Shown here piece by piece: positions 1-64,000 of a stretch of DNA of 64,000 nucleotides. Under the pieces are notes generated by a model, which was not told the DNA's origin, did no database searches, and was given only the letters and a program-made list of their open reading frames with translations. Source of the stretch: Candidatus Krumholzibacteriota bacterium. GTDB lineage: Bacteria; Krumholzibacteriota; Krumholzibacteriia; Krumholzibacteriales; Krumholzibacteriaceae. The stretch spans positions 1 through 64,000 of the forward strand of contig JAFGBF010000027.1 in NCBI GenBank assembly GCA_016933255.1. Direction: 5' to 3'. Made by a program: the position numbers and the translations under genes. Each line of letters begins with the position of its first letter. Positions within the stretch are counted from its first letter, which is position 1.

Positions 1-17
1 CCCCCCCCCCCCCCCCC
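1..17. repeat. 17-base poly-C tract at window edge
   Basis: The window opens with an uninterrupted run of 17 C. It abuts ordinary sequence and nothing like it recurs inside the window. A contig-end sequencing or assembly artefact is the simplest reading; a true slippery homopolymer cannot be excluded. Confidence 0.9.
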
Positions 18-92
18 TCGCCTGCAGATATAAACGACGATTTAGCGGCTCTTTCCGGTTTTTTTCTTGAAGAGGTCATCTATATGATGTAG
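18..92 (+). CDS. Possible 3' end of a truncated upstream gene
   Basis: Directly after the poly-C run one frame stays open for 24 codons (SPADINDDLAALSGF...EEVIYMM) and ends with TAG at 90-92, just before the next gene. The composition is protein-like, and the C-run would add in-frame prolines if real. The piece is too short to name, so this is only a candidate C-terminus of a gene cut by the window edge. Confidence 0.3.
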   Translation, partial: SPADINDDLAALSGFFLEEVIYMM

Positions 93-105
93 TCTGGTCA
101 TCGAT

Positions 106-1812
106 GTGAGGTGGATGATGAAGATGATGAGGATGATTCAGATACTGCTGCTTGCCGCGATGCAGTTTTCTTCCCGGGCCTTATCCTGCGACATTTCTTC
201 CGGAGTCGTAATAAATGAAGTCTATTACGACCATCCAGGCGTAGATTCCGGATGGGAATTCATCGAACTTCTCAACATGAGTGACTCAGCAATAGACCTC
301 TCCGGCCATACTCTTGAGGCAGTCGACGGCAGGACAGGTATTCCAAGGTTTCTGTGGGCATCTCCTGCAGGGTTGATTCTCGATAAAGCAGAAATACTTC
401 TTATAGCGGGCGAATGCAGAGTCGTACCGGACTATCTGATTCTCCAGGGTGATATTGAAAACGGGCCTGACGGAATAAGGCTTTGCAGGTCCGATAGTGT
501 AATCGACAGGGTGGGATATGGCGAACTGGAAGTGGAAGATCTTTACGAATCGATTCCGGCTGTCGACGCAGAGGACGGATTTTCACTTGCCAGAAAACCG
601 GATGGTCATGATTCGAATATCAACTGCAACGATTTCGTAGAGGCGCATCCCACGCCGGGGAGGAGAAACTGGTACAGCCAGGATATAGAAATAAGATTGG
701 ATAAAAATTTTATTATATTATGCAACAATAAGTTAGAGAGTATTTTAGTTTCGATTGAAAATGCCGGACTCGAAAGGTTCAAAGGGGAAATATACCTCCA
801 GATCGTATCCGGTCTTTCCCCCGTCACCCAAAGATTCCCGGTGGAAGTCGATTTGCCTCCCGGTGCATATGATTTTGTGGAGATGAGTATGTTTTTTTCA
901 TCTTTGCAATATGGCGCAGCGGATCTTGTAGCTTCTGGTAATATAGATGAGAACCCCTGCAATGACAGCTGCCGCGTGGTTCTGGTCGAATCTCCTTCCG
1001 ATCTCGTGATAAATGAGATCATGTACCGGCCTCTTTCCGGAAGATCTGAATGGATCGAACTTTATAACAGGACAGTGCGGGAAGTCGATATCTCCGGATG
1101 GAAGGTCATTGACGCGGCGGGGAATGAAGGAGATCTCGAGGCAGGTCGTATAGAGGGTAATGGATTTTTGATAATTGCTGATGACGGGGGATCGTTTATG
1201 GATGAATACCCTGAATTCCAGGCCGGTCTGATCGGAATGGAGGGAGATCTTCCTGCTCTCAATGACCAAAACAGCGGAGAGATCGCCGAAAGCGTAGAAC
1301 TTCGGGATGCCGGCGGCGGATTGGTCGACAGAGTCTCGTATCGCGATCTTTCAGGAGGTGAACGCGGACGATCGATCGAAAGGCTCTCGCCGGAAGTCTG
1401 CAGCAGTTCGGCAGACGGTATCTGGCACAGATGTTCCTTTATTTCAGGGGCATCTCCCGGGGAGCAGAATTCCGTATACATCTCCGATGATATCTCCTCA
1501 TTTCATATCAGTATCTCTCCCAATCCGTTCAACCCGTCTGAGACTAGATATACGGAGATAACCGGCAAATGCAGAAGATGGGAGAGCGGATTCTCGGTGT
1601 CTATCTTCGACTTAAGGGGGATACGGATAAGGCGGGTCTTTTCGGAACGAAACGGGGCAAAGAGCTTTACGTGCAGGTGGGATGGAAAATCTGAAGACAA
1701 ACGATGTCTGAGGGCGGGGTTGTATCTGTGTGTAGTGGAGTTCACAGGGTCGGGAGGTAGTGTGTGCAGAAGGGAAAAGGCCTGTGTAGTATTATCGGAA
1801 CCTGGAAGATGA
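106..1812 (+). CDS. Exported protein with two lamin-tail domains and a FlgD-like C-terminal tail
   Basis: A signal peptide (IQILLLAAMQFSSRALSC) leads into a first lamin-tail (LTD) domain, roughly residues 30-190, with VVINEVYYDHPG and WEFIELLNMSDSAIDLSG. A CARDB/Ig-like stretch follows (about 195-300), then a second LTD (about 303-460) starting VINEIMYRPLSG with WIELYNRT and ISGWKV. The C-terminus (about 480-568) has SPNPFNPSET, VSIFDLRG and a WDGK turn, like FlgD-type or type IX-style tails. Bacterial LTDs are known on secreted nucleases and other surface proteins; no catalytic domain is visible here. The stop overlaps the next start (ATGA). The start is uncertain: GTG 106 is the longest reading, and ATG codons follow at 115, 118, 124, 127 and 133. 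Confidence 0.85.
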   Translation: MRWMMKMMRMIQILLLAAMQFSSRALSCDISSGVVINEVYYDHPGVDSGWEFIELLNMSDSAIDLSGHTLEAVDGRTGIPRFLWASPAGLILDKAEILLIAGECRVVPDYLILQGDIENGPDGIRLCRSDSVIDRVGYGELEVEDLYESIPAVDAEDGFSLARKPDGHDSNINCNDFVEAHPTPGRRNWYSQDIEIRLDKNFIILCNNKLESILVSIENAGLERFKGEIYLQIVSGLSPVTQRFPVEVDLPPGAYDFVEMSMFFSSLQYGAADLVASGNIDENPCNDSCRVVLVESPSDLVINEIMYRPLSGRSEWIELYNRTVREVDISGWKVIDAAGNEGDLEAGRIEGNGFLIIADDGGSFMDEYPEFQAGLIGMEGDLPALNDQNSGEIAESVELRDAGGGLVDRVSYRDLSGGERGRSIERLSPEVCSSSADGIWHRCSFISGASPGEQNSVYISDDISSFHISISPNPFNPSETRYTEITGKCRRWESGFSVSIFDLRGIRIRRVFSERNGAKSFTCRWDGKSEDKRCLRAGLYLCVVEFTGSGGSVCRREKACVVLSEPGR

Positions 1813-2576
1813 CAGTTGCTGTCTTTTTAGCAATAGCCGCATTATCCCCGGATCTTTCTGCTTTTGACCACCTTCATTCATGGAATTCCGGTATGGGTGG
1901 TGTCGAAAGGCTGGGTCCGGATCGAGACTATCTGTTCAGTGACAGTTCATCCGTGTCAAAAGGGATCTTCGTATCAAGTTCGAAACCCTACTCTCTCGAG
2001 GATCTCACCGCAGTTAAACTCGAATCCTATTTCTCAACGGAGCGGACACTATTCATCGCGGGACTCGGAAGCCTGAAACACGATCTTTATCATGAGGAGC
2101 TTTTTCAGGCCAGGGTGTTCATAGCTTTCTTTCGAGAGAGTGTGATACTCGGGGCTGCGGCCAGTATGCTGAGGAAGAATATTTCAGGGTCCGATCCGCT
2201 CGTCACATGGAAATTTAATGGTTCGGTCTCAATCGGGAAAAAGAATATTGGAAGACTCGTTCTGAGAACAGGTCTTTGCCGGGATGACGCGGGAGAATTT
2301 TATTCGCCTTTCTTCAGCCTGTCGATGGTGATCTCCCCGGTAGAGCTCATTCTTGATTTTGACTCTTTGGATTGGATGGAAGGAGACAACAGGGTCGGGG
2401 TCATTATTCCGGCCGACAGCAATTTTTATCTTTTATCAGGGTACAGGGCAGCGACAGGAGAAGTGTCGGGTGGAGTGCTATGCCGCAGCGGAAAGTTGAT
2501 CCTGTCTGTTTCGTGCAGCAGCCACCCCGTTCTTGGCGAGACTTTCTGTTTCGGTGCGGCGAGGATGTGGAGATGA
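1809..2576 (+). CDS. Exported protein of unknown function, middle gene of the LTD triad
   Basis: I chose ATG 1809 because it forms an ATGA overlap with the preceding stop and puts a signal peptide (MTVAVFLAIAALSPDLSA) at the N-terminus; an upstream in-frame GTG at 1764 would bury it. The remaining ~235 residues are short alternating hydrophobic strands (VKLESYF, LFIAGLGS, ARVFIAFF, VELILDFD), typical of a small beta-barrel or beta-sandwich. I recognise no family. The stop overlaps the next gene (ATGA again), so all three genes are probably translationally coupled and act together at the cell surface. Function unknown. Confidence 0.75.
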   Translation: MTVAVFLAIAALSPDLSAFDHLHSWNSGMGGVERLGPDRDYLFSDSSSVSKGIFVSSSKPYSLEDLTAVKLESYFSTERTLFIAGLGSLKHDLYHEELFQARVFIAFFRESVILGAAASMLRKNISGSDPLVTWKFNGSVSIGKKNIGRLVLRTGLCRDDAGEFYSPFFSLSMVISPVELILDFDSLDWMEGDNRVGVIIPADSNFYLLSGYRAATGEVSGGVLCRSGKLILSVSCSSHPVLGETFCFGAARMWR

Positions 2577-4051
2577 TGAAATGGATGCTGGCGGCTGTAA
2601 TTGTATTTTCAGGCTGTTCATCCCCTTTTTTCGGCAGTGATCCCTCCAGCGGAACTATTCAGGATCGGAATCAATACGAGATCGTACAGGAAGAGTATGA
2701 AATGAGAGATGTATTGAGCAGGTTCAAACCAGGAGTGATTCTGACCGGGAAAAATGGAATCGATGATACTGTTGAAAAAAGTGATCTGAGGTTCTTCCTT
2801 TCAGGGTTGCGGTCCAGATTTACGGGAAGAATAGAAAAGAAAGAAAATATTACCCGGTCGGTGATCTTTATCGAGAATCAGGGGTTCTCGGGCAGGGTGC
2901 GCCTCTATGCCGGTGATTTCATGCCTGATCTTGCCCTCGGAGCGATCTTTGCCGGCTACAGGTTTTCCTATCCGTTTTCGAGCGGGTATCCGCTAAGAAG
3001 AGAGAGATCGATTACAAGACACACATCTTTTTATGGAACGAGTATCAGAGGAGCCGCTCTGAGGGCGGGTACTTCCGGATCCTCCCTGCTTCTCTTTGCA
3101 GGAAGAGCAGGGAAATGGAATGACAAGGAGTTCAAGTCAGAAAGCCGTAACATATCGGGGGCGCGTATAGAGGCAGATTCGGGAAGGTACCGTGCAGGAA
3201 TGACATTATGCTCCGATAACAGGCATCTTCTGGCGGGGTTTGATCATACTGTCGAAGATAGAAATTGCCTGATATCAGGTGAATTATTACGGTCCGGTGA
3301 AGGAAAGACCGGGTTATTATGGGGAATGCGTAAAAAAACAGGGGCCTGCAGGGTCGGGTTCCTTTTTTTCAGGCTTCCTTCAGGAATGAGAAACAGATTT
3401 GGAGACATACCCGGTGGAATAGGAGACCAGGATTCCGACAAAAGGGGGATCTCTGTCGTCGGGTCCTTTTCTCGCCCGCGTTTTGGAAGATTCCGGGCTT
3501 CGTTCGAAAAACGCAGAGACGACAATGGAAAAGAAACGGTAATCACCTGCAGTTCCAGATTCGAGTATTCAGCCAGGCTCCATTCCGGCCGCTGGAGATT
3601 ATCTTATTCGAGAAGAGACGGCACTGAAACGGGTTACACTCTGTTCCCGCCGGGAAAAGCTGACTCTCGACTTGAGAAGGAAAAACTTGATCTTCTTATA
3701 TCAGCCCGGCCGTACAAGATATTCACCTTAAGGATCCAGGCCGGATGTATCTGGTCGGAAGAATATCACGGATATATATTATTGAACTCTTTGAGCTTCG
3801 GCGGCAGCAGGTCTCTTTTCCGGACGACGATATTCTCCGGGATATACAGGTCTGTCAGGGGCCGGCCAGCATTCTACAGTTATGAACCTGCCTTAATAGG
3901 AGGTTATCCATGGAAATATCTCTCAGACAATGGGATCAGGGCCGGCATTAAGTGTCGATTGAAAATAGGCAGATCCAGTGTAAATTTAAAATTCGCAGAC
4001 GGGACTCAGGACAGCTGGGAGATCGATTTTCAGCTGCTGTTCGATTTATAG
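2573..4051 (+). CDS. Outer-membrane lipoprotein with beta-barrel-like sequence
   Basis: ATG 2573 overlaps the previous stop and gives a lipoprotein signal (MMKWMLAAVIVFSGC, lipobox FSGC). The open frame extends upstream to 2372, but that part lies over the previous gene. The ~490-residue product is rich in R, S, G and aromatic residues with repeated amphipathic strands. VRLYAGDFMPDLALGAIFAG followed by HTSFYGTSIRGAALRAG resembles the barrel part of Bacteroidetes helix-hairpin-helix proteins (a D-x-RxxFGQGL...SLRGAA pattern from memory), but no helix-hairpin-helix repeats are visible here. It probably sits in the outer membrane as partner of the lamin-tail protein. The barrel assignment is inference from strand pattern. 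Confidence 0.7.
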   Translation: MMKWMLAAVIVFSGCSSPFFGSDPSSGTIQDRNQYEIVQEEYEMRDVLSRFKPGVILTGKNGIDDTVEKSDLRFFLSGLRSRFTGRIEKKENITRSVIFIENQGFSGRVRLYAGDFMPDLALGAIFAGYRFSYPFSSGYPLRRERSITRHTSFYGTSIRGAALRAGTSGSSLLLFAGRAGKWNDKEFKSESRNISGARIEADSGRYRAGMTLCSDNRHLLAGFDHTVEDRNCLISGELLRSGEGKTGLLWGMRKKTGACRVGFLFFRLPSGMRNRFGDIPGGIGDQDSDKRGISVVGSFSRPRFGRFRASFEKRRDDNGKETVITCSSRFEYSARLHSGRWRLSYSRRDGTETGYTLFPPGKADSRLEKEKLDLLISARPYKIFTLRIQAGCIWSEEYHGYILLNSLSFGGSRSLFRTTIFSGIYRSVRGRPAFYSYEPALIGGYPWKYLSDNGIRAGIKCRLKIGRSSVNLKFADGTQDSWEIDFQLLFDL

Positions 4052-4066
4052 GGATTATTTAGATAA

Positions 4067-5635
4067 TTGGAACCAATCCTGCATATTCATCGATTTATGA
4101 ACGCCCAACGCACACTCACATACGATGACAAAAGTACAGGAAGAAAGGTAATCGCATTTCCTCCTGAACTCCTGTTTCGTCCACATCTTGACGAATTCAA
4201 GCAATTCTCAAATGCGGCGACAAAAAAGGACCCTTTGAAAATAATCGGAGAAATCGAGGGAATCTATGACCGGCAGAAGAGCCTTGTAAATTATATAGCT
4301 CTCTCTGAAAGACCCTCTCAGGAGATCCTTAGGGTCGCGGAGATGGCTTTGGCCGGTGATGAGGGAGGAGTGAGGCTTCTTTATACCCTATTTCTTGCGA
4401 TCCCGGCTAAAGAGAGGTTTATCGAGAAGTTGATAGACTTTCGGAGTACAGTCCGGGTAATGATGAGGATCAAAAAGAAAGAGGAAGCCGGTCAGGAACT
4501 GCTTGAAAATGAAAAGTGGTTCAAGCAGAAGATATCAATGCTGTCGATTGCTCATCCCCTCCCGGAAGTGAGTACTGCTTCTGCGGAAAGTCCATGGCTC
4601 TCCTGGAGCGAAGGAGTGCGGAAGGCAATATCGAATCGTGACGATAAGTGGGATGAAGCAATACTTAAACGTGCGATAAATGAACTTGAAGCTGATGATT
4701 TTAGAATCAGGTCGATGATTACTTCGATAGATCCCGAGATTCGAAAAAAGCTGTATGTTTCGATAGGGGCACGGATCGAAGAGATCAAATGGAAAAAGCA
4801 GATGCTGATGGAGACGGCTGGTCAGACAGGTTCTACGACACTTTTCCTTCAACGCAAACTTGGCGAAAGATGGGATGGTGTGGTCGAGGAGCTGAGGAAA
4901 AGTACTACTGGGTCCATTCTCTATGATATGTTCGAGATCCAGAAAGGCAAGACCCACACATATCCGCAGATCAGGAACGGAACGGCCGTGATCAAAGGGC
5001 TGCTGATGCATCCAGCCCTTCAGAGAACCTCAAAATCACCGGACATACTGAGTTGTTTTCAGGTATTTGTCTCCTCAGCATCGAACGGCAAGCTTGATCT
5101 TATGCTTCCGCCTGGTAAAAAGATCATAGGTATTGCTGATTTTATGGGGTTCACTATTGATGACAGGATACTATCAATAGATCTGTCCCGTATTAATTCC
5201 AGCCTGTTTACCGGTGAGGACGATCTTCCTCTCGATATAGACTGGGCAGACGTCAATCGAGGGAAGGAACTCAGCTATAAATCCCTTGTGATGTCCTACA
5301 TGGATAATGACAGTTTTATCGCACAGCTTCTGAATAACAAGAAAGCTACATCCAAAACAGGAGTCGTAGCTCTTATAGCACAGAGAAGCCGGTCACAAAG
5401 GATTCTCGAGATGATCGCGAACAGGCGTGACTTGTACACGGGATATACGAATAAGTCGATCCCTCTGCATCTTATCATGAATCCGGCAAAGATCCCTCTG
5501 ACTACACTGAGGAAATTCATCCATATCCGTTATGTGGACAAGATGACTCTCGTCAAGCTCAGCCAGCGCGGGAATGGAAGAGTAAGAGAAGAAGTCCGGC
5601 GTGAGATCGAGCGATATCTCCGAAGTTCCTCGTAA
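4067..5635 (+). CDS. Large cytoplasmic helical protein of unknown function, repeat-like C-terminus
   Basis: The product (522 aa from TTG 4067, or from in-frame ATG 4097) has no signal peptide or membrane segment. The middle is charged and helical with likely coiled coil (IKKKEEAGQELLENEKWFKQK). The C-terminal ~120 residues (ILEMIANRRDLYTGY, IPLHLIMNPAKIPLTTLRKF, MTLVKLSQRGNGRVREEV) look like leucine-rich-variant/HEAT-type helical repeats of the kind that carry NPxTPxxxL motifs. It lies 15 bases after the lamin-tail triad in the same direction, so it may be co-transcribed, yet its cytoplasmic character differs. I do not recognise a named family. Confidence 0.75.
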   Translation: MEPILHIHRFMNAQRTLTYDDKSTGRKVIAFPPELLFRPHLDEFKQFSNAATKKDPLKIIGEIEGIYDRQKSLVNYIALSERPSQEILRVAEMALAGDEGGVRLLYTLFLAIPAKERFIEKLIDFRSTVRVMMRIKKKEEAGQELLENEKWFKQKISMLSIAHPLPEVSTASAESPWLSWSEGVRKAISNRDDKWDEAILKRAINELEADDFRIRSMITSIDPEIRKKLYVSIGARIEEIKWKKQMLMETAGQTGSTTLFLQRKLGERWDGVVEELRKSTTGSILYDMFEIQKGKTHTYPQIRNGTAVIKGLLMHPALQRTSKSPDILSCFQVFVSSASNGKLDLMLPPGKKIIGIADFMGFTIDDRILSIDLSRINSSLFTGEDDLPLDIDWADVNRGKELSYKSLVMSYMDNDSFIAQLLNNKKATSKTGVVALIAQRSRSQRILEMIANRRDLYTGYTNKSIPLHLIMNPAKIPLTTLRKFIHIRYVDKMTLVKLSQRGNGRVREEVRREIERYLRSSS

Positions 5636-5750
5636 TACGGGACCGGTTACGGATAATGACGGCCTGATTTCCACATTGAGAAATTCAACCGCGAAATCCC
5701 CCAAAAATCCTGATATTTTAGACTGGAGCTCCTTGTTTTTGCCGCTCCGG

Positions 5751-5767
5751 CCTCTAAGTATTAGAGG
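5751..5767. promoter_or_regulatory. Inverted repeat next to the aminotransferase -35 box
   Basis: CCTCTAA-GTA-TTAGAGG is a perfect 7-3-7 inverted repeat ending 2 bases before TTGACA. That position suits an operator; a short RNA hairpin from the upstream transcript is the alternative. Confidence 0.4.
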
Positions 5768-5769
5768 TG

Positions 5770-5798
5770 TTGACAAATCCACTCTGACTACTTAATAT
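5770..5798 (+). promoter_or_regulatory. Sigma-70-type promoter for the aminotransferase gene
   Basis: TTGACA at 5770-5775, a 17-base spacer and TAATAT at 5793-5798 (4 of 6 to TATAAT). It lies 50 bases upstream of the ATG and probably also serves the carbamate kinase gene 74 bases beyond the aminotransferase stop. Confidence 0.6.
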
Positions 5799-5848
5799 GC
5801 CCGTATCAGGTCGTATTGAATTTTTAGTTTCCAATTTTAGGAGGCGTG

Positions 5849-7000
5849 ATGCTGGCAGATCGGATGAAACGTCTTGGGACAGAGACCGCTTTTGAGGTCC
5901 TTGCCCGCGCGAAAAAAATGGAGGCCGAGGGGAGAGAGATCATTCATCTTGAGATAGGTGAACCCGATTTTAATACACCTCGAAATATCATTGACGCGGC
6001 TATCGGAGCTTTGAATGACGGGTTTACGCATTACGGCCCCTCTGCCGGGATGCCGAACGTCAGGAAGACCTTTGCTGAATTTTTAACAAAAGATAGAGGT
6101 ATTGAAGTACTGCCGGAGAACATAGTGGTCACACCTGGAGCTAAACCTATTCTATTCTTTTCGATACTTGCCCTGGTCAACGCCGGGGAAGAGGTCGTCT
6201 ATCCCAACCCTGGATTTCCAATCTATGAATCAGTTATTAATTTTGTAGGAGGAAAGCCCGTTCCTGTTCCTCTCCGGGAAGAGAAGGAATTTTCTTTCGA
6301 TCTTGAAGAGATGAAGGGATTGGTCAACGATAACACAAAGCTGATAATAATCAACTCTCCCCAGAATCCTACCGGCGGGGTCTTGAAACCGGAGGATATG
6401 AAGGGAATAGCCGAGCTTGCTGAAAAACACGATGCATGGATATTGAGCGATGAGGTCTACAGCAAGATGGTATATGACGGAGAACATGTCAGTATTTATG
6501 ATTTTCCGGAAGTAAGGGAAAGAACCATCCTTCTCGAGGGCCATTCAAAGTCTTACGCGATGACAGGCTGGAGGCTCGGTTATGCTGCAATGCCTGTTGC
6601 TCTGGCTGAACAGATCTCAAAACTTCAGACAAACAGTAATTCCTGCACGTCGAGTTTTACTCAGGTGGCAGGAATCGAGGCGCTGACCGGTCCGCAGGAT
6701 GAATCACTGAAAATGATGGCTGAGTTTAAGGCGAGAAGAGATATGTTTGTTGAGGGCCTTAATCAGCTTCCGGGATTCAAATGTCTGAAACCAAAAGGCG
6801 CTTTTTATGTCTTCCCCAATATTACCGGTACAGGCAAAAAATCCAAGGAACTCGAGGAGTTCCTTCTTGAAAAAGCGGGTGTAGCCGGCCTGAGCGGTAC
6901 GAGTTTCGGTAAATATGGAGAAGGGTATTTGAGATTCTCTTACGCGAACTCGCAGAAAAATCTTAAAAGGGCTCTTGAAATGATCAGGGCAGTCCTCTAA
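5849..7000 (+). CDS. Class I/II pyridoxal-phosphate aminotransferase
   Basis: This cytosolic transaminase moves an amino group between an amino acid and a 2-oxo acid on PLP. The fold markers are in order: IGEPDFNTP near residue 36, HYGPSAGMPNVR, the SPQNPTGG loop near 170 whose Asn contacts PLP, ILSDEVYSK near 198-206 (Asp and Tyr of the cofactor site), and GHSKSYAMTGWRLGY with K234 as the expected Schiff-base lysine. Length (383 aa) matches the AspC/AlaT-like group; substrate cannot be told from sequence alone. ATG 5849 is preferred over the adjacent GTG 5846 because AGGAGG ends at 5844. The next gene, carbamate kinase, suggests amino-acid nitrogen metabolism. Confidence 0.93.
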   Translation: MLADRMKRLGTETAFEVLARAKKMEAEGREIIHLEIGEPDFNTPRNIIDAAIGALNDGFTHYGPSAGMPNVRKTFAEFLTKDRGIEVLPENIVVTPGAKPILFFSILALVNAGEEVVYPNPGFPIYESVINFVGGKPVPVPLREEKEFSFDLEEMKGLVNDNTKLIIINSPQNPTGGVLKPEDMKGIAELAEKHDAWILSDEVYSKMVYDGEHVSIYDFPEVRERTILLEGHSKSYAMTGWRLGYAAMPVALAEQISKLQTNSNSCTSSFTQVAGIEALTGPQDESLKMMAEFKARRDMFVEGLNQLPGFKCLKPKGAFYVFPNITGTGKKSKELEEFLLEKAGVAGLSGTSFGKYGEGYLRFSYANSQKNLKRALEMIRAVL

Positions 7001-7074
7001 ACATCTTATTCATGACAGCAATAACCCCTGGTGGAACGTTGTTTCCATCGGGGGATGCTGTTTTTCCGGAGGTT

Positions 7075-8025
7075 ATGTTGAGCACGGGGATCGATGTTAT
7101 AGCTTTGGGTGGGAACGCAATAGTGCCTGCCGGTGGAAAGGGAACGATTGAGGAACAAAAAGAAGTGACCAGGAGATCAATGGGGCAGGTTGCTGATCTC
7201 GTGGCTTCGGGGAGAAAGGTCATAGTAACTCACGGAAACGGTCCTATTGTCGGAAATATCCTGGAAAGAAACGAAGCCACAAAGGATCGGATCCCTCCTA
7301 TGCCTCTTGATATCTGTGGCGCGGATTCTCAGGGGGGGATCGGTTATATGATCCAGCAGATACTCAGGAACCAACTGAGAGCGAGAGGTGTTGAGAAACA
7401 GGTTGTCTCCCTTATTTCGCAAGTGATCGTTTCTGCCGATGATGACGCGTTCAGGCTCCCTACAAAACCGATAGGTCCATATTACACCAGGGAAGAGTCC
7501 GAAATCGTGATATCCGAAAAAGGCTGGCAGATGAAAGAGGATGAAGGGGGGCGGGGATTCAGGAGAGTCGTGGCAAGTCCCACACCTCTGGAAATAGTAG
7601 AAGCTGAGGTCATATTCAAACTTCTCGAACTTGACGTGATCGTTATTGCCGTCGGGGGAGGCGGAATCCCGGTTATAGTCAATAACGGAAGTCTTGAAGG
7701 GATGGAGGCTGTGATCGATAAGGATCGAGCGGCCTCTGTACTGGCGATGGAGATAGGAGCGGAACGGCTGGTGCTTTTAACCGATGTGGAAGAAGTATAT
7801 GTCAAGTGGGGAACGCCGGAACAGACTCCTCTTGGAAAGATCGATCTTTCAGAGATAAAGAGACTTTATGAAGCTTATGAATTTCCCGCTGGAAGTATGG
7901 GCCCGAAAATAAGATCTGCAATAGATTTTGTCAGTTCCGGCGGAAAAGAAGCGATTATATCACACGCGGGAAAGCTGCTCGACGCCTGTAAGGGAAAAGC
8001 CGGAACCCACATTGTTCCGGATTGA
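7075..8025 (+). CDS. arcC: Carbamate kinase
   Basis: Carbamate kinase makes ATP from carbamoyl phosphate and ADP, or the reverse. Signature motifs are present: DVIALGGNAIVPAGG at the start, VTHGNGPIVGNI, GGIGYMIQQ, KPIGPYYT, VAVGGGGIPVI-type glycine-rich loop, DKDRAASVLA and FPAGSMGPKI near the end. The frame opens at 7012, but family length (~310-316 aa) and GGAGG at 7068-7072 favour ATG 7075 or TTG 7078. Arginine deiminase and ornithine carbamoyltransferase are not in the window, so the carbamoyl phosphate source is unknown; pairing with an aminotransferase hints at amino-acid or purine-derived nitrogen. Confidence 0.93.
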   Translation: MLSTGIDVIALGGNAIVPAGGKGTIEEQKEVTRRSMGQVADLVASGRKVIVTHGNGPIVGNILERNEATKDRIPPMPLDICGADSQGGIGYMIQQILRNQLRARGVEKQVVSLISQVIVSADDDAFRLPTKPIGPYYTREESEIVISEKGWQMKEDEGGRGFRRVVASPTPLEIVEAEVIFKLLELDVIVIAVGGGGIPVIVNNGSLEGMEAVIDKDRAASVLAMEIGAERLVLLTDVEEVYVKWGTPEQTPLGKIDLSEIKRLYEAYEFPAGSMGPKIRSAIDFVSSGGKEAIISHAGKLLDACKGKAGTHIVPD

Positions 8026-8077
8026 GACAGGGACCGCCTTCTGGGATCTTCCGGTCAGGTTTCTCCTGGAGTAGAAT

Positions 8078-9349
8078 TTGAATTATCCCCTTTTATACGA
8101 CTCTGCGACTTTTGACCTGACCGCTGCCGATGGCATCGATGTGGCCGGGTCAGACTATCCGGATGCGCTGAGTGATCCTGAAAGCGAGTTTATAAAAGCC
8201 CTGGAGAATCCGTCAGGTTCCAGTCCTCTCTTCGAGATTCTTCCCGCAAAAGGAAGGGTCAGTATCCTGATTTCTGATATGACAAGAGGAGCATCCTCTA
8301 ACAGGATACTGAGTTATCTTTTAAGATATCTCGATGAAAAAGGCGCTGGTCCGGACAGAGTCGAGATATTCTTAGCCATGGGAATGCACAGGGTGCACAG
8401 CAGGGAAGAAATCGAGGATCTATTCGGCAGGGAGACTCTGAATCGTTACAAGATCCATGAGCATGATGCCCGCGATAGAGATTCACTTGTCGATGTCGGT
8501 ACTACTCCTGCTGGTACAAGATGTTTTTTTAACGCTGCCGTAGTAGATTCCTCTCTGATCATAGGGATCGGGAATGTATCATTTCACTATTTTGCGGGAT
8601 TCGGAGGTTCAAGAAAACTGATATTGCCGGGGATCGCAGGCGAGGAGACAATAATCTCCAACCACCGTTTATCATTGATGGAGGATCCGGGCGAAGGACT
8701 TGTTACAGATTGCAGGCCTGGCGAGATCGAAAAGAATCCCGTGCACAGGGACATGGTCGCAGGGGCGAGACTTCTTCGATCCCCGGTATTTATCCTGAAT
8801 ACAATATTCGATCACAAGGGAGGTCTGGTCTTCATAAACGGAGGAGATATGGTCGAATCTCACAGATACGCCGCGTCGTGGTATATGGACAGGTTTTCAA
8901 TCAGGATCGAAAGGCCCTACCGGGCGGTAATCGCGTCAGCAGGCGGGAGACCTTATGATATAAATCTGCTGCAGAGCCATAAAGCGATCAGATACGCTTC
9001 CCTGGCAGTCGATGACGGGGGCCTGCTGCTTATGGCGGCCGCGTGTCCCGATGGGATTGGATCAGATTCATACAGCGGCGCTTTTTCGATGGGCAGGGAG
9101 AGGGTCCCGGAATTAGTAAGCGGAGAATATACCCTGAATTCCCAGACAGCGATGTCTACTCACGATCTTACTGGAAGGATCTCTGTCTATCTCAGATCGA
9201 TGATCGATGATAAAGAGATATCCAGATTCGGTTTTTGTCCATGGAAAACAGATTATGACAGGTATCTTCTTGAAGGAATAGACCCTTCAGATATTCTTCT
9301 GATAAAAAACGCAGCGTCTTTTCTTCCTGTAATATCTTACCAACAGTAG
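8078..9349 (+). CDS. larA: LarA-family nickel-dependent racemase-like protein
   Basis: The protein belongs to the lactate racemase LarA (DUF2088) family, which uses a covalently bound nickel pincer cofactor to racemise or epimerise 2-hydroxy acids. Diagnostic stretches are DMTRGASSNRIL, AMGMHRVHSREEIEDLFG, HDARDRDSLVDVGTTPAG and FHYFAGFGGSRKLILPGI, the last carrying the lysine region that binds the cofactor in LarA. Length (423 aa) fits. The start is TTG 8078 with CTGGAG upstream. No larB, larC or larE maturation genes are nearby, so the cofactor must be made elsewhere or the substrate is a different hydroxy acid. The next gene is convergent with only 5 bases between. Confidence 0.85.
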   Translation: MNYPLLYDSATFDLTAADGIDVAGSDYPDALSDPESEFIKALENPSGSSPLFEILPAKGRVSILISDMTRGASSNRILSYLLRYLDEKGAGPDRVEIFLAMGMHRVHSREEIEDLFGRETLNRYKIHEHDARDRDSLVDVGTTPAGTRCFFNAAVVDSSLIIGIGNVSFHYFAGFGGSRKLILPGIAGEETIISNHRLSLMEDPGEGLVTDCRPGEIEKNPVHRDMVAGARLLRSPVFILNTIFDHKGGLVFINGGDMVESHRYAASWYMDRFSIRIERPYRAVIASAGGRPYDINLLQSHKAIRYASLAVDDGGLLLMAAACPDGIGSDSYSGAFSMGRERVPELVSGEYTLNSQTAMSTHDLTGRISVYLRSMIDDKEISRFGFCPWKTDYDRYLLEGIDPSDILLIKNAASFLPVISYQQ

Positions 9350-9354
9350 TAGAA

Positions 9355-12300
9355 TCAAGTCTCTTTTGACTCTTTAAGGATTCTTCTGCTCCAGTCACGC
9401 ATATCATCTAGAAGAATATATATTGTCGGCAATACTATCAGAGTGATCACTGTCGAAAATGTAAGGCCTCCGACGATCGCTCTTGCCATTGGGAAATACG
9501 GCGGGCCGTTTCCACCGACCTGGGTCGATACTACGCATAGCGGGACAAGACTGAGTACTGTCGTTCCTGCGGTCATCAGGATCGGACGAAGACGGTCTCG
9601 TCCTGCCTGCAGGATTGCTTCGTTTCTCGCCAGGCCAGTTTCTCTGAGGTGGTTGACATGATCTATAAGCACTATTCCGTTATTTACGACGACACCGATA
9701 AGAATAAGGATCCCTATCATCCCCATTAGCGACATCTGTGTTCCGGTCATGAGGTAGAACCAGTATACGCCCACAATAGAGAAGATGATCTGTGTCCAGA
9801 TCGCGGCGGGAAATATCAGAGATTCAAAAAGAGCAGCCATCAGAAAATAGATCAGAGCGAGTGCCAGCAGCAGATTTACAAGCATTGTACGCATGGCTTC
9901 AGCTTCATAGTCAAAATCCTGACCGTAATTCCACTTATATCCGGAAGGAAAATCGAAGTTGGCAAGAACCTCTCCGATCTTTTTCCTTGCCTCATTGACC
10001 GTGATACCATTCAGGTTTGCACTGACACCGATGGAAGTCGTTCTGTTTTCTCTGCGAATGTTTCTGGGGCCGTTTCTCACCACAAAGTCGGCCAGCGACG
10101 CAAGAGAGACGGAATTTCCGTTCTTGTTGATCAACGGCACATTCTTAAGGTGTTCCAGTGTCTGCCTGTCAGTATCCTGTAATTCGAGGAGCATCTGTAC
10201 TTCTCCGTAATCGTCTCTGAAATGCCTGAGGTTTATGCCGCGCATGGCAATGGAGACAAGGCTTGCTATTTCGTTTGTGGAGAATCCGTACTGCCTCGCC
10301 CGGTCCCGGTTGATCGTGACATGTACCTCTTTATCGCCGATCTCGGCTTCCGAACGGGCATCGGTAAACCCGTCGATCCTGGAAAGAGTCCATGCTACAT
10401 CCCGGGAAAGCTTGACAAGGTATTCGCTCGATTTTCCAACAAGCTGTATTCTGATCGATTCAGTTTTTCCTTCAGCGCTCTGCCATTCGAATGAAGGGTT
10501 TGCTATTGCCAGCTTGGGAAGTCCATCCCGGATCTCCTTCTGAATCTCTTTTATCGATTTCTTCGCTTCCTTGCCTTTTTTGAGAATTATCGTCGATGAA
10601 GCGTAATTACCCTGATAATAAGAATATACAGATTCTATCTCGAACTTGTCCTGGTTGGAAAAAAGAAAATCCTCATAAATGTCGACAGTAGACTCGATCT
10701 TTTTCAGCGTATAGTTGCCGTTGATATGGTAATGGAGTCGAAAACGGCGGTCTTCGGGTTCATCGAACATATCTGTCTTAACGAATTTCATTGGAACCGC
10801 AATGCTGATCAGCGTCAACAGGATGAAACCGACCGTAGCCCTTTTATGATCGATCGTCCAATTCAGTACTATTAGATATCTTTCGATAAGTCTGTCAACA
10901 ATCGTTTTCCCGGGAAGCTTTTTCGGGGGCTTGATCTTTGAAGCGAGCAGCGGGACTATTGTCTGGGCCAGGATCAAAGAAACAAGGAGAGCGATACATA
11001 TCGTGAGACCCACATGTTTCAGATATATAGACACATCGTTATTAGGATTTACGATGTTCGGCAAAAAGACGATCCCTGTCGTCAACGTTCCGGCTGTTAT
11101 CGCCATTGATACTTCATTAACGCCGGAAAGGATCGAAGCTTTGCCGGGAGGTGAGATCATCTGGTGCCTGTGTATGCTTTCCGTTACCACGACGGCGTTG
11201 TCGACCAGCATCCCGACTGCGAGCATCAGGCCCATCATTGTCAGAATATTAAGTGTGATTCCGCTGAAAAACATAAAAGCCAGAGTGATCAGCAGAGAAA
11301 GTGGTACAGCAAGAGCGACGATCAGGGTCGTCACAAAACGGCGCAGAAAGAAGAAAAGAACAGCGATCGCGAGAAGACCCCCGATCAGGCCGGATTTAAG
11401 CACCTCATTGAGTGAACTGACAACTCCTTCGGCGGCGTTATCCATATAGAATATCGAGATCCCTTCCATTTCGGGGAGCTCGCTGATCTCATCTATCTCA
11501 TCGATTACCAATTCAGAGACATCAACCAGGTTTGCACCGGATTCCTTGAAAACATCCAGACCGATCGCGTATTTACGGTTAAGGTGGCGTCCATAAGTCA
11601 AAACGGGGTTGTCATACTTTATCTCCGCTATATCGCTCAGGCGGATGTTGTTAGCTCCGACTATTATATCTCCGATCTCTTCGATGCTCTGAAATTCACC
11701 TATCGGCCTGACGACGAAGCGCTGATTATTATCCCTGATTTTGCCGGCGGTAGTAAGGAAATTGCTTCTTCTCAATGTTGTAGTGAGTTGATTTATATCG
11801 ATATGATGTTCGATAAGACGGTCTGCGATTAGTTGTATCCTGATCTCTTTTTTCTCTACTCCGTACAAGTCGACTTTTGATACTCCCTCGATCCTTTCGA
11901 TCCTTCGTTTGATGTTTCTGTCCAGCATATCGTACGCGTCAGATAGATCACGGTCGCTGGAAAGCCTTATCGTCAGGATCTCCATATCAGAGGTCGAGAA
12001 TTTGCGGATATGAAAACGTTCAAGGTCTGCAGGGAAAAGATGTCTGATTCCATCCAGCTTCTCTTTCGCTTCCAGAGCTTTGACATTTGTGTCGACTCCC
12101 CATTCGAAATTCAATCTCACCCATGAACCGTTTTCCCAGGAGTTGGATTCCATTCTTTTTATTCCCCCTATTGTAGCGAGGACTTCTTCAGCGGGCCTGG
12201 TAATCTGTCTCTCGGTCTCTTCGGGGGTCGATCCGGGGTAGGGGATGTCGACAAAAATAAAAGGGGCGTCGACATCAGGGAAATATTCTTTGGGGAGTAG

Positions 12301-12390
12301 CTGTGAAGAAATAATTCCGACGACGATAAAACATACAAAGATCATCAGTATCGTGACGGGTCTCTTAATTGATATCTCTGCCATGTTCAT
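9355..12390 (-). CDS. RND-family efflux permease (AcrB/HAE type), second copy of operon
   Basis: This proton-driven inner-membrane transporter of 1011 aa has the RND layout: one N-terminal TM helix (ISIKRPVTILMIFVCFIVVG), a large periplasmic loop, TM helices 2-6 with GMLVDNAVVVTESIHRH (the TM4 Asp of the proton relay), a second periplasmic loop and TM helices 8-12 with MGMIGILILIGVVVNNGIV. It is the third gene of an operon with a membrane fusion protein and a second RND permease on the minus strand, 62 bases after the latter. Such two-permease operons often form heteromultimeric pumps (as MdtBC). No TolC-type channel is in the window. Substrate unknown. Confidence 0.93.
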   Translation of the reverse strand: MNMAEISIKRPVTILMIFVCFIVVGIISSQLLPKEYFPDVDAPFIFVDIPYPGSTPEETERQITRPAEEVLATIGGIKRMESNSWENGSWVRLNFEWGVDTNVKALEAKEKLDGIRHLFPADLERFHIRKFSTSDMEILTIRLSSDRDLSDAYDMLDRNIKRRIERIEGVSKVDLYGVEKKEIRIQLIADRLIEHHIDINQLTTTLRRSNFLTTAGKIRDNNQRFVVRPIGEFQSIEEIGDIIVGANNIRLSDIAEIKYDNPVLTYGRHLNRKYAIGLDVFKESGANLVDVSELVIDEIDEISELPEMEGISIFYMDNAAEGVVSSLNEVLKSGLIGGLLAIAVLFFFLRRFVTTLIVALAVPLSLLITLAFMFFSGITLNILTMMGLMLAVGMLVDNAVVVTESIHRHQMISPPGKASILSGVNEVSMAITAGTLTTGIVFLPNIVNPNNDVSIYLKHVGLTICIALLVSLILAQTIVPLLASKIKPPKKLPGKTIVDRLIERYLIVLNWTIDHKRATVGFILLTLISIAVPMKFVKTDMFDEPEDRRFRLHYHINGNYTLKKIESTVDIYEDFLFSNQDKFEIESVYSYYQGNYASSTIILKKGKEAKKSIKEIQKEIRDGLPKLAIANPSFEWQSAEGKTESIRIQLVGKSSEYLVKLSRDVAWTLSRIDGFTDARSEAEIGDKEVHVTINRDRARQYGFSTNEIASLVSIAMRGINLRHFRDDYGEVQMLLELQDTDRQTLEHLKNVPLINKNGNSVSLASLADFVVRNGPRNIRRENRTTSIGVSANLNGITVNEARKKIGEVLANFDFPSGYKWNYGQDFDYEAEAMRTMLVNLLLALALIYFLMAALFESLIFPAAIWTQIIFSIVGVYWFYLMTGTQMSLMGMIGILILIGVVVNNGIVLIDHVNHLRETGLARNEAILQAGRDRLRPILMTAGTTVLSLVPLCVVSTQVGGNGPPYFPMARAIVGGLTFSTVITLIVLPTIYILLDDMRDWSRRILKESKET

Positions 12391-12452
12391 AGAAATAAAC
12401 CGCCGGAATCAAGCTGCTGCTATAATTATCAAGGACTATCGGACTCTTTCCT

Positions 12453-15400
12453 CTAGTCCTTCCTGTCAACGATCGAATAGACGACAGGTATTACCACCAG
12501 TGTCAGTAATGTCGAGACAGTCAAACCTCCTATGACGGTTATCGCCATTGGAGCCCTGATTTCAGCCCCTTTGCCGAATCCGATCGCGAGGGGCAAAAGG
12601 CCAAGCGTGGTCGTAAGCATCGTCATAAGGATCGGCCTAAGCCGGGTCTTGCCTCCTTCAACGATCGCTTCCATTTTCTTCATTCCATTTGCCCGAAGCT
12701 TGTTGATCAGATCTATCAGAACGATTGCGTTGTTTACTACTATGCCGGCAAGAAGGATAAGTCCAATAAGAACGACGACACTTATCGTCGAGTTTGTTAT
12801 CCATAACCCGAATATTGCTCCGATCAGCGCAAGGGGCATCGTAAAAAGGATGATGAATGGATGCAGAAAAGATTCGAACTGGGATGCCATGACCAGATAA
12901 ACCAGGAATATTGCCAGAATCAGCGCAAATTGAAGGGAACGGAACGAAGTATTCATCTCCTCATTCTGTCCTGACAGTCTGGCGCTGAATTTTGCCGGCA
13001 TAGGTATCTTTTCCAGGATGGAATTTATCTCAAGCGCTGCGCCGCCGAGGTCGCCGTAGTTGAGGTTGGCTGTTATCAGTGCGACGCGTTCCTGGTCGAT
13101 TCTTCTGATTTCGCTTGCCCCGGTGTCGATAATAATATCCGCGACTGCTTCCAGGGTCACCGGCTTGTCGCTTTCCGGATTTATAATAAGCTGCCTTATT
13201 TTATCAATAGAGTTTCTGTCGTACTCCTTAGATCGGACGAGTACATCTATTTTTCTGTCATGCCATGAATATTTTGTCGCTACATCACCGCGGATCTTGC
13301 TTACAACCCTGTCTGCCAGCTGGTAGACAGGAAATCCGAGAGAAGCTGCGCGATCACGGTTGAATATTATCTGGATCTCGGGGTGGCCGGCCCTCATCGT
13401 TGACTTTACATCGGCAAAACGATCCGACGCGTCGAGTCTTGCACTGATCTCATCACTTATTTTTTTCAGGTGTCTCAGTTCGAACCCTGTTACTTCTATC
13501 TCCACCGGCGTCTTAAACGTGAAGAGAGTCGGTCTGAAGAACTTGTACTGCAGGTCCGGGATCTTTTCCATATCTTTCCGGATCTTTTCCATCATTATTT
13601 CTTCGTCGATTCTTTTTGAACCCGGATCAAGGACTACAGTCAATTCACCCCAGTTCTCACCCCCCTGTTCCGGGTCGGCATCCATCCTGTTACCCGACCC
13701 CGCAACCGAGAAAGTGGAATTTACACTCTTCATAGCAGTCACTGATTTCTGCACGCGATTTATGGATTCCGCTGTCACTTCGAGAGGCGTTCCTGGAGGC
13801 AGTCTGAACTCTACACCAAATTCTCCCTGTGAAAGTTGTGGAATAAGTTCTATTCCAAGCTGTGGGATAAGCATGAGCGATAGGGCGAAAAGAAGGACAG
13901 ATATCAATATTACCCTTCCTTTATGGCCCAGAGACCATTCGAGGATATTGTTATACGACTTTTCGACCATGCCATAGAACTTCAGAAATAATCTGACAAA
14001 AGGATGAATTAAAAAATAAACGCCGCTGGAAATCCTGGAGAGTGTCCATCTCACTATTTTCACAAAAAATACAGGTATGGAAGTAAAGGAGATAATCCTG
14101 GTCTTGCGGAAAAATCTTCCGATTCTGGTACGCGGCTCTTTCAGGGCTGCGGGCTTCTGTATCTCTGTTTTACGGTTCTCGGTCGAAGCCAGCATCGGAA
14201 TAAGTGTAAGTGCTACAACAAGAGATGCGAGAAGGGCAAAAGTCACAGTCAATGCCTGGTCTCTGAATAGTTGTCCCGCAATTCCTTTTACGAATACAAG
14301 AGGCAAAAATACAGCCACTGTTGTCAGCGTGGAAGCAATGACCGCCGTTCCGACTTCTCCGGCTCCGTCACGGGCCGCTTCGAGCACCGTCTTTCCTTTT
14401 TCCTTCTGTCTTGCAATATTCTCCAGGACAACGATCGAGTTGTCGACCAGCATTCCTATTCCCAGCGCTATCCCTCCGAGAGACATTATATTCAGCGAAA
14501 GGTCGCCGCCGTACATCATATTGAATGTCGCAATGACAGATACCGGAATTGACAGGGATATGATGACTGTCGCCCAGAAACTCTGAAGAAAGAAATAGAG
14601 GACGATCACCGCAAGAATACCACCGATGACCGCCGCTCGTATGACTTCGTTGACGGCATCGGTTATGAATGTGGACTGGTCGTAGACCCGGGTCAGTTGA
14701 TATTCTTCGGGAAGGATCCGTTTTACTCTTTCCAGTTTCTTGTTGATCTCTCTTGCCACGGCTACCGTGTTTGCGTCGCCTTCCTTGTAGAGAGCGATTT
14801 CAACTGCTTCAATGCTGTTAAGCCGCGTGATCGCTTCCCTTTCCTTGTAGCCGTGTCTTACGGAAGCGACATCCCTGAGATATATCGGTTTGCCGTCTTT
14901 TGTTGAAACGATTATATCACCGATCTCCTCGATCGAAGTGAACTGGTTGACAGTCCGGACAAGAAACTGCTGAGTCCCTTCTTCAAGCCTGCCTCCGGAA
15001 AGGTTTATATTCTCCGAGCCTATCTGCCTTGCAAGAAGATCTATAGGCAGATCGAGCTGAGCGAGACGGCCTTGATCGACAAGGATCTGGATCTCGTCTT
15101 CGAGGCCTCCGCTGACCTTGACGGCAGCGACACCGAGTGTAGCTTCAAGTTCCTTCTTGAGCTCTTCTTCAGCAAAACGCCTGAGGAATTTTAGTTCTTC
15201 CTCATCAAAACCGGGGCCCGGTCCCTTTTTATCCCCTGATGTCTCCATGTTTTCCTCAGGGTTCTCTTTTCTGCAGAAACCGAACCGCATTATCGGATCA
15301 AGCGAGGGGTCGAATCTCAGAATGGAGGGACGCTGGACATCGAGAGGCAATTCCAGAGCATCAAGTTTTTCACGGACGTCAAGTCCCGCATAATCCATCC

Positions 15401-15698
15401 TCGTGCCCCATTCGAATTCGAGGACTACATCTGATTGTCCTGATCGGGAGATTGAGCTGACACGCGAGACATTCTTTACTACTCCGAGTGCCTCTTCGAT
15501 AGGTTTTGATATCAGATTCTCGATCTCTGCGGGAGCGGCGCCTGTATAGTTCGTCCTTATCGTCAGTGTAGGGTAGGTAAGTTCGGGCAGCAGGTTGATC
15601 TTCAGCCTGAAGAATGAAACGAACCCGAACAGGATAATGGCGATCGTAAACATAGCGATCGTTACACGTCTTTTGATGGAGATGTCGATGATTTTCAT
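12453..15698 (-). CDS. RND-family efflux permease (AcrB/HAE type), first copy of operon
   Basis: A 1081-aa RND permease begins MKIIDISIKRRVTIAMFTIA and has the twelve-helix pattern with GMLVDNSIVVLENI in TM4 and LIGLILLAGIVVNNAIVLI in TM10-11. It carries an acidic Gly/Pro-rich insertion in the first periplasmic loop (about residues 145-170) and a long basic cytoplasmic stretch between TM6 and TM7 (about 500-580), which explain its size relative to the ~1020-1040 aa norm. It starts 10 bases after the membrane fusion protein gene and precedes the second RND permease. Function is inferred as export of hydrophobic or toxic compounds across both membranes. Confidence 0.93.
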   Translation of the reverse strand: MKIIDISIKRRVTIAMFTIAIILFGFVSFFRLKINLLPELTYPTLTIRTNYTGAAPAEIENLISKPIEEALGVVKNVSRVSSISRSGQSDVVLEFEWGTRMDYAGLDVREKLDALELPLDVQRPSILRFDPSLDPIMRFGFCRKENPEENMETSGDKKGPGPGFDEEELKFLRRFAEEELKKELEATLGVAAVKVSGGLEDEIQILVDQGRLAQLDLPIDLLARQIGSENINLSGGRLEEGTQQFLVRTVNQFTSIEEIGDIIVSTKDGKPIYLRDVASVRHGYKEREAITRLNSIEAVEIALYKEGDANTVAVAREINKKLERVKRILPEEYQLTRVYDQSTFITDAVNEVIRAAVIGGILAVIVLYFFLQSFWATVIISLSIPVSVIATFNMMYGGDLSLNIMSLGGIALGIGMLVDNSIVVLENIARQKEKGKTVLEAARDGAGEVGTAVIASTLTTVAVFLPLVFVKGIAGQLFRDQALTVTFALLASLVVALTLIPMLASTENRKTEIQKPAALKEPRTRIGRFFRKTRIISFTSIPVFFVKIVRWTLSRISSGVYFLIHPFVRLFLKFYGMVEKSYNNILEWSLGHKGRVILISVLLFALSLMLIPQLGIELIPQLSQGEFGVEFRLPPGTPLEVTAESINRVQKSVTAMKSVNSTFSVAGSGNRMDADPEQGGENWGELTVVLDPGSKRIDEEIMMEKIRKDMEKIPDLQYKFFRPTLFTFKTPVEIEVTGFELRHLKKISDEISARLDASDRFADVKSTMRAGHPEIQIIFNRDRAASLGFPVYQLADRVVSKIRGDVATKYSWHDRKIDVLVRSKEYDRNSIDKIRQLIINPESDKPVTLEAVADIIIDTGASEIRRIDQERVALITANLNYGDLGGAALEINSILEKIPMPAKFSARLSGQNEEMNTSFRSLQFALILAIFLVYLVMASQFESFLHPFIILFTMPLALIGAIFGLWITNSTISVVVLIGLILLAGIVVNNAIVLIDLINKLRANGMKKMEAIVEGGKTRLRPILMTMLTTTLGLLPLAIGFGKGAEIRAPMAITVIGGLTVSTLLTLVVIPVVYSIVDRKD

Positions 15699-15708
15699 TT
15701 TTATTCCG

Positions 15709-16761
15709 TCATTTTGTTACTATTTCCACTTTGGTACTGTCTTTTAGGCTGCTTTTACCTGTGGTGACGATCACATCATTTTCCAGTAGACCTTCGAGCA
15801 CTTCCACGTGCGAGGTGTTTATATATCCTATCGATATATTCTGTTTGTATGCGACACTGTCTCTGACGACATAAACGGCCGATTCCCGGTCCTCGGAGAT
15901 GATAGCGTCTTTCGGGATCTTTAAGGCATCCAGATGTATGTCATAGATGATCTTTATCCTGGCGAACATACCGGGTCTTAGTTTTTTTTCTGGATCGCTT
16001 GTCTCGACGGTAATCTTTACAGTGCCCGTAGAGGGGTCGACTATCGGGCTTATCCTCTTTATGTATCCCATGACCGGATCTTCACCGATCGCGTCCACAC
16101 TAAGTCTGGTCTTAAGGCCGATGCGGAGTTTTTCAAGCTGTCTTTCAGGAACATGTAGTATTGCGATAAGCGGATTAAGGCCGGAAACCTTGAATGTCGC
16201 CTGATTCGGCAATATCATATTCCCTACCTTGACTCTGCGTTCGGATACGACTCCGCCTATTGGAGTCCTGATCGACGTATATTCAAGATTCAGCCTTGCC
16301 ATCTCATAGACGGCTTTCTGCTGGTCGTATTCAAACTTTGACTGCTGAAATATCTCTGTGCTCACAAGCTTCTGTTTATGAAGGTCCATGCTACGCAGAT
16401 AGTTACTTTCAGCTTTCTCAAGATTTGCTTTCGCTTCTTCCAGCTGAACCGATATTATCTCATCGTCAAGCCTTGCAAGTATATCTCCGGCTTTAACGTT
16501 CTGGCCCTCTTCCACCAGCAGCTGTTCGATCGTTCCGCCCACTTTTGCGACGACTTCTGTCTCTTCTTCCGCTTCAATTGTAGCTGTCCCGGTGAAATAT
16601 GCGGCGATTTCGCCTTTGATGACTTCACCGACTTCAACAGGAACAACGATTTTCTCGTCTTTTTTTTCCGTCCTGGACTGTGAATCTTTTGAACATCCTG
16701 CAAGGCCCGATATTAGCGCCGGGAAAAGAAGCACGATTAAAATCCTCTTAACTGCGTTCAT
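15709..16761 (-). CDS. RND efflux membrane fusion (periplasmic adaptor) lipoprotein
   Basis: The adaptor links RND pumps to an outer-membrane channel. It begins MNAVKRILIVLLFPALISGLAGC, a lipoprotein signal with lipobox LAGC, then shows HlyD-type order: barrel strand (ATIEAEEETEVVAKVGG), biotinyl-lipoyl half (VEEGQNVKAGDILARLDD), an alpha-helical hairpin (KANLEKAESNYLRSMDLHKQK...FEYDQQKAVYEMARLN), the second lipoyl half (IRTPIGGVVSERRVKVG) and the membrane-proximal domain. I place the start at 16761 because of the signal peptide and the GGGAGAG upstream; the frame is open to 16797. It is the first gene of the minus-strand efflux operon. Confidence 0.93.
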   Translation of the reverse strand: MNAVKRILIVLLFPALISGLAGCSKDSQSRTEKKDEKIVVPVEVGEVIKGEIAAYFTGTATIEAEEETEVVAKVGGTIEQLLVEEGQNVKAGDILARLDDEIISVQLEEAKANLEKAESNYLRSMDLHKQKLVSTEIFQQSKFEYDQQKAVYEMARLNLEYTSIRTPIGGVVSERRVKVGNMILPNQATFKVSGLNPLIAILHVPERQLEKLRIGLKTRLSVDAIGEDPVMGYIKRISPIVDPSTGTVKITVETSDPEKKLRPGMFARIKIIYDIHLDALKIPKDAIISEDRESAVYVVRDSVAYKQNISIGYINTSHVEVLEGLLENDVIVTTGKSSLKDSTKVEIVTK

Positions 16762-16802
16762 TTCAATCTCTCCCTGATATTTTCCATGATCGTTCATAGT
16801 CT

Positions 16803-16830
16803 ATATACGGTATATTCGTAACAATGTTAC
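16803..16830. promoter_or_regulatory. Two adjacent palindromes upstream of the efflux operon
   Basis: ATATAC-G-GTATAT (16803-16815) and GTAAC-AAT-GTTAC (16818-16830) are perfect inverted repeats separated by 2 bases, 42 bases upstream of the adaptor ATG. Closely spaced palindromes here resemble operators for a dimeric repressor. No regulator gene is adjacent, so a trans-acting factor would be needed. Confidence 0.45.
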
Positions 16831-16856
16831 ATAAAATGATATTGGTGAACTCTGCT

Positions 16857-16875
16857 ATCCGCCGGTGAGGCGGAT
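16857..16875 (+). other. Short hairpin in the divergent purD upstream region
   Basis: ATCCGCC-GGTGA-GGCGGAT is a perfect 7-bp stem with a 5-base loop. It is not followed by a useful T-run on either strand, so it is not a clear terminator. No purine riboswitch-like fold could be recognised in 16762-16996, and no gene is seen there. Confidence 0.3.
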
Positions 16876-16996
16876 TTGAAGAAAAATGGATGCAGAGGGT
16901 CCGTTTCTATGTTAGATATTATATGAATGGATATTGTAGAATTTACCTCCGGTCCGCATCGCCCGGCTCGGCCTATGATAAGGAGAATTAAAAAAG

Positions 16997-18262
16997 ATGA
17001 AAGTCCTGGTCATTGGAAGTGGTGGAAGAGAGCATACGATCGCGTGGAAGATCGATCAGTCGGAAAAGGTCGATAAGATCTATGCAGCTCCTGGAAACGC
17101 CGGTATGAAAGATATCGCCGAGTGCGTGCCTGTCGATGCTGAGGATAAACACGCATTAGCCAGGTTTGCGCTGGAAAAGGAGATCGATCTTACGGTTGTA
17201 GGTCCCGAGGGGCCTCTTGTATCGGGGATAGTCGATCTGTTTAACGAAAAAGGGCTCCGGATATTCGGGTTTGGCAGCAAGGGGGCGCTGCTCGAGGGGA
17301 GCAAGGTATGGGCAAAGCAGTTCATGGGCAGGTACAGGATCCCTACTGGCGGTTTTACTGCTTTTGATGAGCACTGCTTCGCCCAGGAAGCTATCGATGA
17401 CGGGTCTCCTCCTTTCGTAATAAAAGCCGACGGGCTTGCTGCGGGGAAAGGAGTTATTATCTGCAACAGTCACGCGGAAGCCCGGGATGCCGTAGATAGA
17501 ATGATGAAGCGGTCGGACTTCGGGAAAGCCGGACAGCGGATAATAATAGAGGAATATCTGGAGGGCCCCGAAATATCGATTCTGGCTGTTTTTGATGGTA
17601 AGGATTATCGCCTGTTTGTGCCTTCCCAGGACCATAAACGGGCATTTGACAATGATGAAGGACCTAATACGGGGGGGATGGGTGCCTATGCTCCGGTACC
17701 TTTTCTTGATCATGAACTATCAGAAAAGATCAGGATAGAGATAATAGAGAGGACCTTCAACGGCATCCAGCAGGAGAAGATCAAGGGAGCAGGGCTTGTA
17801 TATTTCGGTATCATCCTTACGGAAGCAGGACCAAAGGTCCTGGAATATAACTGCCGTTTCGGAGACCCCGAGACACAGGTCATCCTTCCGCTTTTCAACG
17901 GTGATCTTTTCGAGGTTCTCTACGAGGCTGTCATGCAGAATCTGGATACTGTCGATTTTGAGAACAGTACGGACTCCTGCGCGTGTGTGGTGATTGCATC
18001 TGGCGGGTACCCCGGGGAGTACAAAAAGGGTTATGAGATAAGCGGGTTGAAAGAGGCGGACGACAGAGGATGTATCATCTTTCATGCTGGAACAGCGATC
18101 GATAAGGGCCGCACAGTAACGGCAGGTGGACGCGTCCTTGGGGTAACGGCTGTCGCCCGAACGCTAGAAGATGCTTTAAATAAAACGTATAATGGTGTAG
18201 AAATAATAAAATTCAAAGATTGTTTCTCAAGGACCGATATAGGAAAAAAAGGGTTAATATAA
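16997..18262 (+). CDS. purD: Phosphoribosylamine-glycine ligase
   Basis: GAR synthetase joins glycine to 5-phosphoribosylamine with ATP in de novo purine synthesis. The ATP-grasp protein begins MKVLVIGSGGREHTIAWKI, contains VGPEGPLVSGIVDLF, KADGLAAGKGV (nucleotide loop), FVPSQDHKRAFDND, GPNTGGMGAYAPVP and EYNCRFGDPETQ, and has the family length of 421 aa. AAGGAG lies upstream of the ATG. purE follows 93 bases downstream. Confidence 0.97.
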   Translation: MKVLVIGSGGREHTIAWKIDQSEKVDKIYAAPGNAGMKDIAECVPVDAEDKHALARFALEKEIDLTVVGPEGPLVSGIVDLFNEKGLRIFGFGSKGALLEGSKVWAKQFMGRYRIPTGGFTAFDEHCFAQEAIDDGSPPFVIKADGLAAGKGVIICNSHAEARDAVDRMMKRSDFGKAGQRIIIEEYLEGPEISILAVFDGKDYRLFVPSQDHKRAFDNDEGPNTGGMGAYAPVPFLDHELSEKIRIEIIERTFNGIQQEKIKGAGLVYFGIILTEAGPKVLEYNCRFGDPETQVILPLFNGDLFEVLYEAVMQNLDTVDFENSTDSCACVVIASGGYPGEYKKGYEISGLKEADDRGCIIFHAGTAIDKGRTVTAGGRVLGVTAVARTLEDALNKTYNGVEIIKFKDCFSRTDIGKKGLI

Positions 18263-18355
18263 GCACAGGGACCGCTCGGTACTGCTGACGCAATTGTCAT
18301 GGTAGACGCTGAGCCCCCGGGGTGAGATGGATAACGTTCTGAAAGGAGTCGCAGG

Positions 18356-18823
18356 TTGCAAACCAAACTGGATGTAGCGGTCATAATGGGTAGTGAATCT
18401 GACAGAGGAATCATGGAAGCGACTATGGCGCAGCTTGAGGATCTGGGTATCTCGGCTGAGCTTAAAGTCTCTTCGGCTCATCGGATGCCGGAAGCTACCC
18501 GGGAATATATAGCTGATGCGCAGCGGCGGGGAGCAAAGGTCTTCATTGCGGGGGCAGGAATGTCAGCGGCCCTTCCCGGTTTTGTAGCTTCGGCCACTGT
18601 CCTGCCTGTGATAGGAGTCCCTATTCCAAGCGGGATGCCTGACGGGATCGATGCTCTTCTTTCGATAGTCCAGATGCCTCCGGGTGTACCTGTTGCAACA
18701 GTTGCAGTAGGCAGGGCAGGAGCAAAAAATGCTGCTATCCTCGCAGCAGAGATCCTCGCTCTCAGTGATGAGAAGTTTATCGGAGGATTACAGAGATTGC
18801 GTGATTCATGGAAAAAGAAGTAA
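18356..18823 (+). CDS. purE: N5-carboxyaminoimidazole ribonucleotide mutase
   Basis: PurE interconverts carboxyaminoimidazole ribonucleotides in purine synthesis. Class I motifs are present: VAVIMGSESDRGIMEAT, KVSSAHRMPE (catalytic His loop), FIAGAGMSAALPGFVA and PVIGVPI. TTG 18356 is the start, 7 bases after AGGAG. The class II (direct CO2) form cannot be fully excluded, and no purK is in the window. The 3' end overlaps the next gene by 16 bases, pointing to co-translation. Confidence 0.95.
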   Translation: MQTKLDVAVIMGSESDRGIMEATMAQLEDLGISAELKVSSAHRMPEATREYIADAQRRGAKVFIAGAGMSAALPGFVASATVLPVIGVPIPSGMPDGIDALLSIVQMPPGVPVATVAVGRAGAKNAAILAAEILALSDEKFIGGLQRLRDSWKKK

Positions 18824-19428
18824 CAGGCAGTTTTGGTCCAGACAGAATCAGCGAAACGGTCGGGGTCCTCAGATCAGGCGGGATAGCGGTACTCCCCACA
18901 GATACAATTTACGGGATGCACTGCATTGCTTCAAATGCGGCAGCGGTAAAAAAGATCATCGGCATAAAACAGAGAAGGGACAAATCGGGCCTGATACTTC
19001 TTGCCTATGATATTTCCATGCTCGATGGGATCGTTTCCGAGTGGCCTGACGATTACAGAAAGAGGCTTCATGATATCTGGCCAGCCCCTTTGACGGCTAT
19101 TCTGCCCGCGGGAAAAGGGATTCTTCCTCTGTTGTCGCCTGAAGGGAAGGTGGCGGTCCGGATCCCTGATCATAAGGAGCTGAGGCGGGTAATAGAGCTT
19201 CTTGGCGAAGCAGTAGTCTCGACAAGCGTAAACAGAAGCGGAAACAGGCCTTTGACAAAAATGAAGGATATCAGAAAGAGTTTTGGGGGGTTGGATCTCT
19301 ATCTTTCGAAACGCGGAAGAGGATTTTCACTGCCCTCTACGATAGTGGATTGTTCGAGGGTCCCGCCAGTGGTAATAAGAGAAGGAAGATGCAGAGGGTG
19401 GGATTCTCCGAAGGGAAGAAAAAGCTGA
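18808..19428 (+). CDS. YrdC/Sua5-type threonylcarbamoyl-AMP synthase
   Basis: The protein makes the threonylcarbamoyl-AMP used for the t6A modification of ANN-decoding tRNAs. YrdC-domain motifs are RSGGIAVLPTDTIYGMHC, IIGIKQRRDKSGLILLA (PTDTIYG and KxR..K sites), WPAPLTAILPA, VAVRIPDH and PSTIVDCS...VIREG. At 206 aa it is the short YrdC/TsaC-like form rather than full Sua5. Overlap with purE and the gap of 45 bases to the phosphatase suggest one transcript. Confidence 0.9.
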   Translation: MEKEVTGSFGPDRISETVGVLRSGGIAVLPTDTIYGMHCIASNAAAVKKIIGIKQRRDKSGLILLAYDISMLDGIVSEWPDDYRKRLHDIWPAPLTAILPAGKGILPLLSPEGKVAVRIPDHKELRRVIELLGEAVVSTSVNRSGNRPLTKMKDIRKSFGGLDLYLSKRGRGFSLPSTIVDCSRVPPVVIREGRCRGWDSPKGRKS

Positions 19429-19473
19429 CCACCATACCAGTCCCCTGGCCGCCGGATTCAGGAGGAAAATAAG

Positions 19474-20601
19474 ATGCAAGGTAAGAAGATAACAGTCCTT
19501 CTTCTTGTCGCAGCAGTCGCAATCGTCTGTTTTACCAGGCCGGATCTTGCAAAAGATACTGAAGCTTCGGAAAACAGGGATGATCTGCCGGTAAATATCA
19601 TCCTTTTTATCGGTGACGGCATGGGTGTCGCGCATATTACTGCGGCCAAGACAGTGATGGGGCATATGCAGATGGAGAGGCTGGATGTATGCGGGCTTGT
19701 GACGACTCACCCTTATGGGGGATTTGTCACAGATTCGGCAGCGAGCGGAACGGCAATGGCGACCGGTCAAAAGACCCGAAACGGAATGATCTCTCAGGGA
19801 CCGGATGGCAGGAAGCTGAAAACCGTATTTGAATACGCGGAAGAAATGAAAAAATCAACCGGTATCGTCGTGACCTGTTCTGTGACACATGCGACTCCGG
19901 CTGTCTTTATTGCTCATGTAGATGACAGAAATAAGAATAACGAGATTGCTCAGCAGATAGTCGTTTCAGGGATCGATCTCCTTTTTGGCGGCGGGCTGGC
20001 ATATTTTATCCCATCCTCGAGAGAAGGCAGCAAGAGGAGTGATGAAAATGATCTTGTGAAGATACTCGGAGAGAGGCTCGATATCGCTCTGACTGCCGAA
20101 GAGTTCAGGAATTTGAGTGATACCGCCAATGCCGCGGCTTTTACAGCTCTCCGCCACCCGGGAAAGGTCTCTGAAAGAGAGATATCACTGGCGGAGATGA
20201 CCGGGAAAGCCCTCCAGATACTCTCGAAAGACCCTGACGGGTTTCTTCTGATGGTCGAGGGATCTCAGATAGACTGGGAAGGGCACGATAATAACCTTGA
20301 TGGGATAATCGCCGAGACCGTCGATTTTGACAATGCGGTCGGAGTGGGGATCGATTTTGCGGAAAGTGACGGAAGGACCCTTGTCATCGTAACCTCTGAT
20401 CATGAGACAGGGGGGTTCGCCGTGCACGGCGGTTCGATCGAGGAAAAGACCCTATCAGAGGCCTCCTTTACGACAGGGGGACACACTGGTTCGATGGTCC
20501 CTCTCCTGGCGTTCGGTCCGGGGGCGAGGCTGTTCGGCGGAATCCATGATAATACTTTCATCGGAAAGAGTATGATCGAATTTTTAAGCTCCTCAAAATA
20601 A
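19474..20601 (+). CDS. Exported alkaline phosphatase (PhoA family)
   Basis: A signal-type N-terminus (KKITVLLLVAAVAIVCF) precedes the alkaline phosphatase fold. Metal and catalytic motifs are IILFIGDGMG (D48), FVTDSAASGTAMATG with S88 as the expected phosphoserine, VTHATPAVFIAHVDDR, MVEGSQIDWEGHDNN, VTSDHETGGF and the late TGGHTGSMVPLLAFG histidine. It hydrolyses phosphate monoesters outside the cytoplasm using two Zn and one Mg. Length (375 aa) is slightly below E. coli PhoA. It is the last gene of the purD run; no Pho-box is evident. Confidence 0.92.
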   Translation: MQGKKITVLLLVAAVAIVCFTRPDLAKDTEASENRDDLPVNIILFIGDGMGVAHITAAKTVMGHMQMERLDVCGLVTTHPYGGFVTDSAASGTAMATGQKTRNGMISQGPDGRKLKTVFEYAEEMKKSTGIVVTCSVTHATPAVFIAHVDDRNKNNEIAQQIVVSGIDLLFGGGLAYFIPSSREGSKRSDENDLVKILGERLDIALTAEEFRNLSDTANAAAFTALRHPGKVSEREISLAEMTGKALQILSKDPDGFLLMVEGSQIDWEGHDNNLDGIIAETVDFDNAVGVGIDFAESDGRTLVIVTSDHETGGFAVHGGSIEEKTLSEASFTTGGHTGSMVPLLAFGPGARLFGGIHDNTFIGKSMIEFLSSSK

Positions 20602-20624
20602 ATTCAAGCAGGAAATGTATCATA

Positions 20625-20653
20625 TTGAAAAATAAATGATTATAGTGTATAAT
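20625..20653 (+). promoter_or_regulatory. Near-consensus promoter for the cysteine protease gene
   Basis: TTGAAA at 20625-20630, a 17-base spacer and a perfect TATAAT at 20648-20653, about 45 bases upstream of the ATG. GAAGGAGAG precedes the start as ribosome-binding site. Confidence 0.75.
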
Positions 20654-20698
20654 CGAAGGCGGACCCGGTTGTATTGATCGCCATCGAAGGAGAGAAGA

Positions 20699-23227
20699 AT
20701 GAAGAAATTGACCCTGGCCGCCGTTCTGACAGTTATGTTCGCCTCTGTTACCATGCTTTTTCCCTGCGATTCGATAGTCGCCAGAGAAGATGATCTAAAG
20801 ATCAGGATGCTCCAGGATGAGCTCGATGCCGCTGGGTACAACTGGACCGCTAAAAGAACTCCATTGTCAGACCTTACCGAAGAAGAATTTCTTTCTCTCT
20901 GCGGCACGATAGTACCCCCGGAAGTCCAGAAACGGTTTGATGGAATGCCCCAGGAGGTGCCGGAGATATTGAGAGGCACTGCCGCTCCATCGACCTGGGA
21001 CTGGAGGGATGCAGGAATCATCTCCTCCGTGAAGAATCAGGGGGCATGCGGAAGCTGCTGGGATTTTGCGGCTATAGGTGTTCTGGAGGCCCTTCTGCTG
21101 CAGCACCAGAGTATCGAATATGACCTTTCGGAGCAGCAGATCCTCTCTTGCGTCACGCCGGGTACGGGGTGCAGCGGAGGATGGTATTCCTGGGCCTGGG
21201 AATATATAAAGACGACAGGTGTCGCGGATGAGAGCTGTATGCCGTATGAAGCGAACGATGCTGTGCCCTGCATCGATTATCTCTGCGAAAAGTTGGCGAC
21301 ATGCGGTGAATGGATAGATGTGCCGAATAATGTGGATGCGATCAAGCAGGCGGTCATGATCTCTCCAGTCGCGACCACATTCACTGCCTACGGTGACTTC
21401 AGTAGTTACGGCGGAGGATGCTATGATCATGTCGATACATCTCCGATCAACCATGGAGTCGTCATCATAGGATGGGATGATGCGATGTGTGATGGAGAGG
21501 GAGCCTGGCTGATAAAGAACAGCTGGGGCCCCAGCTGGGGGCTTGACGGATTTTTCTGGATCAAATACGGGGCGTGCAAGGTAGGTTATGCGACCCAGCT
21601 TCTTTACTATAATCCGGGTGACCAGATCACCTATGAAAGATCAGTCATAGAAGACCCTACCGGTGATAACGATGGAAAGGTAGACCCCGGAGAGTCGATA
21701 AGCATGCCTGTGGATCTTTTCAACGATATAATCTCACCGGCGAGGACGGGTATTTCGGCTGTCCTGTCATCGACTGGAGACCTTGTCGATATTACGCAGG
21801 GAAGCAGCACATACCCCGACATGGATCCTGGAGATCTGTTTACCGGTGCTACGCCATTTGAATATTCCGTAAGTGAGTTTACCGCCCCGGGCAGTATCAT
21901 AGAATTTGTACTTGATATTACAGCTGACGGCGGGGGGTACTCCAATTCTGATACATTCGAGATAACCATCGGAAATTGTCCGATCCTTCTCATAGACGAT
22001 GATGACGGGGCGACCTTTGAGAATTATCTGAAGTCTGCTCTCGAGAATAACGGTTATCTTTTTGACCTGTGGGCTGAAGATGACGATGGGTATCCTGAAT
22101 ATTCTGATCTGACCGGTTATTCAGCTGTAGTATGGATGACAGGAGTCGCTGGAGATATCGAGGAGGAAAACATCGCCACGATATCGAATTATCTCGATAT
22201 GGGAGGGAATCTTCTGATCACAGGCCAGGATGTCGGCTGGCAGCTGAACTACCAGAACAACTCCACTGAGATCGAATTTTATAATACCTACCTGCATGCC
22301 GATTATATACTGGACGATTCAGGATTAAGATCGCTGAGCGGGATTTTCGGTGATCCTGTGGGCGGAGGGCTGTCTTTCGATATAGGCGGGGGAGATGGAA
22401 CTGGAAATCAGGATTATCCAAGCGAGATCAGCCCGAGAACTGGAGCTTCTACGGTCTTTGAATATGCACCGGGGGCCGGAGGAACAATAAGATATGAAGG
22501 GACCCACAGGCTGGTATATCACGCATTCGGGCTTGAGGCAGTAAACACCAGTGCCATGCGTGATTCAATAATGTATCGGAGTCTCGAATGGCTGGTCGAT
22601 ACGTGGCCCGATATGGAGCAGCCCGACGTAATACTGACTTCGCCTGCAGGACCTGTTGAATTTGAAAGTGGACAGCCGGTCGAGATCACCTGGACAGCTT
22701 CTGATAATGTCGGTGTCGTCTCGATAGATATTCTGAGATCTTACGACAGCGGATCGACATATCCAGAGATCGTAGCGTCCGGAGAGACTGACGACGGTTC
22801 GTTCATATGGACTGTGCCTGACAGCTCATCTTCTTCCTCGAGGTTGAGAATTGTGGCGAGAGATGCCGCCGGGCTTGCGGACTATGATGAATCAGATGCG
22901 GATTTTTCTACGACGGTAGTCACGGATTCACCGGAATTGCCCGTTATAAGCCGTTTCGCTCTGGCTCAAAATATTCCGAATCCGTTCAATCCCAATACGA
23001 CGATAAAATTTGATATACCGCTTAAGTCCAGGGTCAGAATAGTTATCTATAACGCAAGCGGGCAGCTGGTGAGTACGCTGGCTGACAGGATCTTCGAAGA
23101 GGGCCGGCAGACGTTGACGTGGCAGGGCAAAGACAGTGCTGGACATGATGTTTCCTCTGGAGTCTATTTCTGCAGGATGGAAGCAGATCAATTCGTCCAG
23201 ACAAGAAAGATGATCCTTTTAAGATAG
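20699..23227 (+). CDS. Secreted papain-family (C1A) cysteine protease with FlgD-like C-terminal tail
   Basis: The 842-aa protein has a signal peptide (MKKLTLAAVLTVMFASVTML), a propeptide-like segment and a C1A catalytic domain at about residues 97-305. The triad is visible: NQGACGSCWDFAAIG (C120), SPINHGVVIIGWD (H252) and LIKNSWGPSWG (N274). Next come beta-rich regions: a DPTGDNDGKVDPGES linker, a Rossmann/GATase-like segment with ILLIDDDDGATFENYL, and an Ig-like domain with VEITWTASDNVGVVSIDI. The final ~80 residues carry PNPFNPNTTIKFDI, VRIVIYNASGQLV and a WQGKDSAG turn. That tail often marks cell-surface or type IX-like export substrates. It likely degrades extracellular protein. Confidence 0.93.
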   Translation: MKKLTLAAVLTVMFASVTMLFPCDSIVAREDDLKIRMLQDELDAAGYNWTAKRTPLSDLTEEEFLSLCGTIVPPEVQKRFDGMPQEVPEILRGTAAPSTWDWRDAGIISSVKNQGACGSCWDFAAIGVLEALLLQHQSIEYDLSEQQILSCVTPGTGCSGGWYSWAWEYIKTTGVADESCMPYEANDAVPCIDYLCEKLATCGEWIDVPNNVDAIKQAVMISPVATTFTAYGDFSSYGGGCYDHVDTSPINHGVVIIGWDDAMCDGEGAWLIKNSWGPSWGLDGFFWIKYGACKVGYATQLLYYNPGDQITYERSVIEDPTGDNDGKVDPGESISMPVDLFNDIISPARTGISAVLSSTGDLVDITQGSSTYPDMDPGDLFTGATPFEYSVSEFTAPGSIIEFVLDITADGGGYSNSDTFEITIGNCPILLIDDDDGATFENYLKSALENNGYLFDLWAEDDDGYPEYSDLTGYSAVVWMTGVAGDIEEENIATISNYLDMGGNLLITGQDVGWQLNYQNNSTEIEFYNTYLHADYILDDSGLRSLSGIFGDPVGGGLSFDIGGGDGTGNQDYPSEISPRTGASTVFEYAPGAGGTIRYEGTHRLVYHAFGLEAVNTSAMRDSIMYRSLEWLVDTWPDMEQPDVILTSPAGPVEFESGQPVEITWTASDNVGVVSIDILRSYDSGSTYPEIVASGETDDGSFIWTVPDSSSSSSRLRIVARDAAGLADYDESDADFSTTVVTDSPELPVISRFALAQNIPNPFNPNTTIKFDIPLKSRVRIVIYNASGQLVSTLADRIFEEGRQTLTWQGKDSAGHDVSSGVYFCRMEADQFVQTRKMILLR

Positions 23228-23237
23228 TGATCGTTGC

Positions 23238-23279
23238 ATCCATGCAAGGCGGGGACTTGAGATCCCCGCCTGCCTGGAT
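23238..23279. terminator. Long imperfect hairpin after the protease gene
   Basis: The core stem is GGCGGGGA-CTTGAGA-TCCCCGCC (23248-23270), extended by ATCCA/TGGAT and GC pairs. No T-run follows, so it may act as a 3'-end stabiliser or weak terminator. The remaining bases to 23420 hold no gene that I can see. Confidence 0.5.
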
Positions 23280-23420
23280 CTCCGAGCTTTCCTCAGAGTC
23301 CCCCAGATTTTAATTGTGGATTAAAAGAGACGGAGCTACACTTCCGCAGTATTGCAGGAACAAATTTTTTGCTGGGGTGTATTCTTACCTGAGCTCACCG
23401 TCAGAAAGGAATAGCGGAGT

Positions 23421-24998
23421 TTGAAAAAGACGGGTGCCATTGTAATGATCCTCTCTTTCATCGCGGCCGTGCCGGTATCTTCGGTCACGGCTGATGTCAT
23501 CTATCCTGTCATCTCTGCCTCAGAGAGCAGGCCCGATAAGCTTTCGCATGGTGAATTGACTGAAATGCTTGATTTTACTCCCAAGACTGTTTTTTACGGG
23601 GGATGTATGATCGTTGAGGGCGAAGTACTGGAAGGGCCGGTAGTCGTGATTGCCGGTTCGCTGGACATACTGGATGGGGGAGTCCTGAACGGAGACGCGT
23701 GGGTTATAAACGGCCGACTGATCCTCACCGGAAAAGCGGTGATCGAGGGTAGTGTCATTCTGGTCAACAGCAGCGAATACAGTTCCCATGAAGCCCTGAT
23801 AAAGGGGGATATCGCCACCTACAGGGCCGAAGCAAAACTTGACGACAGGCTTTTTGAAGAGGAAGGTGTCGTTGAATTCATTAAATATTCAGATCCGAAA
23901 GAGGTAAGGACAAAACTGGCCTTTAGCGGCGAATCTTCCGGCAGGGTCGGGTACCTTTCCCTCGGGATGGGCATAAAAAGGGAGAATGAATATCACAAGG
24001 AGCCTTATGTTAAAGGAAGAGCCTGGATCAGCATCTATCCATTCAGAAGATCGGTGAATCTAATCGCGTTTGACAGCGAATATTCTGTTCCACTCTCGGG
24101 TGAAAAAGTGGAACTGCTTCTCCATCTGTTCAGCAGGCCATTTACAAATGATAACTGGATGATTTCCGACAGGGAGAACAGTTTCATCGGTATTATGACA
24201 GGCGATGATTTCTTTGACTACTGGCAGAGGGATGGAGGAGAAACCGGGCTGAGGTTTAATTTTTCAGATAATATGACGGCAGAAGCTCTTGTTTCGTTCC
24301 AGAAGGAGATCTCACTTGCAGCTCATCCCGAGATGTCGATCCTCTATCCGACTGACAAATACAGGATAAATCCCGAAATAGACGAAGGGGAAAGGCTCGC
24401 CGTTTCTGCAGTGGTCCAGCTTGACACGAGAGCCGATGATATCTGGAGAGAGAATGCCTGGTTTGCCAGGATCCGGGCAGAGAAAGGGATCGCTGACGGG
24501 CCCGGTGATTTTTCATACGCTGCTTTTGAGATCGATCTGAGGAGATATAATTTTCTTCCCTGGAATATGAGGTTTGATCTCAGAGGCAGGCTTTTTTCAT
24601 CCTTTACCGAGGTGCCCCGCCAGATAAGCCGATCGTTGAACGGATACGGCGGCATACGCGGGTTGTCCGATCTTCCTTTTTCGACAGGCAGGGGAGACAG
24701 GATGTCCCTCTTCTCGATCGAACTTAGAAGGTGCCTTCCCGAGATACCTTTGTTCAAGACGGTCTTTTCCCGCTGGGATCTGCTTCTCTTTTCAGATATC
24801 GGACTGCTTGCCTCCGCAGAAAATAAAGAGGCTCCCTTTAGTTTCCTGACAAAGTCGTCTGATGCGTGGAAAAAAACAGCGGGAGTAGGTATTTCAGGAG
24901 AATCCCTGCTTCCGTACGTCGGGTTTTATATTGCCCAGGATCTCGATGCCGAACGTTTTGAGCCCCGGTATATCCTCAGATTCAACAGGTCGTTTTGA
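23421..24998 (+). CDS. Exported protein with bactofilin-like beta-helix and outer-membrane barrel
   Basis: After a signal peptide (GAIVMILSFIAAVPVSSVTA) residues ~60-125 are repeated G-rich short strands (MIVEGEVLEGPVVVIAGSLD, WVINGRLILTGKAVIEGSVI), the right-handed beta-helix pattern of polymer-forming bactofilin-type proteins. The rest (~170-525) is strand-rich. GYGGIRGLSDLPFSTGRGDR plus SLFSIELRR resembles the C-terminal part of Omp85/BamA-like barrels, and it ends FEPRYILRFNRSF with a terminal Phe as many outer-membrane proteins do. The start is TTG 23421. The next gene, an ABC ATPase, begins at once, suggesting an export or envelope role. Confidence 0.7.
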   Translation: MKKTGAIVMILSFIAAVPVSSVTADVIYPVISASESRPDKLSHGELTEMLDFTPKTVFYGGCMIVEGEVLEGPVVVIAGSLDILDGGVLNGDAWVINGRLILTGKAVIEGSVILVNSSEYSSHEALIKGDIATYRAEAKLDDRLFEEEGVVEFIKYSDPKEVRTKLAFSGESSGRVGYLSLGMGIKRENEYHKEPYVKGRAWISIYPFRRSVNLIAFDSEYSVPLSGEKVELLLHLFSRPFTNDNWMISDRENSFIGIMTGDDFFDYWQRDGGETGLRFNFSDNMTAEALVSFQKEISLAAHPEMSILYPTDKYRINPEIDEGERLAVSAVVQLDTRADDIWRENAWFARIRAEKGIADGPGDFSYAAFEIDLRRYNFLPWNMRFDLRGRLFSSFTEVPRQISRSLNGYGGIRGLSDLPFSTGRGDRMSLFSIELRRCLPEIPLFKTVFSRWDLLLFSDIGLLASAENKEAPFSFLTKSSDAWKKTAGVGISGESLLPYVGFYIAQDLDAERFEPRYILRFNRSF

Positions 24999-25000
24999 GT

Positions 25001-25930
25001 ATGATGAATACAGGACAACCTATTCTCTCGATTGAGAAGCTGCATAAGGATTTCAGGGATACAAAAGCGCTGAAGGGGATAGATGTAAGCCTTGATAAAG
25101 CGGGAGTCTACGGATTTCTTGGCCCCAACGGCGCCGGCAAGACAACGACATTTAAAATAGTCAGCGGACTTCTTGCTCCGACTTCAGGGTCAGTAAGGAT
25201 CTGCGGCGTCGATGTCGTTCATGATACGAGAGATGCCATGAGGCATCTGGGTGTCCTCTTTGATTCTCCCGCGTATTATCCCTACCTGAGCGGTGAGGAA
25301 AATCTTGAAGTATTCGCGAGATGGTCTGGCAGGAAAGGGAAAAGAAAGATCAGTGACCTGCTGTCTATGGTCGGCCTTGGAAAGTCGATGAAAAGAAAGG
25401 TCGAAGGTTATTCGTGGGGGATGAAAAGAAGACTCGGGATCGCAGCAGCCCTTCTCGATGATCCGGATCTGCTCCTTCTCGATGAACCTACCAACGGGCT
25501 TGATCCTTCCGGAATTGCCGAAGTCAGGGAGCTTATTCCAGGACTTGCGTATGAGAACGGATGCACCGTGATGCTATCCTCTCACAGGATGGAAGAGGTG
25601 GATCAGATATGCGAGAGTATTACTATCATCCATGATGGGAAGATCGTCGCATCAGGGTCTGTGGAAGGCCTTTCCCGGGCCGAGCCATTCGTTGAGATAA
25701 TGTGCGATGACACCGATGCTGCAAAAGAACTGCTTCGCCGGTCAAGTGATGTGGATGTAGTAGAGGATGCAGGGCCTGGCAGAATAAGGATCTATTCCGC
25801 GCGCATCGGGGCTTCAGCGATCAACAGGATCCTCTTAGGCAACGGAATCGAGGTTCGGCAGTTCGCCGAGAAGAGAGAATCGCTGGAAGAGATATTTTTT
25901 CGTCTTACGGGAGAAAGTGACAATGACTGA
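25001..25930 (+). CDS. ABC transporter ATP-binding protein
   Basis: This is the nucleotide-binding subunit of an ABC-2 type exporter. It has Walker A FLGPNGAGKTTTF, Q/D-loop region DSPAYYPYLSGEENLEVFAR, a signature-like VEGYSWGMKRRLGIAAALL (W in place of the usual S/G context), Walker B LLLLDEPTNGLDPSG and the H-loop VMLSSHRMEEVDQ. The C-terminal ~90 residues form the accessory region typical of DrrA/CcmA-like ATPases. The frame opens at TTG 24995; ATG 25001 or 25004 is more likely. It overlaps the permease gene, so the two form one transporter. Confidence 0.92.
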   Translation: MMNTGQPILSIEKLHKDFRDTKALKGIDVSLDKAGVYGFLGPNGAGKTTTFKIVSGLLAPTSGSVRICGVDVVHDTRDAMRHLGVLFDSPAYYPYLSGEENLEVFARWSGRKGKRKISDLLSMVGLGKSMKRKVEGYSWGMKRRLGIAAALLDDPDLLLLDEPTNGLDPSGIAEVRELIPGLAYENGCTVMLSSHRMEEVDQICESITIIHDGKIVASGSVEGLSRAEPFVEIMCDDTDAAKELLRRSSDVDVVEDAGPGRIRIYSARIGASAINRILLGNGIEVRQFAEKRESLEEIFFRLTGESDND

Positions 25931-26732
25931 CGATATAGTAAATATCATTTCAGCAGAAAAATATAAATTGCTCAGGCGCAGATCAAGTGCGGCGATGCTG
26001 TTCGGCGTTGTTATTCTTTCTGTCCTGTTATTCCTTTCGGTCGATCTTGCTGCCCAGAGGGACTGGATCGGTATTCCCAGCGGTTTTTATCTTGCTTCTG
26101 TAGCTATCGGATGGATGGTGAATATCATTGCTTTGTTGACGATCATGATAGTAGCCTTCCAGATCTCCGGCGAATTTGCCCTTGGTACGGTAAAACCTGC
26201 CTGGACGAGGCCCATAAGGAGAAGCGCGTGGTTTGTCGGCAAGCTTATTTCCGTATCAGCCGTTTCATCAGTTCTATTTATGATTTCTTTTGCCACGATC
26301 ACACTTCTTGCGTCGATGAAATACGGTTTTTCTGATCTCATGGAGAAGGACTATCTCGTACACGCGTTTTCAGCCCTGGCAGGACGGTATATTCTGGCTT
26401 CTTTTCTAACGCTTGTGTCTTTCTGGGCTCTCGCCGCGGTCACGGCTATGTTTGCTGCCTGCTTTGTGAGGCCGGGAAGTACTATTGCTGTTACAGTCGT
26501 TCTATCATTTTTGATGAGTGTTATTGCCATCTTCAGGCAGGCTGCTCCATTTCTTCTCAGCAGCGCCCTCAGCATGCCGTTTCAGCAGATGAAAATGATG
26601 TCAAAAGGATTACCGGTGCCTCTTGAATGGAATGATCTTACGTGGCAGACCATGGCCTGTGCATCGGCATATTTGATTCTGGCCGTTGTTTCCGGTTTAA
26701 TTATTATAAATAAAAAGGAAGTTACTTTCTGA
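25923..26732 (+). CDS. ABC-2 type transporter permease
   Basis: The partner membrane subunit of the preceding ATPase has six likely TM helices: SAAMLFGVVILSVLLFLSV, FYLASVAIGWMVNIIALLTI, VSAVSSVLFMISFATITLLA, ILASFLTLVSFWALAAVTAM, IAVTVVLSFLMSVIAIF and ASAYLILAVVSGLIII. ATG 25923 lies after GGGAG and overlaps the ATPase by 8 bases. Substrate unknown; similar pairs export lipids, polysaccharides or small toxins, or act in gliding and immunity. Confidence 0.88.
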   Translation: MTDDIVNIISAEKYKLLRRRSSAAMLFGVVILSVLLFLSVDLAAQRDWIGIPSGFYLASVAIGWMVNIIALLTIMIVAFQISGEFALGTVKPAWTRPIRRSAWFVGKLISVSAVSSVLFMISFATITLLASMKYGFSDLMEKDYLVHAFSALAGRYILASFLTLVSFWALAAVTAMFAACFVRPGSTIAVTVVLSFLMSVIAIFRQAAPFLLSSALSMPFQQMKMMSKGLPVPLEWNDLTWQTMACASAYLILAVVSGLIIINKKEVTF

Positions 26733-26760
26733 TAATAGACAGACAGGAGCATAAGAAGAT

Positions 26761-28323
26761 ATGCGATTGAGATTATCACCGGTGAGAATAGGCCTGGACA
26801 GGGCCGTCAGCCTTATAGCGCTTATCAGTTTTATCGTGATCCTTTATCCGGTTCATCCGCTGGCCGGCGATCAGGATGCGTTCAGTATTTCCACACTCAG
26901 CGTGGCAGATAAAGTGCTGGATCTTGAAACTGTCGATTTTGACCAGGATGGATTGAAGGATATTCTTGTAGTCCACCGCAAGGGATTGCAGCCTGATGAA
27001 ACGCGTTGGATATCGATATTCCTGCAGGGTAGAGGCGGTGATTTTTCCACTGCGGCGGACCAGTCCTGGGAAATAGATACCACCGCGGTCATTCTCGATG
27101 TGGGAGATGTGTACGGGGATCCAAAGAAAGAGATTTGTTTCCTGTCTGCTGTGGGTGTTTTCTATTATACGATGGAAGAAAGGTCTTTTAATACGATCCC
27201 CCAAAAATTGTTCGATTCACAGGGACTAGCCGTACATCCATCGAAAAGGAACATTCCCGTGATAAATTTTGTGAGAGACTGGAATGGCGATGGAATAGAG
27301 GAGATCGGTATCTATCAGTTTGAAGGTCTGTCGATATTCTCCCCCGATTCAACTCATCGGTATGACAATAATAACAAGTTGACGGTAGAACTCGATACCT
27401 ATATGCACAGCAGAAAAATCGTGGAGGATCAGGATCAGACTGCCGGTTTAAGTGCGACTTTTCGCTTTCCCACTACAAGGATCATTGATTATAACGCGGA
27501 TGGCCGTGAAGACCTTATTGCGACTGTAAGCGAAAGGATCTTCGTTTATATTCAGGACGAAAACGGCTCATTTTCAGGTGAACCCTATGCCGATGTGGTC
27601 TTTGATGTGAGGACGCAGAAGGAGAAGATAGAGGATATTGCATTTGCCCAGACGGTAATGCGGGACCTGAACGATGACGGATATGCGGACGCGATAGTGA
27701 CCAAGCAGTCATCCCAGGGGTTGTCCAATTTCCGATGCGCCATAAACATCTTCTATGGTACGTCCGGAGGGTTTTCAGAGAAACCCGATCAGGTCATAAT
27801 CTCGGAGGGGACGGCTTCTGAACGCACTATTGTCAGGGACGTCAACGGGGATGGACAACTCGATATGATACTTCCGTCGATCAAGATAAGTATAACGTCG
27901 ATAATCAGGTTTCTTTTGACTAAATCAGTGCCGATAAATTTCAATATATTCCTTTTGCACGAAGACGGCAGATACTCTGACCGTCCTGATTTCTCAAAGG
28001 AAGTGAAATTCAAGATCGACTTCTCTGGTGAGACGGATGTCCAGGCTGTTAGCCTGCAAGGCGATTTTAACGGGGATGATAGGAAGGATTTTGTCTTTGG
28101 GACAGGAGAGGATGAGCTGTCGATATTCCTCGGCGTTTCAGGTGATAAAGAGAGGATATATTCCAAAAAGCCGGTGGTCAGACTCGATGTCCCTGCCTTT
28201 GGAGAACTCCTTTCCCTTGATCTAGATGACAATGGATACTCGGATATGGTGATCTATTATCCCCAGAGTAAAACAAGAAAAGGCATGATAAACGTCATGG
28301 TCAACAGGGAAAAGATCCGGTGA
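26761..28323 (+). CDS. Exported FG-GAP/VCBS repeat protein
   Basis: An N-terminal hydrophobic segment (AVSLIALISFIVILYPVHPLAG) acts as signal. The mature ~480 residues contain several calcium-binding FG-GAP blades: VDFDQDGLKDILVV, VRDWNGDGIEEIGIY, IIDYNADGREDLIATV, VMRDLNDDGYADAIVT, VRDVNGDGQLDMILP, LQGDFNGDDRKDFVFG and LDLDDNGYSDMVIYY. Seven blades fit a beta-propeller. Such proteins act on the surface in binding, not catalysis. GGAG is upstream of the ATG, and the gene follows the ABC exporter by 28 bases, so it may be one unit with it. Confidence 0.88.
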   Translation: MRLRLSPVRIGLDRAVSLIALISFIVILYPVHPLAGDQDAFSISTLSVADKVLDLETVDFDQDGLKDILVVHRKGLQPDETRWISIFLQGRGGDFSTAADQSWEIDTTAVILDVGDVYGDPKKEICFLSAVGVFYYTMEERSFNTIPQKLFDSQGLAVHPSKRNIPVINFVRDWNGDGIEEIGIYQFEGLSIFSPDSTHRYDNNNKLTVELDTYMHSRKIVEDQDQTAGLSATFRFPTTRIIDYNADGREDLIATVSERIFVYIQDENGSFSGEPYADVVFDVRTQKEKIEDIAFAQTVMRDLNDDGYADAIVTKQSSQGLSNFRCAINIFYGTSGGFSEKPDQVIISEGTASERTIVRDVNGDGQLDMILPSIKISITSIIRFLLTKSVPINFNIFLLHEDGRYSDRPDFSKEVKFKIDFSGETDVQAVSLQGDFNGDDRKDFVFGTGEDELSIFLGVSGDKERIYSKKPVVRLDVPAFGELLSLDLDDNGYSDMVIYYPQSKTRKGMINVMVNREKIR

Positions 28324-28386
28324 GATCGTCTAGATCGTCTTGTCATCCTGAGATCAGCATAAGGCAGGGTGTAACTCGGGAGGTGT
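28324..28386. other. Convergent gap with tandem GATCGTCT repeats
   Basis: A short 63-base gap between convergent genes contains GATCGTCTA-GATCGTCTT, a direct repeat of 8 bases. No convincing terminator hairpin is visible. Confidence 0.4.
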
Positions 28387-29721
28387 CTATATTCTCCTGA
28401 TCGATTCCATGATCAACATTGCGCATGCCTTCGATGCACCGGTATTATTCTTTATGAATGATTCCGCTTTCCTCCCGGCTTCCCTGATCGCATCAGGATC
28501 ACCAAGAAAAAATCCGGCCCGGTCAACGAGGTCTGCCGCGTCCTTTACGGTCGATGCTGCGCCCAATTCTATCAGTCTGGCCGCTTCCCATGCGTTATTG
28601 CACCTGGGCCCGAAGAATACGGGAATCCCCCATACGGCGGGTTCCATGATGTTGTGCACGCCTGTCGTCCATCCGCCGCCGACATAGGCCAGGGTGCCGG
28701 CCCCGTAAAGCTCCGCGAGATAACCGAGCCCGTCAGCAATGATCACGTCGGCATCAGTCTCCATATCGTCGCTTATCGTTGACAGCCTCTTGTGTCTGAC
28801 CGAGTATTTGTCAAGTGTATCCTCGATTTCTTTCAATCTGCGGCGATCGATCTCGTGAGGAGCGATTATCAGCCTGATGTCGCTGAAATCCGAAAGAAGT
28901 TTTTTAAATGCCGGGATAACCAGCCGTTCATCGCCTGGCCACGTACTGCCGGCGATGAGAAACCTGTTTTCCATAGAATGAAAAATTCTTCCCGGAGATA
29001 TTTTCGAGTTTTCAAGCCTCGTAACCACCTGATCAAAACGGATATCGCCGGTCGCGATAATTTTCACATCATCGGAAAGCTGTCTTCTGAATGATTCAGC
29101 ATCATCCTCTGAGACAGACGCGATCGCTGTCATCAACGAATAGAGCTTCTTGTAGTAGTATCTTTTGATACCGGGGAGATCTCTTCCTTCTGAACCAAGA
29201 CTGGCAGAAAGGATCAGTTGCGGGATTTTCCTTCTTGCGGATCCGGCGACGAGGTTCGGCCAGAGATCATATCTGACATAGACGATGAGATCGGGGCGAA
29301 GAAGTTCCAGGCAGGATCGGACATTTCGAATCGTGTCGAATGGCAGATATTCCACGAATGTTATCAGCCGGTGTTTATCCTTCTTTTCAAAATTGCTGAA
29401 GTATTCATATCCGGAAGGAGAATAGAAAGTAAGGGCCACCTGACAAGATCTTTCAGATGTTTCCTCGAGAATATCCAGAACCGGCTTTACCTGCAGATAT
29501 TCGCCGACTGATGAGACATGTATCCAGATCAATGGTATTTTTCTGTCAATTTCTGCAGCGGCAGCCCCCCATCGTTCCCTGATCCCTTTTCTCGCCTTTA
29601 CAGTCCGGGAGATCTTTTTGCTGAAGAAGGCGCATATCTTCGAAACTGCCAGGACCAGCGGTAGGAAAAGGTTGTAAAAAATCAGAATCACCGCCATCGG
29701 GTTTTTCCTTTGTGATCTCAA
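28387..29721 (-). CDS. waaA: 3-deoxy-D-manno-octulosonic acid (Kdo) transferase
   Basis: WaaA transfers Kdo from CMP-Kdo to the lipid A precursor at the inner membrane, the first core step of LPS. Key regions are an N-terminal hydrophobic segment (AVILIFYNLFLPLVLAV), RERWG, IWIHVSSVGEYLQVKPVL, VYVRYDLWPNL, FLIAGSTWPGDERLVI and the late GTLAYVGGGWTTGVHNIMEP loop. Length (444 aa) is slightly longer than the usual ~420-430. The start is TTG 29721, overlapping the upstream stop; ATG 29697 is the alternative. It is downstream of a heptosyltransferase-like gene, a typical LPS pair. Confidence 0.93.
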   Translation of the reverse strand: MRSQRKNPMAVILIFYNLFLPLVLAVSKICAFFSKKISRTVKARKGIRERWGAAAAEIDRKIPLIWIHVSSVGEYLQVKPVLDILEETSERSCQVALTFYSPSGYEYFSNFEKKDKHRLITFVEYLPFDTIRNVRSCLELLRPDLIVYVRYDLWPNLVAGSARRKIPQLILSASLGSEGRDLPGIKRYYYKKLYSLMTAIASVSEDDAESFRRQLSDDVKIIATGDIRFDQVVTRLENSKISPGRIFHSMENRFLIAGSTWPGDERLVIPAFKKLLSDFSDIRLIIAPHEIDRRRLKEIEDTLDKYSVRHKRLSTISDDMETDADVIIADGLGYLAELYGAGTLAYVGGGWTTGVHNIMEPAVWGIPVFFGPRCNNAWEAARLIELGAASTVKDAADLVDRAGFFLGDPDAIREAGRKAESFIKNNTGASKACAMLIMESIRRI

Positions 29722-30836
29722 TCTGCAGTTCCCGGGTCGTCCAATATCTCCATCGCAGCCTCTAGGACTTTATCCACAGGGATGGAACTCAGGCATTCTT
29801 TAGTATCAAATCGGCAAGGTTTGGAACCGTTTCTTGAGCAGGGCCTGCATGCAAGTGGAATCTCTATTACCTTACTGTTTTTCATCTGAGGGAAAAACCC
29901 GAATTCCTTGACGGTCGGGCCGAAAAGTGCCGCTACCGGGGTCCCTGCAGCTTCAGAAATATGCAGGGGAGCGGAGTCATTTGTAACCAGCAGCCTGCAT
30001 CGTCTCAGGATCGCGGCTGTTTCGAGTACTGTGAGTCTACCTGAAGCATCGATAAGATTATTCTCAGAATCCGCTATCCTGCGGCAAAGTGATGATTCGC
30101 TTTTGTCTCCGATCAGTACTATGGTATGCCCATTTTGCGCCAGTCTTGAGACAAGATCATGAAAATACTCCTCGGGCCAGCGTTTCGTATCCCACCTTGC
30201 CCCAGGGGCTATTGCGATGAGGGAGTTGTTCTTAAAACCCGCCGATTCGATCAGCTCGTCCGCTTTTTCAAATGCTTTTTCCGGGATAGTAAGATGATGA
30301 TCCTTTCCCGAGAGCCTTATCCCCAGACCTTCCGCAAGTTCGAGATATCTGTCCCTGATAGGCGATATTCCCTCAAAGAAGTTCTGTTTCTTTCTGATAA
30401 GAAGTATCTTTTTCGAGTGGTATTTTTTTATCCTCAAGACCCTTCCCGAATTAAGGAAGAAGGTCAGAAGCAGGCTTCGCACTACATTATGAGCATCGAT
30501 GATGATATCGTAATCATCGTTCCTTAACTTACGATATAGAGTGAACAGGCCGGTAAGGCCCCGGCCGTCAAGCGTAAAGATCGTTCTGATTTCGGGGGCC
30601 GGGGCAAATACTTCTGCGTATTCGCTTTTTGTGGCCAGGTCTATTTTGCTCTGGGGAAATCCCATTTTGATCTCTTTCAGAAGGGGGTCGAGAAGGACGA
30701 GATCACCGAGGGAACTGAACCGGATGATCAGAATATTCAGGTCTTTTTGGACTCCGTTTTTTTCGAGCATGTCCAGATTCTCCAGGAGCAGACGACTTTG
30801 GATACGGCCTTGAATATACTTCAAAAAACTATACAA
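29718..30836 (-). CDS. Glycosyltransferase family 9 (heptosyltransferase-like)
   Basis: The protein resembles ADP-heptose:LPS heptosyltransferases, which extend the inner core. Motifs are NILIIRFSSLGDLVLLDPLLKE at the N-terminal domain, IIDAHNVVRS, LIAIAPGARWDTKRWPEEYF and LVTNDSAPLHISEAAGTPVAALFG near residue 285-310, then CRPCSR...PCRFDTKECL. The frame opens at TTG 30836, but no Shine-Dalgarno is seen there. ATG 30770 has TGGAG upstream and starts MLEKNGVQKDLNILIIRF. It overlaps waaA by 4 bases, so the two are coupled. Confidence 0.88.
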   Translation of the reverse strand: MYSFLKYIQGRIQSRLLLENLDMLEKNGVQKDLNILIIRFSSLGDLVLLDPLLKEIKMGFPQSKIDLATKSEYAEVFAPAPEIRTIFTLDGRGLTGLFTLYRKLRNDDYDIIIDAHNVVRSLLLTFFLNSGRVLRIKKYHSKKILLIRKKQNFFEGISPIRDRYLELAEGLGIRLSGKDHHLTIPEKAFEKADELIESAGFKNNSLIAIAPGARWDTKRWPEEYFHDLVSRLAQNGHTIVLIGDKSESSLCRRIADSENNLIDASGRLTVLETAAILRRCRLLVTNDSAPLHISEAAGTPVAALFGPTVKEFGFFPQMKNSKVIEIPLACRPCSRNGSKPCRFDTKECLSSIPVDKVLEAAMEILDDPGTAD

Positions 30837-31116
30837 GGCTAGATATTACTTTTAGTTGCGGGTAGCAATGATCATAAGATATGCAGAATTGTACTTCGTT
30901 GAAAATCTTGCTGATAAGTGATATTCTACACTTAAACAAGAAGACAATAAGAGATAAGTGCTGAAATAAGGTGATAATAGACAAAGATTTTTAATTAAAG
31001 TTTGTAATTTCAGTTTTAATTGATTATATTATTCCGTCTTTTGCAGTGATTTAGGATGTATTATCGTAACTTCTGTGTTCACAAATGGTTGATATGGAAG
31101 GGCAGGGCGAGTCTTA
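30837..31116 (+). other. AT-rich divergent intergenic region
   Basis: This 280-base gap between the glycosyltransferase and the XRE-cupin gene is strongly AT-rich and has no credible coding frame. It contains AAGTG-ATATTCTA-CACTT and a promoter-like pair at 31002-31030. Confidence 0.5.
31002..31030 (+). promoter_or_regulatory. Promoter for the XRE-cupin gene pair
   Basis: TTGTAA at 31002-31007, a 17-base spacer and TATATT at 31025-31030 (4 and 5 of 6 to consensus). The spacing is ideal and the surrounding sequence AT-rich; it sits 86 bases upstream of the gene. Confidence 0.5.
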
Positions 31117-31677
31117 ATGGTAAGAAAGAATGAAATAGGGTCCCGGATTAAAAGTTTTCGGTTGGCAAAAGGGCTTACTCTCAAGGATATAGAGTTGAAA
31201 GCGGAAGTTTCTGCGACTCACGTTTCAGAGATCGAACGGGGTATGACTTCTCCTACCGTTGGCGCCCTGTCGAAGATAGCAAAAGCTATGGGGACTGACG
31301 TGGCTTATTTTGTAGAGAAGAGAAACACGAAGAAGATCTCGGTCGTTAATAAAAAAAACAGAAAAAAAATGCAGTTCATCGGCTGGGGGGCTACCTACTA
31401 TTCCCTGACTCAGGATATTCCCAACCCCATGATATCTTTCCTCGAAGTAGAACTCGAGCCCGGGATAGCAAGGTCGGAAGAGACAAGTACCCATGATGGA
31501 GAAGAATTTGCCCTCGTAACGAAGGGTGTAATGGAGATAATTATCGGTTCGGATAAATATATTCTGAAAGAGGGAGACAGTATCCACTATAAGGCGAATA
31601 AACCGCACGCCATGAGAAATATCGGCGATGCCAAGTGCAGAGCGATCTGGGTGACTATGCCCCCTTACAGTCTGTGA
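31117..31677 (+). CDS. XRE-family regulator with cupin domain (first of tandem pair)
   Basis: The N-terminal HTH (residues ~8-62) has IGSRIKSFRLAKGLTLKDIE, AEVSATHVSEIERGMTSPTV and LSKIAKAMGTDVAYF. A basic linker leads to a cupin_2 barrel (~110-182) with HDGEEFALVTKGVMEIIIG, LKEGDSIHYKANKPHAMRN and AIWVTMPP. Such regulators bind DNA and sense a small ligand through the cupin pocket (PuuR/SutR-like), often for polyamine, sulfur or carbohydrate genes. The next gene is a paralogue 31 bases downstream. No obvious target gene is adjacent except OmpA and DUF1844. Confidence 0.92.
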   Translation: MVRKNEIGSRIKSFRLAKGLTLKDIELKAEVSATHVSEIERGMTSPTVGALSKIAKAMGTDVAYFVEKRNTKKISVVNKKNRKKMQFIGWGATYYSLTQDIPNPMISFLEVELEPGIARSEETSTHDGEEFALVTKGVMEIIIGSDKYILKEGDSIHYKANKPHAMRNIGDAKCRAIWVTMPPYSL

Positions 31678-31708
31678 AGTGATCCGGTATTCTTTAAAGG
31701 AGATCAAT

Positions 31709-32272
31709 ATGATATCAAAAGAAGAGATAGGACGCAGGATCAAGAAGGTCAGGGAGCAGATGCATATGACCCTGAAGAATGTCGAAGCCAAGGCGAATAT
31801 TTCCGCGACACATATATCGGAAATAGAGAGAGGGAAGACCTCGCCGACGATAGGGGCTCTTTTGAGGATTGCGGATGCTCTGGAAAAGGATCCGGCCTAT
31901 TTTATCGAGGCCGATGAGCTTGCCGACGTGTCGTTTGTTGCCCTTGAAGACAGGCAGAAAGAAGCCCTCAATCGAGCCGAAGGGGCGGTTGAAAGGTTGA
32001 CTTATTCCATCCCCAGCGGAAAGATCAATGCCCAGCTTATTACTCTTGCGCCGACAAGCAATACGGCAATAGATCTTCATGAGCACGATTGTGATGAATC
32101 AGCTCTTGTCCTGAAGGGAAATATGATTTTCAATGTTGATGACGAGAGATACGAACTGACAGAAGGGGACAGCATATATTTCCTGGCTAGTCAGCCTCAC
32201 GGGTATATTAATGCTTCGGCAGAGAATGAAGCGCAAATGATCTGGTTTGCTTCTGAACGAGGTGTCGAGTAA
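31709..32272 (+). CDS. XRE-family regulator with cupin domain (second of tandem pair)
   Basis: This paralogue shares the layout of the preceding gene: HTH with IGRRIKKVREQMHMTLKNVE, ANISATHISEIERGKTSPTI and LLRIADALEKDPAYF, then a cupin with HEHDCDESALVLKGNMIFNV, LTEGDSIYFLASQPHGYIN and MIWFASE. The start is ATG 31709 after AAAGGAGATCAAT; the frame extends to 31679. It carries HEHDxDE metal-type cupin ligands, which the first copy has only in part (STHDGEE). The pair likely arose by tandem duplication and may form heterodimers. A terminator follows. Confidence 0.92.
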   Translation: MISKEEIGRRIKKVREQMHMTLKNVEAKANISATHISEIERGKTSPTIGALLRIADALEKDPAYFIEADELADVSFVALEDRQKEALNRAEGAVERLTYSIPSGKINAQLITLAPTSNTAIDLHEHDCDESALVLKGNMIFNVDDERYELTEGDSIYFLASQPHGYINASAENEAQMIWFASERGVE

Positions 32273-32295
32273 TTCAACAGGAATATTGGTGTAAC

Positions 32296-32327
32296 AAGCC
32301 GGGCCGCATAGCGGTCCGGCTTTTTTT
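32296..32327 (+). terminator. Rho-independent terminator after the XRE-cupin pair
   Basis: AAGCCGGGCCGC-ATA-GCGGTCCGGCTT gives a 12-bp stem with one G-T pair and a 3-base loop, merging into seven T. It ends the regulator transcript. Confidence 0.92.
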
Positions 32328-32341
32328 AGGGATGATTTTCA

Positions 32342-32371
32342 TTGACACGATATTTTTTTAAAATCTATAGT
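32342..32371 (+). promoter_or_regulatory. Promoter for the DUF1844-OmpA transcript
   Basis: TTGACA at 32342-32347 is perfect; TATAGT at 32366-32371 matches 5 of 6, with an 18-base AT-rich spacer. It lies just past the upstream terminator and 26 bases before the start codon. Confidence 0.7.
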
Positions 32372-32396
32372 CTATCAGGAGAAAGGGGGAATTGAA

Positions 32397-32810
32397 TTGA
32401 ATGAGATGGAAGATATCACAGACAACGATGGTAATTCGAACGAAGAGTTTTTGTTTCATCAACTTCTCGCGATGTTTCAGGCTCTGGCACTTCAACAGTT
32501 GGGCAAGTTGATGAATCCGATAACCGGAAAAGTGGAGAGAGACTTGCAACAGGCAAAAATCACGATCGACATGATCAGTATGCTACAGAAGAAAACTAAA
32601 GGTAATCTGGCCGATCGTGAAAAGATGATGATCGACAATATCCTTCTTGAGTTGAGGATGAATTACGTTGACGAAAGTAATCGTCCTGATGATGATGCCG
32701 AAATAGATTCGGAAGATGATAACTCCAAGGTGGATAAGGAAGATACAGCGTCGCAGAAGGAAGATCAGCCGGGCGGAAAAGAGCGGGTTGATAAGAAACA
32801 GGAGGAATAG
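32397..32810 (+). CDS. DUF1844 family protein
   Basis: The ~70-residue core matches the DUF1844 pattern: FLFHQLLAMFQALALQQLGK, NPITGKVERDLQQAKITIDM, LQKKTKGNL and MIDNILLELRMNYVD. Function of the family is unknown; it is small, helical and common in many phyla. The last ~45 residues are acidic and low complexity (DDDAEIDSEDDNSK), beyond the family core. TTG 32397 has GGGGGA at a good distance. It precedes ompA by 47 bases, so both may be co-transcribed. Confidence 0.85.
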   Translation: MNEMEDITDNDGNSNEEFLFHQLLAMFQALALQQLGKLMNPITGKVERDLQQAKITIDMISMLQKKTKGNLADREKMMIDNILLELRMNYVDESNRPDDDAEIDSEDDNSKVDKEDTASQKEDQPGGKERVDKKQEE

Positions 32811-32857
32811 GCGAAGACAGGCTGCGTCTATCAGTCAAATGGCTCAGGAGGTCCATA

Positions 32858-34735
32858 ATGCGGACAGTTTTACGATTAGTTCTGGTTCTTGCGGTTGTAA
32901 CATTTTTAGCCGGACTGGCAAATGCTCAGGCATCGTGGGATGGAACTGCCGGCCTGCTTAAAGTACAGGAAGCAGGGACAGTGGGAAAGGGCAAGCTCGT
33001 ATTCAGTCTAGGTTCGTCCTATTATCGCAGATATGGAGTAGCCCTGACAGAGAGCGAAGGCAGTTATTATTACAGCGCGACCGGAACGGATCCGGAAGTG
33101 AATTATAATTTCTTCGTTTCCAGGGCTTCACTTACGCTCGGGTTGAGTGAGTATGTCGAACTCTCGGCATCTCTTGATGTAAGAAACTGGATAATGGTCG
33201 TACCGGATGAATATTCCAACTCTGATTTCGAGACGATCTATCGGGGGGGGCTTGGTGATACGAGGCTTCTGGGTAAACTTTGTATGCCTTTACCTGTAGA
33301 TATGTTCAAGATGGGCGTTCTCGGTTCGGTGAGTTTTCCCACCGGCAACAAAGACCGGAAATTTACCACGGACGAGATCGACTTCGGGATAAAAGGACTT
33401 TTTACCCTGGATTTCACAGATATTCAGAGCTTTGTCCCGACCAAGCTGCATTTCAATCTGGGGTATCAGTTCAACAGGAACGAGACCGATGGCTACGGGG
33501 TACTCGACACAAATAATCCAAACCTCAGCGGTTTTTATCCTCCAGCCTACCCTGCAGTTCCAGACGGTGCTTCAAGTAATTTTAACGATCTGTTCCAGTT
33601 CAGTACAGGATTGGAATTCATTCTAAGGGATACCAGGCTCTTTTTGGAATACTCCCTGGATAATTTCCTGAATGCCGATTACGAAGAGGGCAGCGGGGCA
33701 GTTTATACGAAAAAGAGTATCCATACGATCACGCCGGGGGTATCATACGTTTCTCCAAAAGGTGCGGGGCTTCTCGCTGGAATAGACATAAATCTTAATT
33801 CGGAAGATGACTGGCCGATAACCAATCCGCCTGACTGGATGGCATATCTGGCTTTTTCAGTCGGAGGATTCGTTCTGGCGCAGGACAGCGACGGAGACGG
33901 GATCGAGGATAAAATAGACAAATGCTCCGATCAGCCTGAAGATTTCGACGGTTTCGAAGATGATGACGGCTGCCCTGATCTTGACAATGATGGTGACGGG
34001 ATTCAGGACAGTGTGGATCAGTGTCCTGATCTGGCAGAGGATTTCGACGGTTTCGAGGATGAAAATGGATGTCCCGATCTCGATAATGACGGTGACGGGA
34101 TTCCCGATATAGAGGACAGGTGTCCCAGTGAACCGGAAGATTTCGACGGGTTCGAAGACAGTGACGGATGCCCCGATATAATCCAGGATTCCGACAACGA
34201 CGGTGTTCCTGATGACCAGGACAGATGTCCGCTCAAGTCCGAGGATCTTGATGGATTTCAGGATGATGATGGATGCCCCGACCTTGATAACGATCTCGAT
34301 GGCATCCTGGATGCGAATGACCAGTGTCCAGGGGAACCTGAGACATTCAACGGATATATGGATGAAGATGGATGTCCAGACGAAAGGCCGATAGAGGCAA
34401 AATTCATCCTCAGGGGAGTGAATTTTGAAAGCGGCTCGGCTTCTCTGACACCTGATTCCTATGCGGTCCTTGATCAGGTCGTAAAATCGCTTATGGCTTA
34501 TCCGGAAGTCAAGGTGGAGGCTCGCGGTTATACAGACAGTGTAGGAAGCTGGGAGCTTAACCTTAAACTCTCTGAAAAACGCGCCGACTCGGTGAAACGG
34601 TATCTTGTTAATTCGGGCATCCAGGCTGACAGGATCCTTGCCAAGGGATACGGTGAGGCTGATCCGATCTCGTCTAACAAGACAGCTGCAGGGAGAGCTG
34701 AAAACAGGCGAATCGAGTTCCATAGACTCAATTAA
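32858..34735 (+). CDS. OmpA-family outer-membrane protein with thrombospondin type 3 repeats
   Basis: A signal peptide (RTVLRLVLVLAVVTFLAGLANA) precedes an N-terminal beta-barrel-like region (~30-340, YYRRYGVALTESEG, LTLGLSEYVELSASLDV). Residues ~345-505 hold five Ca-binding type 3 repeats of the DSDGDGIEDKIDKC type, each ~30-35 aa with DFDGFEDDDGCPD. The C-terminal OmpA domain (~510-625) binds peptidoglycan: FILRGVNFESGSASLTPDSY, VEARGYTDSVGSWELNLKLS, LSEKRADSVKRYLV and RAENRRIEF. It tethers the outer membrane to the wall. AGGAGG is 7 bases before the ATG. Confidence 0.95.
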   Translation: MRTVLRLVLVLAVVTFLAGLANAQASWDGTAGLLKVQEAGTVGKGKLVFSLGSSYYRRYGVALTESEGSYYYSATGTDPEVNYNFFVSRASLTLGLSEYVELSASLDVRNWIMVVPDEYSNSDFETIYRGGLGDTRLLGKLCMPLPVDMFKMGVLGSVSFPTGNKDRKFTTDEIDFGIKGLFTLDFTDIQSFVPTKLHFNLGYQFNRNETDGYGVLDTNNPNLSGFYPPAYPAVPDGASSNFNDLFQFSTGLEFILRDTRLFLEYSLDNFLNADYEEGSGAVYTKKSIHTITPGVSYVSPKGAGLLAGIDINLNSEDDWPITNPPDWMAYLAFSVGGFVLAQDSDGDGIEDKIDKCSDQPEDFDGFEDDDGCPDLDNDGDGIQDSVDQCPDLAEDFDGFEDENGCPDLDNDGDGIPDIEDRCPSEPEDFDGFEDSDGCPDIIQDSDNDGVPDDQDRCPLKSEDLDGFQDDDGCPDLDNDLDGILDANDQCPGEPETFNGYMDEDGCPDERPIEAKFILRGVNFESGSASLTPDSYAVLDQVVKSLMAYPEVKVEARGYTDSVGSWELNLKLSEKRADSVKRYLVNSGIQADRILAKGYGEADPISSNKTAAGRAENRRIEFHRLN

Positions 34736-34779
34736 GCCTTGCCGGTTCATTGAAAAGTGATGTCTGTTATAAATTCGAT

Positions 34780-34812
34780 ACTGCCGCGGATGATCGCATG
34801 GTCCGCGGCAGT
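34780..34812. terminator. Hairpin between convergent ompA and mazG
   Basis: ACTGCCGCGGA (34780-34790) pairs with TCCGCGGCAGT (34802-34812) around an 11-base loop; CTTATTTT follows on the plus strand, a fair intrinsic terminator for ompA. It ends one base before the mazG stop codon, so it may serve both directions. Confidence 0.85.
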
Positions 34813-34813
34813 C

Positions 34814-35599
34814 TTATTTTGATTCCTGCCAGATCGCTTCAAGCTCCGTAAGATCCATCGATTGAAATGAAAGCCCCCGCTCTCTCACTTTTTTCTCCAT
34901 CAGATAAAACCTCTTTACGAACTTTTCCGAAGAGGCGGAGATGGCACTTTCTGAATCGACATTGAGTTTTCTCGCCAGGTTTACAATCGTGAAAAAAAGG
35001 TCCCCGATCTCCTCTTTTATCATCTCTTTTCCACCTTCATCGATGGCTGACTTCAACTCCTCGATCTCCTCATAAAGCTTCTCAATTACGCCAGTGTGGT
35101 CCGGCCAGTCAAAGCCTGCGCCCGCTGCTTTCTTCTGTATTGAAAATGCTTTACGTAAAGGAGGCAGCGCCGCGGGAATCCCTGAAAGAGCAGGCATCTT
35201 TTCGTCCGTTTTATTTTCAGACTGTTTGATCCGTTCCCACTCGGCGATACTTTCCCTGCAGCTTGACGCTTTCGTGGATCCGAAGACATGAGGGTGTCTG
35301 GATATGATCTTCCCGTGTACCCTGGAGATCAGTTCGGCAAGTTGCGAATCTTTCCTTTCAAGCATGAGTTCGTGAATGAAAATAACAAGAAAGAAGACAT
35401 CCCCGAATTCTTCTTCAAGGAGAGCCGGGTCTCCGGATTTTTCCGCGTGAAGAAGCTCATAAGCTTCATCGATCAGATATGAGATCACGTCATCAAGGGA
35501 TTGTTCCATATCCCATGGGCAGCCGCCCTTACCTCTTAATTTCCTGAGAGTTGAACGAAGGGATTCTATCTCCCTGCCTGTTTCGGAGATCATATTCAT
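34814..35599 (-). CDS. mazG: Nucleoside triphosphate pyrophosphohydrolase (MazG)
   Basis: MazG hydrolyses NTPs to NMP and PPi, clearing damaged or excess nucleotides. The two-domain form of 261 aa is present: GGCPWDMEQSLDDVISYLID, EAYELLHA, LEEEFGDVFFLVIFIHEL in the first domain and FDWPDHTGVIEKLYEEIEEL, KEEIGDLFFTIVNLARKL in the second, with the EExxD-type metal ligands. The start (35599, or ATG 35593) has no clear Shine-Dalgarno. It is convergent with ompA and divergent from uvrA. Confidence 0.94.
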   Translation of the reverse strand: MNMISETGREIESLRSTLRKLRGKGGCPWDMEQSLDDVISYLIDEAYELLHAEKSGDPALLEEEFGDVFFLVIFIHELMLERKDSQLAELISRVHGKIISRHPHVFGSTKASSCRESIAEWERIKQSENKTDEKMPALSGIPAALPPLRKAFSIQKKAAGAGFDWPDHTGVIEKLYEEIEELKSAIDEGGKEMIKEEIGDLFFTIVNLARKLNVDSESAISASSEKFVKRFYLMEKKVRERGLSFQSMDLTELEAIWQESK

Positions 35600-35619
35600 G
35601 GAGCCGAGTATATCCTATG

Positions 35620-35648
35620 TTGAAATGATATGCAATCCATGTTACAAT
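35620..35648 (+). promoter_or_regulatory. Promoter for uvrA-galE
   Basis: TTGAAA at 35620-35625, a 17-base spacer and TACAAT at 35643-35648 (5 of 6 each), just upstream of the uvrA ribosome-binding region. The same TTGAAA-N17-TACAAT pattern occurs before the RNB gene at 51583. Confidence 0.7.
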
Positions 35649-35685
35649 CCCCGTTTGTATTTATCGGGAGGTAATTTTTCCGATC

Positions 35686-38457
35686 ATGGGCAAGCTATTC
35701 ATTAACGGGGCGAGGCAGCACAACCTCAATAATATAGATCTGGAACTTCCGCACAGGAAGATCATTGCTATAACGGGAGTGTCTGGATCGGGGAAATCTT
35801 CTCTGGCTTTTGATACGATTTACGCGGAAGGGCAGCGTAGATATATCGAATCTCTTTCCAGCTACGCCCGGCAGTTTATTGAAAAACTTGGCAGGCCGGA
35901 TCTTGACAGCATTTCAGGTATCAGCCCGACTATCGCGATCAGACAGAGGAATACAGTGACAAGTGCCAGATCTACGGTGGGCACGGCAACGGAGATCTAC
36001 GATTATCTCAGGCTCCTTTTCGCCAGGATAGGAAAGATATATTGCCCGGAGTGCGGAATAGAGGTCAAGAGCCATTCTCCATCTGAAGCGGCGGGAGAGA
36101 TCGTAAAGGATTTTAGCGGAGATAGGGTCTATATACTGGTTCCCGGTGATACGATAGATGAAGATAAGTGGGAATCAAGAAAGGCATACCTTTCTTCGAG
36201 GGGTTACTCGAGATTGAGTCTGGATGGAGAATTGATAAGGGTTGCCGAGCTTGACCCCCGTTTGTACTCCGGTAAAAGAGCTGATCTGCTTCTCGACAGG
36301 CTTATTGCTTCCGAAGAAAACAGGACAAGGATTTCGGAAGCTGTGGAAATGGCGTATCGCGAGTCAGATGGAGTCGTAGAGATCCTCGAAACTGAAAATA
36401 GCAGGATTCAAAGATACAGTTCTGGTCCTTCCTGTTCAGAATGCGGGATGGTTTTTGAAGAGGTCAGCCCCCTGATCTTTTCATTCAACAGCCCGTACGG
36501 GGCATGTCCGGAGTGCAAGGGGTTCGGCAATAAAATGGATTTTGCTGAAGAGCTGATCGTCCCTGATATGGGAAAATCGCTCCGTGACAAGGCGGTCGAC
36601 CCATGGAGCCGCGAGCGATTCGAATATTTTCATAAAAAGATGATAAGCTATTGTTCTGACAAAGGGATCTCTCTGGATTCTCCATGGCGCGAGCTCCCCC
36701 GGGCGTCGAGGTCCTTGATAATAGATGGCGGTGAGGGGTTCCTGGGAGTGATCCCCTTTCTTGAGAAGATGAAAGAGAAGAATTACAAAAAAGGGCACAG
36801 ATTTTTTACGAGAAGATATATGGGGTTCAGCAGATGTCGTTCATGCGAAGGCAGCAGGTTAAGGAAAGAAGCCCGCTATGTCTTTGTGAATGGAAAAAAG
36901 ATCAGTGACCTGGTTGCGATGATTCCATCAGAGATCATGTCAGCACTCAAAGAAAACGACTTTTCAGAACAGGAAAAGAAGATCTCGAAAGATATAATCT
37001 TCGAACTGAATTCGAGGCTTGGGTTTATGATAGATGTGGGGCTTGACTACCTTTCACTTGACAGGTTGACCAAAACCCTTTCAGGCGGCGAGGCCCAGAG
37101 GATCAATCTGGCAAATTCACTTGGAGCGAATCTTGTCGACACTCTCTATGTGCTTGACGAGCCGTCTGTGGGACTGCATGCGGCGGACAATAAAAAATTG
37201 ATCGATGTAATTACAAAACTGAGAGATCTTGGAAACACTGTGCTGGTAGTCGAACATGATCCGGAGATCATAATGGCTTCCGACCATCTCGTCGATCTGG
37301 GACCCGGACCGGGAAGGGATGGCGGAAATATCCTGTTTAATGGCACGCTTAAGGAAGCGGCCGAGACTCCGCCAGGCGCATCGAAAACGCTTGAGTTCCT
37401 GTTCAACAGACGATCCGTACGCAGGACCGAAAAAAAACCCAGAAAGAGCAGAGGCAGCGTAACCATGAAAGGGATCTCGATGCATAACATAAAAGATATC
37501 GATGTAAGTATCCCTCTAGGAAACCTTGTCACGGTGACAGGGGTCTCCGGTTCGGGGAAAAGTACGTTGATTATCGATGTGCTTTATAATCTGCTGTCCA
37601 ACCATTCTGAAGGGTTCTCGCCGTCTCATCTGAGAGAGTATGATCTTTCAAAAGGGCTCGACAGGATCCTTCTTGTGGACCAGTCTCCGATAGGGTCATC
37701 CCCGCGATCCAATCCGATCACATATATAAAAGGATTTTCATATATCAGGGAACTGTTTGCCGCGCAGAGAAAATCACTTTTACGGGGCTATCTTCCAGGG
37801 CGGTTCAGTTTCAATAAAACGGGCGGCAGATGTTCGAGATGCCAGGGAATGGGATACCGGAGAGTAGAGATGCATTTTATGGCGGATGTTTTTGTTCCGT
37901 GCGAGGTGTGCGAGGGAAAGAGATACAACAGTGAAACGCTGGAAGTGGAGTTCAGGGGAAAAAACATCAGCGATGTGCTTGATCTGACTGTCGATGAGGC
38001 GATCATGTTTTTTGATGAACTCCCTCTGCTTGGAGAAAAACTCTGGGTCCTGTCCAAAACCGGACTGGGGTATCTCAAACTTGGACAACCTTCGAATACC
38101 CTTTCCGGAGGAGAAGCACAGAGGATAAAGATTGCCCGGGAACTTACAGAATCAAGGGAATTGAACAATCTGTACATAATGGATGAACCCACCACGGGGC
38201 TTCACGCAAGTGATATATCCAAATTACTTCATATACTGGATGAACTTGTAGATGCCGGGCATTCTGTTATTGTAATAGAACATAATATGGACTTGATCTC
38301 CTGGTCTGATCATATAATAGATCTGGGGCCGGGAGGAGGAGATGACGGAGGGAAGGTAGTGGTCTGCGGAAATGTCGATTCGATCATTAGATCCGCTGAT
38401 TCTTTGACTGGCAGGTATCTTGCGGAATACCTGTCAAAATACAGGCAGGAGAATTAA
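35686..38457 (+). CDS. uvrA: Excinuclease ABC subunit A
   Basis: UvrA recognises bulky DNA damage for nucleotide excision repair with UvrB. It has two ABC domains: Walker A GVSGSGKSSL (residues 31-40), insertion with zinc module CSECG...CPEC, signature LSGGEAQRINLANSL, Walker B LYVLDEPSVGLH, then a second set GVSGSGKSTLIIDVLY, zinc module CSRCQGMGYR...CEVCEG, LSGGEAQRIKIA and MDEPTTGLH. Length is 923 aa, slightly short. GGGAGG (35666-35671) is 14 bases before the ATG, an unusually long spacing. galE begins directly after the stop. Confidence 0.98.
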   Translation: MGKLFINGARQHNLNNIDLELPHRKIIAITGVSGSGKSSLAFDTIYAEGQRRYIESLSSYARQFIEKLGRPDLDSISGISPTIAIRQRNTVTSARSTVGTATEIYDYLRLLFARIGKIYCPECGIEVKSHSPSEAAGEIVKDFSGDRVYILVPGDTIDEDKWESRKAYLSSRGYSRLSLDGELIRVAELDPRLYSGKRADLLLDRLIASEENRTRISEAVEMAYRESDGVVEILETENSRIQRYSSGPSCSECGMVFEEVSPLIFSFNSPYGACPECKGFGNKMDFAEELIVPDMGKSLRDKAVDPWSRERFEYFHKKMISYCSDKGISLDSPWRELPRASRSLIIDGGEGFLGVIPFLEKMKEKNYKKGHRFFTRRYMGFSRCRSCEGSRLRKEARYVFVNGKKISDLVAMIPSEIMSALKENDFSEQEKKISKDIIFELNSRLGFMIDVGLDYLSLDRLTKTLSGGEAQRINLANSLGANLVDTLYVLDEPSVGLHAADNKKLIDVITKLRDLGNTVLVVEHDPEIIMASDHLVDLGPGPGRDGGNILFNGTLKEAAETPPGASKTLEFLFNRRSVRRTEKKPRKSRGSVTMKGISMHNIKDIDVSIPLGNLVTVTGVSGSGKSTLIIDVLYNLLSNHSEGFSPSHLREYDLSKGLDRILLVDQSPIGSSPRSNPITYIKGFSYIRELFAAQRKSLLRGYLPGRFSFNKTGGRCSRCQGMGYRRVEMHFMADVFVPCEVCEGKRYNSETLEVEFRGKNISDVLDLTVDEAIMFFDELPLLGEKLWVLSKTGLGYLKLGQPSNTLSGGEAQRIKIARELTESRELNNLYIMDEPTTGLHASDISKLLHILDELVDAGHSVIVIEHNMDLISWSDHIIDLGPGGGDDGGKVVVCGNVDSIIRSADSLTGRYLAEYLSKYRQEN

Positions 38458-39435
38458 ATGAAGATTCTGGTGACCGGAGGAGCTGGATATATCGGAAGCG
38501 TTGTTTCTGAATATCTTCTTGAGGAAGGGCATGAAGTAGCCGTCGTTGATAACCTGTCGACCGGGCACGCCGAGGCTGTCGATCCGCGGATCAGATTCCA
38601 CAAGATCGATCTGCTCGACAGGGCTGCCGTGGTGAAAGTATTCGATTCCGGGGTAGATGCAGTCTGCCATTTTGCTGCCTTCTCGCAGGTAGGCGAATCT
38701 GTGGCCGATCCCTTAAAGTACTGGCATAACAATGTTAGTGGGGCATTATCCCTGCTGTCCGGGATGAAGTATGCGGGGGTCAGGCATTTTCTTTTTTCGT
38801 CTACTGCCGCGGTCTATGGTGAACCCGAATCGACTCCGATAACTGAAGAATCCCGTCTGGCTCCTGTCAACGCGTATGGAAATACTAAGCTGTCGATCGA
38901 GCGGCTTCTGGCCGACTGTCGGAAAGGGTGGGGGCTGAATTCCCTTTCGTTGAGGTATTTCAACGCTGCAGGAGCTTCCGATATTCATGGTGAGGATCAC
39001 AGGCCTGAAACGCACCTTATCCCCCTCGTGCTCGATGCGGCGTACGGACGGAGGGGGGAACTGGCAGTCTTCGGAAACGACTACCCTACTTCCGATGGAA
39101 CATGTGTCAGGGATTACATCCATGTAAAGGATCTGGCGACAGCACACCTTCTTGGGATAGACAAGCTGGTCGAAGGATATTCAGGCGTCCTGAATCTGGG
39201 AAACGGCAGAGGTTTCTCCGTCCTGGAGGTAATAAGTGCCGCTTCCCGGGTGACCGGAAAAGAGGTGCCTTTCAGAATAGGCGCAAGGAGGGATGGTGAT
39301 CCAGCCGTCCTGGTCGCATCCTCCGAAAAAGCAGAAGATATCCTTGGATGGAAGAGAGAATATCCCGGAATAGAGGAGATCATCGAGGACGCGGATAGCT
39401 GGAGAAAGAGATTTCCCGGAGGGTACAGCTCCTGA
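38458..39435 (+). CDS. galE: UDP-glucose 4-epimerase
   Basis: An extended SDR that interconverts UDP-glucose and UDP-galactose for envelope polysaccharide. Motifs are KILVTGGAGYIGS (NAD loop), VDNLSTGH, FSSTAAVYGEP, and YGNTK with Y140 and K144 as catalytic Tyr and Lys, then LRYFNAAGA and GDGTCVRDYIHVKDLA-like SDGTCVRDYIHV. Length (325 aa) fits. The ATG follows the uvrA stop with no gap, which implies co-transcription; the pairing with uvrA has no known functional logic. Confidence 0.95.
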   Translation: MKILVTGGAGYIGSVVSEYLLEEGHEVAVVDNLSTGHAEAVDPRIRFHKIDLLDRAAVVKVFDSGVDAVCHFAAFSQVGESVADPLKYWHNNVSGALSLLSGMKYAGVRHFLFSSTAAVYGEPESTPITEESRLAPVNAYGNTKLSIERLLADCRKGWGLNSLSLRYFNAAGASDIHGEDHRPETHLIPLVLDAAYGRRGELAVFGNDYPTSDGTCVRDYIHVKDLATAHLLGIDKLVEGYSGVLNLGNGRGFSVLEVISAASRVTGKEVPFRIGARRDGDPAVLVASSEKAEDILGWKREYPGIEEIIEDADSWRKRFPGGYSS

Positions 39436-39734
39436 TCAGTCTATCTTGATAAAACTTCTGTAATTGCCTGAAATATTCTTCTTATGGAAGGATTTCTGTC
39501 AGCCTTCCTGCCCAGGGGGCCTTCCGGCTCAGATATGTCGCTGTGCTTTTCTGATGCGACAAGCAGTAATAATCTCGTATTATATTATCATAAAACGAGA
39601 TAGATAGCATTGTACCGTTCAGGTACTCCTCTCCGCTTCTAATATCGCGCTTTAATACCCGATGGCATATAAGTTGCCTTATCCGCAAGTGGTAAGCCGT
39701 GTTAAAGGAATCGAGCTGAATCCGGGAAAAAGAA
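39436..39734. other. Intergenic region upstream of the signalling cluster
   Basis: 299 bases without a credible gene. It contains an imperfect inverted repeat CTCGT-A-TTAT...ATAA-A-ACGAG (39574-39599) and GTACC-GTTCA-GGTAC (39612-39626), either of which could be an operator. GGGAAAAAGAA lies directly before the kinase ATG. Confidence 0.45.
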
Positions 39735-42209
39735 ATGCAGATATCGAAGATTACAGAAGTTCTGAAAAAATTGAGGACCGATACTACGGCCTCGATCGAA
39801 TCTTCTATCACAGCTGTGGAAGACGCTATCAGTCAACTGGTTCGAGTGGAGGCTTCAGTACTGGAGCTTCCGATCCACCGTACGGTCTACCTTTCAAGGG
39901 CTTTACCCGGATTGTCCCATCAGGATATGGAGAGACTTTTAGAAACCGGATCGAGCGAACGGACTGAATGGATCAATCTCGACGGCGGGTTCGGGGAGGT
40001 ATCGAACGGAGAAAAATACCCGCTCTATTCTGTTACCAAGGTTCCGATCCATGGCAAGGATGAGGTGTCGGGATATTTCTCAGTAGTGACTTCGGGCGAT
40101 TCAGCTATCGAAAGAGATAAGAAAGAATTCCTTGAAGAACTGGTCCTGGCAGTATTCCCTTCTGCTATTGCCGAATTTGAGAAAAATCGTATCAATGATT
40201 CGAATGCTGATATTAAGGAAAAATTCCTGAAAGGCACAGGCAACAGTCTTCTTATGAAAGAGACTCTTCTCGGAATGATGGACAGGACAGGAGCTGAATT
40301 CTGTGCGTACTACAGCGAGAGCGGGGAAATCAATCTCCATATTCTTCTTGCGAGCCGTGAGTTGTCTGTAAGGATACCTGATATAAGGGAAAAACTTATA
40401 AAAACAAATATGATGTTCTCGAACTCAAAGGGGGAAGAGAGTCCATGCCGGGACAGGGTCTACTTGAAAAGCGGAGAAAGTAATATTTCTTATCTTATCG
40501 GAAATTCAGAGATCAAGAGTTATTTTCTCGTTCCCGTGATCTCAGGTCTTCGTGTAAGTGGAACACTGTTCTTCGGAAGTATCAGGAGCGATGCTTTTTT
40601 GAGGGAGGATATAGAATATATAAAAAATCTGGCCGACAGGGAAGATTCCGAAAAACCTGTTATCTACAGGATGGGCGGACAGCTTGATATCCTGGGCAGT
40701 CTGGTGGATCAGCTGACGATCCCCTGCGCCCTGATATCCCATGATGGATACATATTGAGTTCGAACCTTGAATTTTCCTCCTTGCTGAAACTCAGCGATG
40801 AACCTCATGAACGTATCTCATCGCTGGACGAGATGACTCCTTTTTATTTCAGCGGGATATGGAATGAATTTCAATTGATCGGTGCGGATATTAAAGACAG
40901 GGAGTTATACAGCGCCGAGTCAAACGACTCGTGCCTGTCTGTCGATATGATCCATCTTCATAATCTGTCAAAAGAGACGGGGTCGCTACTTCTGATCAGG
41001 GATATCTCCGAAAAGATGGTGAGAGAATCTGAAAGGGAAGAGATCCTGGCAGTAACTGCTCATGAACTCAGAACGCCTATGACCGCTCTTAAGAATTCTC
41101 TGAAGATCATCGCGGAAAGCCGTTCTGAAAGTATACAAACAGGCGGCACTGAAAAAATGGTATTGAGTGGAGAGGGCAGGTTCTTCGATATTGCTATCCG
41201 TACAATAGACAGGCTGAACCTGCTTGTAAACGGCCTTGTGGATACCTCTTCTGTAAGGAAATACGATCATTCCGTACTGACCGTCGAAACAGATACCAGA
41301 CATTTTCTGGAAGATGCAAGCAGGCTTTTCACGGCTTCAATGGAAAAAAAGGATATCAGTTTCACAATAGAGGTCGAAAAAAACGCGAGCAGACTTGTGT
41401 TTGATCAGATGATGATGGAACAGGTCATACAGAACCTTCTATCCAATTCGTTGAAATATGTTCCCTCGGGCGGATCTATAGCTTTAATAGCATCGTCTTC
41501 AGAAGATCTTTTTGCCAGATATGATGACGCTTTCTACGGGTTGATCAAAGACCCTCGATTTGCCGAGATAGTGATTGCGGATTCCGGGCCTGGGATACCT
41601 GACGAGGTGTCATCGATATTCAGTGTAGCAGGTAATGATTCACTTAAGAGCAAAAACCCTGTGCGCGGCCTCGGACTGTATATCGCTAACAAGATAATAA
41701 CGATGCATGGAGGAAGCCTGCATTTTGAAAATCCGGGATATAAGGGAAGTTCCATAAGCATCAGGATACCGGCTGACAGAGAGACCGGTGACGCGGCAAG
41801 ATCGATAGGTTCTGTCTGTGGACAGATAGATTCAAGTATTTCAAAAGGATATCATCCTGTTGTCTATTCCATGTTCAAGGAGACTGATGGTTGCTGGTTC
41901 GATATTGCTGCTGAATGGAAAGTCCGCCCTGATATCAGTCCATTGCCGGGAAGCGTAAAAGACAGAGGGATATATCTATGGCCTGTAAACCGGGATGCAG
42001 CTCTGGCCATGACTCTTGATAAGAGATCACAGGATAATCCTCTGTTTTTCATGAATAAAAGCAGAGGCGGGCTCAGTCTTGTCGAAGATGATCCTTCCGA
42101 TCATATCGTGATCGGTTGGTCTGTTTTTCCGATTGACGGAAAAATTTCAGGTGAATTGATAAGAAACGCTGCAACAGTGAAGATTCATAAGAAAGTCGAA
42201 ATAACTTAG
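39735..42209 (+). CDS. Soluble sensor histidine kinase with GAF/PAS-like sensors and an extra C-terminal domain
   Basis: The 824-aa kinase has no membrane segment. The N-terminal ~140 residues are unassigned, ~165-305 look GAF-like, and ~315-425 look PAS-like (PCALISHDGYILSSNLEFSS, LLLIRDISEKMV). HisKA lies at ~432-510 with ILAVTAHELRTPMTALKNSL (H443). HATPase runs to ~680: MEQVIQNLLSNSLKYV, VIADSGPGIPDE, RGLGLYIANKII and GSSISIRIPA. The last ~140 residues (690-824) form a further domain containing a WFDIAAEW strand and no receiver signature. The response regulator follows 14 bases later, so the pair is almost certainly cognate. It senses an internal signal. Confidence 0.92.
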   Translation: MQISKITEVLKKLRTDTTASIESSITAVEDAISQLVRVEASVLELPIHRTVYLSRALPGLSHQDMERLLETGSSERTEWINLDGGFGEVSNGEKYPLYSVTKVPIHGKDEVSGYFSVVTSGDSAIERDKKEFLEELVLAVFPSAIAEFEKNRINDSNADIKEKFLKGTGNSLLMKETLLGMMDRTGAEFCAYYSESGEINLHILLASRELSVRIPDIREKLIKTNMMFSNSKGEESPCRDRVYLKSGESNISYLIGNSEIKSYFLVPVISGLRVSGTLFFGSIRSDAFLREDIEYIKNLADREDSEKPVIYRMGGQLDILGSLVDQLTIPCALISHDGYILSSNLEFSSLLKLSDEPHERISSLDEMTPFYFSGIWNEFQLIGADIKDRELYSAESNDSCLSVDMIHLHNLSKETGSLLLIRDISEKMVRESEREEILAVTAHELRTPMTALKNSLKIIAESRSESIQTGGTEKMVLSGEGRFFDIAIRTIDRLNLLVNGLVDTSSVRKYDHSVLTVETDTRHFLEDASRLFTASMEKKDISFTIEVEKNASRLVFDQMMMEQVIQNLLSNSLKYVPSGGSIALIASSSEDLFARYDDAFYGLIKDPRFAEIVIADSGPGIPDEVSSIFSVAGNDSLKSKNPVRGLGLYIANKIITMHGGSLHFENPGYKGSSISIRIPADRETGDAARSIGSVCGQIDSSISKGYHPVVYSMFKETDGCWFDIAAEWKVRPDISPLPGSVKDRGIYLWPVNRDAALAMTLDKRSQDNPLFFMNKSRGGLSLVEDDPSDHIVIGWSVFPIDGKISGELIRNAATVKIHKKVEIT

Positions 42210-42223
42210 GAAGGAGAAAAGGG

Positions 42224-42637
42224 ATGGATCAATACAGGATCCTGATCGTCGAGGATGATGAAGATATAGTCGAGACCGTCAAATACAGTCTCGAACTCAG
42301 GGGTTTTAATGTCGATGTGGCATATGACGGGTTACATGCTCTGCGTAAGGCGCACAGAAATGAATATGATCTTATGCTGCTGGACATAATGCTTCCAGGA
42401 AAGAACGGTTATGAAGTCTCGCGGATTCTCAAACAGGAAATGGACGCAGGAAAGATAAAGCCATTCAGGATCCTTGTTCTAACAGCTCGAAAAGTAGACA
42501 ACCCTGAGAGAGAAGATTTTCTGGCTACCTGGTCGAATGCTGACGAGTATATGTACAAACCGTTCGAGCTTGATGATCTTATGGAGCGGATCGCGCACCA
42601 CCTCGAACAAAATGATAATGAGGTCAAACTGGGTTGA
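42224..42637 (+). CDS. Receiver-only response regulator
   Basis: A single CheY-like domain of 137 aa with no output domain: RILIVEDDEDIVE (acidic D11/D12), YDLMLLDIMLPGKNGYEV with D54 as phosphoacceptor, FRILVLTARK and ADEYMYKPFELDDL with the conserved Lys. It must act by protein contact or as a phosphate relay. It is sandwiched between a large soluble histidine kinase and a PAS-HisKA protein, both likely partners. Confidence 0.94.
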   Translation: MDQYRILIVEDDEDIVETVKYSLELRGFNVDVAYDGLHALRKAHRNEYDLMLLDIMLPGKNGYEVSRILKQEMDAGKIKPFRILVLTARKVDNPEREDFLATWSNADEYMYKPFELDDLMERIAHHLEQNDNEVKLG

Positions 42638-42695
42638 CAGTTGCGGGTGCCATGCTGTTCCTGCGGCAAAGGTGATAATAAGGAGAAACGGATCG

Positions 42696-43370
42696 ATGCA
42701 GCCGAGTAAATACCTTGCCAAAATTTTTGACAGTTCCCCTGTTGCAATGGTATCTCTGGATACGCGATTGAGGATCATGCTGTTCAATCGTCTTGCCATG
42801 GCCCTCACTGGATTCACAAATATGGATCTTGCGGGTAAACGGGTCACTAAACTAATTTCTCTGGAAAAAGTCAAAGAGATAATTGACCTCTACAGAAATG
42901 AAAAAGATTTTGAATCGAACGGACACATTGCAAAACTTCGCAGGGCTGAAGGCCGGGATATTCCGGTCAGAATCAAACTTTCACTGATAAAAGACAGTGA
43001 AGACCGGCTGGTGGGAATATTGATCCTGGCTTTGGATATGCGTGAGATAAAGGAATTGCAATCGAAGTTGATAGAAGCGGAAAGACTGAAGGCTATATCA
43101 GAAACTGCTATCAGCGTCAACCACGAGATCAATAATCCGCTCTGCTCGATACTGAGTAATACTCAACTCATGCTTATGCAGAGAGAGAATCTTGATCCGA
43201 ATATCGAAAAGAAACTTCGCAGCATCGAAAAACAGATATCGAGAATACAGGATATAGCAAAGCAGATCGGAAAGATCAATGATCCAGTTCTAAAAGAGTA
43301 TATAGGCGGAAAAAAGATGCTGGATGTGGAACGTTCCGGAAAAAGATCTAAAAATCTCCTTAAAAAATAA
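42696..43370 (+). CDS. PAS-HisKA protein lacking an ATPase domain
   Basis: Starting at ATG 42696 (AAGGAG 10 bases upstream), the 224-aa product has a PAS domain (~1-115: IFDSSPVAMVSLDTRLRIML, ESNGHIAKLRRAEGRDIPVR) and a HisKA/DHp helical pair (~122-195) with AISVNHEINNPLCSILSN, H143 being the expected phosphoacceptor. It then ends with a basic tail (GKRSKNLLKK). No N, G1 or G2 box of HATPase_c follows: the stop is 45 bases before tRNA-Phe. It cannot autophosphorylate unless a kinase in trans does so. With the full kinase and a stand-alone receiver upstream, a phosphorelay or dimerisation role is plausible. The frame stays open upstream to 42537, across the end of the response-regulator gene. 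Confidence 0.85.
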   Translation: MQPSKYLAKIFDSSPVAMVSLDTRLRIMLFNRLAMALTGFTNMDLAGKRVTKLISLEKVKEIIDLYRNEKDFESNGHIAKLRRAEGRDIPVRIKLSLIKDSEDRLVGILILALDMREIKELQSKLIEAERLKAISETAISVNHEINNPLCSILSNTQLMLMQRENLDPNIEKKLRSIEKQISRIQDIAKQIGKINDPVLKEYIGGKKMLDVERSGKRSKNLLKK

Positions 43371-43377
43371 GAAACTA

Positions 43378-43406
43378 TTGACAAACCCCGAAAAATGAAT
43401 GAGATT
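43378..43406 (+). promoter_or_regulatory. Possible promoter for tRNA-Phe
   Basis: TTGACA at 43378-43383 is perfect; 17 bases later lies GAGATT (3 of 6), 10 bases before the mature tRNA. The -10 is weak, so this could also be read-through from the PAS-HisKA gene. Confidence 0.4.
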
Positions 43407-43415
43407 TCCCTGCGT

Positions 43416-43491
43416 GGGAAGGTAGCTCAGTCGGTAGAGCAACGGATTGAAAATCCGTGTGTCGGCGGTTCGATTCCGCCCCTTCCCACCA
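43416..43491 (+). tRNA. tRNA-Phe (GAA)
   Basis: A complete 76-base cloverleaf with acceptor GGGAAGG/CCTTCCC, D-arm GCTC/GAGC, anticodon stem ACGGA/TCCGT around TTGAAAA (anticodon GAA), a 5-base variable loop, T-arm GGCGG-TTCGATT-CCGCC, discriminator A and encoded CCA. Confidence 0.98.
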
Positions 43492-43650
43492 CCGTGTCAT
43501 ACCTGACTTTTTTCAATCTCACTGACAGACTTGCCGATGCAAATGATCTCTTTTCAGAAAGCAGAGCCGGAGCTCCGGGAATTGTTGTTGACAGTGATGA
43601 AAAACCTGACTTATCTTCCACTGTAGGGAACCAGCAGGGAGGTGGATCTG
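43492..43650 (+). other. Gap between tRNA-Phe and the carboxylase operon
   Basis: The frames are poorly coding and no transmembrane-like stretch is present, although a gamma subunit of the decarboxylase type would be expected here. GGGAGG precedes the next start. No terminator for the tRNA is evident. Confidence 0.4.
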
Positions 43651-43851
43651 ATGGAACAGGATCTAATGGTTGCGATAACCGCGGCTATTCAGGCGTATAT
43701 AGATAAAGAATCTGCTGAGAAAGAAAAAAGGTTCGGGCCCCAGCTCAGTCCGTGGAAAATGGGAACGCGCCGCGAGACTATGACTAAACGTTCTCTTGCC
43801 GTAAGAGGCGACCCAGGCAGAGTCAGGCTGCGGAGATTTTCACTTATATAG
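43651..43851 (+). CDS. Small protein resembling the C-terminal tail of decarboxylase gamma subunits
   Basis: ATG 43651 (8 bases after GGGAGG) gives a 66-aa protein, MEQDLMVAITAAIQAYIDKE with WKMGTRRETMTKRSLAVRG at the end. The AAI-AA-YL...SPWxxAGRxxxM pattern recalls the tail of OadG/MmdD-type gamma subunits from memory, but the usual N-terminal membrane helix is absent. It lies 34 bases upstream of the biotin carboxylase gene. It may be an assembly or biotin-dock peptide, or a shortened gamma subunit. The family name is inference. Confidence 0.55.
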   Translation: MEQDLMVAITAAIQAYIDKESAEKEKRFGPQLSPWKMGTRRETMTKRSLAVRGDPGRVRLRRFSLI

Positions 43852-43885
43852 AATGATCTGCACAGAGACAGGGATGGAGTAAAAG

Positions 43886-45817
43886 ATGCCTGCCAGTCAG
43901 AAAATATTGAAGAAGACAAATAAATTGAGGATCACGGATACTACATTCAGGGATGGTCATCAATCGATCCTTGCTACCCGGTTCCGGACAGAAGATATGC
44001 TCCCGATCGCTGAGCAGATGGATGAGGTAGGTTTCCATTCGATGGAAGTGTGGGGAGGGGCTACCTTCGATGTCGCGACAAGGTTTCTGAATGAGGATCC
44101 GTGGGAACGTCTTATCGAGCTGAAGAAGAGGATCAAAAAAACTCCGCTTCAAATGCTTTTAAGGGGACAGAATCTTGTAGGATACAGGAACTACGCAGAT
44201 GATGTCGTGAAACTGTTTATTAATGAAGCGGCGGATGCTGGTATCGATATCTTCCGGGTGTTTGACGCGTTGAACGATGAGCGTAATTTTGAAGCATCGT
44301 TCAGGGTGATAAAGAAGACCGGAAAGCATATTCAGGGAACGATCTCATATTCATTGACAGAGAAAAGGCTCGGTGGAGATGTATTCACTCTCGACTATTA
44401 CATAAATAAAGCCAAGACTTTCGAGAATATGGGTGCCGATTCTCTTTGCATCAAGGATATGGCCGGCCTTCTGAACCCCTATGATGCTTATGAGCTTGTG
44501 AAAGCTCTAAAGAAAAAGATATTCATACCTGTCCACCTGCATTGCCATTATACCAGCGGAATGGCTTCGATGACGTATATGAAGGCTGTTGAAGCCGGAG
44601 TCGATGTTCTCGATTGCGCGCTGGCCCCGTTCGGGCTCAGGACATCTGAACCGGCTGTCGAACCGATCGTGGCCGCTTTTGCCGGGACGGAGTACGATCC
44701 CGGGCTGGATCTGGAAAAACTGTTTGAAATGGGCAAGTATATTGAGAAAGTGGCTCCCAAATACAGGAAGTTCCTCAACACTACAAGGATGTCAGTGATC
44801 GACACCGGTGTTCTTGAGCATCAGATTCCTGGCGGCATGTTGACAAACCTCGTGAGTCAGCTCAGGGAAGCGGACGCCCTCGACAGGCTCCAGGAAGTAT
44901 ACGATGAACTTCCGGTGACGAGAAAAGAACTGGGATATCCTCCCCTCGTTACGCCTACCAGCCAGATCGTAGGTATCCAGTCGGTACAGAACGTGCTGTT
45001 TGGACGTTACAAGATGATAAGCGGACAGGTCAAAGACTATGCGTATGGCCTTTATGGAAAACCTCCTGTCGAAATGGATCGGGAAGTCCGGAAACTGGCG
45101 TTGAAAGGTTATCCGAGAGGGGAGACTCCGATAACCTGCAGGGCTGCCGATATGCTAGAGCCGGAACTTGATAAGGCACGGGAAGTGGTAAAAGGGCTTG
45201 CCAGAGATGACAGGGATCTTCTTACCTATGCGCTTTACCCGACTACGGGCCTTCGATTTCTCAGGTGGAAATACGGCCTGGAAGACCCTCCTGAGGAGGT
45301 AAGACCGGTCACCCTGGAGGATGTTGAACGGGAAAACGAGATGTTCGAAAAAGTAAAGGCTGGAAATGTCACTGTCTCCAACTCTTCATCTGCTCCCTCG
45401 AAGGGCGCAGGCCTGAGAGCGTTCAATGTTTTTGTGGGGGGCCAGCATTATAATATCGAAGTCGAGGAAGTCGGAGGAAAGACCCGTGCTCATTCAATAG
45501 TGGAAACTGCTCCGATAATCACTAAAGAGACTAGACAGGCAAAGGCCAAAAAGAAAGCTAAAAAGGCTGAGGCAAAACCTGCAGTAAAGACAGACGGTTC
45601 CGAGTTTACCTTTACTGCTCCGATGCCGGGAATGGTTGTCAGTTTCGAGGTCAAAGAAGGGGATGAGGTTGGTGAAGGGGATGTTCTGGTGATCCTCGAA
45701 GCTATGAAGATGCAGAACAGTCTAACATCAAGTGTTAATGGAACAATTCGATCTTTGAAAGTAGCACCCGGGTCGTCTGTTGAGAAAAACCAGGTACTAC
45801 TTACAATTTCTCAATAG
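43886..45817 (+). CDS. Biotin-dependent pyruvate/oxaloacetate carboxyltransferase (OadA/PycB type)
   Basis: A carboxyltransferase domain (~15-300) starts RITDTTFRDGHQSILATRF with WGGATFDVATRFLNEDPWER, DIFRVFDALND, IKDMAGLLNP and PVHLHCHYTSGMAS. A conserved PYC/OadA middle region follows, then an Ala/Lys-rich linker (KAKKKAKKAEAKPA) and a biotinyl domain with EAMKMQNS in which K608 is biotinylated, 35 residues from the C-terminus. It uses carboxybiotin to make or break oxaloacetate. No biotin carboxylase subunit is adjacent, so it could be OadA or the B subunit of pyruvate carboxylase. No beta-subunit pump gene lies nearby, which favours PycB. Confidence 0.92.
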   Translation: MPASQKILKKTNKLRITDTTFRDGHQSILATRFRTEDMLPIAEQMDEVGFHSMEVWGGATFDVATRFLNEDPWERLIELKKRIKKTPLQMLLRGQNLVGYRNYADDVVKLFINEAADAGIDIFRVFDALNDERNFEASFRVIKKTGKHIQGTISYSLTEKRLGGDVFTLDYYINKAKTFENMGADSLCIKDMAGLLNPYDAYELVKALKKKIFIPVHLHCHYTSGMASMTYMKAVEAGVDVLDCALAPFGLRTSEPAVEPIVAAFAGTEYDPGLDLEKLFEMGKYIEKVAPKYRKFLNTTRMSVIDTGVLEHQIPGGMLTNLVSQLREADALDRLQEVYDELPVTRKELGYPPLVTPTSQIVGIQSVQNVLFGRYKMISGQVKDYAYGLYGKPPVEMDREVRKLALKGYPRGETPITCRAADMLEPELDKAREVVKGLARDDRDLLTYALYPTTGLRFLRWKYGLEDPPEEVRPVTLEDVERENEMFEKVKAGNVTVSNSSSAPSKGAGLRAFNVFVGGQHYNIEVEEVGGKTRAHSIVETAPIITKETRQAKAKKKAKKAEAKPAVKTDGSEFTFTAPMPGMVVSFEVKEGDEVGEGDVLVILEAMKMQNSLTSSVNGTIRSLKVAPGSSVEKNQVLLTISQ

Positions 45818-45823
45818 AACGAG

Positions 45824-47929
45824 GTGCGAACGATCGCTTCTTCGATTAAGATAGACCACAGACTTAAAATCCACCCGATTCTGCCGATCAAAGACAGAAA
45901 AGCGATTTCCTTTACGTTTAACGGCCAGATTCTTAGTGCGTTTGAAGGCGAGGTAGTCACTACTGCCCTCTACGCCAGCGGGATCAGGGTCTTCGGGCAT
46001 CACACCAGGGATGGCGCCCCGCAGGGGATATTCTGCGTCAACGGCCAGTGCAGCCAATGCATGGTTCTTGTAAACGGGAGGATCGTAAAAGGATGCATGA
46101 CCGCCGTTGAAGAGGGGATGAGGATCGAAAGCTGCGAAGGGTCCCCGGCGCTCCCTCCTGATGACCTTGCGGAAGAATTCTCTGACTGCGATGAGATCGA
46201 GATCGATGTTCTCGTGATAGGGGCTGGTCCGGCAGGAATAAATGCTGCCGTCGAACTGGGGAATCTTGGCATCAAGGTGCTTCTTGTCGATGACAAGGAT
46301 GAACCGGGCGGTAAGCTCACTCTCCAGACTCATCCTTTTTTCGGATCGCGTGATGATTGTTATGCAGGAACGAGAGGTATAGATATCGCCGGTATAATGA
46401 CCGGCCAGCTCGCTGAACTGAAAACTGTTACAGTCCTTACAGGAACCACAGCGGTCGGCGTATTCAGCGACAAAAAGATCGGTCTGTACCAGAATGACAG
46501 ATATTTTCTGGCCCAGCCGAAGGTGGTGCTGGTAGCCTGCGGCGCAAGGGAAAAGGCGCTGGCTTTTCCCGGATGCGATCTTCCCGGCGTTTACGGGGCG
46601 GGAGCCTTTCAGACTCTGCTGAACAGGGATATGGTCAAGCCCGCTGAGAGGCTGTTTGTCGTTGGCGGAGGAAATGTAGGGCTGATCGCCGGTTATCACG
46701 CGATACAGGCCGGGATCAAAGTAGTAGGACTCGTTGAGGCACTCCCGAGATGCGGAGGGTACAAGGTCCATCTTGACAAGCTCAAGCGTCTTGGTGTCCC
46801 GGTATATACCTCACATTCCATATTGAGCGCCGAGGGAAAAGGGAATCTCGAGAAAATAACGATATCCGCTGTAGATGACCGTTTTCGGCCTGTCAAAGGG
46901 ACCGAGAAGAGTTTTGACGTCGATACACTTCTGATTGCGGTAGGACTTTCGCCAGTCGATGAACTTTCTAAAAAATTGAAAATATTCGGTATTGAATCTT
47001 ACAGCTGCGGCGATTCCGAGGAGATCGCAGAGGCCTCTGCCGCTATTTTCAGCGGGAAGATCACCGGAAGAAAGATCGCAAGATCGTTAGGTTACGATAT
47101 CGAGATCCCGGCGGAATGGGAAAAGACGCAGGAGATCCTGAGATCAAGGCCGGGAGCGGTCGCTGCTTTCGAGCCTGAAGATCCGGGGAGTGATATTTTT
47201 CCCGTTCTCAGATGTATCGAAGAGATCCCATGCAACCCTTGTGTCGATTCATGCCCGCATTCTTCGATTCTGATACCTGGAGAATCGATAATGGGGCTCC
47301 CCGTTTTCAGCGGCGACTGTACAGGTTGCATGAAGTGCGTCGCTTCATGCCCGGCTCTGGCGATAACCCTAGTCAAACGGGGTTCTGATGGCGGGAAGTC
47401 ACAGGTAGTGATCCCGTATGAACTGCTTGTCGATGATCTGCGCGAGGGAGATCCGGTCAGAACAGTCGATCTTGAAGGGTATCCGGTCGGGGAAGGCAGG
47501 ATAGTAAAGATAAGAAGATCTCCGGGGGATAAAAAGAGATCGCTGGTTACGATAGAAGTCCCTGACGATGACGCTCTGCTTGTCGCGGGACTCGCGGCCC
47601 TGGAATCCGAGGATGGAAAAGAGGGGATTCCGCTCGAGGAATCGATCCCCGATGATACGGTAATATGCAGATGTGAAAGGATCACAGCTGGAGAGATCCG
47701 CTCCGAGATCAGGGCAGGTGTCAGGGATATGAATATTCTCAAGGCTACTATCAGGACAGGTATGGGAGCATGTGCGGGAAAGACCTGCACAGACCTGATC
47801 CTGAACCTGTACAGGAGCGAGGGCGTCGATATTTCCGATGTGACACTGCCGACTGACAGGCCTTTTGTCTCTGAAGTCCCTCTTTCGGCTTTCGCAGGTC
47901 TGAAGAGCAGGAAAAAGGATCTAGATTGA
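45824..47929 (+). CDS. Multi-cluster FAD oxidoreductase, alpha subunit (sarcosine/opine oxidase-like)
   Basis: The 701-aa flavoenzyme has an N-terminal plant-type [2Fe-2S] domain with C71, C76, C79 and C91 (GIFCVNGQCSQC), a Rossmann FAD domain (~128-430, LVIGAGPAGINAAVELG, VVGGGNVGLIAGYHA), two ferredoxin-type [4Fe-4S] motifs (CNPCVDSCPHS, CTGCMKCVASCPALA), and a C-terminal BFD-like [2Fe-2S] domain (VICRCERITAGEI, TGMGACAGKTC). The layout matches the alpha subunit of sarcosine oxidase, opine and D-proline dehydrogenases, with extra 4Fe-4S. The next gene overlaps and encodes the beta subunit. GTG 45824 is the start, 6 bases after the carboxylase. Electrons probably pass to quinone or ferredoxin. 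Confidence 0.9.
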   Translation: MRTIASSIKIDHRLKIHPILPIKDRKAISFTFNGQILSAFEGEVVTTALYASGIRVFGHHTRDGAPQGIFCVNGQCSQCMVLVNGRIVKGCMTAVEEGMRIESCEGSPALPPDDLAEEFSDCDEIEIDVLVIGAGPAGINAAVELGNLGIKVLLVDDKDEPGGKLTLQTHPFFGSRDDCYAGTRGIDIAGIMTGQLAELKTVTVLTGTTAVGVFSDKKIGLYQNDRYFLAQPKVVLVACGAREKALAFPGCDLPGVYGAGAFQTLLNRDMVKPAERLFVVGGGNVGLIAGYHAIQAGIKVVGLVEALPRCGGYKVHLDKLKRLGVPVYTSHSILSAEGKGNLEKITISAVDDRFRPVKGTEKSFDVDTLLIAVGLSPVDELSKKLKIFGIESYSCGDSEEIAEASAAIFSGKITGRKIARSLGYDIEIPAEWEKTQEILRSRPGAVAAFEPEDPGSDIFPVLRCIEEIPCNPCVDSCPHSSILIPGESIMGLPVFSGDCTGCMKCVASCPALAITLVKRGSDGGKSQVVIPYELLVDDLREGDPVRTVDLEGYPVGEGRIVKIRRSPGDKKRSLVTIEVPDDDALLVAGLAALESEDGKEGIPLEESIPDDTVICRCERITAGEIRSEIRAGVRDMNILKATIRTGMGACAGKTCTDLILNLYRSEGVDISDVTLPTDRPFVSEVPLSAFAGLKSRKKDLD

Positions 47930-49089
47930 AGAAATATGACGCGATAATAATCGGGGCCGGCAGTGTCGGATCTCCGCTCTCATATTTCCTCACGCTGGAG
48001 GGATGGAAGGTCCTTGTCCTCGACAGCGGGAAATCGCCCGGCCAGGGGCAGAACAAGGCTGCGATCGGGGGAGTCAGGGCGACTCATTCAGATCCTGCAA
48101 AGATAAAGCTGTGCCTTAAAAGCCTCGAAATATTCTCTACTTGGGAAAATAAGCATGGTACTGATATCGGCTGGATAAAAGGCGGATATTGTTTTCCTGT
48201 CTACAGGGAAGAAGATGAGGCCGCTTTGAAGAATCTTCTTCCCGGTCAGAAGGATTTCGGGCTGGATATAGACTGGATCGGACCTGAAAACATATGCAGA
48301 CTTATTCCCGGGATCAACATCGATGGCCTCAGGGGAGGCACTTATTCTCCCGGGGATGGCCAGGTCTCGCCGCTTAAGGCCGCTGCCGCCTTCTGGAAGG
48401 AAAGCCTCGACAGAGGCGCGGAGTTTATTTTCGGAGAGCAGGTCACATCCCTTTTGATCGAAAAAGGAAAAATCGAGGGAGTCAAAACGGCAAGGGGAAG
48501 CTACTACGCCGATGTTGTCGTAAATGCTGCCGGGGCTTATGGAAAAGAGATAGGGGCGATGGCGGGCCTCGATATCCCTGTCTTTCCGGAGAGCCATGAA
48601 GCGGGGATCTCTGCTCCGATGGAACGTTTTTTCGATCCGCTTGTTGTAGATATCCGTCCTGGAAAAGAAGGCAGGACTGCAAACTTCTATTTCGGTCAGA
48701 ACGATCGGGGCCAGGTGATATTCTGCTATACACCGATCGATCCTATAGCGGGGACTGATCAATCAGTGACTTCCGAATTCATGCCTGTTATAGCCAAAAG
48801 GCTTATAGAACTGATCCCGAGACTGAAGAATATGCTCGTCCGCCGCGTCTGGAGAGGGTTATATCCGATGACTCCCGACGGGATAATCATATGCGACAGG
48901 GTAAGGGAAGTTAAGGGTATGTTTCTTTCAGTCGGAATGTGCGGTCAGGGGTTCATGCTCGGGCCGGGCGTAGGGTTGAATATGGCGAAATTGATTGCGA
49001 CAGGAAGACCGCAGATCGAACAGGATATCTTCGATTCGGTCGGTTTCTACAGAGATTACCATGCCGCGCAGGGTGAAGCCCTGAAATAA
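47926..49089 (+). CDS. FAD-dependent amine/amino-acid oxidoreductase, beta subunit
   Basis: A DAO-family flavoprotein of 387 aa with MKKYDAIIIGAGSVGSPLSYF (GxGxxG FAD loop), GQNKAAIGGVRATHSDPAKI, and late RRVWRGLYPMTPDGIIICDR and MFLSVGMCGQGFMLGPGVGL. It resembles sarcosine oxidase beta, opine oxidase B and proline/hydroxyproline dehydrogenase subunits. TTG 47926 overlaps the alpha-subunit stop (TTGA), so both form one complex. The substrate is an amine or N-alkyl amino acid by family; which one cannot be told. Pyruvate-forming chemistry would feed the upstream carboxylase. Confidence 0.9.
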   Translation: MKKYDAIIIGAGSVGSPLSYFLTLEGWKVLVLDSGKSPGQGQNKAAIGGVRATHSDPAKIKLCLKSLEIFSTWENKHGTDIGWIKGGYCFPVYREEDEAALKNLLPGQKDFGLDIDWIGPENICRLIPGINIDGLRGGTYSPGDGQVSPLKAAAAFWKESLDRGAEFIFGEQVTSLLIEKGKIEGVKTARGSYYADVVVNAAGAYGKEIGAMAGLDIPVFPESHEAGISAPMERFFDPLVVDIRPGKEGRTANFYFGQNDRGQVIFCYTPIDPIAGTDQSVTSEFMPVIAKRLIELIPRLKNMLVRRVWRGLYPMTPDGIIICDRVREVKGMFLSVGMCGQGFMLGPGVGLNMAKLIATGRPQIEQDIFDSVGFYRDYHAAQGEALK

Positions 49090-49136
49090 TAAAGAGCTGC
49101 CAGCATTCGATTATTTTCCTTAAATAAAAATAAATC

Positions 49137-49164
49137 TTGAAAAGGGGCGGGAACTCAATATATT
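49137..49164 (+). promoter_or_regulatory. Promoter for tRNA-Thr
   Basis: TTGAAA at 49137-49142, a 16-base spacer and TATATT at 49159-49164, 14 bases before the tRNA. The -10 lies inside a palindrome (49153-49168). Confidence 0.6.
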
Positions 49165-49168
49165 GAGT
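49153..49168. promoter_or_regulatory. 16-bp perfect palindrome over the tRNA-Thr -10 region
   Basis: ACTCAATATATTGAGT is a perfect 8+8 palindrome centred on the promoter, ending 10 bases before the tRNA. It fits an operator for a dimeric regulator. Confidence 0.45.
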
Positions 49169-49178
49169 ATTCACAGGG

Positions 49179-49254
<76 letters not shown>

Positions 49255-49271
49255 GTAAATAAGCAACTTAC

Positions 49272-49301
49272 AAAGGCCGGGAGTCTTTCCCGGCCTTTTT
49301 T
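49272..49301 (+). terminator. Rho-independent terminator after tRNA-Thr
   Basis: AAAGGCCGGGA-GTCTT-TCCCGGCCTTT gives an 11-bp stem with a T-run directly after, 17 bases past the tRNA CCA. Confidence 0.93.
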
Positions 49302-49558
49302 GTGCCTGAAAAGGCGGTCTAGAGGTCAGGAAACAGAAGGAGTATCAGCGGAGAAGGCAAAAAAACGGTTCCAACTTGACATCTCCGATGCGGGCCGATA
49401 TAACGCACCGCAGGGAACTTTCATAGTAAAAAACTGGCTGGAGGCGACGGGATCATAGATTGCGTGTGGTTAAGTGCGTCAATGATGGGTTTGTATAGAT
49501 CGCAGTTAGATGGTTCAGTGTAAAGTTGCCCAAACCAATTTCGAAACAAGGAGATAGA
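49302..49558 (+). pseudogene. Remnant-like stretch between tRNA-Thr and the RCC1 gene
   Basis: One frame reads KRFQLDISDAGRYNAPQGTF followed by IVKNWLEATGS and a stop at 49456-49458. It has protein-like composition but no start and no complete gene. It may be the tail of a decayed gene next to the tRNA. The same stretch contains a promoter-like pair at 49376-49404. Nothing else is seen to 49558. Confidence 0.3.
49376..49404 (+). promoter_or_regulatory. Promoter-like pair upstream of the RCC1 lipoprotein
   Basis: TTGACA at 49376-49381, a 17-base spacer and TATAAC at 49399-49404 (5 of 6). It would give a leader of about 150 bases before the ATG. It overlaps the remnant frame, so it may be chance. 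Confidence 0.5.
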
Positions 49559-50602
49559 ATGATGAACAAACGAATATCATTATTCTCAAGGACAGAATCA
49601 TGCCATCTGCGTTGTTTCCTTCTGGTATTCCTTATTTTCCTGAACGGATGCTCTGACGACACCACTTCCCCCTTGGGTGATAGCACTTCTCCAGGTTCTG
49701 TTACGGATCTGACTGTAAGCAGCACGACATCAAATTCGATCACTCTGACCTGGACGACCCCGGGGGATGATGGAATGAGTGGGAAAGCATCGCAGTTCGA
49801 TCTGCGACACTCAATCCTTCCGATATATTTATGGAATTGGGATTTGGCAATGCCTTCTGACGGCGAGCCTCAACCAGGGGATGCGGGAGGCGTGGAAACG
49901 TTCACTTTATCGGACTTGACGTTTGCTCCTATCTACTATTTTGCAGTAAGAACGGGAGATGAAGTTCCAAACTGGTCAGACTTGTCAAACGTAGTTAGCG
50001 GGAGATTGGATTTAAGTACAGGAGCCATATTTGCTTGGGGATTGAATAGCTGGAGCCAGTGCGATGTCCCCGCGCCAAACGAGGATTTCGTGGCGGTTGC
50101 TGGTGGTACGGCGCACAGTCTGGGGCTTAAATCGGATGGGACGATTGTAGCTTGGGGATATAACCTCTCTGGCCAGTGCAATGTTCCGACTCCAAACGAA
50201 GACTTTGTGGCAGTATCGGTAGGCGGGTCATATAGTGCGGGGTTGAAGTCAGATGGGACGATTGCAGCTTGGGGAAGCAACCAATATAATACGTGCGACA
50301 TTCCCGCATCGAACACTGACTTTGTGACTGTCGCCTGTGGAATCTTTCACTGTCTGGGTTTGAAGTCCGACGGGACGATTGTGGCATGGGGAAATGACAA
50401 TTACAGCCAGTGCATTGTCCCAACGCCGAACACCGATTTTGTGGCAATCGCTGCGGGTAGATATCACAGTATAGGGCTTAAATCAGATGGGACAATCACA
50501 GCTTGGGGAGACAACGCTCATGGTCAGTGCAATTTGCCTTCACCTAATGGCGACTTTGTGGATGTGGCCGCTGGTGTGTCTCACACTCTGGGGTTGAAAT
50601 AA
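49559..50602 (+). CDS. Lipoprotein with fibronectin-like domain and RCC1 repeats, ending mid-repeat
   Basis: ATG 49559 follows AAGGAGATAGA. The signal ends at the lipobox LNGC (FLLVFLIFLNGC), then a spacer and an FN3-like domain (~45-155, GSVTDLTVSSTTSNSITLTW, YYFAVRTGDE). Residues ~165-347 hold about five near-identical RCC1-type repeats of ~38-39 aa, each with IVAWGxNxxGQCxVPxPNxDF, VAVxxGxxHSLGLKSDG. These form a beta-propeller likely to bind something at the cell surface. The last repeat stops at HTLGLK where others continue SDGT, suggesting loss of one or more blades. The frames downstream do not restore the repeat. Confidence 0.85.
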   Translation: MMNKRISLFSRTESCHLRCFLLVFLIFLNGCSDDTTSPLGDSTSPGSVTDLTVSSTTSNSITLTWTTPGDDGMSGKASQFDLRHSILPIYLWNWDLAMPSDGEPQPGDAGGVETFTLSDLTFAPIYYFAVRTGDEVPNWSDLSNVVSGRLDLSTGAIFAWGLNSWSQCDVPAPNEDFVAVAGGTAHSLGLKSDGTIVAWGYNLSGQCNVPTPNEDFVAVSVGGSYSAGLKSDGTIAAWGSNQYNTCDIPASNTDFVTVACGIFHCLGLKSDGTIVAWGNDNYSQCIVPTPNTDFVAIAAGRYHSIGLKSDGTITAWGDNAHGQCNLPSPNGDFVDVAAGVSHTLGLK

Positions 50603-50831
50603 TGTGGTAAGGTTGCGCAGATCGTCAAGCCGAGATATATATCTGGTGATTTGGCCTGCGGGAATATCAAGAGTGGAGTTTGGATGTCTACCAAACAATG
50701 GGAAGTCCACTCCGACGGTTTCGCCAGAAGTCCACTGAAGATCTCCAGTGCAGGCTGACACGCGAATGAAGCTGACCGGCTCCGATACGACAACTCGATT
50801 GTGACTGAGGTGATGTCGATGAATCCGCTGT
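50603..50831 (+). other. Gap after the RCC1 gene, possible decayed coding
   Basis: 229 bases with no gene that I can support. The frame directly after the RCC1 stop stays open for ~50 codons (CGKVAQIVKPRYISGDLACG and on) but has no start or known motif, so it may be the remnant tail of the repeat protein. Confidence 0.3.
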
Positions 50832-51533
50832 CTATTCACCGGGGGTATCGAGCAATACCGCTTCGACTTTCGAACGGATCAGGTCTGCGTGCGTGAAATC
50901 GAAGTCGACATCCTCCGCTCCGAAATTTCTTGCCAGTGCCTCGAGAGTCTTTCGAGTCGAAGTCTGAACCTCGGATCTCATCTTCCGTACGAGTTGTCCG
51001 GCCATCTGGGCCGCCTGCTGCTTGGCTTCTTCTTTCAGGCGGTTCTTGTCTTCTTCTGTGGAACCGGCCCCGAAAGCCTTGGTGAGCAGGCCGGGAAGCA
51101 GCCAGGGGAGAAGTTTCGCACTCTGTTCGTCGTAGAAGCTGATGTCTCTGATATGCACTTCATAGAGGCACTTTGGCATCTTAAGAAGATACTGCCCGGC
51201 CTTCTTTTCCTCGATGATGAAGTCAGGATCCCTGAGGTCGTATCTGAAATCGATCTCGAATTCGAAGACCATCGCCATCTTCTTGGCGGAGACGAGCCAC
51301 TGGAAGTATTTCTTGCCGGTATCTCCGAACCAGTGTTCAGCCGTCGTGACGATCTCTTTTGTGATGATCTTGAAGACGACCAGCTCCCCTACGGACCGAA
51401 GATGATCGATCGATGCAAGGACCTGAACGGAAGGGCCTGAATGACTCAGCCTTTTCCTGAAGACCCGGAAAACGATCCATAGGGCGACAGCTATGAAGAA
51501 GCCGAAAATACCCGAAATCAGTACAGTTGTCAT
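50832..51533 (-). CDS. DUF4230 family membrane-anchored protein
   Basis: One N-terminal TM helix (TVLISGIFGFFIAVALWIVF) and a ~200-residue domain with LRSVGELVVFKIITKEIVTT, MAMVFEFEIDFRYDLRDPDF and KCLYEVHIRDISFYDEQ, the strand pattern of DUF4230. The C-terminal part is helical and charged (RLKEEAKQQAAQMAGQLVRK). Function is unknown; family members are anchored in the inner membrane facing the periplasm. AAAGGGG lies upstream of ATG 51533. It is divergent from the RNB gene. Confidence 0.85.
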   Translation of the reverse strand: MTTVLISGIFGFFIAVALWIVFRVFRKRLSHSGPSVQVLASIDHLRSVGELVVFKIITKEIVTTAEHWFGDTGKKYFQWLVSAKKMAMVFEFEIDFRYDLRDPDFIIEEKKAGQYLLKMPKCLYEVHIRDISFYDEQSAKLLPWLLPGLLTKAFGAGSTEEDKNRLKEEAKQQAAQMAGQLVRKMRSEVQTSTRKTLEALARNFGAEDVDFDFTHADLIRSKVEAVLLDTPGE

Positions 51534-51582
51534 ACTCGCACCCCTTTGTCATTAAGATATGTCCGAAGCCTACCATCTTTGC

Positions 51583-51611
51583 TTGAAAGAGACAACAGCA
51601 AGTACTACAAT
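51583..51611 (+). promoter_or_regulatory. Promoter for the RNB exoribonuclease
   Basis: TTGAAA at 51583-51588, 17 bases, TACAAT at 51606-51611, about 72 bases upstream of the ATG. Confidence 0.65.
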
Positions 51612-51683
51612 TGCCAGTGCTGTGCTCGGATCCCGGGAGCAGCAGGGGCATGATGAGAAAACTTACTTGAAAGGTAATATCTG

Positions 51684-53168
51684 ATGAAGAAGACCAGAGC
51701 TGGTAGGACCACACACAGAGTTATACTGGAGGATATAGCACGCAGGGAGATGTGCGATAGAGACCTGCTTCCCGATTTTTCTCCCGAAGTTCTTGCCGAA
51801 CTGGAAATGATCAAGGGTCCTGCGGCGGAAGACGATGGATCGATCAGCGACCTCACCGGCCTTCTCTGGGCATCGATAGATAACGATGATTCTCTCGACA
51901 TCGACCAGCTGACCGTCGCCGGGAATATGGAAGAAGACGATATCAGGATCCGCGTTGCTATAGCAGACGTGGATTCGATCGTCAGGAAGGGTTCCGCAAT
52001 AGACGGCCATGCCCGGCACAACACGACTTCGGTATATACGCCTGCTATCATATTTCCCATGCTCCCTGAAAAGCTGTCGATCGGAATCACCTCGTTGAAT
52101 TTCGACTCTGACCGTCCGGCTATCGTCGTCGATATGGTGATCGGTACCGATGGGTCTCTGAAGGATTCTTCCATCTTCCAGGCCCGCGTACGCAACCGCG
52201 CAAAACTGGCCTATGACAGCGTGGCCGCGTGGCTCGAAGGTGATGGGGAACTGCCGAAAGCCGTAGCGGCCGTGGACGGGCTCGACGAGAACCTGCGAAT
52301 ACAGGACAAAGCTGCCAGGCGCCTTAGGGCCCTGCGACATTCCCATGGAGCACTGAGCCTTGAGACGATCAAGGGCAGGCCGACTTTCGAAGGCGATAAT
52401 ATCAGCGGGTTAAAACCGGAACACAAGAACAGCGCAACGAACATCATCGAGGATTTTATGATAGCTGCTAACGGTGTGACCGCCCGATTCCTCGCGTCAA
52501 AAAATTTTCCATCGATCCGCCGCGTCGTCCGTAAGCCAAAACGCTGGGACAAGATCGTGATGCTTGCGGGAGAATACAAATACCGATTGCCAGCAGATCC
52601 TGATCCGAAATCACTGAACGATTTTCTTGTCAAGCAGAAGGCTGCCGATCCGCTTAGATTCCCCGACCTCTCACTTACGGTCATCAAACTCCTGGGACCG
52701 GGAGAATACGCGGCCGAACATCCCGGCGATAAGGCTCCGGGGCACTTCGGCCTCGCGGCAAGGGATTACGCTCACTCCACCGCACCCAACCGCCGCTACC
52801 CCGATCTTATCACCCAGCGCCTCGTGAAGGCAGCTCTGGCTGGCGGGGCTTGTCCATACAGTACTGATAAACTGGATTCTCTTGCAAGACACTGCAGCGA
52901 AAAAGAGAATGATGCGAATAAGGTCGAGCGTCTTGTCGGCAAATCGGCAGCTGCGCTCCTTCTCGAATCGAAGGTAGGCGAACAATTCGACTCAATCGTC
53001 ACTGGAGCCTCGGAGAAAGGTACCTGGGTAAGACTCCTTCATGTGCCGGTAGAGGGCAAGCTGGTCAGCGGAGCCGGCGGGCTGGATGTCGGCGCCCGGG
53101 TGCGCGTACAGCTCCTCTCTGTCGACGTTGAGAGGGGCTTTATCGATCTCAAGCGTGTCAGTAGATGA
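51684..53168 (+). CDS. RNase II/R-family exoribonuclease (RNB domain)
   Basis: A 3'-5' exoribonuclease of 494 aa made mostly of an RNB domain. The metal site is WASIDNDDSLDIDQLTV with the spaced Asp residues, followed by IRVAIADVDSIVRKGSAID, PEKLSIGITSLNFDSDRPAI, AHSTAPNRRYPDLITQRLVK and a short C-terminal S1-like strand set (GTWVRLLHVPVEGKLV, GARVRVQLLSVD). The N-terminal cold-shock domains of RNase II and RNase R are missing, so it is a compact variant. It degrades RNA in the cytoplasm; substrate preference is unknown. A promoter precedes it. Confidence 0.92.
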   Translation: MKKTRAGRTTHRVILEDIARREMCDRDLLPDFSPEVLAELEMIKGPAAEDDGSISDLTGLLWASIDNDDSLDIDQLTVAGNMEEDDIRIRVAIADVDSIVRKGSAIDGHARHNTTSVYTPAIIFPMLPEKLSIGITSLNFDSDRPAIVVDMVIGTDGSLKDSSIFQARVRNRAKLAYDSVAAWLEGDGELPKAVAAVDGLDENLRIQDKAARRLRALRHSHGALSLETIKGRPTFEGDNISGLKPEHKNSATNIIEDFMIAANGVTARFLASKNFPSIRRVVRKPKRWDKIVMLAGEYKYRLPADPDPKSLNDFLVKQKAADPLRFPDLSLTVIKLLGPGEYAAEHPGDKAPGHFGLAARDYAHSTAPNRRYPDLITQRLVKAALAGGACPYSTDKLDSLARHCSEKENDANKVERLVGKSAAALLLESKVGEQFDSIVTGASEKGTWVRLLHVPVEGKLVSGAGGLDVGARVRVQLLSVDVERGFIDLKRVSR

Positions 53169-53296
53169 CCGGCTGTCTCGAAATCTTTCTGCGTTGATCC
53201 ATCAGGATAGACGATGAATCTCGCTTGCGTGGCCTGTTTTTCTGGAGAATGCGGCCTGAAAAAGAGATTTTGCAGGATCGACTGCTTTTGTGGTAA
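53169..53296 (+). other. Short gap before the Cys-rich ORF
   Basis: It holds a weak promoter-like pair (TTGCAG at 53270-53275, TAATAT at 53294-53299, 18 bases) with TGG just before the -10. No gene seen. Confidence 0.35.
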
Positions 53297-53497
53297 TATC
53301 CTTCAAGGACTCCAACTTTTAGAAAATCGTTATTCGAAGCGTTTTTTGACGCCGGTTTTTTGGATGAGTCCATTCCATCACATGCAGCTGGCTGTCCTGG
53401 TTGTCACGGTGGTTGCGGGGCACCCGCCGCGGCCGTTATGGCGACTGCATCTGAAGCTGGACGTGAGGCTGCGATCACAGTAGGAGGACTCAAATGA
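53297..53497 (+). CDS. Small Cys-rich ORF with CPGCHGGCG motif, start unclear
   Basis: A frame open from 53297 (just after TAA 53294-53296) reads ...SLFEAFFDAGFLDESIPS, then CPGCHGGCGAPAAAVMATAS, then EAGREAAITVGGLK and stop TGA at 53495-53497. It has no ATG at its start; TTG 53360 is the best start in frame and gives 45 aa. The composition, four closely spaced Cys/His residues and the 4-base ATGA overlap with the next start make a chance frame less likely. The motif could bind metal or form a redox centre. An upstream frameshift or a non-standard start is possible. No family is recognised. Confidence 0.45.
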   Translation, partial: YPSRTPTFRKSLFEAFFDAGFLDESIPSHAAGCPGCHGGCGAPAAAVMATASEAGREAAITVGGLK

Positions 53498-53670
53498 ATG
53501 AGTCTGTTCTGGGAGAGGAAGAGAAGATACACATTGTCACGCGCCGCCTGTTCGCTCAGGACGCGCGGAGGCACTTTGTGGGAGTTGTTATATCTGCGTC
53601 GGGGAAGCTAGTCGTGACAGATCAGAAGGGGTACACGTTGGAACTCACTGAGTTCGGGCCCGGCTCCTGA
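53494..53670 (+). CDS. Short conserved-type protein, IHIVTRRLF motif
   Basis: ATG 53494 lies 5 bases after AGGAGGA and overlaps the Cys-rich ORF (ATGA). The 58-aa product is MNESVLGEEEKIHIVTRRLF, then AQDARRHFVGVVISASGKLV and a short C-terminal strand region (TDQKGYTLELTEFG). I recall longer bacterial hypothetical proteins beginning with a similar VTRRLFxxDxRRHFVGxV motif, so this may be a short form; that is memory, not a search. Function unknown. The two small genes form a tiny operon. Confidence 0.6.
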   Translation: MNESVLGEEEKIHIVTRRLFAQDARRHFVGVVISASGKLVVTDQKGYTLELTEFGPGS

Positions 53671-53738
53671 TCGGGTTACAGGCACGCTCCTGGTTCAGCC
53701 GATTGTTCGAGCATGGAGAAAATGAGAGGGGAAAAATA

Positions 53739-54281
53739 ATGAGAAAGAGTATTGCTCTGATTTCGATACTTTTTTTGCTATTTTTGTGTTCTTCGGCTTC
53801 ATTTGCGCAAGAGCGCCTGCTTCAGGAGTCCGCCCAGGGTAATGAGATATCGGTTAAAACCCTGCTGACAGATGGGGCTGAAGTCGATATGCGCGACGAG
53901 ATCGGAAACACGCCACTGATCATAGCGTCCGACAAGGGGTATTTGCCGATCGTTCAGCTGCTGATCAAAAGCGGTGCCGATGTCAACGCCCAAAACAACC
54001 TGCACTGGACCGCGCTGATGTTCGCCGCAGGATCGGGCGACTCCGCAATCGTAGCAGTGCTCCTTGAAAAGGAAGCAGATCCGAACACTGTGAGCAAATC
54101 CGAGTATACTGCTCTTATTCTGGCCAGCGCGGGCGGCTATGCCAAGATAGTCGATCTCCTGCTGGAAAAGGGGGCAGATGCGGAGGCGAAGAAAAACGGT
54201 ATGACGGCGCGGCAATGGGCAGAAAAAATGAATAATATCGACGCATTGAACGTCTTCGAAAGATTTTCGAAGAAACCTTGA
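53739..54281 (+). CDS. Exported ankyrin-repeat protein
   Basis: ATG 53739 follows GAGGGGAAAAATA. The signal peptide is KSIALISILFLLFLCSSASFA. The mature part is four to five ankyrin repeats of 33 residues: GNEISVKTLLTDGAEVD, GNTPLIIASDKGYLPIVQLL, WTALMFAAGSGDSAIVAVLL, YTALILASAGGYAKIVDLLL and MTARQWAEKMNNIDALNVFE. Ankyrin arrays bind proteins; partner unknown. It is periplasmic, and the DUF169 gene follows 16 bases later, possibly in the same transcript. Confidence 0.9.
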   Translation: MRKSIALISILFLLFLCSSASFAQERLLQESAQGNEISVKTLLTDGAEVDMRDEIGNTPLIIASDKGYLPIVQLLIKSGADVNAQNNLHWTALMFAAGSGDSAIVAVLLEKEADPNTVSKSEYTALILASAGGYAKIVDLLLEKGADAEAKKNGMTARQWAEKMNNIDALNVFERFSKKP

Positions 54282-54297
54282 AAAATTGGAGATGATT

Positions 54298-55026
54298 ATG
54301 CAGCCCGATTCGACAGAATTGATAGAGAAGATTGGCCTGAGAGTCCCTCTCATCGGCTTCTACGATGCGCCTGACACCGCTCCATTTGAGCCGTTGGTAG
54401 AACCGGGGCCTGGTAAGCATGCATGTGTTTTTGCATTTTACAGACAATGGCTTGCCGGGAAGACGCTGCACATTACAAAGGATAACTTCGGATGCCCTGG
54501 TGCAGGACACTGGCTTTTCAGTGCGGTGATAAGGTCGCGGGAGGATCTTGTAAAATTTCTTACAGATGATGAAGGGCTGAAATCATCACATGGTCTGATG
54601 AATCAGTGGCTGGATCATAATATGGGATACAAGCCGAAACATCCCCATCTTCTTGTCGGTCCACTGCGCGAAGGCCAATATGAGCATCTCAACAGCGTGA
54701 CTTTTTATGTAGACCCAGATCAGTTAAGTGCGCTTATGACGGGCGCTCAATATCACAGCGCGCCTGGCGATCCCTTGCCGGTGATCGCTCCTTTCGGATC
54801 GGGATGCATGCAGCTGATATCGCCTTTTGAAGATCTAAGTGTGCCGCAGGCGGTAGTCGGCGCAACGGATATCGCAATGAGGCAGTACCTGGAACCGGAG
54901 TTAGTCGCATTCACTGTTACAAAACCGATGTTTGAGCAGCTCTGTGGTCTGGGCAGTGACAGCTTCTTGTACAAGCGGTTCTGGAAGAATCTTGTGAAAG
55001 CAAGAGGGGGGATAGAAAGGATTTGA
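54298..55026 (+). CDS. DUF169 family protein
   Basis: Starting at ATG 54298 (GGAG 6 bases upstream), the 242-aa protein matches DUF169: IGLRVPLIGFYDAP, KHACVFAFYRQWLAGKTLHI, DNFGCPGAGHWLFSAVI, LNSVTFYVDPDQLSALM and a conserved VIAPFGSGCMQLISPF. Two Cys (in FGCPG and GSGCM) are family landmarks. The function is not established; members appear near redox and metal genes. It is cytosolic, with no signal. Upstream codons at 54286-54292 are alternative starts. Confidence 0.85.
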   Translation: MQPDSTELIEKIGLRVPLIGFYDAPDTAPFEPLVEPGPGKHACVFAFYRQWLAGKTLHITKDNFGCPGAGHWLFSAVIRSREDLVKFLTDDEGLKSSHGLMNQWLDHNMGYKPKHPHLLVGPLREGQYEHLNSVTFYVDPDQLSALMTGAQYHSAPGDPLPVIAPFGSGCMQLISPFEDLSVPQAVVGATDIAMRQYLEPELVAFTVTKPMFEQLCGLGSDSFLYKRFWKNLVKARGGIERI

Positions 55027-55081
55027 GGGGCGCAACCTATGAGCACTGAGAAATGAAGATAGTTGTGCGTAAAGACGTTAT

Positions 55082-55780
55082 ATGAGAATATGGGATCTTA
55101 ATCCAGGGTATTTGAATGGTCAAAGTTTACTTGGCGAACACCGTGAGCTGCATGCTATAGTATCAATAATCGTGAATAAAAAGAAAGGCTATGCCAAACA
55201 CCCCGAAACCATCCGCTGGATCGGATATGGCTGGGCGCTCAAAATGCGCCATAGAAAGCTGGCATGTGAAATGGCACTGAGAGGTTACACCGACAGATCA
55301 CCAGTAGCTACTCATTCAAATAAAGGAAAATGGCCAGAAACCCACATTGATTGCCCGGATCGGCAACTCATATTGCTCAAAGAAAAATATGTTGATAAGG
55401 AAGAGGGCCGGATACCATTGCCAAAGAACCTGCAGGAATTTTGGAGTCAGCATAAGTATTCTGTTCTCGCGCGCAATCCTGATCTATACAAAAAAATAGG
55501 GCGTGATCTCTCAAATACGGCAATGAGCTTTGGTCAGCTGTCCATACTCTTGATAAAAGTGCTTAGGGAGCAGCCTGACGCTGGTGGAATTAGAAATGCA
55601 GTTCAGCACATGTGGGGTTATGTTTCAGATAATCCAGCGAAAGGTACAATCGATATAAATGACTGGCCGCTTCGCAGACTGTTGTCAGAGACGCAGAAAA
55701 GGGCAATGGCTGGTGGTTCCTCATACATACGCGCATCAACCGCTTTAAGTGAGCTAATGGCCTGGCTGCCAGACGCATGA
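55082..55780 (+). CDS. Pyr_excise (T4 endonuclease V-like) domain protein
   Basis: The N-terminal ~75 residues (MRIWDLNPGYLNGQSLLGEH, RELHAIVSIIV, HPETIRWIGYGWALKMRH, CEMALRGYTDRSPV) align by eye with T4 pyrimidine-dimer glycosylase DenV: LLGEHRELHAIV matches LMAEYRELPRVF with E22 in place of catalytic E23, and RHRKLACEMALRGY matches the helix ending CLKRGF. The T4 Thr2 nucleophile has no equivalent because Met1-Arg2 takes its place. The protein is longer (232 aa) with a C-terminal helical part. It may be a DNA glycosylase of altered chemistry, or an inactive DNA-binding relative. Confidence 0.75.
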   Translation: MRIWDLNPGYLNGQSLLGEHRELHAIVSIIVNKKKGYAKHPETIRWIGYGWALKMRHRKLACEMALRGYTDRSPVATHSNKGKWPETHIDCPDRQLILLKEKYVDKEEGRIPLPKNLQEFWSQHKYSVLARNPDLYKKIGRDLSNTAMSFGQLSILLIKVLREQPDAGGIRNAVQHMWGYVSDNPAKGTIDINDWPLRRLLSETQKRAMAGGSSYIRASTALSELMAWLPDA

Positions 55781-55937
55781 CAATCTGCCGCTGTACAGTA
55801 CGATGAAGCGCACATCCGCAAGATTGGCGAGCACTGAACGGTGGACTGCTTGGGTCCGTCATGCCTGCTGCGGGGTATGCGCCGCATCGGAATGGAGGCC
55901 GCAAATGAAACTGAACTTTACGTTTCTAAGGAGACAG
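55781..55937 (+). other. Short gap before the lipocalin
   Basis: 157 bases open in one frame up to 55803, but the credible start is 55938. Nothing else seen. Confidence 0.4.
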
Positions 55938-56453
55938 ATGAAAAAACTTGTTTTTTGCGCTATCCTGCCGCTGATGACCGGTTGCCTGGGATATCCTGCA
56001 GACGTCCGGCCTGTTGCCGGGTTCAAGTTGCAGAATTATCTGGGGAAGTGGTATGAAATCGCCCGGCTTGATCATTCATTCGAACGCGGATTGGATAAAG
56101 TGACCGCGGAATATTCGATGCGAGATGATGGCGGTGTCAAAGTGAAAAATCGAGGTTATTCGACTGAGAAAGGAAAGTGGAAAGAAGCGATCGGCAAGGC
56201 GTTCTTTGTTGACACGCAGGATATCGGTTATCTTAAAGTCTCTTTCTTCGGACCGTTTTACGGTTCCTATGTCGTTTTTGAGCTTGATAAAGAGAATTAC
56301 AAATATGCATTTGTCACAAGTTCAAGTAAATCTTATCTGTGGTTTTTGTCCCGGACTCCCACAGTAGAAGAAAAGATGAAACAGAAGTTTGTGGAAAGAG
56401 TCGAAAGTATGGGATTTGATTCCAAGGCCTTGATCTGGGTGGACCACGAGTGA
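55938..56453 (+). CDS. blc: Bacterial lipocalin (Blc-like lipoprotein)
   Basis: ATG 55938 follows AAGGAGACAG and gives a lipoprotein signal (MKKLVFCAILPLMTGC, lipobox MTGC). The lipocalin fold has the first conserved region YLGKWYEIARLDHSFERGL with the GxW motif, RGYSTEKGKWKEAIGKAFF, YLKVSFFGPFYGSYVVFEL, YAFVTSSSKSYLWFLSRTP with the conserved Arg, and the C-terminal helix. Outer-membrane lipocalins bind lipids or small hydrophobic compounds and aid envelope stress. Length fits Blc (~171 aa). Confidence 0.94.
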   Translation: MKKLVFCAILPLMTGCLGYPADVRPVAGFKLQNYLGKWYEIARLDHSFERGLDKVTAEYSMRDDGGVKVKNRGYSTEKGKWKEAIGKAFFVDTQDIGYLKVSFFGPFYGSYVVFELDKENYKYAFVTSSSKSYLWFLSRTPTVEEKMKQKFVERVESMGFDSKALIWVDHE

Positions 56454-56534
56454 AAATCGGCCTGACAGAAGGGGACGTCTGGCGCCTTCTGCGGAGCCCG
56501 GATGCCAGGTGGCCTAAGAGGGAAGTGATCGTTA
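56454..56534 (+). other. Gap with short hairpin
   Basis: CAGAAGG (56466-56472) pairs with CCTTCTG (56485-56491), with no T-run behind. GAGGGAAG precedes the next ATG. Confidence 0.35.
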
Positions 56535-56915
56535 ATGGCAGGAAAAGTGAAGATCATTCGAGCGCGCGATTTTTTGAATATTGATGCTGATGGAATACTC
56601 GATTTCGAAATGAGCAAAGAGATTCTGATAAAGATCGCTCTGGCCAAGAAGCCCCCCGCTGATTTCGAGGTACTAATCGATCTGCGCGATGCTGAATTAG
56701 ATTTATCGACTATGGATGTCTGGTATTTGGTAGATGAATTAGGAAAACACCATGAGGCGTTCCAGAGAAAAATGGCTCTTCTGACATCTTCAGGATCGGC
56801 ATTTGATAGAGTCGAATTCTTTGAGACATGTGCCGTAAACAGAGGGTTTGAGGTTGAAGCATTTACCGATTTTGAAGAGGCTATAAATTGGCTTTTCCCG
56901 GCTGAAGAGATTTAA
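56535..56915 (+). CDS. STAS/SpoIIAA-like protein
   Basis: A 126-aa cytosolic protein with ILDFEMSKEILIKIALAK, FEVLIDLRDAELDLSTMDV, VDELGKHHEAFQRKMALLTS, SGSAFDRVEFFETCAVNRG and VEAFTDFEEAINWLF. The order matches the SpoIIAA-like STAS proteins of many bacteria. Partner and role unknown; such proteins may bind nucleotides or lipids. Confidence 0.75.
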   Translation: MAGKVKIIRARDFLNIDADGILDFEMSKEILIKIALAKKPPADFEVLIDLRDAELDLSTMDVWYLVDELGKHHEAFQRKMALLTSSGSAFDRVEFFETCAVNRGFEVEAFTDFEEAINWLFPAEEI

Positions 56916-57092
56916 TAATCTCCAAGCTGTACCGCCGAAACCGCTGACCGATGGATAAATGAAGATGATTTCCATGAGCATTATGTACTGATAGACGAAT
57001 ATTCATTGTATCAAGGCCGGCTACTGCTGAGCTGATATATCCCTTTTTATCTGCGAAATTGTTAAAAACAGGAGATTCAGGCCAAAAAGGGC

Positions 57093-57121
57093 TTGATATT
57101 GGGATATTGTTACGATATATT
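57093..57121 (+). promoter_or_regulatory. Promoter for korD
   Basis: TTGATA at 57093-57098, 17 bases, TATATT at 57116-57121 (5 of 6 in each). Transcription would start near 57128, shortly before an inverted repeat. Confidence 0.6.
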
Positions 57122-57148
57122 GAACCCGAATTTTATACTTGGTTAGCA

Positions 57149-57183
57149 TCGTATAACATAAGTTGTGATAACAAGTTATACGA
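57149..57183. promoter_or_regulatory. 9-17-9 inverted repeat in the korD leader
   Basis: TCGTATAAC at 57149-57157 pairs perfectly with GTTATACGA at 57175-57183. The 17-base interior contains a second arm pair TTGT-GATA-ACAA (57163-57174). It ends 6 bases before the ribosome-binding AGAGGTG, so it could be an RNA hairpin affecting translation or a repressor site. Confidence 0.65.
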
Positions 57184-57199
57184 CTAAAAGAGGTGAATA

Positions 57200-57409
57200 A
57201 TGACCGAAGAGCAGTCGGCTCGAAAAGAGCCGGCGGTCATCACAGTGAAGCCTGAGTGGTGCAAAGGCTGTGGGATCTGTGTCGCCTTCTGCCCCAAAGA
57301 TGTTCTGGAGATGGAGGGTGGAACGGCAAAGGTCTTGAGACCTGATGACTGCATAAAGTGTATGCTGTGTGAGCTGCGCTGTCCTGATTTTGCGATTACA
57401 GTCGAATAG
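57200..57409 (+). CDS. korD: 2-oxoglutarate:ferredoxin oxidoreductase delta (ferredoxin) subunit
   Basis: A 69-aa protein with two [4Fe-4S] motifs: CKGCGICVAFCPKDVL and CIKCMLCELRCPDFAI. It passes electrons between the thiamine-containing core and ferredoxin. AGAGGTGAATA precedes the ATG. The alpha, beta and gamma subunits follow. A terminator hairpin lies between this gene and korA. Confidence 0.93.
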   Translation: MTEEQSARKEPAVITVKPEWCKGCGICVAFCPKDVLEMEGGTAKVLRPDDCIKCMLCELRCPDFAITVE

Positions 57410-57440
57410 GGACCCGGAAGAGGGTCCCTGTTTTTGTTTC
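57408..57440 (+). terminator. Intrinsic terminator-like hairpin between korD and korA
   Basis: AGGGACCC-GGAAGA-GGGTCCCT (57408-57429), an 8-bp stem, followed by GTTTTTGTTTC. It starts within the korD stop codon. It may be partial, lowering korABC relative to korD; RBS-bearing korA is 74 bases on. Confidence 0.8.
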
Positions 57441-57502
57441 AGATAAAAAAATCGATATTTTAAACGGGACTGTGAAAGTCCCCAAAAAAGGAGAAGATCA
57501 TT

Positions 57503-58648
57503 TTGGAAAATGATTCTTCAGGTCAGATTCGAATGATGCAGGGGAACCAGGCCTGCGCAGAAGGAGCTTTGGCGGCAGGTTGCCGCTTCTTTGCCGGATA
57601 TCCGATCACCCCTTCTTCGGAGATAGCTGAGCATCTTTCGGTCGCTCTTCCGAAGCTCGGTGGAAAGTTTATTCAGATGGAGGATGAGATAGCAGCGATG
57701 GGGGCGATCATCGGAGCATCTCTCGCCGGTATGAAGTCCCTGACTGCGACATCGGGGCCGGGATTCAGCCTTAAACAGGAAAATATTGGATATGCCGGTA
57801 TGGCGGAAGTACCGTGTGTGGTGATCAATGTGATGAGAGGCGGCCCGAGTACGGGGATGCCTACGCTTCCCGCCCAGATGGATGTCCAGCAGGCGAGATG
57901 GGGTTCTCATGGAGACAGGGGAGTGATCGTGCTGGTCGCAGATTCCGCGCAGGAGTCGTATGAGCAGACGATCAGGGCCTTCAATCTTGCAGAGAAATAC
58001 ATGACACCTGTCATCCTCCTTCTCGACGAGATCGTGGGCCATACTACCGAGAAGGTCATTATTCCGGAGAGGTCGGAGTATGAGATCATCGACCGCAAAA
58101 AACCGGATCTTCCGCCTGACAAATATCTTCCCTACAGGGAGACAGAGGACCTGATACCTGTTCTCGCTACTTTCGGAACGGGGTATAAATATAATGTGAC
58201 CGGTTTGTGTCATAATGAGACAGGCTTCCCAACGAATGATCCGGCGATCATCGGGGCTCAGATCAAGCGCCTTACAGATAAGATCATAATCCATAAGAAG
58301 GATATCATCAGAAACAGGATGGTTATGCTCGAGGATGCGGAAATAGCGATCTTTGCTTATGGCTCCGTCGCTCGCTCCGCCCGCAGCGCTTTGGCTAAAT
58401 GCCGGGAGGCCGGCATTAAAGCAGGGCTCTTTCAGCCTACAGTCCTCTGGCCTTTCCCGGAAGATGACATTCGGGAGGTTGCAGGCAGAGTAAAAGGATT
58501 CGTCGTTCCAGAGATGAATATGGGACAGATGGCGCGTGAAGTGGAACGGGCATGCCGGCGCGATACTCCAGTTCACAGATTGAACAGGGTAGATGGACAA
58601 CCGATCACACCCGGAGAGATAGTCGACTTGATAAAGGGGGTGGTCTGA
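57503..58648 (+). CDS. korA: 2-oxoglutarate:ferredoxin oxidoreductase alpha subunit
   Basis: The pyrimidine-binding subunit of a four-subunit 2-oxoacid:ferredoxin oxidoreductase. Motifs are MMQGNQACAEGALAAGCRFF, AGYPITPSSEIAEHL, MEDEIAAMGAIIGASLAG, TATSGPGFSLKQENIGYA and GGPSTGMPTLPAQMDV. Length (381 aa) and the separate gamma gene fit Kor rather than pyruvate:ferredoxin oxidoreductase. It oxidises 2-oxoglutarate to succinyl-CoA, or the reverse in the reductive TCA direction. TTG 57503 follows AAGGAGAAG. Confidence 0.95.
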   Translation: MENDSSGQIRMMQGNQACAEGALAAGCRFFAGYPITPSSEIAEHLSVALPKLGGKFIQMEDEIAAMGAIIGASLAGMKSLTATSGPGFSLKQENIGYAGMAEVPCVVINVMRGGPSTGMPTLPAQMDVQQARWGSHGDRGVIVLVADSAQESYEQTIRAFNLAEKYMTPVILLLDEIVGHTTEKVIIPERSEYEIIDRKKPDLPPDKYLPYRETEDLIPVLATFGTGYKYNVTGLCHNETGFPTNDPAIIGAQIKRLTDKIIIHKKDIIRNRMVMLEDAEIAIFAYGSVARSARSALAKCREAGIKAGLFQPTVLWPFPEDDIREVAGRVKGFVVPEMNMGQMAREVERACRRDTPVHRLNRVDGQPITPGEIVDLIKGVV

Positions 58649-59461
58649 TTGTTTAATTATCTTGAATATATCAGGGAATCGAACTTCCCCCATATCTGGT
58701 GTGCCGGATGCGGGGATGGTATCATCCTGAAGGCACTGATAAGGGCGATAGACAAACTCGGGATGTCGAGAGATGAGTCTGTGATGGTCTCAGGTATTGG
58801 ATGCTCGAGCAGGACACCCGGTTATATGGACATAAATACTCTGCATACTACTCACGGCAGGGCTCTGCCTTTTGCCACAGGAGTCAAACTGGCAAATCCT
58901 GACCTGAAAGTCATAGTCATTACAGGCGACGGAGACGCTACTGCGATCGGCGGGAATCATTTCATACATGCAGCGCGGAGGAATATCGATCTTACTGTTC
59001 TGCTTTATAATAATTATATCTATGGGATGACAGGCGGGCAGTGTTCGCCGATGACTCCAGTCGGATCAAAAGCTTCGACCGCTCAGCACGGTAATCTTGA
59101 GCCGTCGTTCAATACGAGCGGGCTGGCTATTGCAGCAGGAGCCTCTTTTGTTGCGAGAACCGATGTCTATCATGTTCAGCAGTGCGAGAAATTCATATCG
59201 AAAGCTCTTCAGAAAAAAGGGTTCTCTCTTGTAGAGATCATGACTCCCTGTCCGACAGCTTACGGCAGGAGAAACAAGATGGCCAATCCGGTCACGATGA
59301 TGGAATGGTTGAAAGATAACATGGTGCCGGTTGCCAAGTATGATAAGATGACAGATCAGGAGCGCGAGGGAAAAGTCTCCGCCGGTATTCTATGCGATAT
59401 AGATAAAGCTGAATTCACAGCCGAATACGACAAGTTGATCAAAAAGGTCAGGACGGAATAA
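58649..59461 (+). CDS. korB: 2-oxoglutarate:ferredoxin oxidoreductase beta subunit
   Basis: The thiamine diphosphate-binding subunit (270 aa) with FPHIWCAGCGDGIILKALIR, VSGIGCSSRTPGYMD, HTTHGRALPFATGVKLANP, VITGDGDATAIGGNHFIHA (GDGxxxxN TPP motif with GDGDA) and NNYIYGMTGGQCSPMTP. TTG 58649 follows the korA stop with no gap. Cys residues in WCAGC and IGCSS bind the cluster. Confidence 0.95.
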   Translation: MFNYLEYIRESNFPHIWCAGCGDGIILKALIRAIDKLGMSRDESVMVSGIGCSSRTPGYMDINTLHTTHGRALPFATGVKLANPDLKVIVITGDGDATAIGGNHFIHAARRNIDLTVLLYNNYIYGMTGGQCSPMTPVGSKASTAQHGNLEPSFNTSGLAIAAGASFVARTDVYHVQQCEKFISKALQKKGFSLVEIMTPCPTAYGRRNKMANPVTMMEWLKDNMVPVAKYDKMTDQEREGKVSAGILCDIDKAEFTAEYDKLIKKVRTE

Positions 59462-59462
59462 A

Positions 59463-60008
59463 ATGGAAAGATACGAGATCCGCTTAAGTGGTTCAGGAGG
59501 ACAGGGATTGATCCTTGCCGGAAAGATCCTTGCCGAAGCAGCTGCGATATATGAAGGGCTCAATGCTGTCCAGACGCAAAGTTACGGTCCGGAGGCAAGG
59601 GGCGGCGCGAGCAAGGCTGAAGTCGTTATCAGCGATGGTGAGATCGAATATCCGAAAGCTATTGAACTCGATCTTCTGCTGGCGCTGACACAGGAATCAT
59701 GTCTGAAATATTCTTCTGATCTTAAGAAAGGCGGAATCCTTATCATAGATTCGTCTTTTGTAAAAGAATTGCCGAAAGGCGATTTCAGGATCTATTCAGC
59801 TCCGATAAACGAGATCGCGGTCGACAAAGTCGGTAAGGCCGTCGTTACCAATATTGTCGCTTTGGGGATCCTTACAAAGATATCGAAAGTCATCTCTGAG
59901 GATTCAGTCAAGAAAGCTATACTCGCCAGGGTGCCCAAAGGCACTGAAGAATTGAACATGAAAGCTTTTGACGAAGGTTTTAAGGCGGGAGAGGAACTTT
60001 TATCCTGA
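59463..60008 (+). CDS. korC: 2-oxoglutarate:ferredoxin oxidoreductase gamma subunit
   Basis: The CoA-binding-type gamma subunit (181 aa): EIRLSGSGGQGLILAGKILA, QTQSYGPEARGGASKAEVV, DLLLALTQESCLKYSSDL and a late MKAFDEGFKAGEELL. ATG 59463 follows the korB stop at once. It completes the complex. Confidence 0.95.
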   Translation: MERYEIRLSGSGGQGLILAGKILAEAAAIYEGLNAVQTQSYGPEARGGASKAEVVISDGEIEYPKAIELDLLLALTQESCLKYSSDLKKGGILIIDSSFVKELPKGDFRIYSAPINEIAVDKVGKAVVTNIVALGILTKISKVISEDSVKKAILARVPKGTEELNMKAFDEGFKAGEELLS

Positions 60009-60124
60009 CCCGTTCTGCCGGTGGAGTGTAAGTTAATAAGTATTAATGATCTTAAACAGTCGGGAGAGTGAGTCCGGGAAACAGTAGAAGTCTCCCGGCG
60101 AACGGAAATACAGGAGGTTGATCG
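60009..60124. other. Gap with inverted repeat between korC and malic enzyme
   Basis: CGGGAGA (60061-60067) and TCTCCCG (60091-60097) form an inverted repeat with a 23-base interior. There is no T-run. ACAGGAGG precedes the malic enzyme ATG. No gene. Confidence 0.4.
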
Positions 60125-61471
60125 ATGGCTTCAAAGATGACCAAGGAAGAACTTCTTGCGAAGGCAAAGCAGCCGGCGGAAGATGCCATGAGGCTGCACC
60201 CTTTTTACAAGGGCAAACTTGGTGTGATGCCGAAGTGTTGTATACGCAGCGTCGATGATTTCGCTATCTGGTATACGCCCGGTGTCGCGAAGCCGTGCCT
60301 TGATATCCGGGATAATCCTGAAAAGGTATTCGAACATACTAACAAGGGGAATATGATAGCTGTCATCTCGGACGGGACAAGGGTCCTCGGACTTGGAGAT
60401 ATCGGGCCGGAAGCGGCCATACCCGTTATGGAGGGAAAAGCCATCCTGTTCAAGTATCTTGGCGGCGTCGACTGCGTTCAGATCTGCCTTGACACAAAAG
60501 ATCCGGATATCTTTATAGAGACGGTGAAGCTTCTGCAGCCTTCTTTCGGAGGATTCAATCTTGAGGATATATCTCAGCCGAAATGTTTCCGCATCCTCGA
60601 TACTTTGAGAAAAGAGTGCAGGATCCCAGTATGGCATGACGATCAGCAGGGTACTGCCGCGGTGACGGTCGCCGGCCTTATAAACGCCGCCAAAATAGTG
60701 GGCAAGGAACTCTCCGAGATAAGAGTAGCAATGCTTGGAGCAGGCGCTGCGAATATCTGTATCGCGAAGATGATCATACTTGCCGGTGTCACCCCTGAAA
60801 ATATCACGATGATCGACAGCAAGGGGATAATCCATAAGGGGCGTGAAAAAGAACTCAGCACGAAATACAAGGAAAAATGGGAGATGGCCCAGATCACTAA
60901 CGGTGACAATCTGACAGGGGATGCCCCGGATGCGATAAAGAACGCAGACGCGCTCATCGCTCTTTCGAAGATAGGCCCCGATACTGTAAAACCGGAGTGG
61001 ATCAAATCGATGGCGGACGACGCGATAGTCTTCGTATGCGCCAATCCCATACCGGAGATATATCCATGGGACGCTAAAGAAGCAGGTGCGAGGATCGTAG
61101 CGACTGGAAGAAGCGATTTTCCTAACCAGGTCAACAATTCACTGGGTTTCCCCGGGATCTTCAGAGGCACCCTCGATGTGATGGCAAAGACGATCACCGA
61201 CGAGATGTGTGTAGCTGCCGCCATAGAACTTGCCAGGACCGCCGAGGATATGGGAATGCATGAGGATTTCCTTCTTCCGACGATGGATAACTGGGAAGTC
61301 TATCCGCGCGAAGCTGCGGCAGTAGGCCGGAAAGCGATAGAACAGGGTATTGCCCGTCTCGATCTTACATACGAGGAGCTGAAGGCAAAAGCTGAGAAGA
61401 CTATTAGACATGCACGGGAATCTTTCCAGCTTCTTCAGGATAAAGGATTTATAGAATTGCCGAAAAAGTAG
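60125..61471 (+). CDS. Malic enzyme (malate dehydrogenase, oxaloacetate-decarboxylating)
   Basis: It converts malate to pyruvate and CO2 with NAD(P). The 448-aa form lacks the phosphotransacetylase fusion. Motifs are FAIWYTPGVAKPCLDI, MIAVISDGTRVLGLGDIGPE, AILFKYLGGVDCVQICLDTK, FNLEDISQPKCFRILD, PVWHDDQQGTAAVTVAGL and a Rossmann VAMLGAGAANICIAKMI. The VFVCANPIPEI, GRSDFPNQVNNSLGFPGIFR and late GMHEDFLLPTM match the family. With korDABC and the carboxylase it links malate, pyruvate and 2-oxoglutarate. Confidence 0.95.
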   Translation: MASKMTKEELLAKAKQPAEDAMRLHPFYKGKLGVMPKCCIRSVDDFAIWYTPGVAKPCLDIRDNPEKVFEHTNKGNMIAVISDGTRVLGLGDIGPEAAIPVMEGKAILFKYLGGVDCVQICLDTKDPDIFIETVKLLQPSFGGFNLEDISQPKCFRILDTLRKECRIPVWHDDQQGTAAVTVAGLINAAKIVGKELSEIRVAMLGAGAANICIAKMIILAGVTPENITMIDSKGIIHKGREKELSTKYKEKWEMAQITNGDNLTGDAPDAIKNADALIALSKIGPDTVKPEWIKSMADDAIVFVCANPIPEIYPWDAKEAGARIVATGRSDFPNQVNNSLGFPGIFRGTLDVMAKTITDEMCVAAAIELARTAEDMGMHEDFLLPTMDNWEVYPREAAAVGRKAIEQGIARLDLTYEELKAKAEKTIRHARESFQLLQDKGFIELPKK

Positions 61472-61511
61472 GCTTCGACCGGTACACAGTGTCAGACAGG
61501 CAAGGTATGCA

Positions 61512-61553
61512 GGGGCTATCCGGCAGTTATTCCGGGTAGCCCTCTTTCGTTTT
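61512..61553 (+). terminator. Terminator after malic enzyme
   Basis: GGGCTATCCGG-CAGTTATT-CCGGGTAGCCC forms a stem of about 11 bp with one T-G pair, and CTCTTTCGTTTT follows. Confidence 0.8.
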
Positions 61554-61585
61554 GATTCAATCTGTCCCCGATGGAGGATGTGTCC

Positions 61586-64000
61586 ATGTCCAAGAGATCT
61601 TTTGCAGTTATTCTCCTGACAGTTTCTGTCCTTGCGGTATCTGATTGCAGGTCGGGAACCCGCATAGATGCTGTCAATGATCCCGCTGAGAATGGTGAAT
61701 CATATATCACGCAGAAAATATCAGCTTTTATAGACCCTTACAGCAGTTTCATCAGAGTTGACGATCTTGTGACCATTCCCGCATGCCGCGTTAAGGATGG
61801 GATCGCCTTCCTGCTTCTCGGCGGTCTAGAGGTAGAATCGCTCGACCCGGGCGTAAGGATCGAGCTTGATAGATCGGATATCATAGGGGTCGACCCGGGG
61901 ATCGACAGGGAGGACCTTTCAGTATCCCCATCGATCGTGAAAAAGAGATATATCGTTCAATCCGGTTCTGACCAAAGCGGGGATCTTATCTTCAATCTCA
62001 GATACCGGGGGCAGATAGATTATCCGGTTGAAGAAGCCGGAGAAGAGTATGCCAGGTCTTTCGGGCAGTCGCCGGGGATCATTTCAGCCGATGGAGTCTA
62101 TCTTGGCGGATCGACGTTCTGGGTGCCCTCGTTTGATGACGGGCTGATCAGGTTCAGTCTGACTGTGGACCTTCCAGAGGGCTGGGACGCTGTCAGTCAG
62201 GGGCAAAGAACGGTTCCCGAACAGCCGGAGGGCCGAACGGTCGTTGTCTGGGATTCTCCTGAACCGATGGAAGAAGTGTTTCTTATTGCTGCCCGGTTCA
62301 CCGAGTACACCGGGAACTCGGGCCATGTGGAAGTGAATGCTTTCCTGAGGAGCCCCGATGAGGCGCTCGCTTCAAAATATATTGAGACTACATCGATCTA
62401 CCTTGACTTATTCAGCGGGATGTTAGGTCCATACCCCTACTCGAAATTCGCCCTTGTAGAGAATTTCTGGGAGACAGGCTACGGGATGCCGTCATTCACG
62501 CTTCTTGGTGAGAAGGTGATCAGGTTTCCCTTTATCCTGCATTCATCGTATCCGCATGAACTCCTGCATAACTGGTGGGGGAACAGTGTCTATGTCGATT
62601 TTGATTCCGGCAACTGGTGTGAAGGGATCACGACGTATATGGCAGACCATCTCATAAAGGAACAGAGAGGCCAGGGCGTAGAATACAGACGGTCGACCCT
62701 TAAGAAGTTCACAGACCATGTCACCGGGGAAAACGATTTTCCGCTGAGCAGCTTCACTTCACGTACCAGCGCCTCTTCCGAGGCTGTCGGCTACGGTAAA
62801 TCTCTGATGACCTGGAATATGCTAAGGGAAAAAACGGGAGACAGACTTTTTATCGAAGCATTCAGGAAGTTCTATTCTGAGAACAGGTTCAGGAAGGCCT
62901 CTTTCGATGACATACGGAAATCGTTTGAAGAAGTCACAGGGGAGGATCTGAAAGGATTTTTCACTCAGTGGGTCGAAAGAGAAGGAGCTCCGGAGCTTGA
63001 ACTGACCGGCTGCGAAGTCCGGGAGAAAAACGGCGGAAATCAGCTTCGGTTTACGATCAGCCAGGTTCAGAAAGAAGCTCCTTTCGATCTCGATATTCCG
63101 GTGGCGGTCGCTTTTTCCGATTCAGTCAGCGTTATAAAGGTCGGGATGAAAGGAAGGAGAGTGGATTCTGAGATATCTTTCGGCGACAAACCTCTTTCTG
63201 TCCAGGTCGATCCCTCTTTCGATCTGATGAGAAGGCTGCATCCGAACGAATCGCCTCCATCTCTGTCAGCGATATTCGGCGCCCGATCCGTTCTGATCCT
63301 GCTCCCCTCGGAAGAAGACGGGGAACCGAGCGGAAAATACAGGAGGCTTGCCGAGAGATGGGTGGAAGACAGTTCAAGAGAGATCAGGATATTAAATGAT
63401 ACCGAGATCGGGAAGATTCCAGCGGAAGGCTCGGTCTGGATCTTTGGAGAGAAAAACAGATACAGAGGGATCGTCGAAGATGGGATGAAAGCGTATAAGG
63501 GAAAGATAGAAAAGAGTTCTGTTTCATTCGGCACAAAAGAGATGGAAAAAAGTAATAACAGTTTTATCATAGCGGTAAGACATCCCGAAAATCCTGCTTC
63601 AGTAGCTGTCTGGCTGACAATAGGAGACGATGAGGCTGTAGACGGCCTGTCCAGAAAACTCCCCCATTACGGAAAATACAGCTATCTCGCTTTTGAAGGG
63701 TCTGCTCCTGATAATATCCTCAAAGGAAACTGGCAGGCCGCGGATTCGCCCCTGTTTGTCAAACTTTCCTCTGACGATGATAGTGGCCCGGCAGCGGCGA
63801 AGATCCCTGAACGAAAGCCTCTCGCCGAGATTCCCCAGTCCTTTTCAGCGGAGAGAATGCTGGGAGACGTTATTTATCTCGCCAGCGAAGAACTGAAAGG
63901 AAGAGGCCCCGGAACCGAGGGTATAGAAAGTGCCGCGCGTTTTATTGCCGATAATTTCAGGAAGGCCGGCCTTAAGCCCGGTTCTGATGACGGAACATTT
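61586..64000 (+). CDS. Exported M1-type metallopeptidase fused to an M28-type peptidase, truncated at window end
   Basis: The frame is open from ATG 61586 to the window end (805 codons, no stop). The N-terminus (KRSFAVILLTVSVLAVSDC) is a signal; the -1 residue before Cys is Asp, so it is not a clean lipobox. A gluzincin domain follows: FALVENFWETGYGMPSFTLL, SYPHELLHNWWGNSVY with HELLH at residues 324-328, and SGNWCEGITTYMADH with E346, i.e. HEXXH-X17-E by my count (18 is usual in M1). A beta-rich region (~470-740) follows, then from ~757 MLGDVIYLASEELKGRGPGT and ESAARFIADNFRKAGLKPG, the standard start of exported M28 peptidases. The catalytic M28 part lies beyond the window. Confidence 0.88.
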   Translation, partial: MSKRSFAVILLTVSVLAVSDCRSGTRIDAVNDPAENGESYITQKISAFIDPYSSFIRVDDLVTIPACRVKDGIAFLLLGGLEVESLDPGVRIELDRSDIIGVDPGIDREDLSVSPSIVKKRYIVQSGSDQSGDLIFNLRYRGQIDYPVEEAGEEYARSFGQSPGIISADGVYLGGSTFWVPSFDDGLIRFSLTVDLPEGWDAVSQGQRTVPEQPEGRTVVVWDSPEPMEEVFLIAARFTEYTGNSGHVEVNAFLRSPDEALASKYIETTSIYLDLFSGMLGPYPYSKFALVENFWETGYGMPSFTLLGEKVIRFPFILHSSYPHELLHNWWGNSVYVDFDSGNWCEGITTYMADHLIKEQRGQGVEYRRSTLKKFTDHVTGENDFPLSSFTSRTSASSEAVGYGKSLMTWNMLREKTGDRLFIEAFRKFYSENRFRKASFDDIRKSFEEVTGEDLKGFFTQWVEREGAPELELTGCEVREKNGGNQLRFTISQVQKEAPFDLDIPVAVAFSDSVSVIKVGMKGRRVDSEISFGDKPLSVQVDPSFDLMRRLHPNESPPSLSAIFGARSVLILLPSEEDGEPSGKYRRLAERWVEDSSREIRILNDTEIGKIPAEGSVWIFGEKNRYRGIVEDGMKAYKGKIEKSSVSFGTKEMEKSNNSFIIAVRHPENPASVAVWLTIGDDEAVDGLSRKLPHYGKYSYLAFEGSAPDNILKGNWQAADSPLFVKLSSDDDSGPAAAKIPERKPLAEIPQSFSAERMLGDVIYLASEELKGRGPGTEGIESAARFIADNFRKAGLKPGSDDGTF

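Follow-up and report, generated by a model that had tools for sequence, protein, structure and literature searches.

The window analysed here comprises 64,000 nucleotides of DNA (64 kb) from a Candidatus Krumholzibacteriota bacterium, where three open reading frames, all on the forward strand, encode a sensor histidine kinase, a lone receiver and a protein that joins a PAS domain to a DHp hairpin (PAS-DHp; Table 1). Kinase and receiver genes are separated by 14 bp and receiver and PAS-DHp genes by 58 bp. A tRNA-Phe gene starts after a further 45 bp and precedes a pyruvate-carboxylase-like gene, which rules out an ATPase domain hidden downstream. An alternative, longer PAS-DHp frame starting at 42537 would overlap the receiver gene, and a scan for promoters and terminators gave nothing usable. 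The layout proposed in the initial annotation of this DNA (kinase, lone receiver, and an ATPase-less PAS-DHp protein carrying H143) was borne out, and H143, the D54 of the receiver and the N, D and G boxes of the kinase were all found where they had been placed.

Table 1. Features of the signalling cluster, in coordinates of the window
Feature	Position	Strand	Evidence
Sensor histidine kinase, 824 aa	39735..42209	+	ORF; Pfam; orthologues 30-61% identical, beside receiver
Kinase C-terminal domain (~690-824)	41802..42206	+	20-row alignment; AlphaFold2; Foldseek
Lone receiver, 137 aa	42224..42637	+	Pfam Response_reg E 3.3e-21; orthologues 75-94% identical over the order
AAGGAG ribosome-binding site of PAS-DHp gene	42680..42685	+	10 nt upstream of ATG 42696
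PAS-DHp protein without ATPase, 224 aa	42696..43370	+	translation; Pfam; orthologues; AlphaFold2 pLDDT 85.3
PAS domain, residues ~5-116	42708..43043	+	Pfam PAS E 3.9e-9; AlphaFold2 model
Signalling helix and DHp hairpin (helices 116-161, 168-192)	43041..43271	+	AlphaFold2 helices
C-terminal family motif Y202-x2-G205-x2-M208-L-D210-x3-S214	43299..43337	+	alignment of 18 orthologues; AlphaFold2 model
tRNA-Phe, end of cluster	43416..43491	+	ARAGORN

The kinase shows by Pfam a HisKA and a HATPase_c domain (557-681) together with a sub-threshold GAF match at ~174-301, and its phosphoacceptor is H443 in the sequence TAHELRTPM. Its C-terminal region, previously left unassigned, turned out to be a conserved domain of its own, which could be aligned over 20 orthologues with W42, P57, W70 and G115 (domain numbering) invariant, and which has no match in Pfam or NCBIfam. 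When its AlphaFold2 model (pLDDT 80.8) was compared with Foldseek, the top 30 PDB matches were GGDEF-domain structures, none of them significant (best E 5.2e-3), with TM values of 0.46-0.51 for the ten best; a GGDEF motif is absent from the 20-row alignment. In the lone receiver we find the acid pocket E10/D11, the phospho-acceptor D54 (codon 42383-42385), T87, Y109 and K112, of which D11, D54, T87 and K112 are invariant in 23 orthologues. Its conservation is unusually high, with a median identity over the order Krumholzibacteriales of 80%, compared to 64% for UvrA, 50% for PAS-DHp and 34% for the kinase. Inspection of the alignment did not reveal the FATGUY motif, which marks relay receivers (PMC9981736) such as SdrG, MrrA and Sma0114; the receiver reads LTARKV...EYMYKPF. 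This corresponds to a canonical T87/Y109/K112 switch, and so the receiver may act directly, a point that speaks against a relay.

Regarding PAS-DHp, Pfam detects HisKA (E 1.2e-7) next to the PAS domain, no HATPase even at E 10, and no Hpt domain (PF01627). The protein has the DHp with a histidine that is expected of histidine kinases and lacks their HATPase_c/CA domain; it agrees with the description of HisKA-without-HATPase proteins, which have a sensor, a HisKA domain with the conserved His and no HATPase. After the DHp there are only ~32 residues, a short hairpin motif among them, and neither the model nor the alignment contains a degenerate CA-like domain. The tail motif is predicted by AlphaFold2 to form a short beta hairpin and a helix, and is invariant in the 18 orthologues of the order. 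No membrane segment was seen, and by sequence the best solved relative of the PAS-DHp profile is ThkA (PDB 3a0r, E 7e-29). The phosphoacceptor histidine of the DHp is H143 (codon 43122-43124), which stands in the sequence NHEINNPL with E144 and N147. In the alignment of the 18 orthologues, which were collected by whole-protein similarity, H143, N146, N147, P148 and L149 are invariant, whereas E144 is replaced by A or G in five. The acid next to the His is the general base in autophosphorylation (PMC7005713), so this pattern indicates that His chemistry has been kept and autokinase chemistry is dispensable. It also makes less likely the earlier suggestion of a decoy dimeriser, in which the DHp dimer would merely sequester the receiver or compete with the kinase. 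A DHp fold devoid of ATPase could in principle dock a receiver on its own, but a protein whose His chemistry is irrelevant has no need of an H143 that stays fixed in 18/18 orthologues next to a drifting E144, and we regard such a decoy as improbable.

Comparison over the order showed that the succession uvrA-galE-kinase-receiver-PAS-DHp-tRNA-Phe recurs in related genomes, with the genes lying together wherever the DNA is assembled, in agreement with the idea of a single signalling cluster. The tRNA-Phe gene adjoins PAS-DHp in most loci whose contig reaches far enough, and is also a neighbour in both loci of the order without PAS-DHp. Seventeen further orthologous open frames (42-66% identity) and dN/dS values of 0.1-0.35 in close pairs show that the PAS-DHp frame is not a chance one, and the gene is under purifying selection. 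The ATPase is missing from all 18 complete orthologues, which lie in one synteny block, and no HATPase was found at this position among 25 genomes of the order. The view that no ATPase was hidden or lost here is thereby strengthened, and the reading of PAS-DHp as a full kinase that was recently truncated or is decaying into a pseudogene can practically be dismissed: a deletion scar is visible in one relative (G023), but a common end is found in all complete orthologues and homologues, selection is purifying and the tail motif is one that full kinases lack. Two relatives (G022 and G023, the latter by the deletion just mentioned) have no PAS-DHp gene and retain kinase and receiver, evidence against a relay in which this step is indispensable. 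Kinase and receiver are likewise present without PAS-DHp in an outgroup family (f7), so that PAS-DHp cannot be the only output of the receiver; from its distribution it would be a modulator or a side branch. A stand-alone Hpt replacing PAS-DHp was not seen in G022 or G023, where all Hpt matches lie in frames of 560-817 aa.

In the source genome, which has ~27 receivers, 22 HisKA matches were found, 20 of them with HATPase by profile. Besides PAS-DHp, a 649-aa protein (L184) matches HisKA only; L185, a candidate for a second ATPase-less protein by its frame length, has HATPase, and a second member of the PAS-DHp family was not found in this genome. The sole Hpt match of the Hpt search (C18) sits in a 580-aa frame, and thus no stand-alone Hpt was seen. 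DHp domains dimerise, and the approximately 20 HisKA proteins with recognised HATPase would offer partners for a heterodimer, in which the 824-aa kinase, or some other full kinase, would pair with PAS-DHp and phosphorylate it in trans. However, TAHELRTPM of the kinase DHp and NHEINNPL of PAS-DHp belong to domains that align poorly, the DHp domains of ATPase-less proteins and full kinases fall apart in a tree, and the acid used in phosphorylation by an ATPase domain is the one lost in five orthologues, all of which leave this pairing very improbable.

A homologue search covering 84,980 genomes extended these observations beyond the order. The best 80 homologues, examined for their C-terminal end, span about a dozen bacterial phyla, and every one of them terminates 67-133 aa past the DHp His; a Pfam scan of 75 gave HisKA in all and HATPase in none. 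They share the C-terminal motif Y-x2-G-x2-M-[LIV]-D, which is missing from ordinary kinases, its columns being mostly gapped in 66 aligned full kinases. In the wide set the Tyr is present in 90/93, the Met in 85/93 and the Asp in 69/93, whereas the invariance of the HEINNP box there is partly built in, since the search pattern itself contained this box. The bacterial family, with its distinctive tail motif, is consistent with one clade. Cultured Calditerrivibrio is among the carriers of a family member (loci L148 and L152). Moreover, 18 of the 93 homologues are fusions of a receiver with the ATPase-less DHp, and acid pocket, Asp, Thr and Lys are all retained in 14 of the fused receivers; formally, such fusions would amount to a Spo0F joined to a Spo0B. 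The Asp has been lost in the other four, which counts against a relay and fits a mere decoy. With its conserved end, tail motif, invariant His, dispensable acid and receiver fusions, such a family is unlikely to be debris.

Gene order and conservation, the missing ATPase, the invariant catalytic residues and the receiver fusions of relatives lead us to infer a mechanism to which we give roughly even chances. PAS-DHp, consisting solely of a PAS sensor, a DHp that would dimerise as a four-helix bundle and a short tail specific to the family, would be a histidine phosphotransferase that draws phosphate from the receiver under the control of its PAS domain, on a regulated side branch. The 824-aa kinase would phosphorylate D54 of the lone receiver, on which the PAS-DHp dimer would dock, moving the phosphoryl group from D54 to H143 to an extent set by the PAS domain; from there it would either be lost or reach a further receiver of the cell. 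In this way PAS-DHp would act like Spo0B or PhyT, although it has no ATPase domain, not even a degenerate one, and it would not be an obligatory step. The Hpt-like relay of the initial annotation appears the best reading, supported by the lack of an ATPase in complete orthologues and best homologues, by purifying selection and by the absence of a stand-alone Hpt in the source genome. The invariant H143, N146 and N147 beside a dispensable E144, the adjoining receiver being more conserved than UvrA, the fusions with key residues and the crystallisation of ThkA with its receiver TrrA (3a0r) also point to it, as does, by analogy, the kinase-derived phosphotransferase of the Pak-SdrG-PhyT-PhyR relay (PMC5898713). 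On the other hand, G022, G023 and family f7 have kinase and receiver but no PAS-DHp, a dedicated downstream regulator was not found, and the invariant N147 (H+4) is tied to phosphatase activity. The main rival is a pure, PAS-regulated receiver phosphatase, whose DHp dimer would dock and hydrolyse D54~P aided by H143 and N147, passing nothing on and setting signal duration. HisKA domains can have phosphatase activity, which has been suggested for archaeal HisKA-only proteins (PMC5847659), and the His is the general base in HisKA phosphatases (PMC7005713), so that its conservation fits as well, as does the dispensability in G022 and G023, proper to a modulator. However, a nucleotide-bound CA domain, which PAS-DHp lacks, stimulates HisKA phosphatase activity (PMC7005713), and fused REC-DHp proteins keeping a working Asp make more sense as relay modules; we consider this alternative serious and rather unlikely.

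A phosphotransferase of this kind has mechanistic counterparts. The Spo0F-Spo0B-Spo0A system of Bacillota likewise leads from a kinase to a lone receiver and a dimeric phosphotransferase of DHp type. Spo0B has no PAS domain and has kept a degenerate CA-like domain. PAS-DHp differs in both respects and has no known counterpart of Spo0A, the proposed likeness being one of mechanism. In the Spo0 relay, the phosphotransferase is the least conserved core protein (PMC12826061). PhyT of Sphingomonas, a phosphotransferase of kinase origin, is supplied by a single-domain receiver through a conserved His (PMC5898713), but it has a membrane anchor and is thought to possess a degenerated catalytic domain, of which PAS-DHp, with its PAS sensor, has no remnant. 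ChpT (CckA-ChpT-CtrA/CpdR; PMC3433190, PMC9981736) is also a dimeric DHp histidine phosphotransferase; it differs in its degenerate CA domain, in having no PAS domain and in being fed by a hybrid kinase instead of a lone receiver. In the Thermotoga ThkA-TrrA complex a PAS-DHp is bound to a receiver, but ThkA also possesses an ATPase domain, being a full kinase. Judged by gene order and fusions, PAS-DHp shares with Spo0B, ChpT and PhyT a DHp-derived His module tied to a receiver. Proteins with HisKA and no HATPase are known in archaea (the 'possible incomplete histidine kinase' of P2CS), likewise with a PAS/GAF sensor and a HisKA with conserved His, and phosphotransfer or phosphatase functions have been suggested for them (PMC5847659). 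They are archaeal and were defined by architecture only, and the present bacterial family is set apart by description, through its tail motif, kinase-receiver synteny and receiver fusions.

A published description of this bacterial family was not found in a literature search that most subscription journals lay beyond. Tentatively, this multi-phylum family of ATPase-less DHp proteins, with its NHEINNPL box and distinctive tail, could be a third bacterial kind of histidine phosphotransferase beside Hpt and Spo0B/ChpT, whose own sensor (PAS, GAF or REC) would let a second signal gate the flow of phosphate in mid-relay. Proteins of this kind are usually labelled histidine kinases or incomplete kinases and then ignored; if they do relay phosphate and a sensor controls this, there would be a partner for many orphan receivers, and bacterial phosphorelays would be more numerous than now counted. 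The small size of both proteins and the lack of an apparent membrane segment in PAS-DHp make the question testable in vitro. As a separate observation, family members in several phyla lie directly before the flagellar flgFG-AHI genes.

The kinase, lone receiver and PAS-DHp genes lie head to tail, separated by gaps of 14 bp (kinase/receiver) and 58 bp (receiver/PAS-DHp), and a tRNA-Phe begins 45 bp 3′ of the last gene. As the initial annotation had described it, the third protein carries a PAS and a histidine domain (HisKA), and Pfam found no HATPase in it; the positions proposed for H143 in this protein and for D54 in the receiver were also confirmed.

Features of the signalling cluster and of the related deletion
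Feature	Location	Strand	Remarks
Kinase	39735-42209	+	Pfam HisKA and HATPase_c
Kinase C-terminal domain	41802-42206	+	Conserved in orthologues
Lone receiver	42224-42637	+	Pfam Response_reg
PAS-DHp protein, 224 aa	42696-43370	+	Pfam PAS and HisKA
Deletion scar (last ~17 PAS-DHp codons) in genome G023, between receiver and tRNA-Phe	L172:807-927		

A search at the protein level in 58 related genomes retrieved 18 full-length PAS-DHp proteins, the window's own included, the others being 42-66% identical to it in the alignment, and a nineteenth, in G017, that runs off the contig end. The concern that relatives might encode a full HATPase, making this copy a recent truncation, was not borne out: all 18 end ~80-120 residues past the histidine. 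With this similar end, and with dN/dS of 0.1-0.35 in close pairs, a truncated kinase was rejected. Within the 25 genomes of the order surveyed, the gene is present in 18 and cut in G017; neither receiver nor PAS-DHp was found in G004, G005, G011 and G016 (in G005 and G011 the kinase sits at a contig end), and in G022 and G023 kinase and receiver are followed directly by tRNA-Phe.

The search for the same arrangement in relatives, suggested in the initial annotation, recovered kinase-receiver-PAS-DHp across the order, inside a longer series (uvrA-galE-kinase-receiver-PAS-DHp-tRNA-Phe-pycB-like) kept where contigs reach; in G007, a genome on a single contig, the tRNA and pycB side is missing. 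Family f7, outside the order, has uvrA-galE-kinase-receiver but not PAS-DHp, and two of its loci carry tRNA-Phe downstream; kinase and receiver thus look older and PAS-DHp looks inserted. The G023 interval still carries EKKMLDVDVSPALEKIF a short way ahead of a stop, a stretch that corresponds to the tail in its congeners (KKMLDVEASTASEKTFS in locus L161). This genome has therefore lost the gene by internal deletion, and the system can thus live without PAS-DHp.

Compared with the window proteins, those across the order have a median identity of 80% for the receiver, 72% for GalE, 64% for UvrA, 50% for PAS-DHp and 34% for the kinase. The receiver is conserved above UvrA, GalE and the remaining neighbours compared, and is kept where PAS-DHp is absent. 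Since its conservation is much the same in G022 and G023, which have no PAS-DHp, that protein is not what keeps it conserved. In the 18 orthologues H143, I145, N146, N147, P148 and L149 are invariant, while E144 is replaced by A or G in five. The acid adjoining the phosphoacceptor histidine serves as general base in autophosphorylation (PMC7005713), which suggests, at the level of sequence, that these proteins can shed autokinase chemistry while keeping phosphoacceptor chemistry.

A single scan across 84,980 genomes yielded 80 best relatives, and every one of these proteins stops 67-133 aa beyond the histidine. Among 75 family members scanned, window protein included, HisKA matched in 75 and HATPase in none, along with GAF (24), Response_reg (19), PAS (17) and HAMP (7). 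The phyla named include Zixibacteria, Latescibacterota, Fibrobacterota, Gemmatimonadota, Neomarinimicrobiota (Fidelibacterota), Deferribacterota, Armatimonadota, KSB1, Calditrichota, Myxococcota and Bacteroidota, single-phylum assignments being soft because most members come from metagenome assemblies. The ATPase-less sequences of this wide set were picked by similarity to the query, and the invariance of their HEINNP box is partly built in because one search pattern contained VNHEINNP. After the DHp comes a tail motif, Y-x2-G-x2-M-[LIV]-D, each residue of which occurs in 69-90 of 93 sequences; in 66 full kinases these columns consist mostly of gaps. A DHp-plus-tail profile, searched over 80 genomes of the phylum, gave 18 matches covering the whole profile at 114-136 bits, all in the order and one per genome, cleanly separated from the next (≤55.4 bits), which stop at about position 71-82. 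A tree built on 75 columns, covering the 93 ATPase-less domains and 66 from full kinases, requires two state changes, and a single ATPase-less clade is not rejected (p-AU 0.88). Elsewhere in the source genome, a 649-aa protein (L184:607-2553, contig C25) has a HisKA domain (299-360) but no HATPase match in Pfam, and its C-terminal half carries no assigned domain.

The PAS-DHp protein, gated by its PAS sensor, would work on the receiver through its histidine as a phosphotransferase, a reading to which we give an even chance. In its favour, the histidine is retained while the adjoining acid is dispensable; no stand-alone Hpt was found in its own genome, the sole Hpt match lying in a 580-aa frame; and PhyT (PMC5898713) and Spo0B (PMC12826061) offer precedents. 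Homologues with fused receivers count likewise: a receiver is joined to the DHp (REC-PAS-DHp or REC-DHp) in 18 of 93, and 14 of these keep acid pocket, Asp, Thr and Lys, the other four having lost the Asp (replaced by N, H, N and E in L101, L104, L146 and L081, with the DHp box kept). The main rival, a pure receiver phosphatase, which we hold less likely, would agree with the invariant N147 and with the dispensability of PAS-DHp, but the CA domain reported to stimulate phosphatase activity (PMC7005713) is missing here, which counts for phosphotransfer. The window receiver keeps the canonical switch residues T87 and Y109 and, unlike relay receivers of the SdrG type, lacks the FATGUY motif (PMC9981736), which means that it could act directly as well.

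In the PAS-DHp model (pLDDT 85), the PAS is followed by a long helix running into DHp helix 1, then by helix 2 and, where the tail motif lies, a short hairpin. Its closest solved relative by sequence is ThkA (3a0r, E 7e-29), crystallised with its own receiver TrrA. For the kinase C-terminal domain (model pLDDT 81), the 30 top structure matches are all GGDEF domains; the lowest E, however, is 5e-3 and the GGDEF motif is absent, so the predicted likeness to this fold is only a lead.

Proteins with HisKA and no HATPase were noted in archaea, phosphotransfer and phosphatase being two guesses (PMC5847659), and P2CS places such proteins either among phosphotransfer proteins or among incomplete kinases (PMC2716373). 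We found no earlier description of such a bacterial family in the open-access literature; new here are a coherent family with a tail motif, its conserved synteny with kinase and lone-receiver genes, the receiver fusions, the natural deletion and the loss of the autokinase acid.

Other neighbourhoods were also observed. Three Latescibacterota loci encode, after a REC-DHp protein, either one lone receiver or two, together with a PAS kinase and a REC protein of 451-452 aa. In 15 loci from KSB1, Calditrichota, Neomarinimicrobiota, Latescibacterota and others (L079, L080, L082, L086, L088, L089, L094, L098, L105, L109, L114, L129, L130, L144 and L151), flgF/flgG family genes occur downstream of the ATPase-less DHp gene, no more than a few genes away, and flgA, flgH and flgI often come next. 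Upstream, several of these loci carry STAS and HATPase_c_2 genes or a sigma factor.
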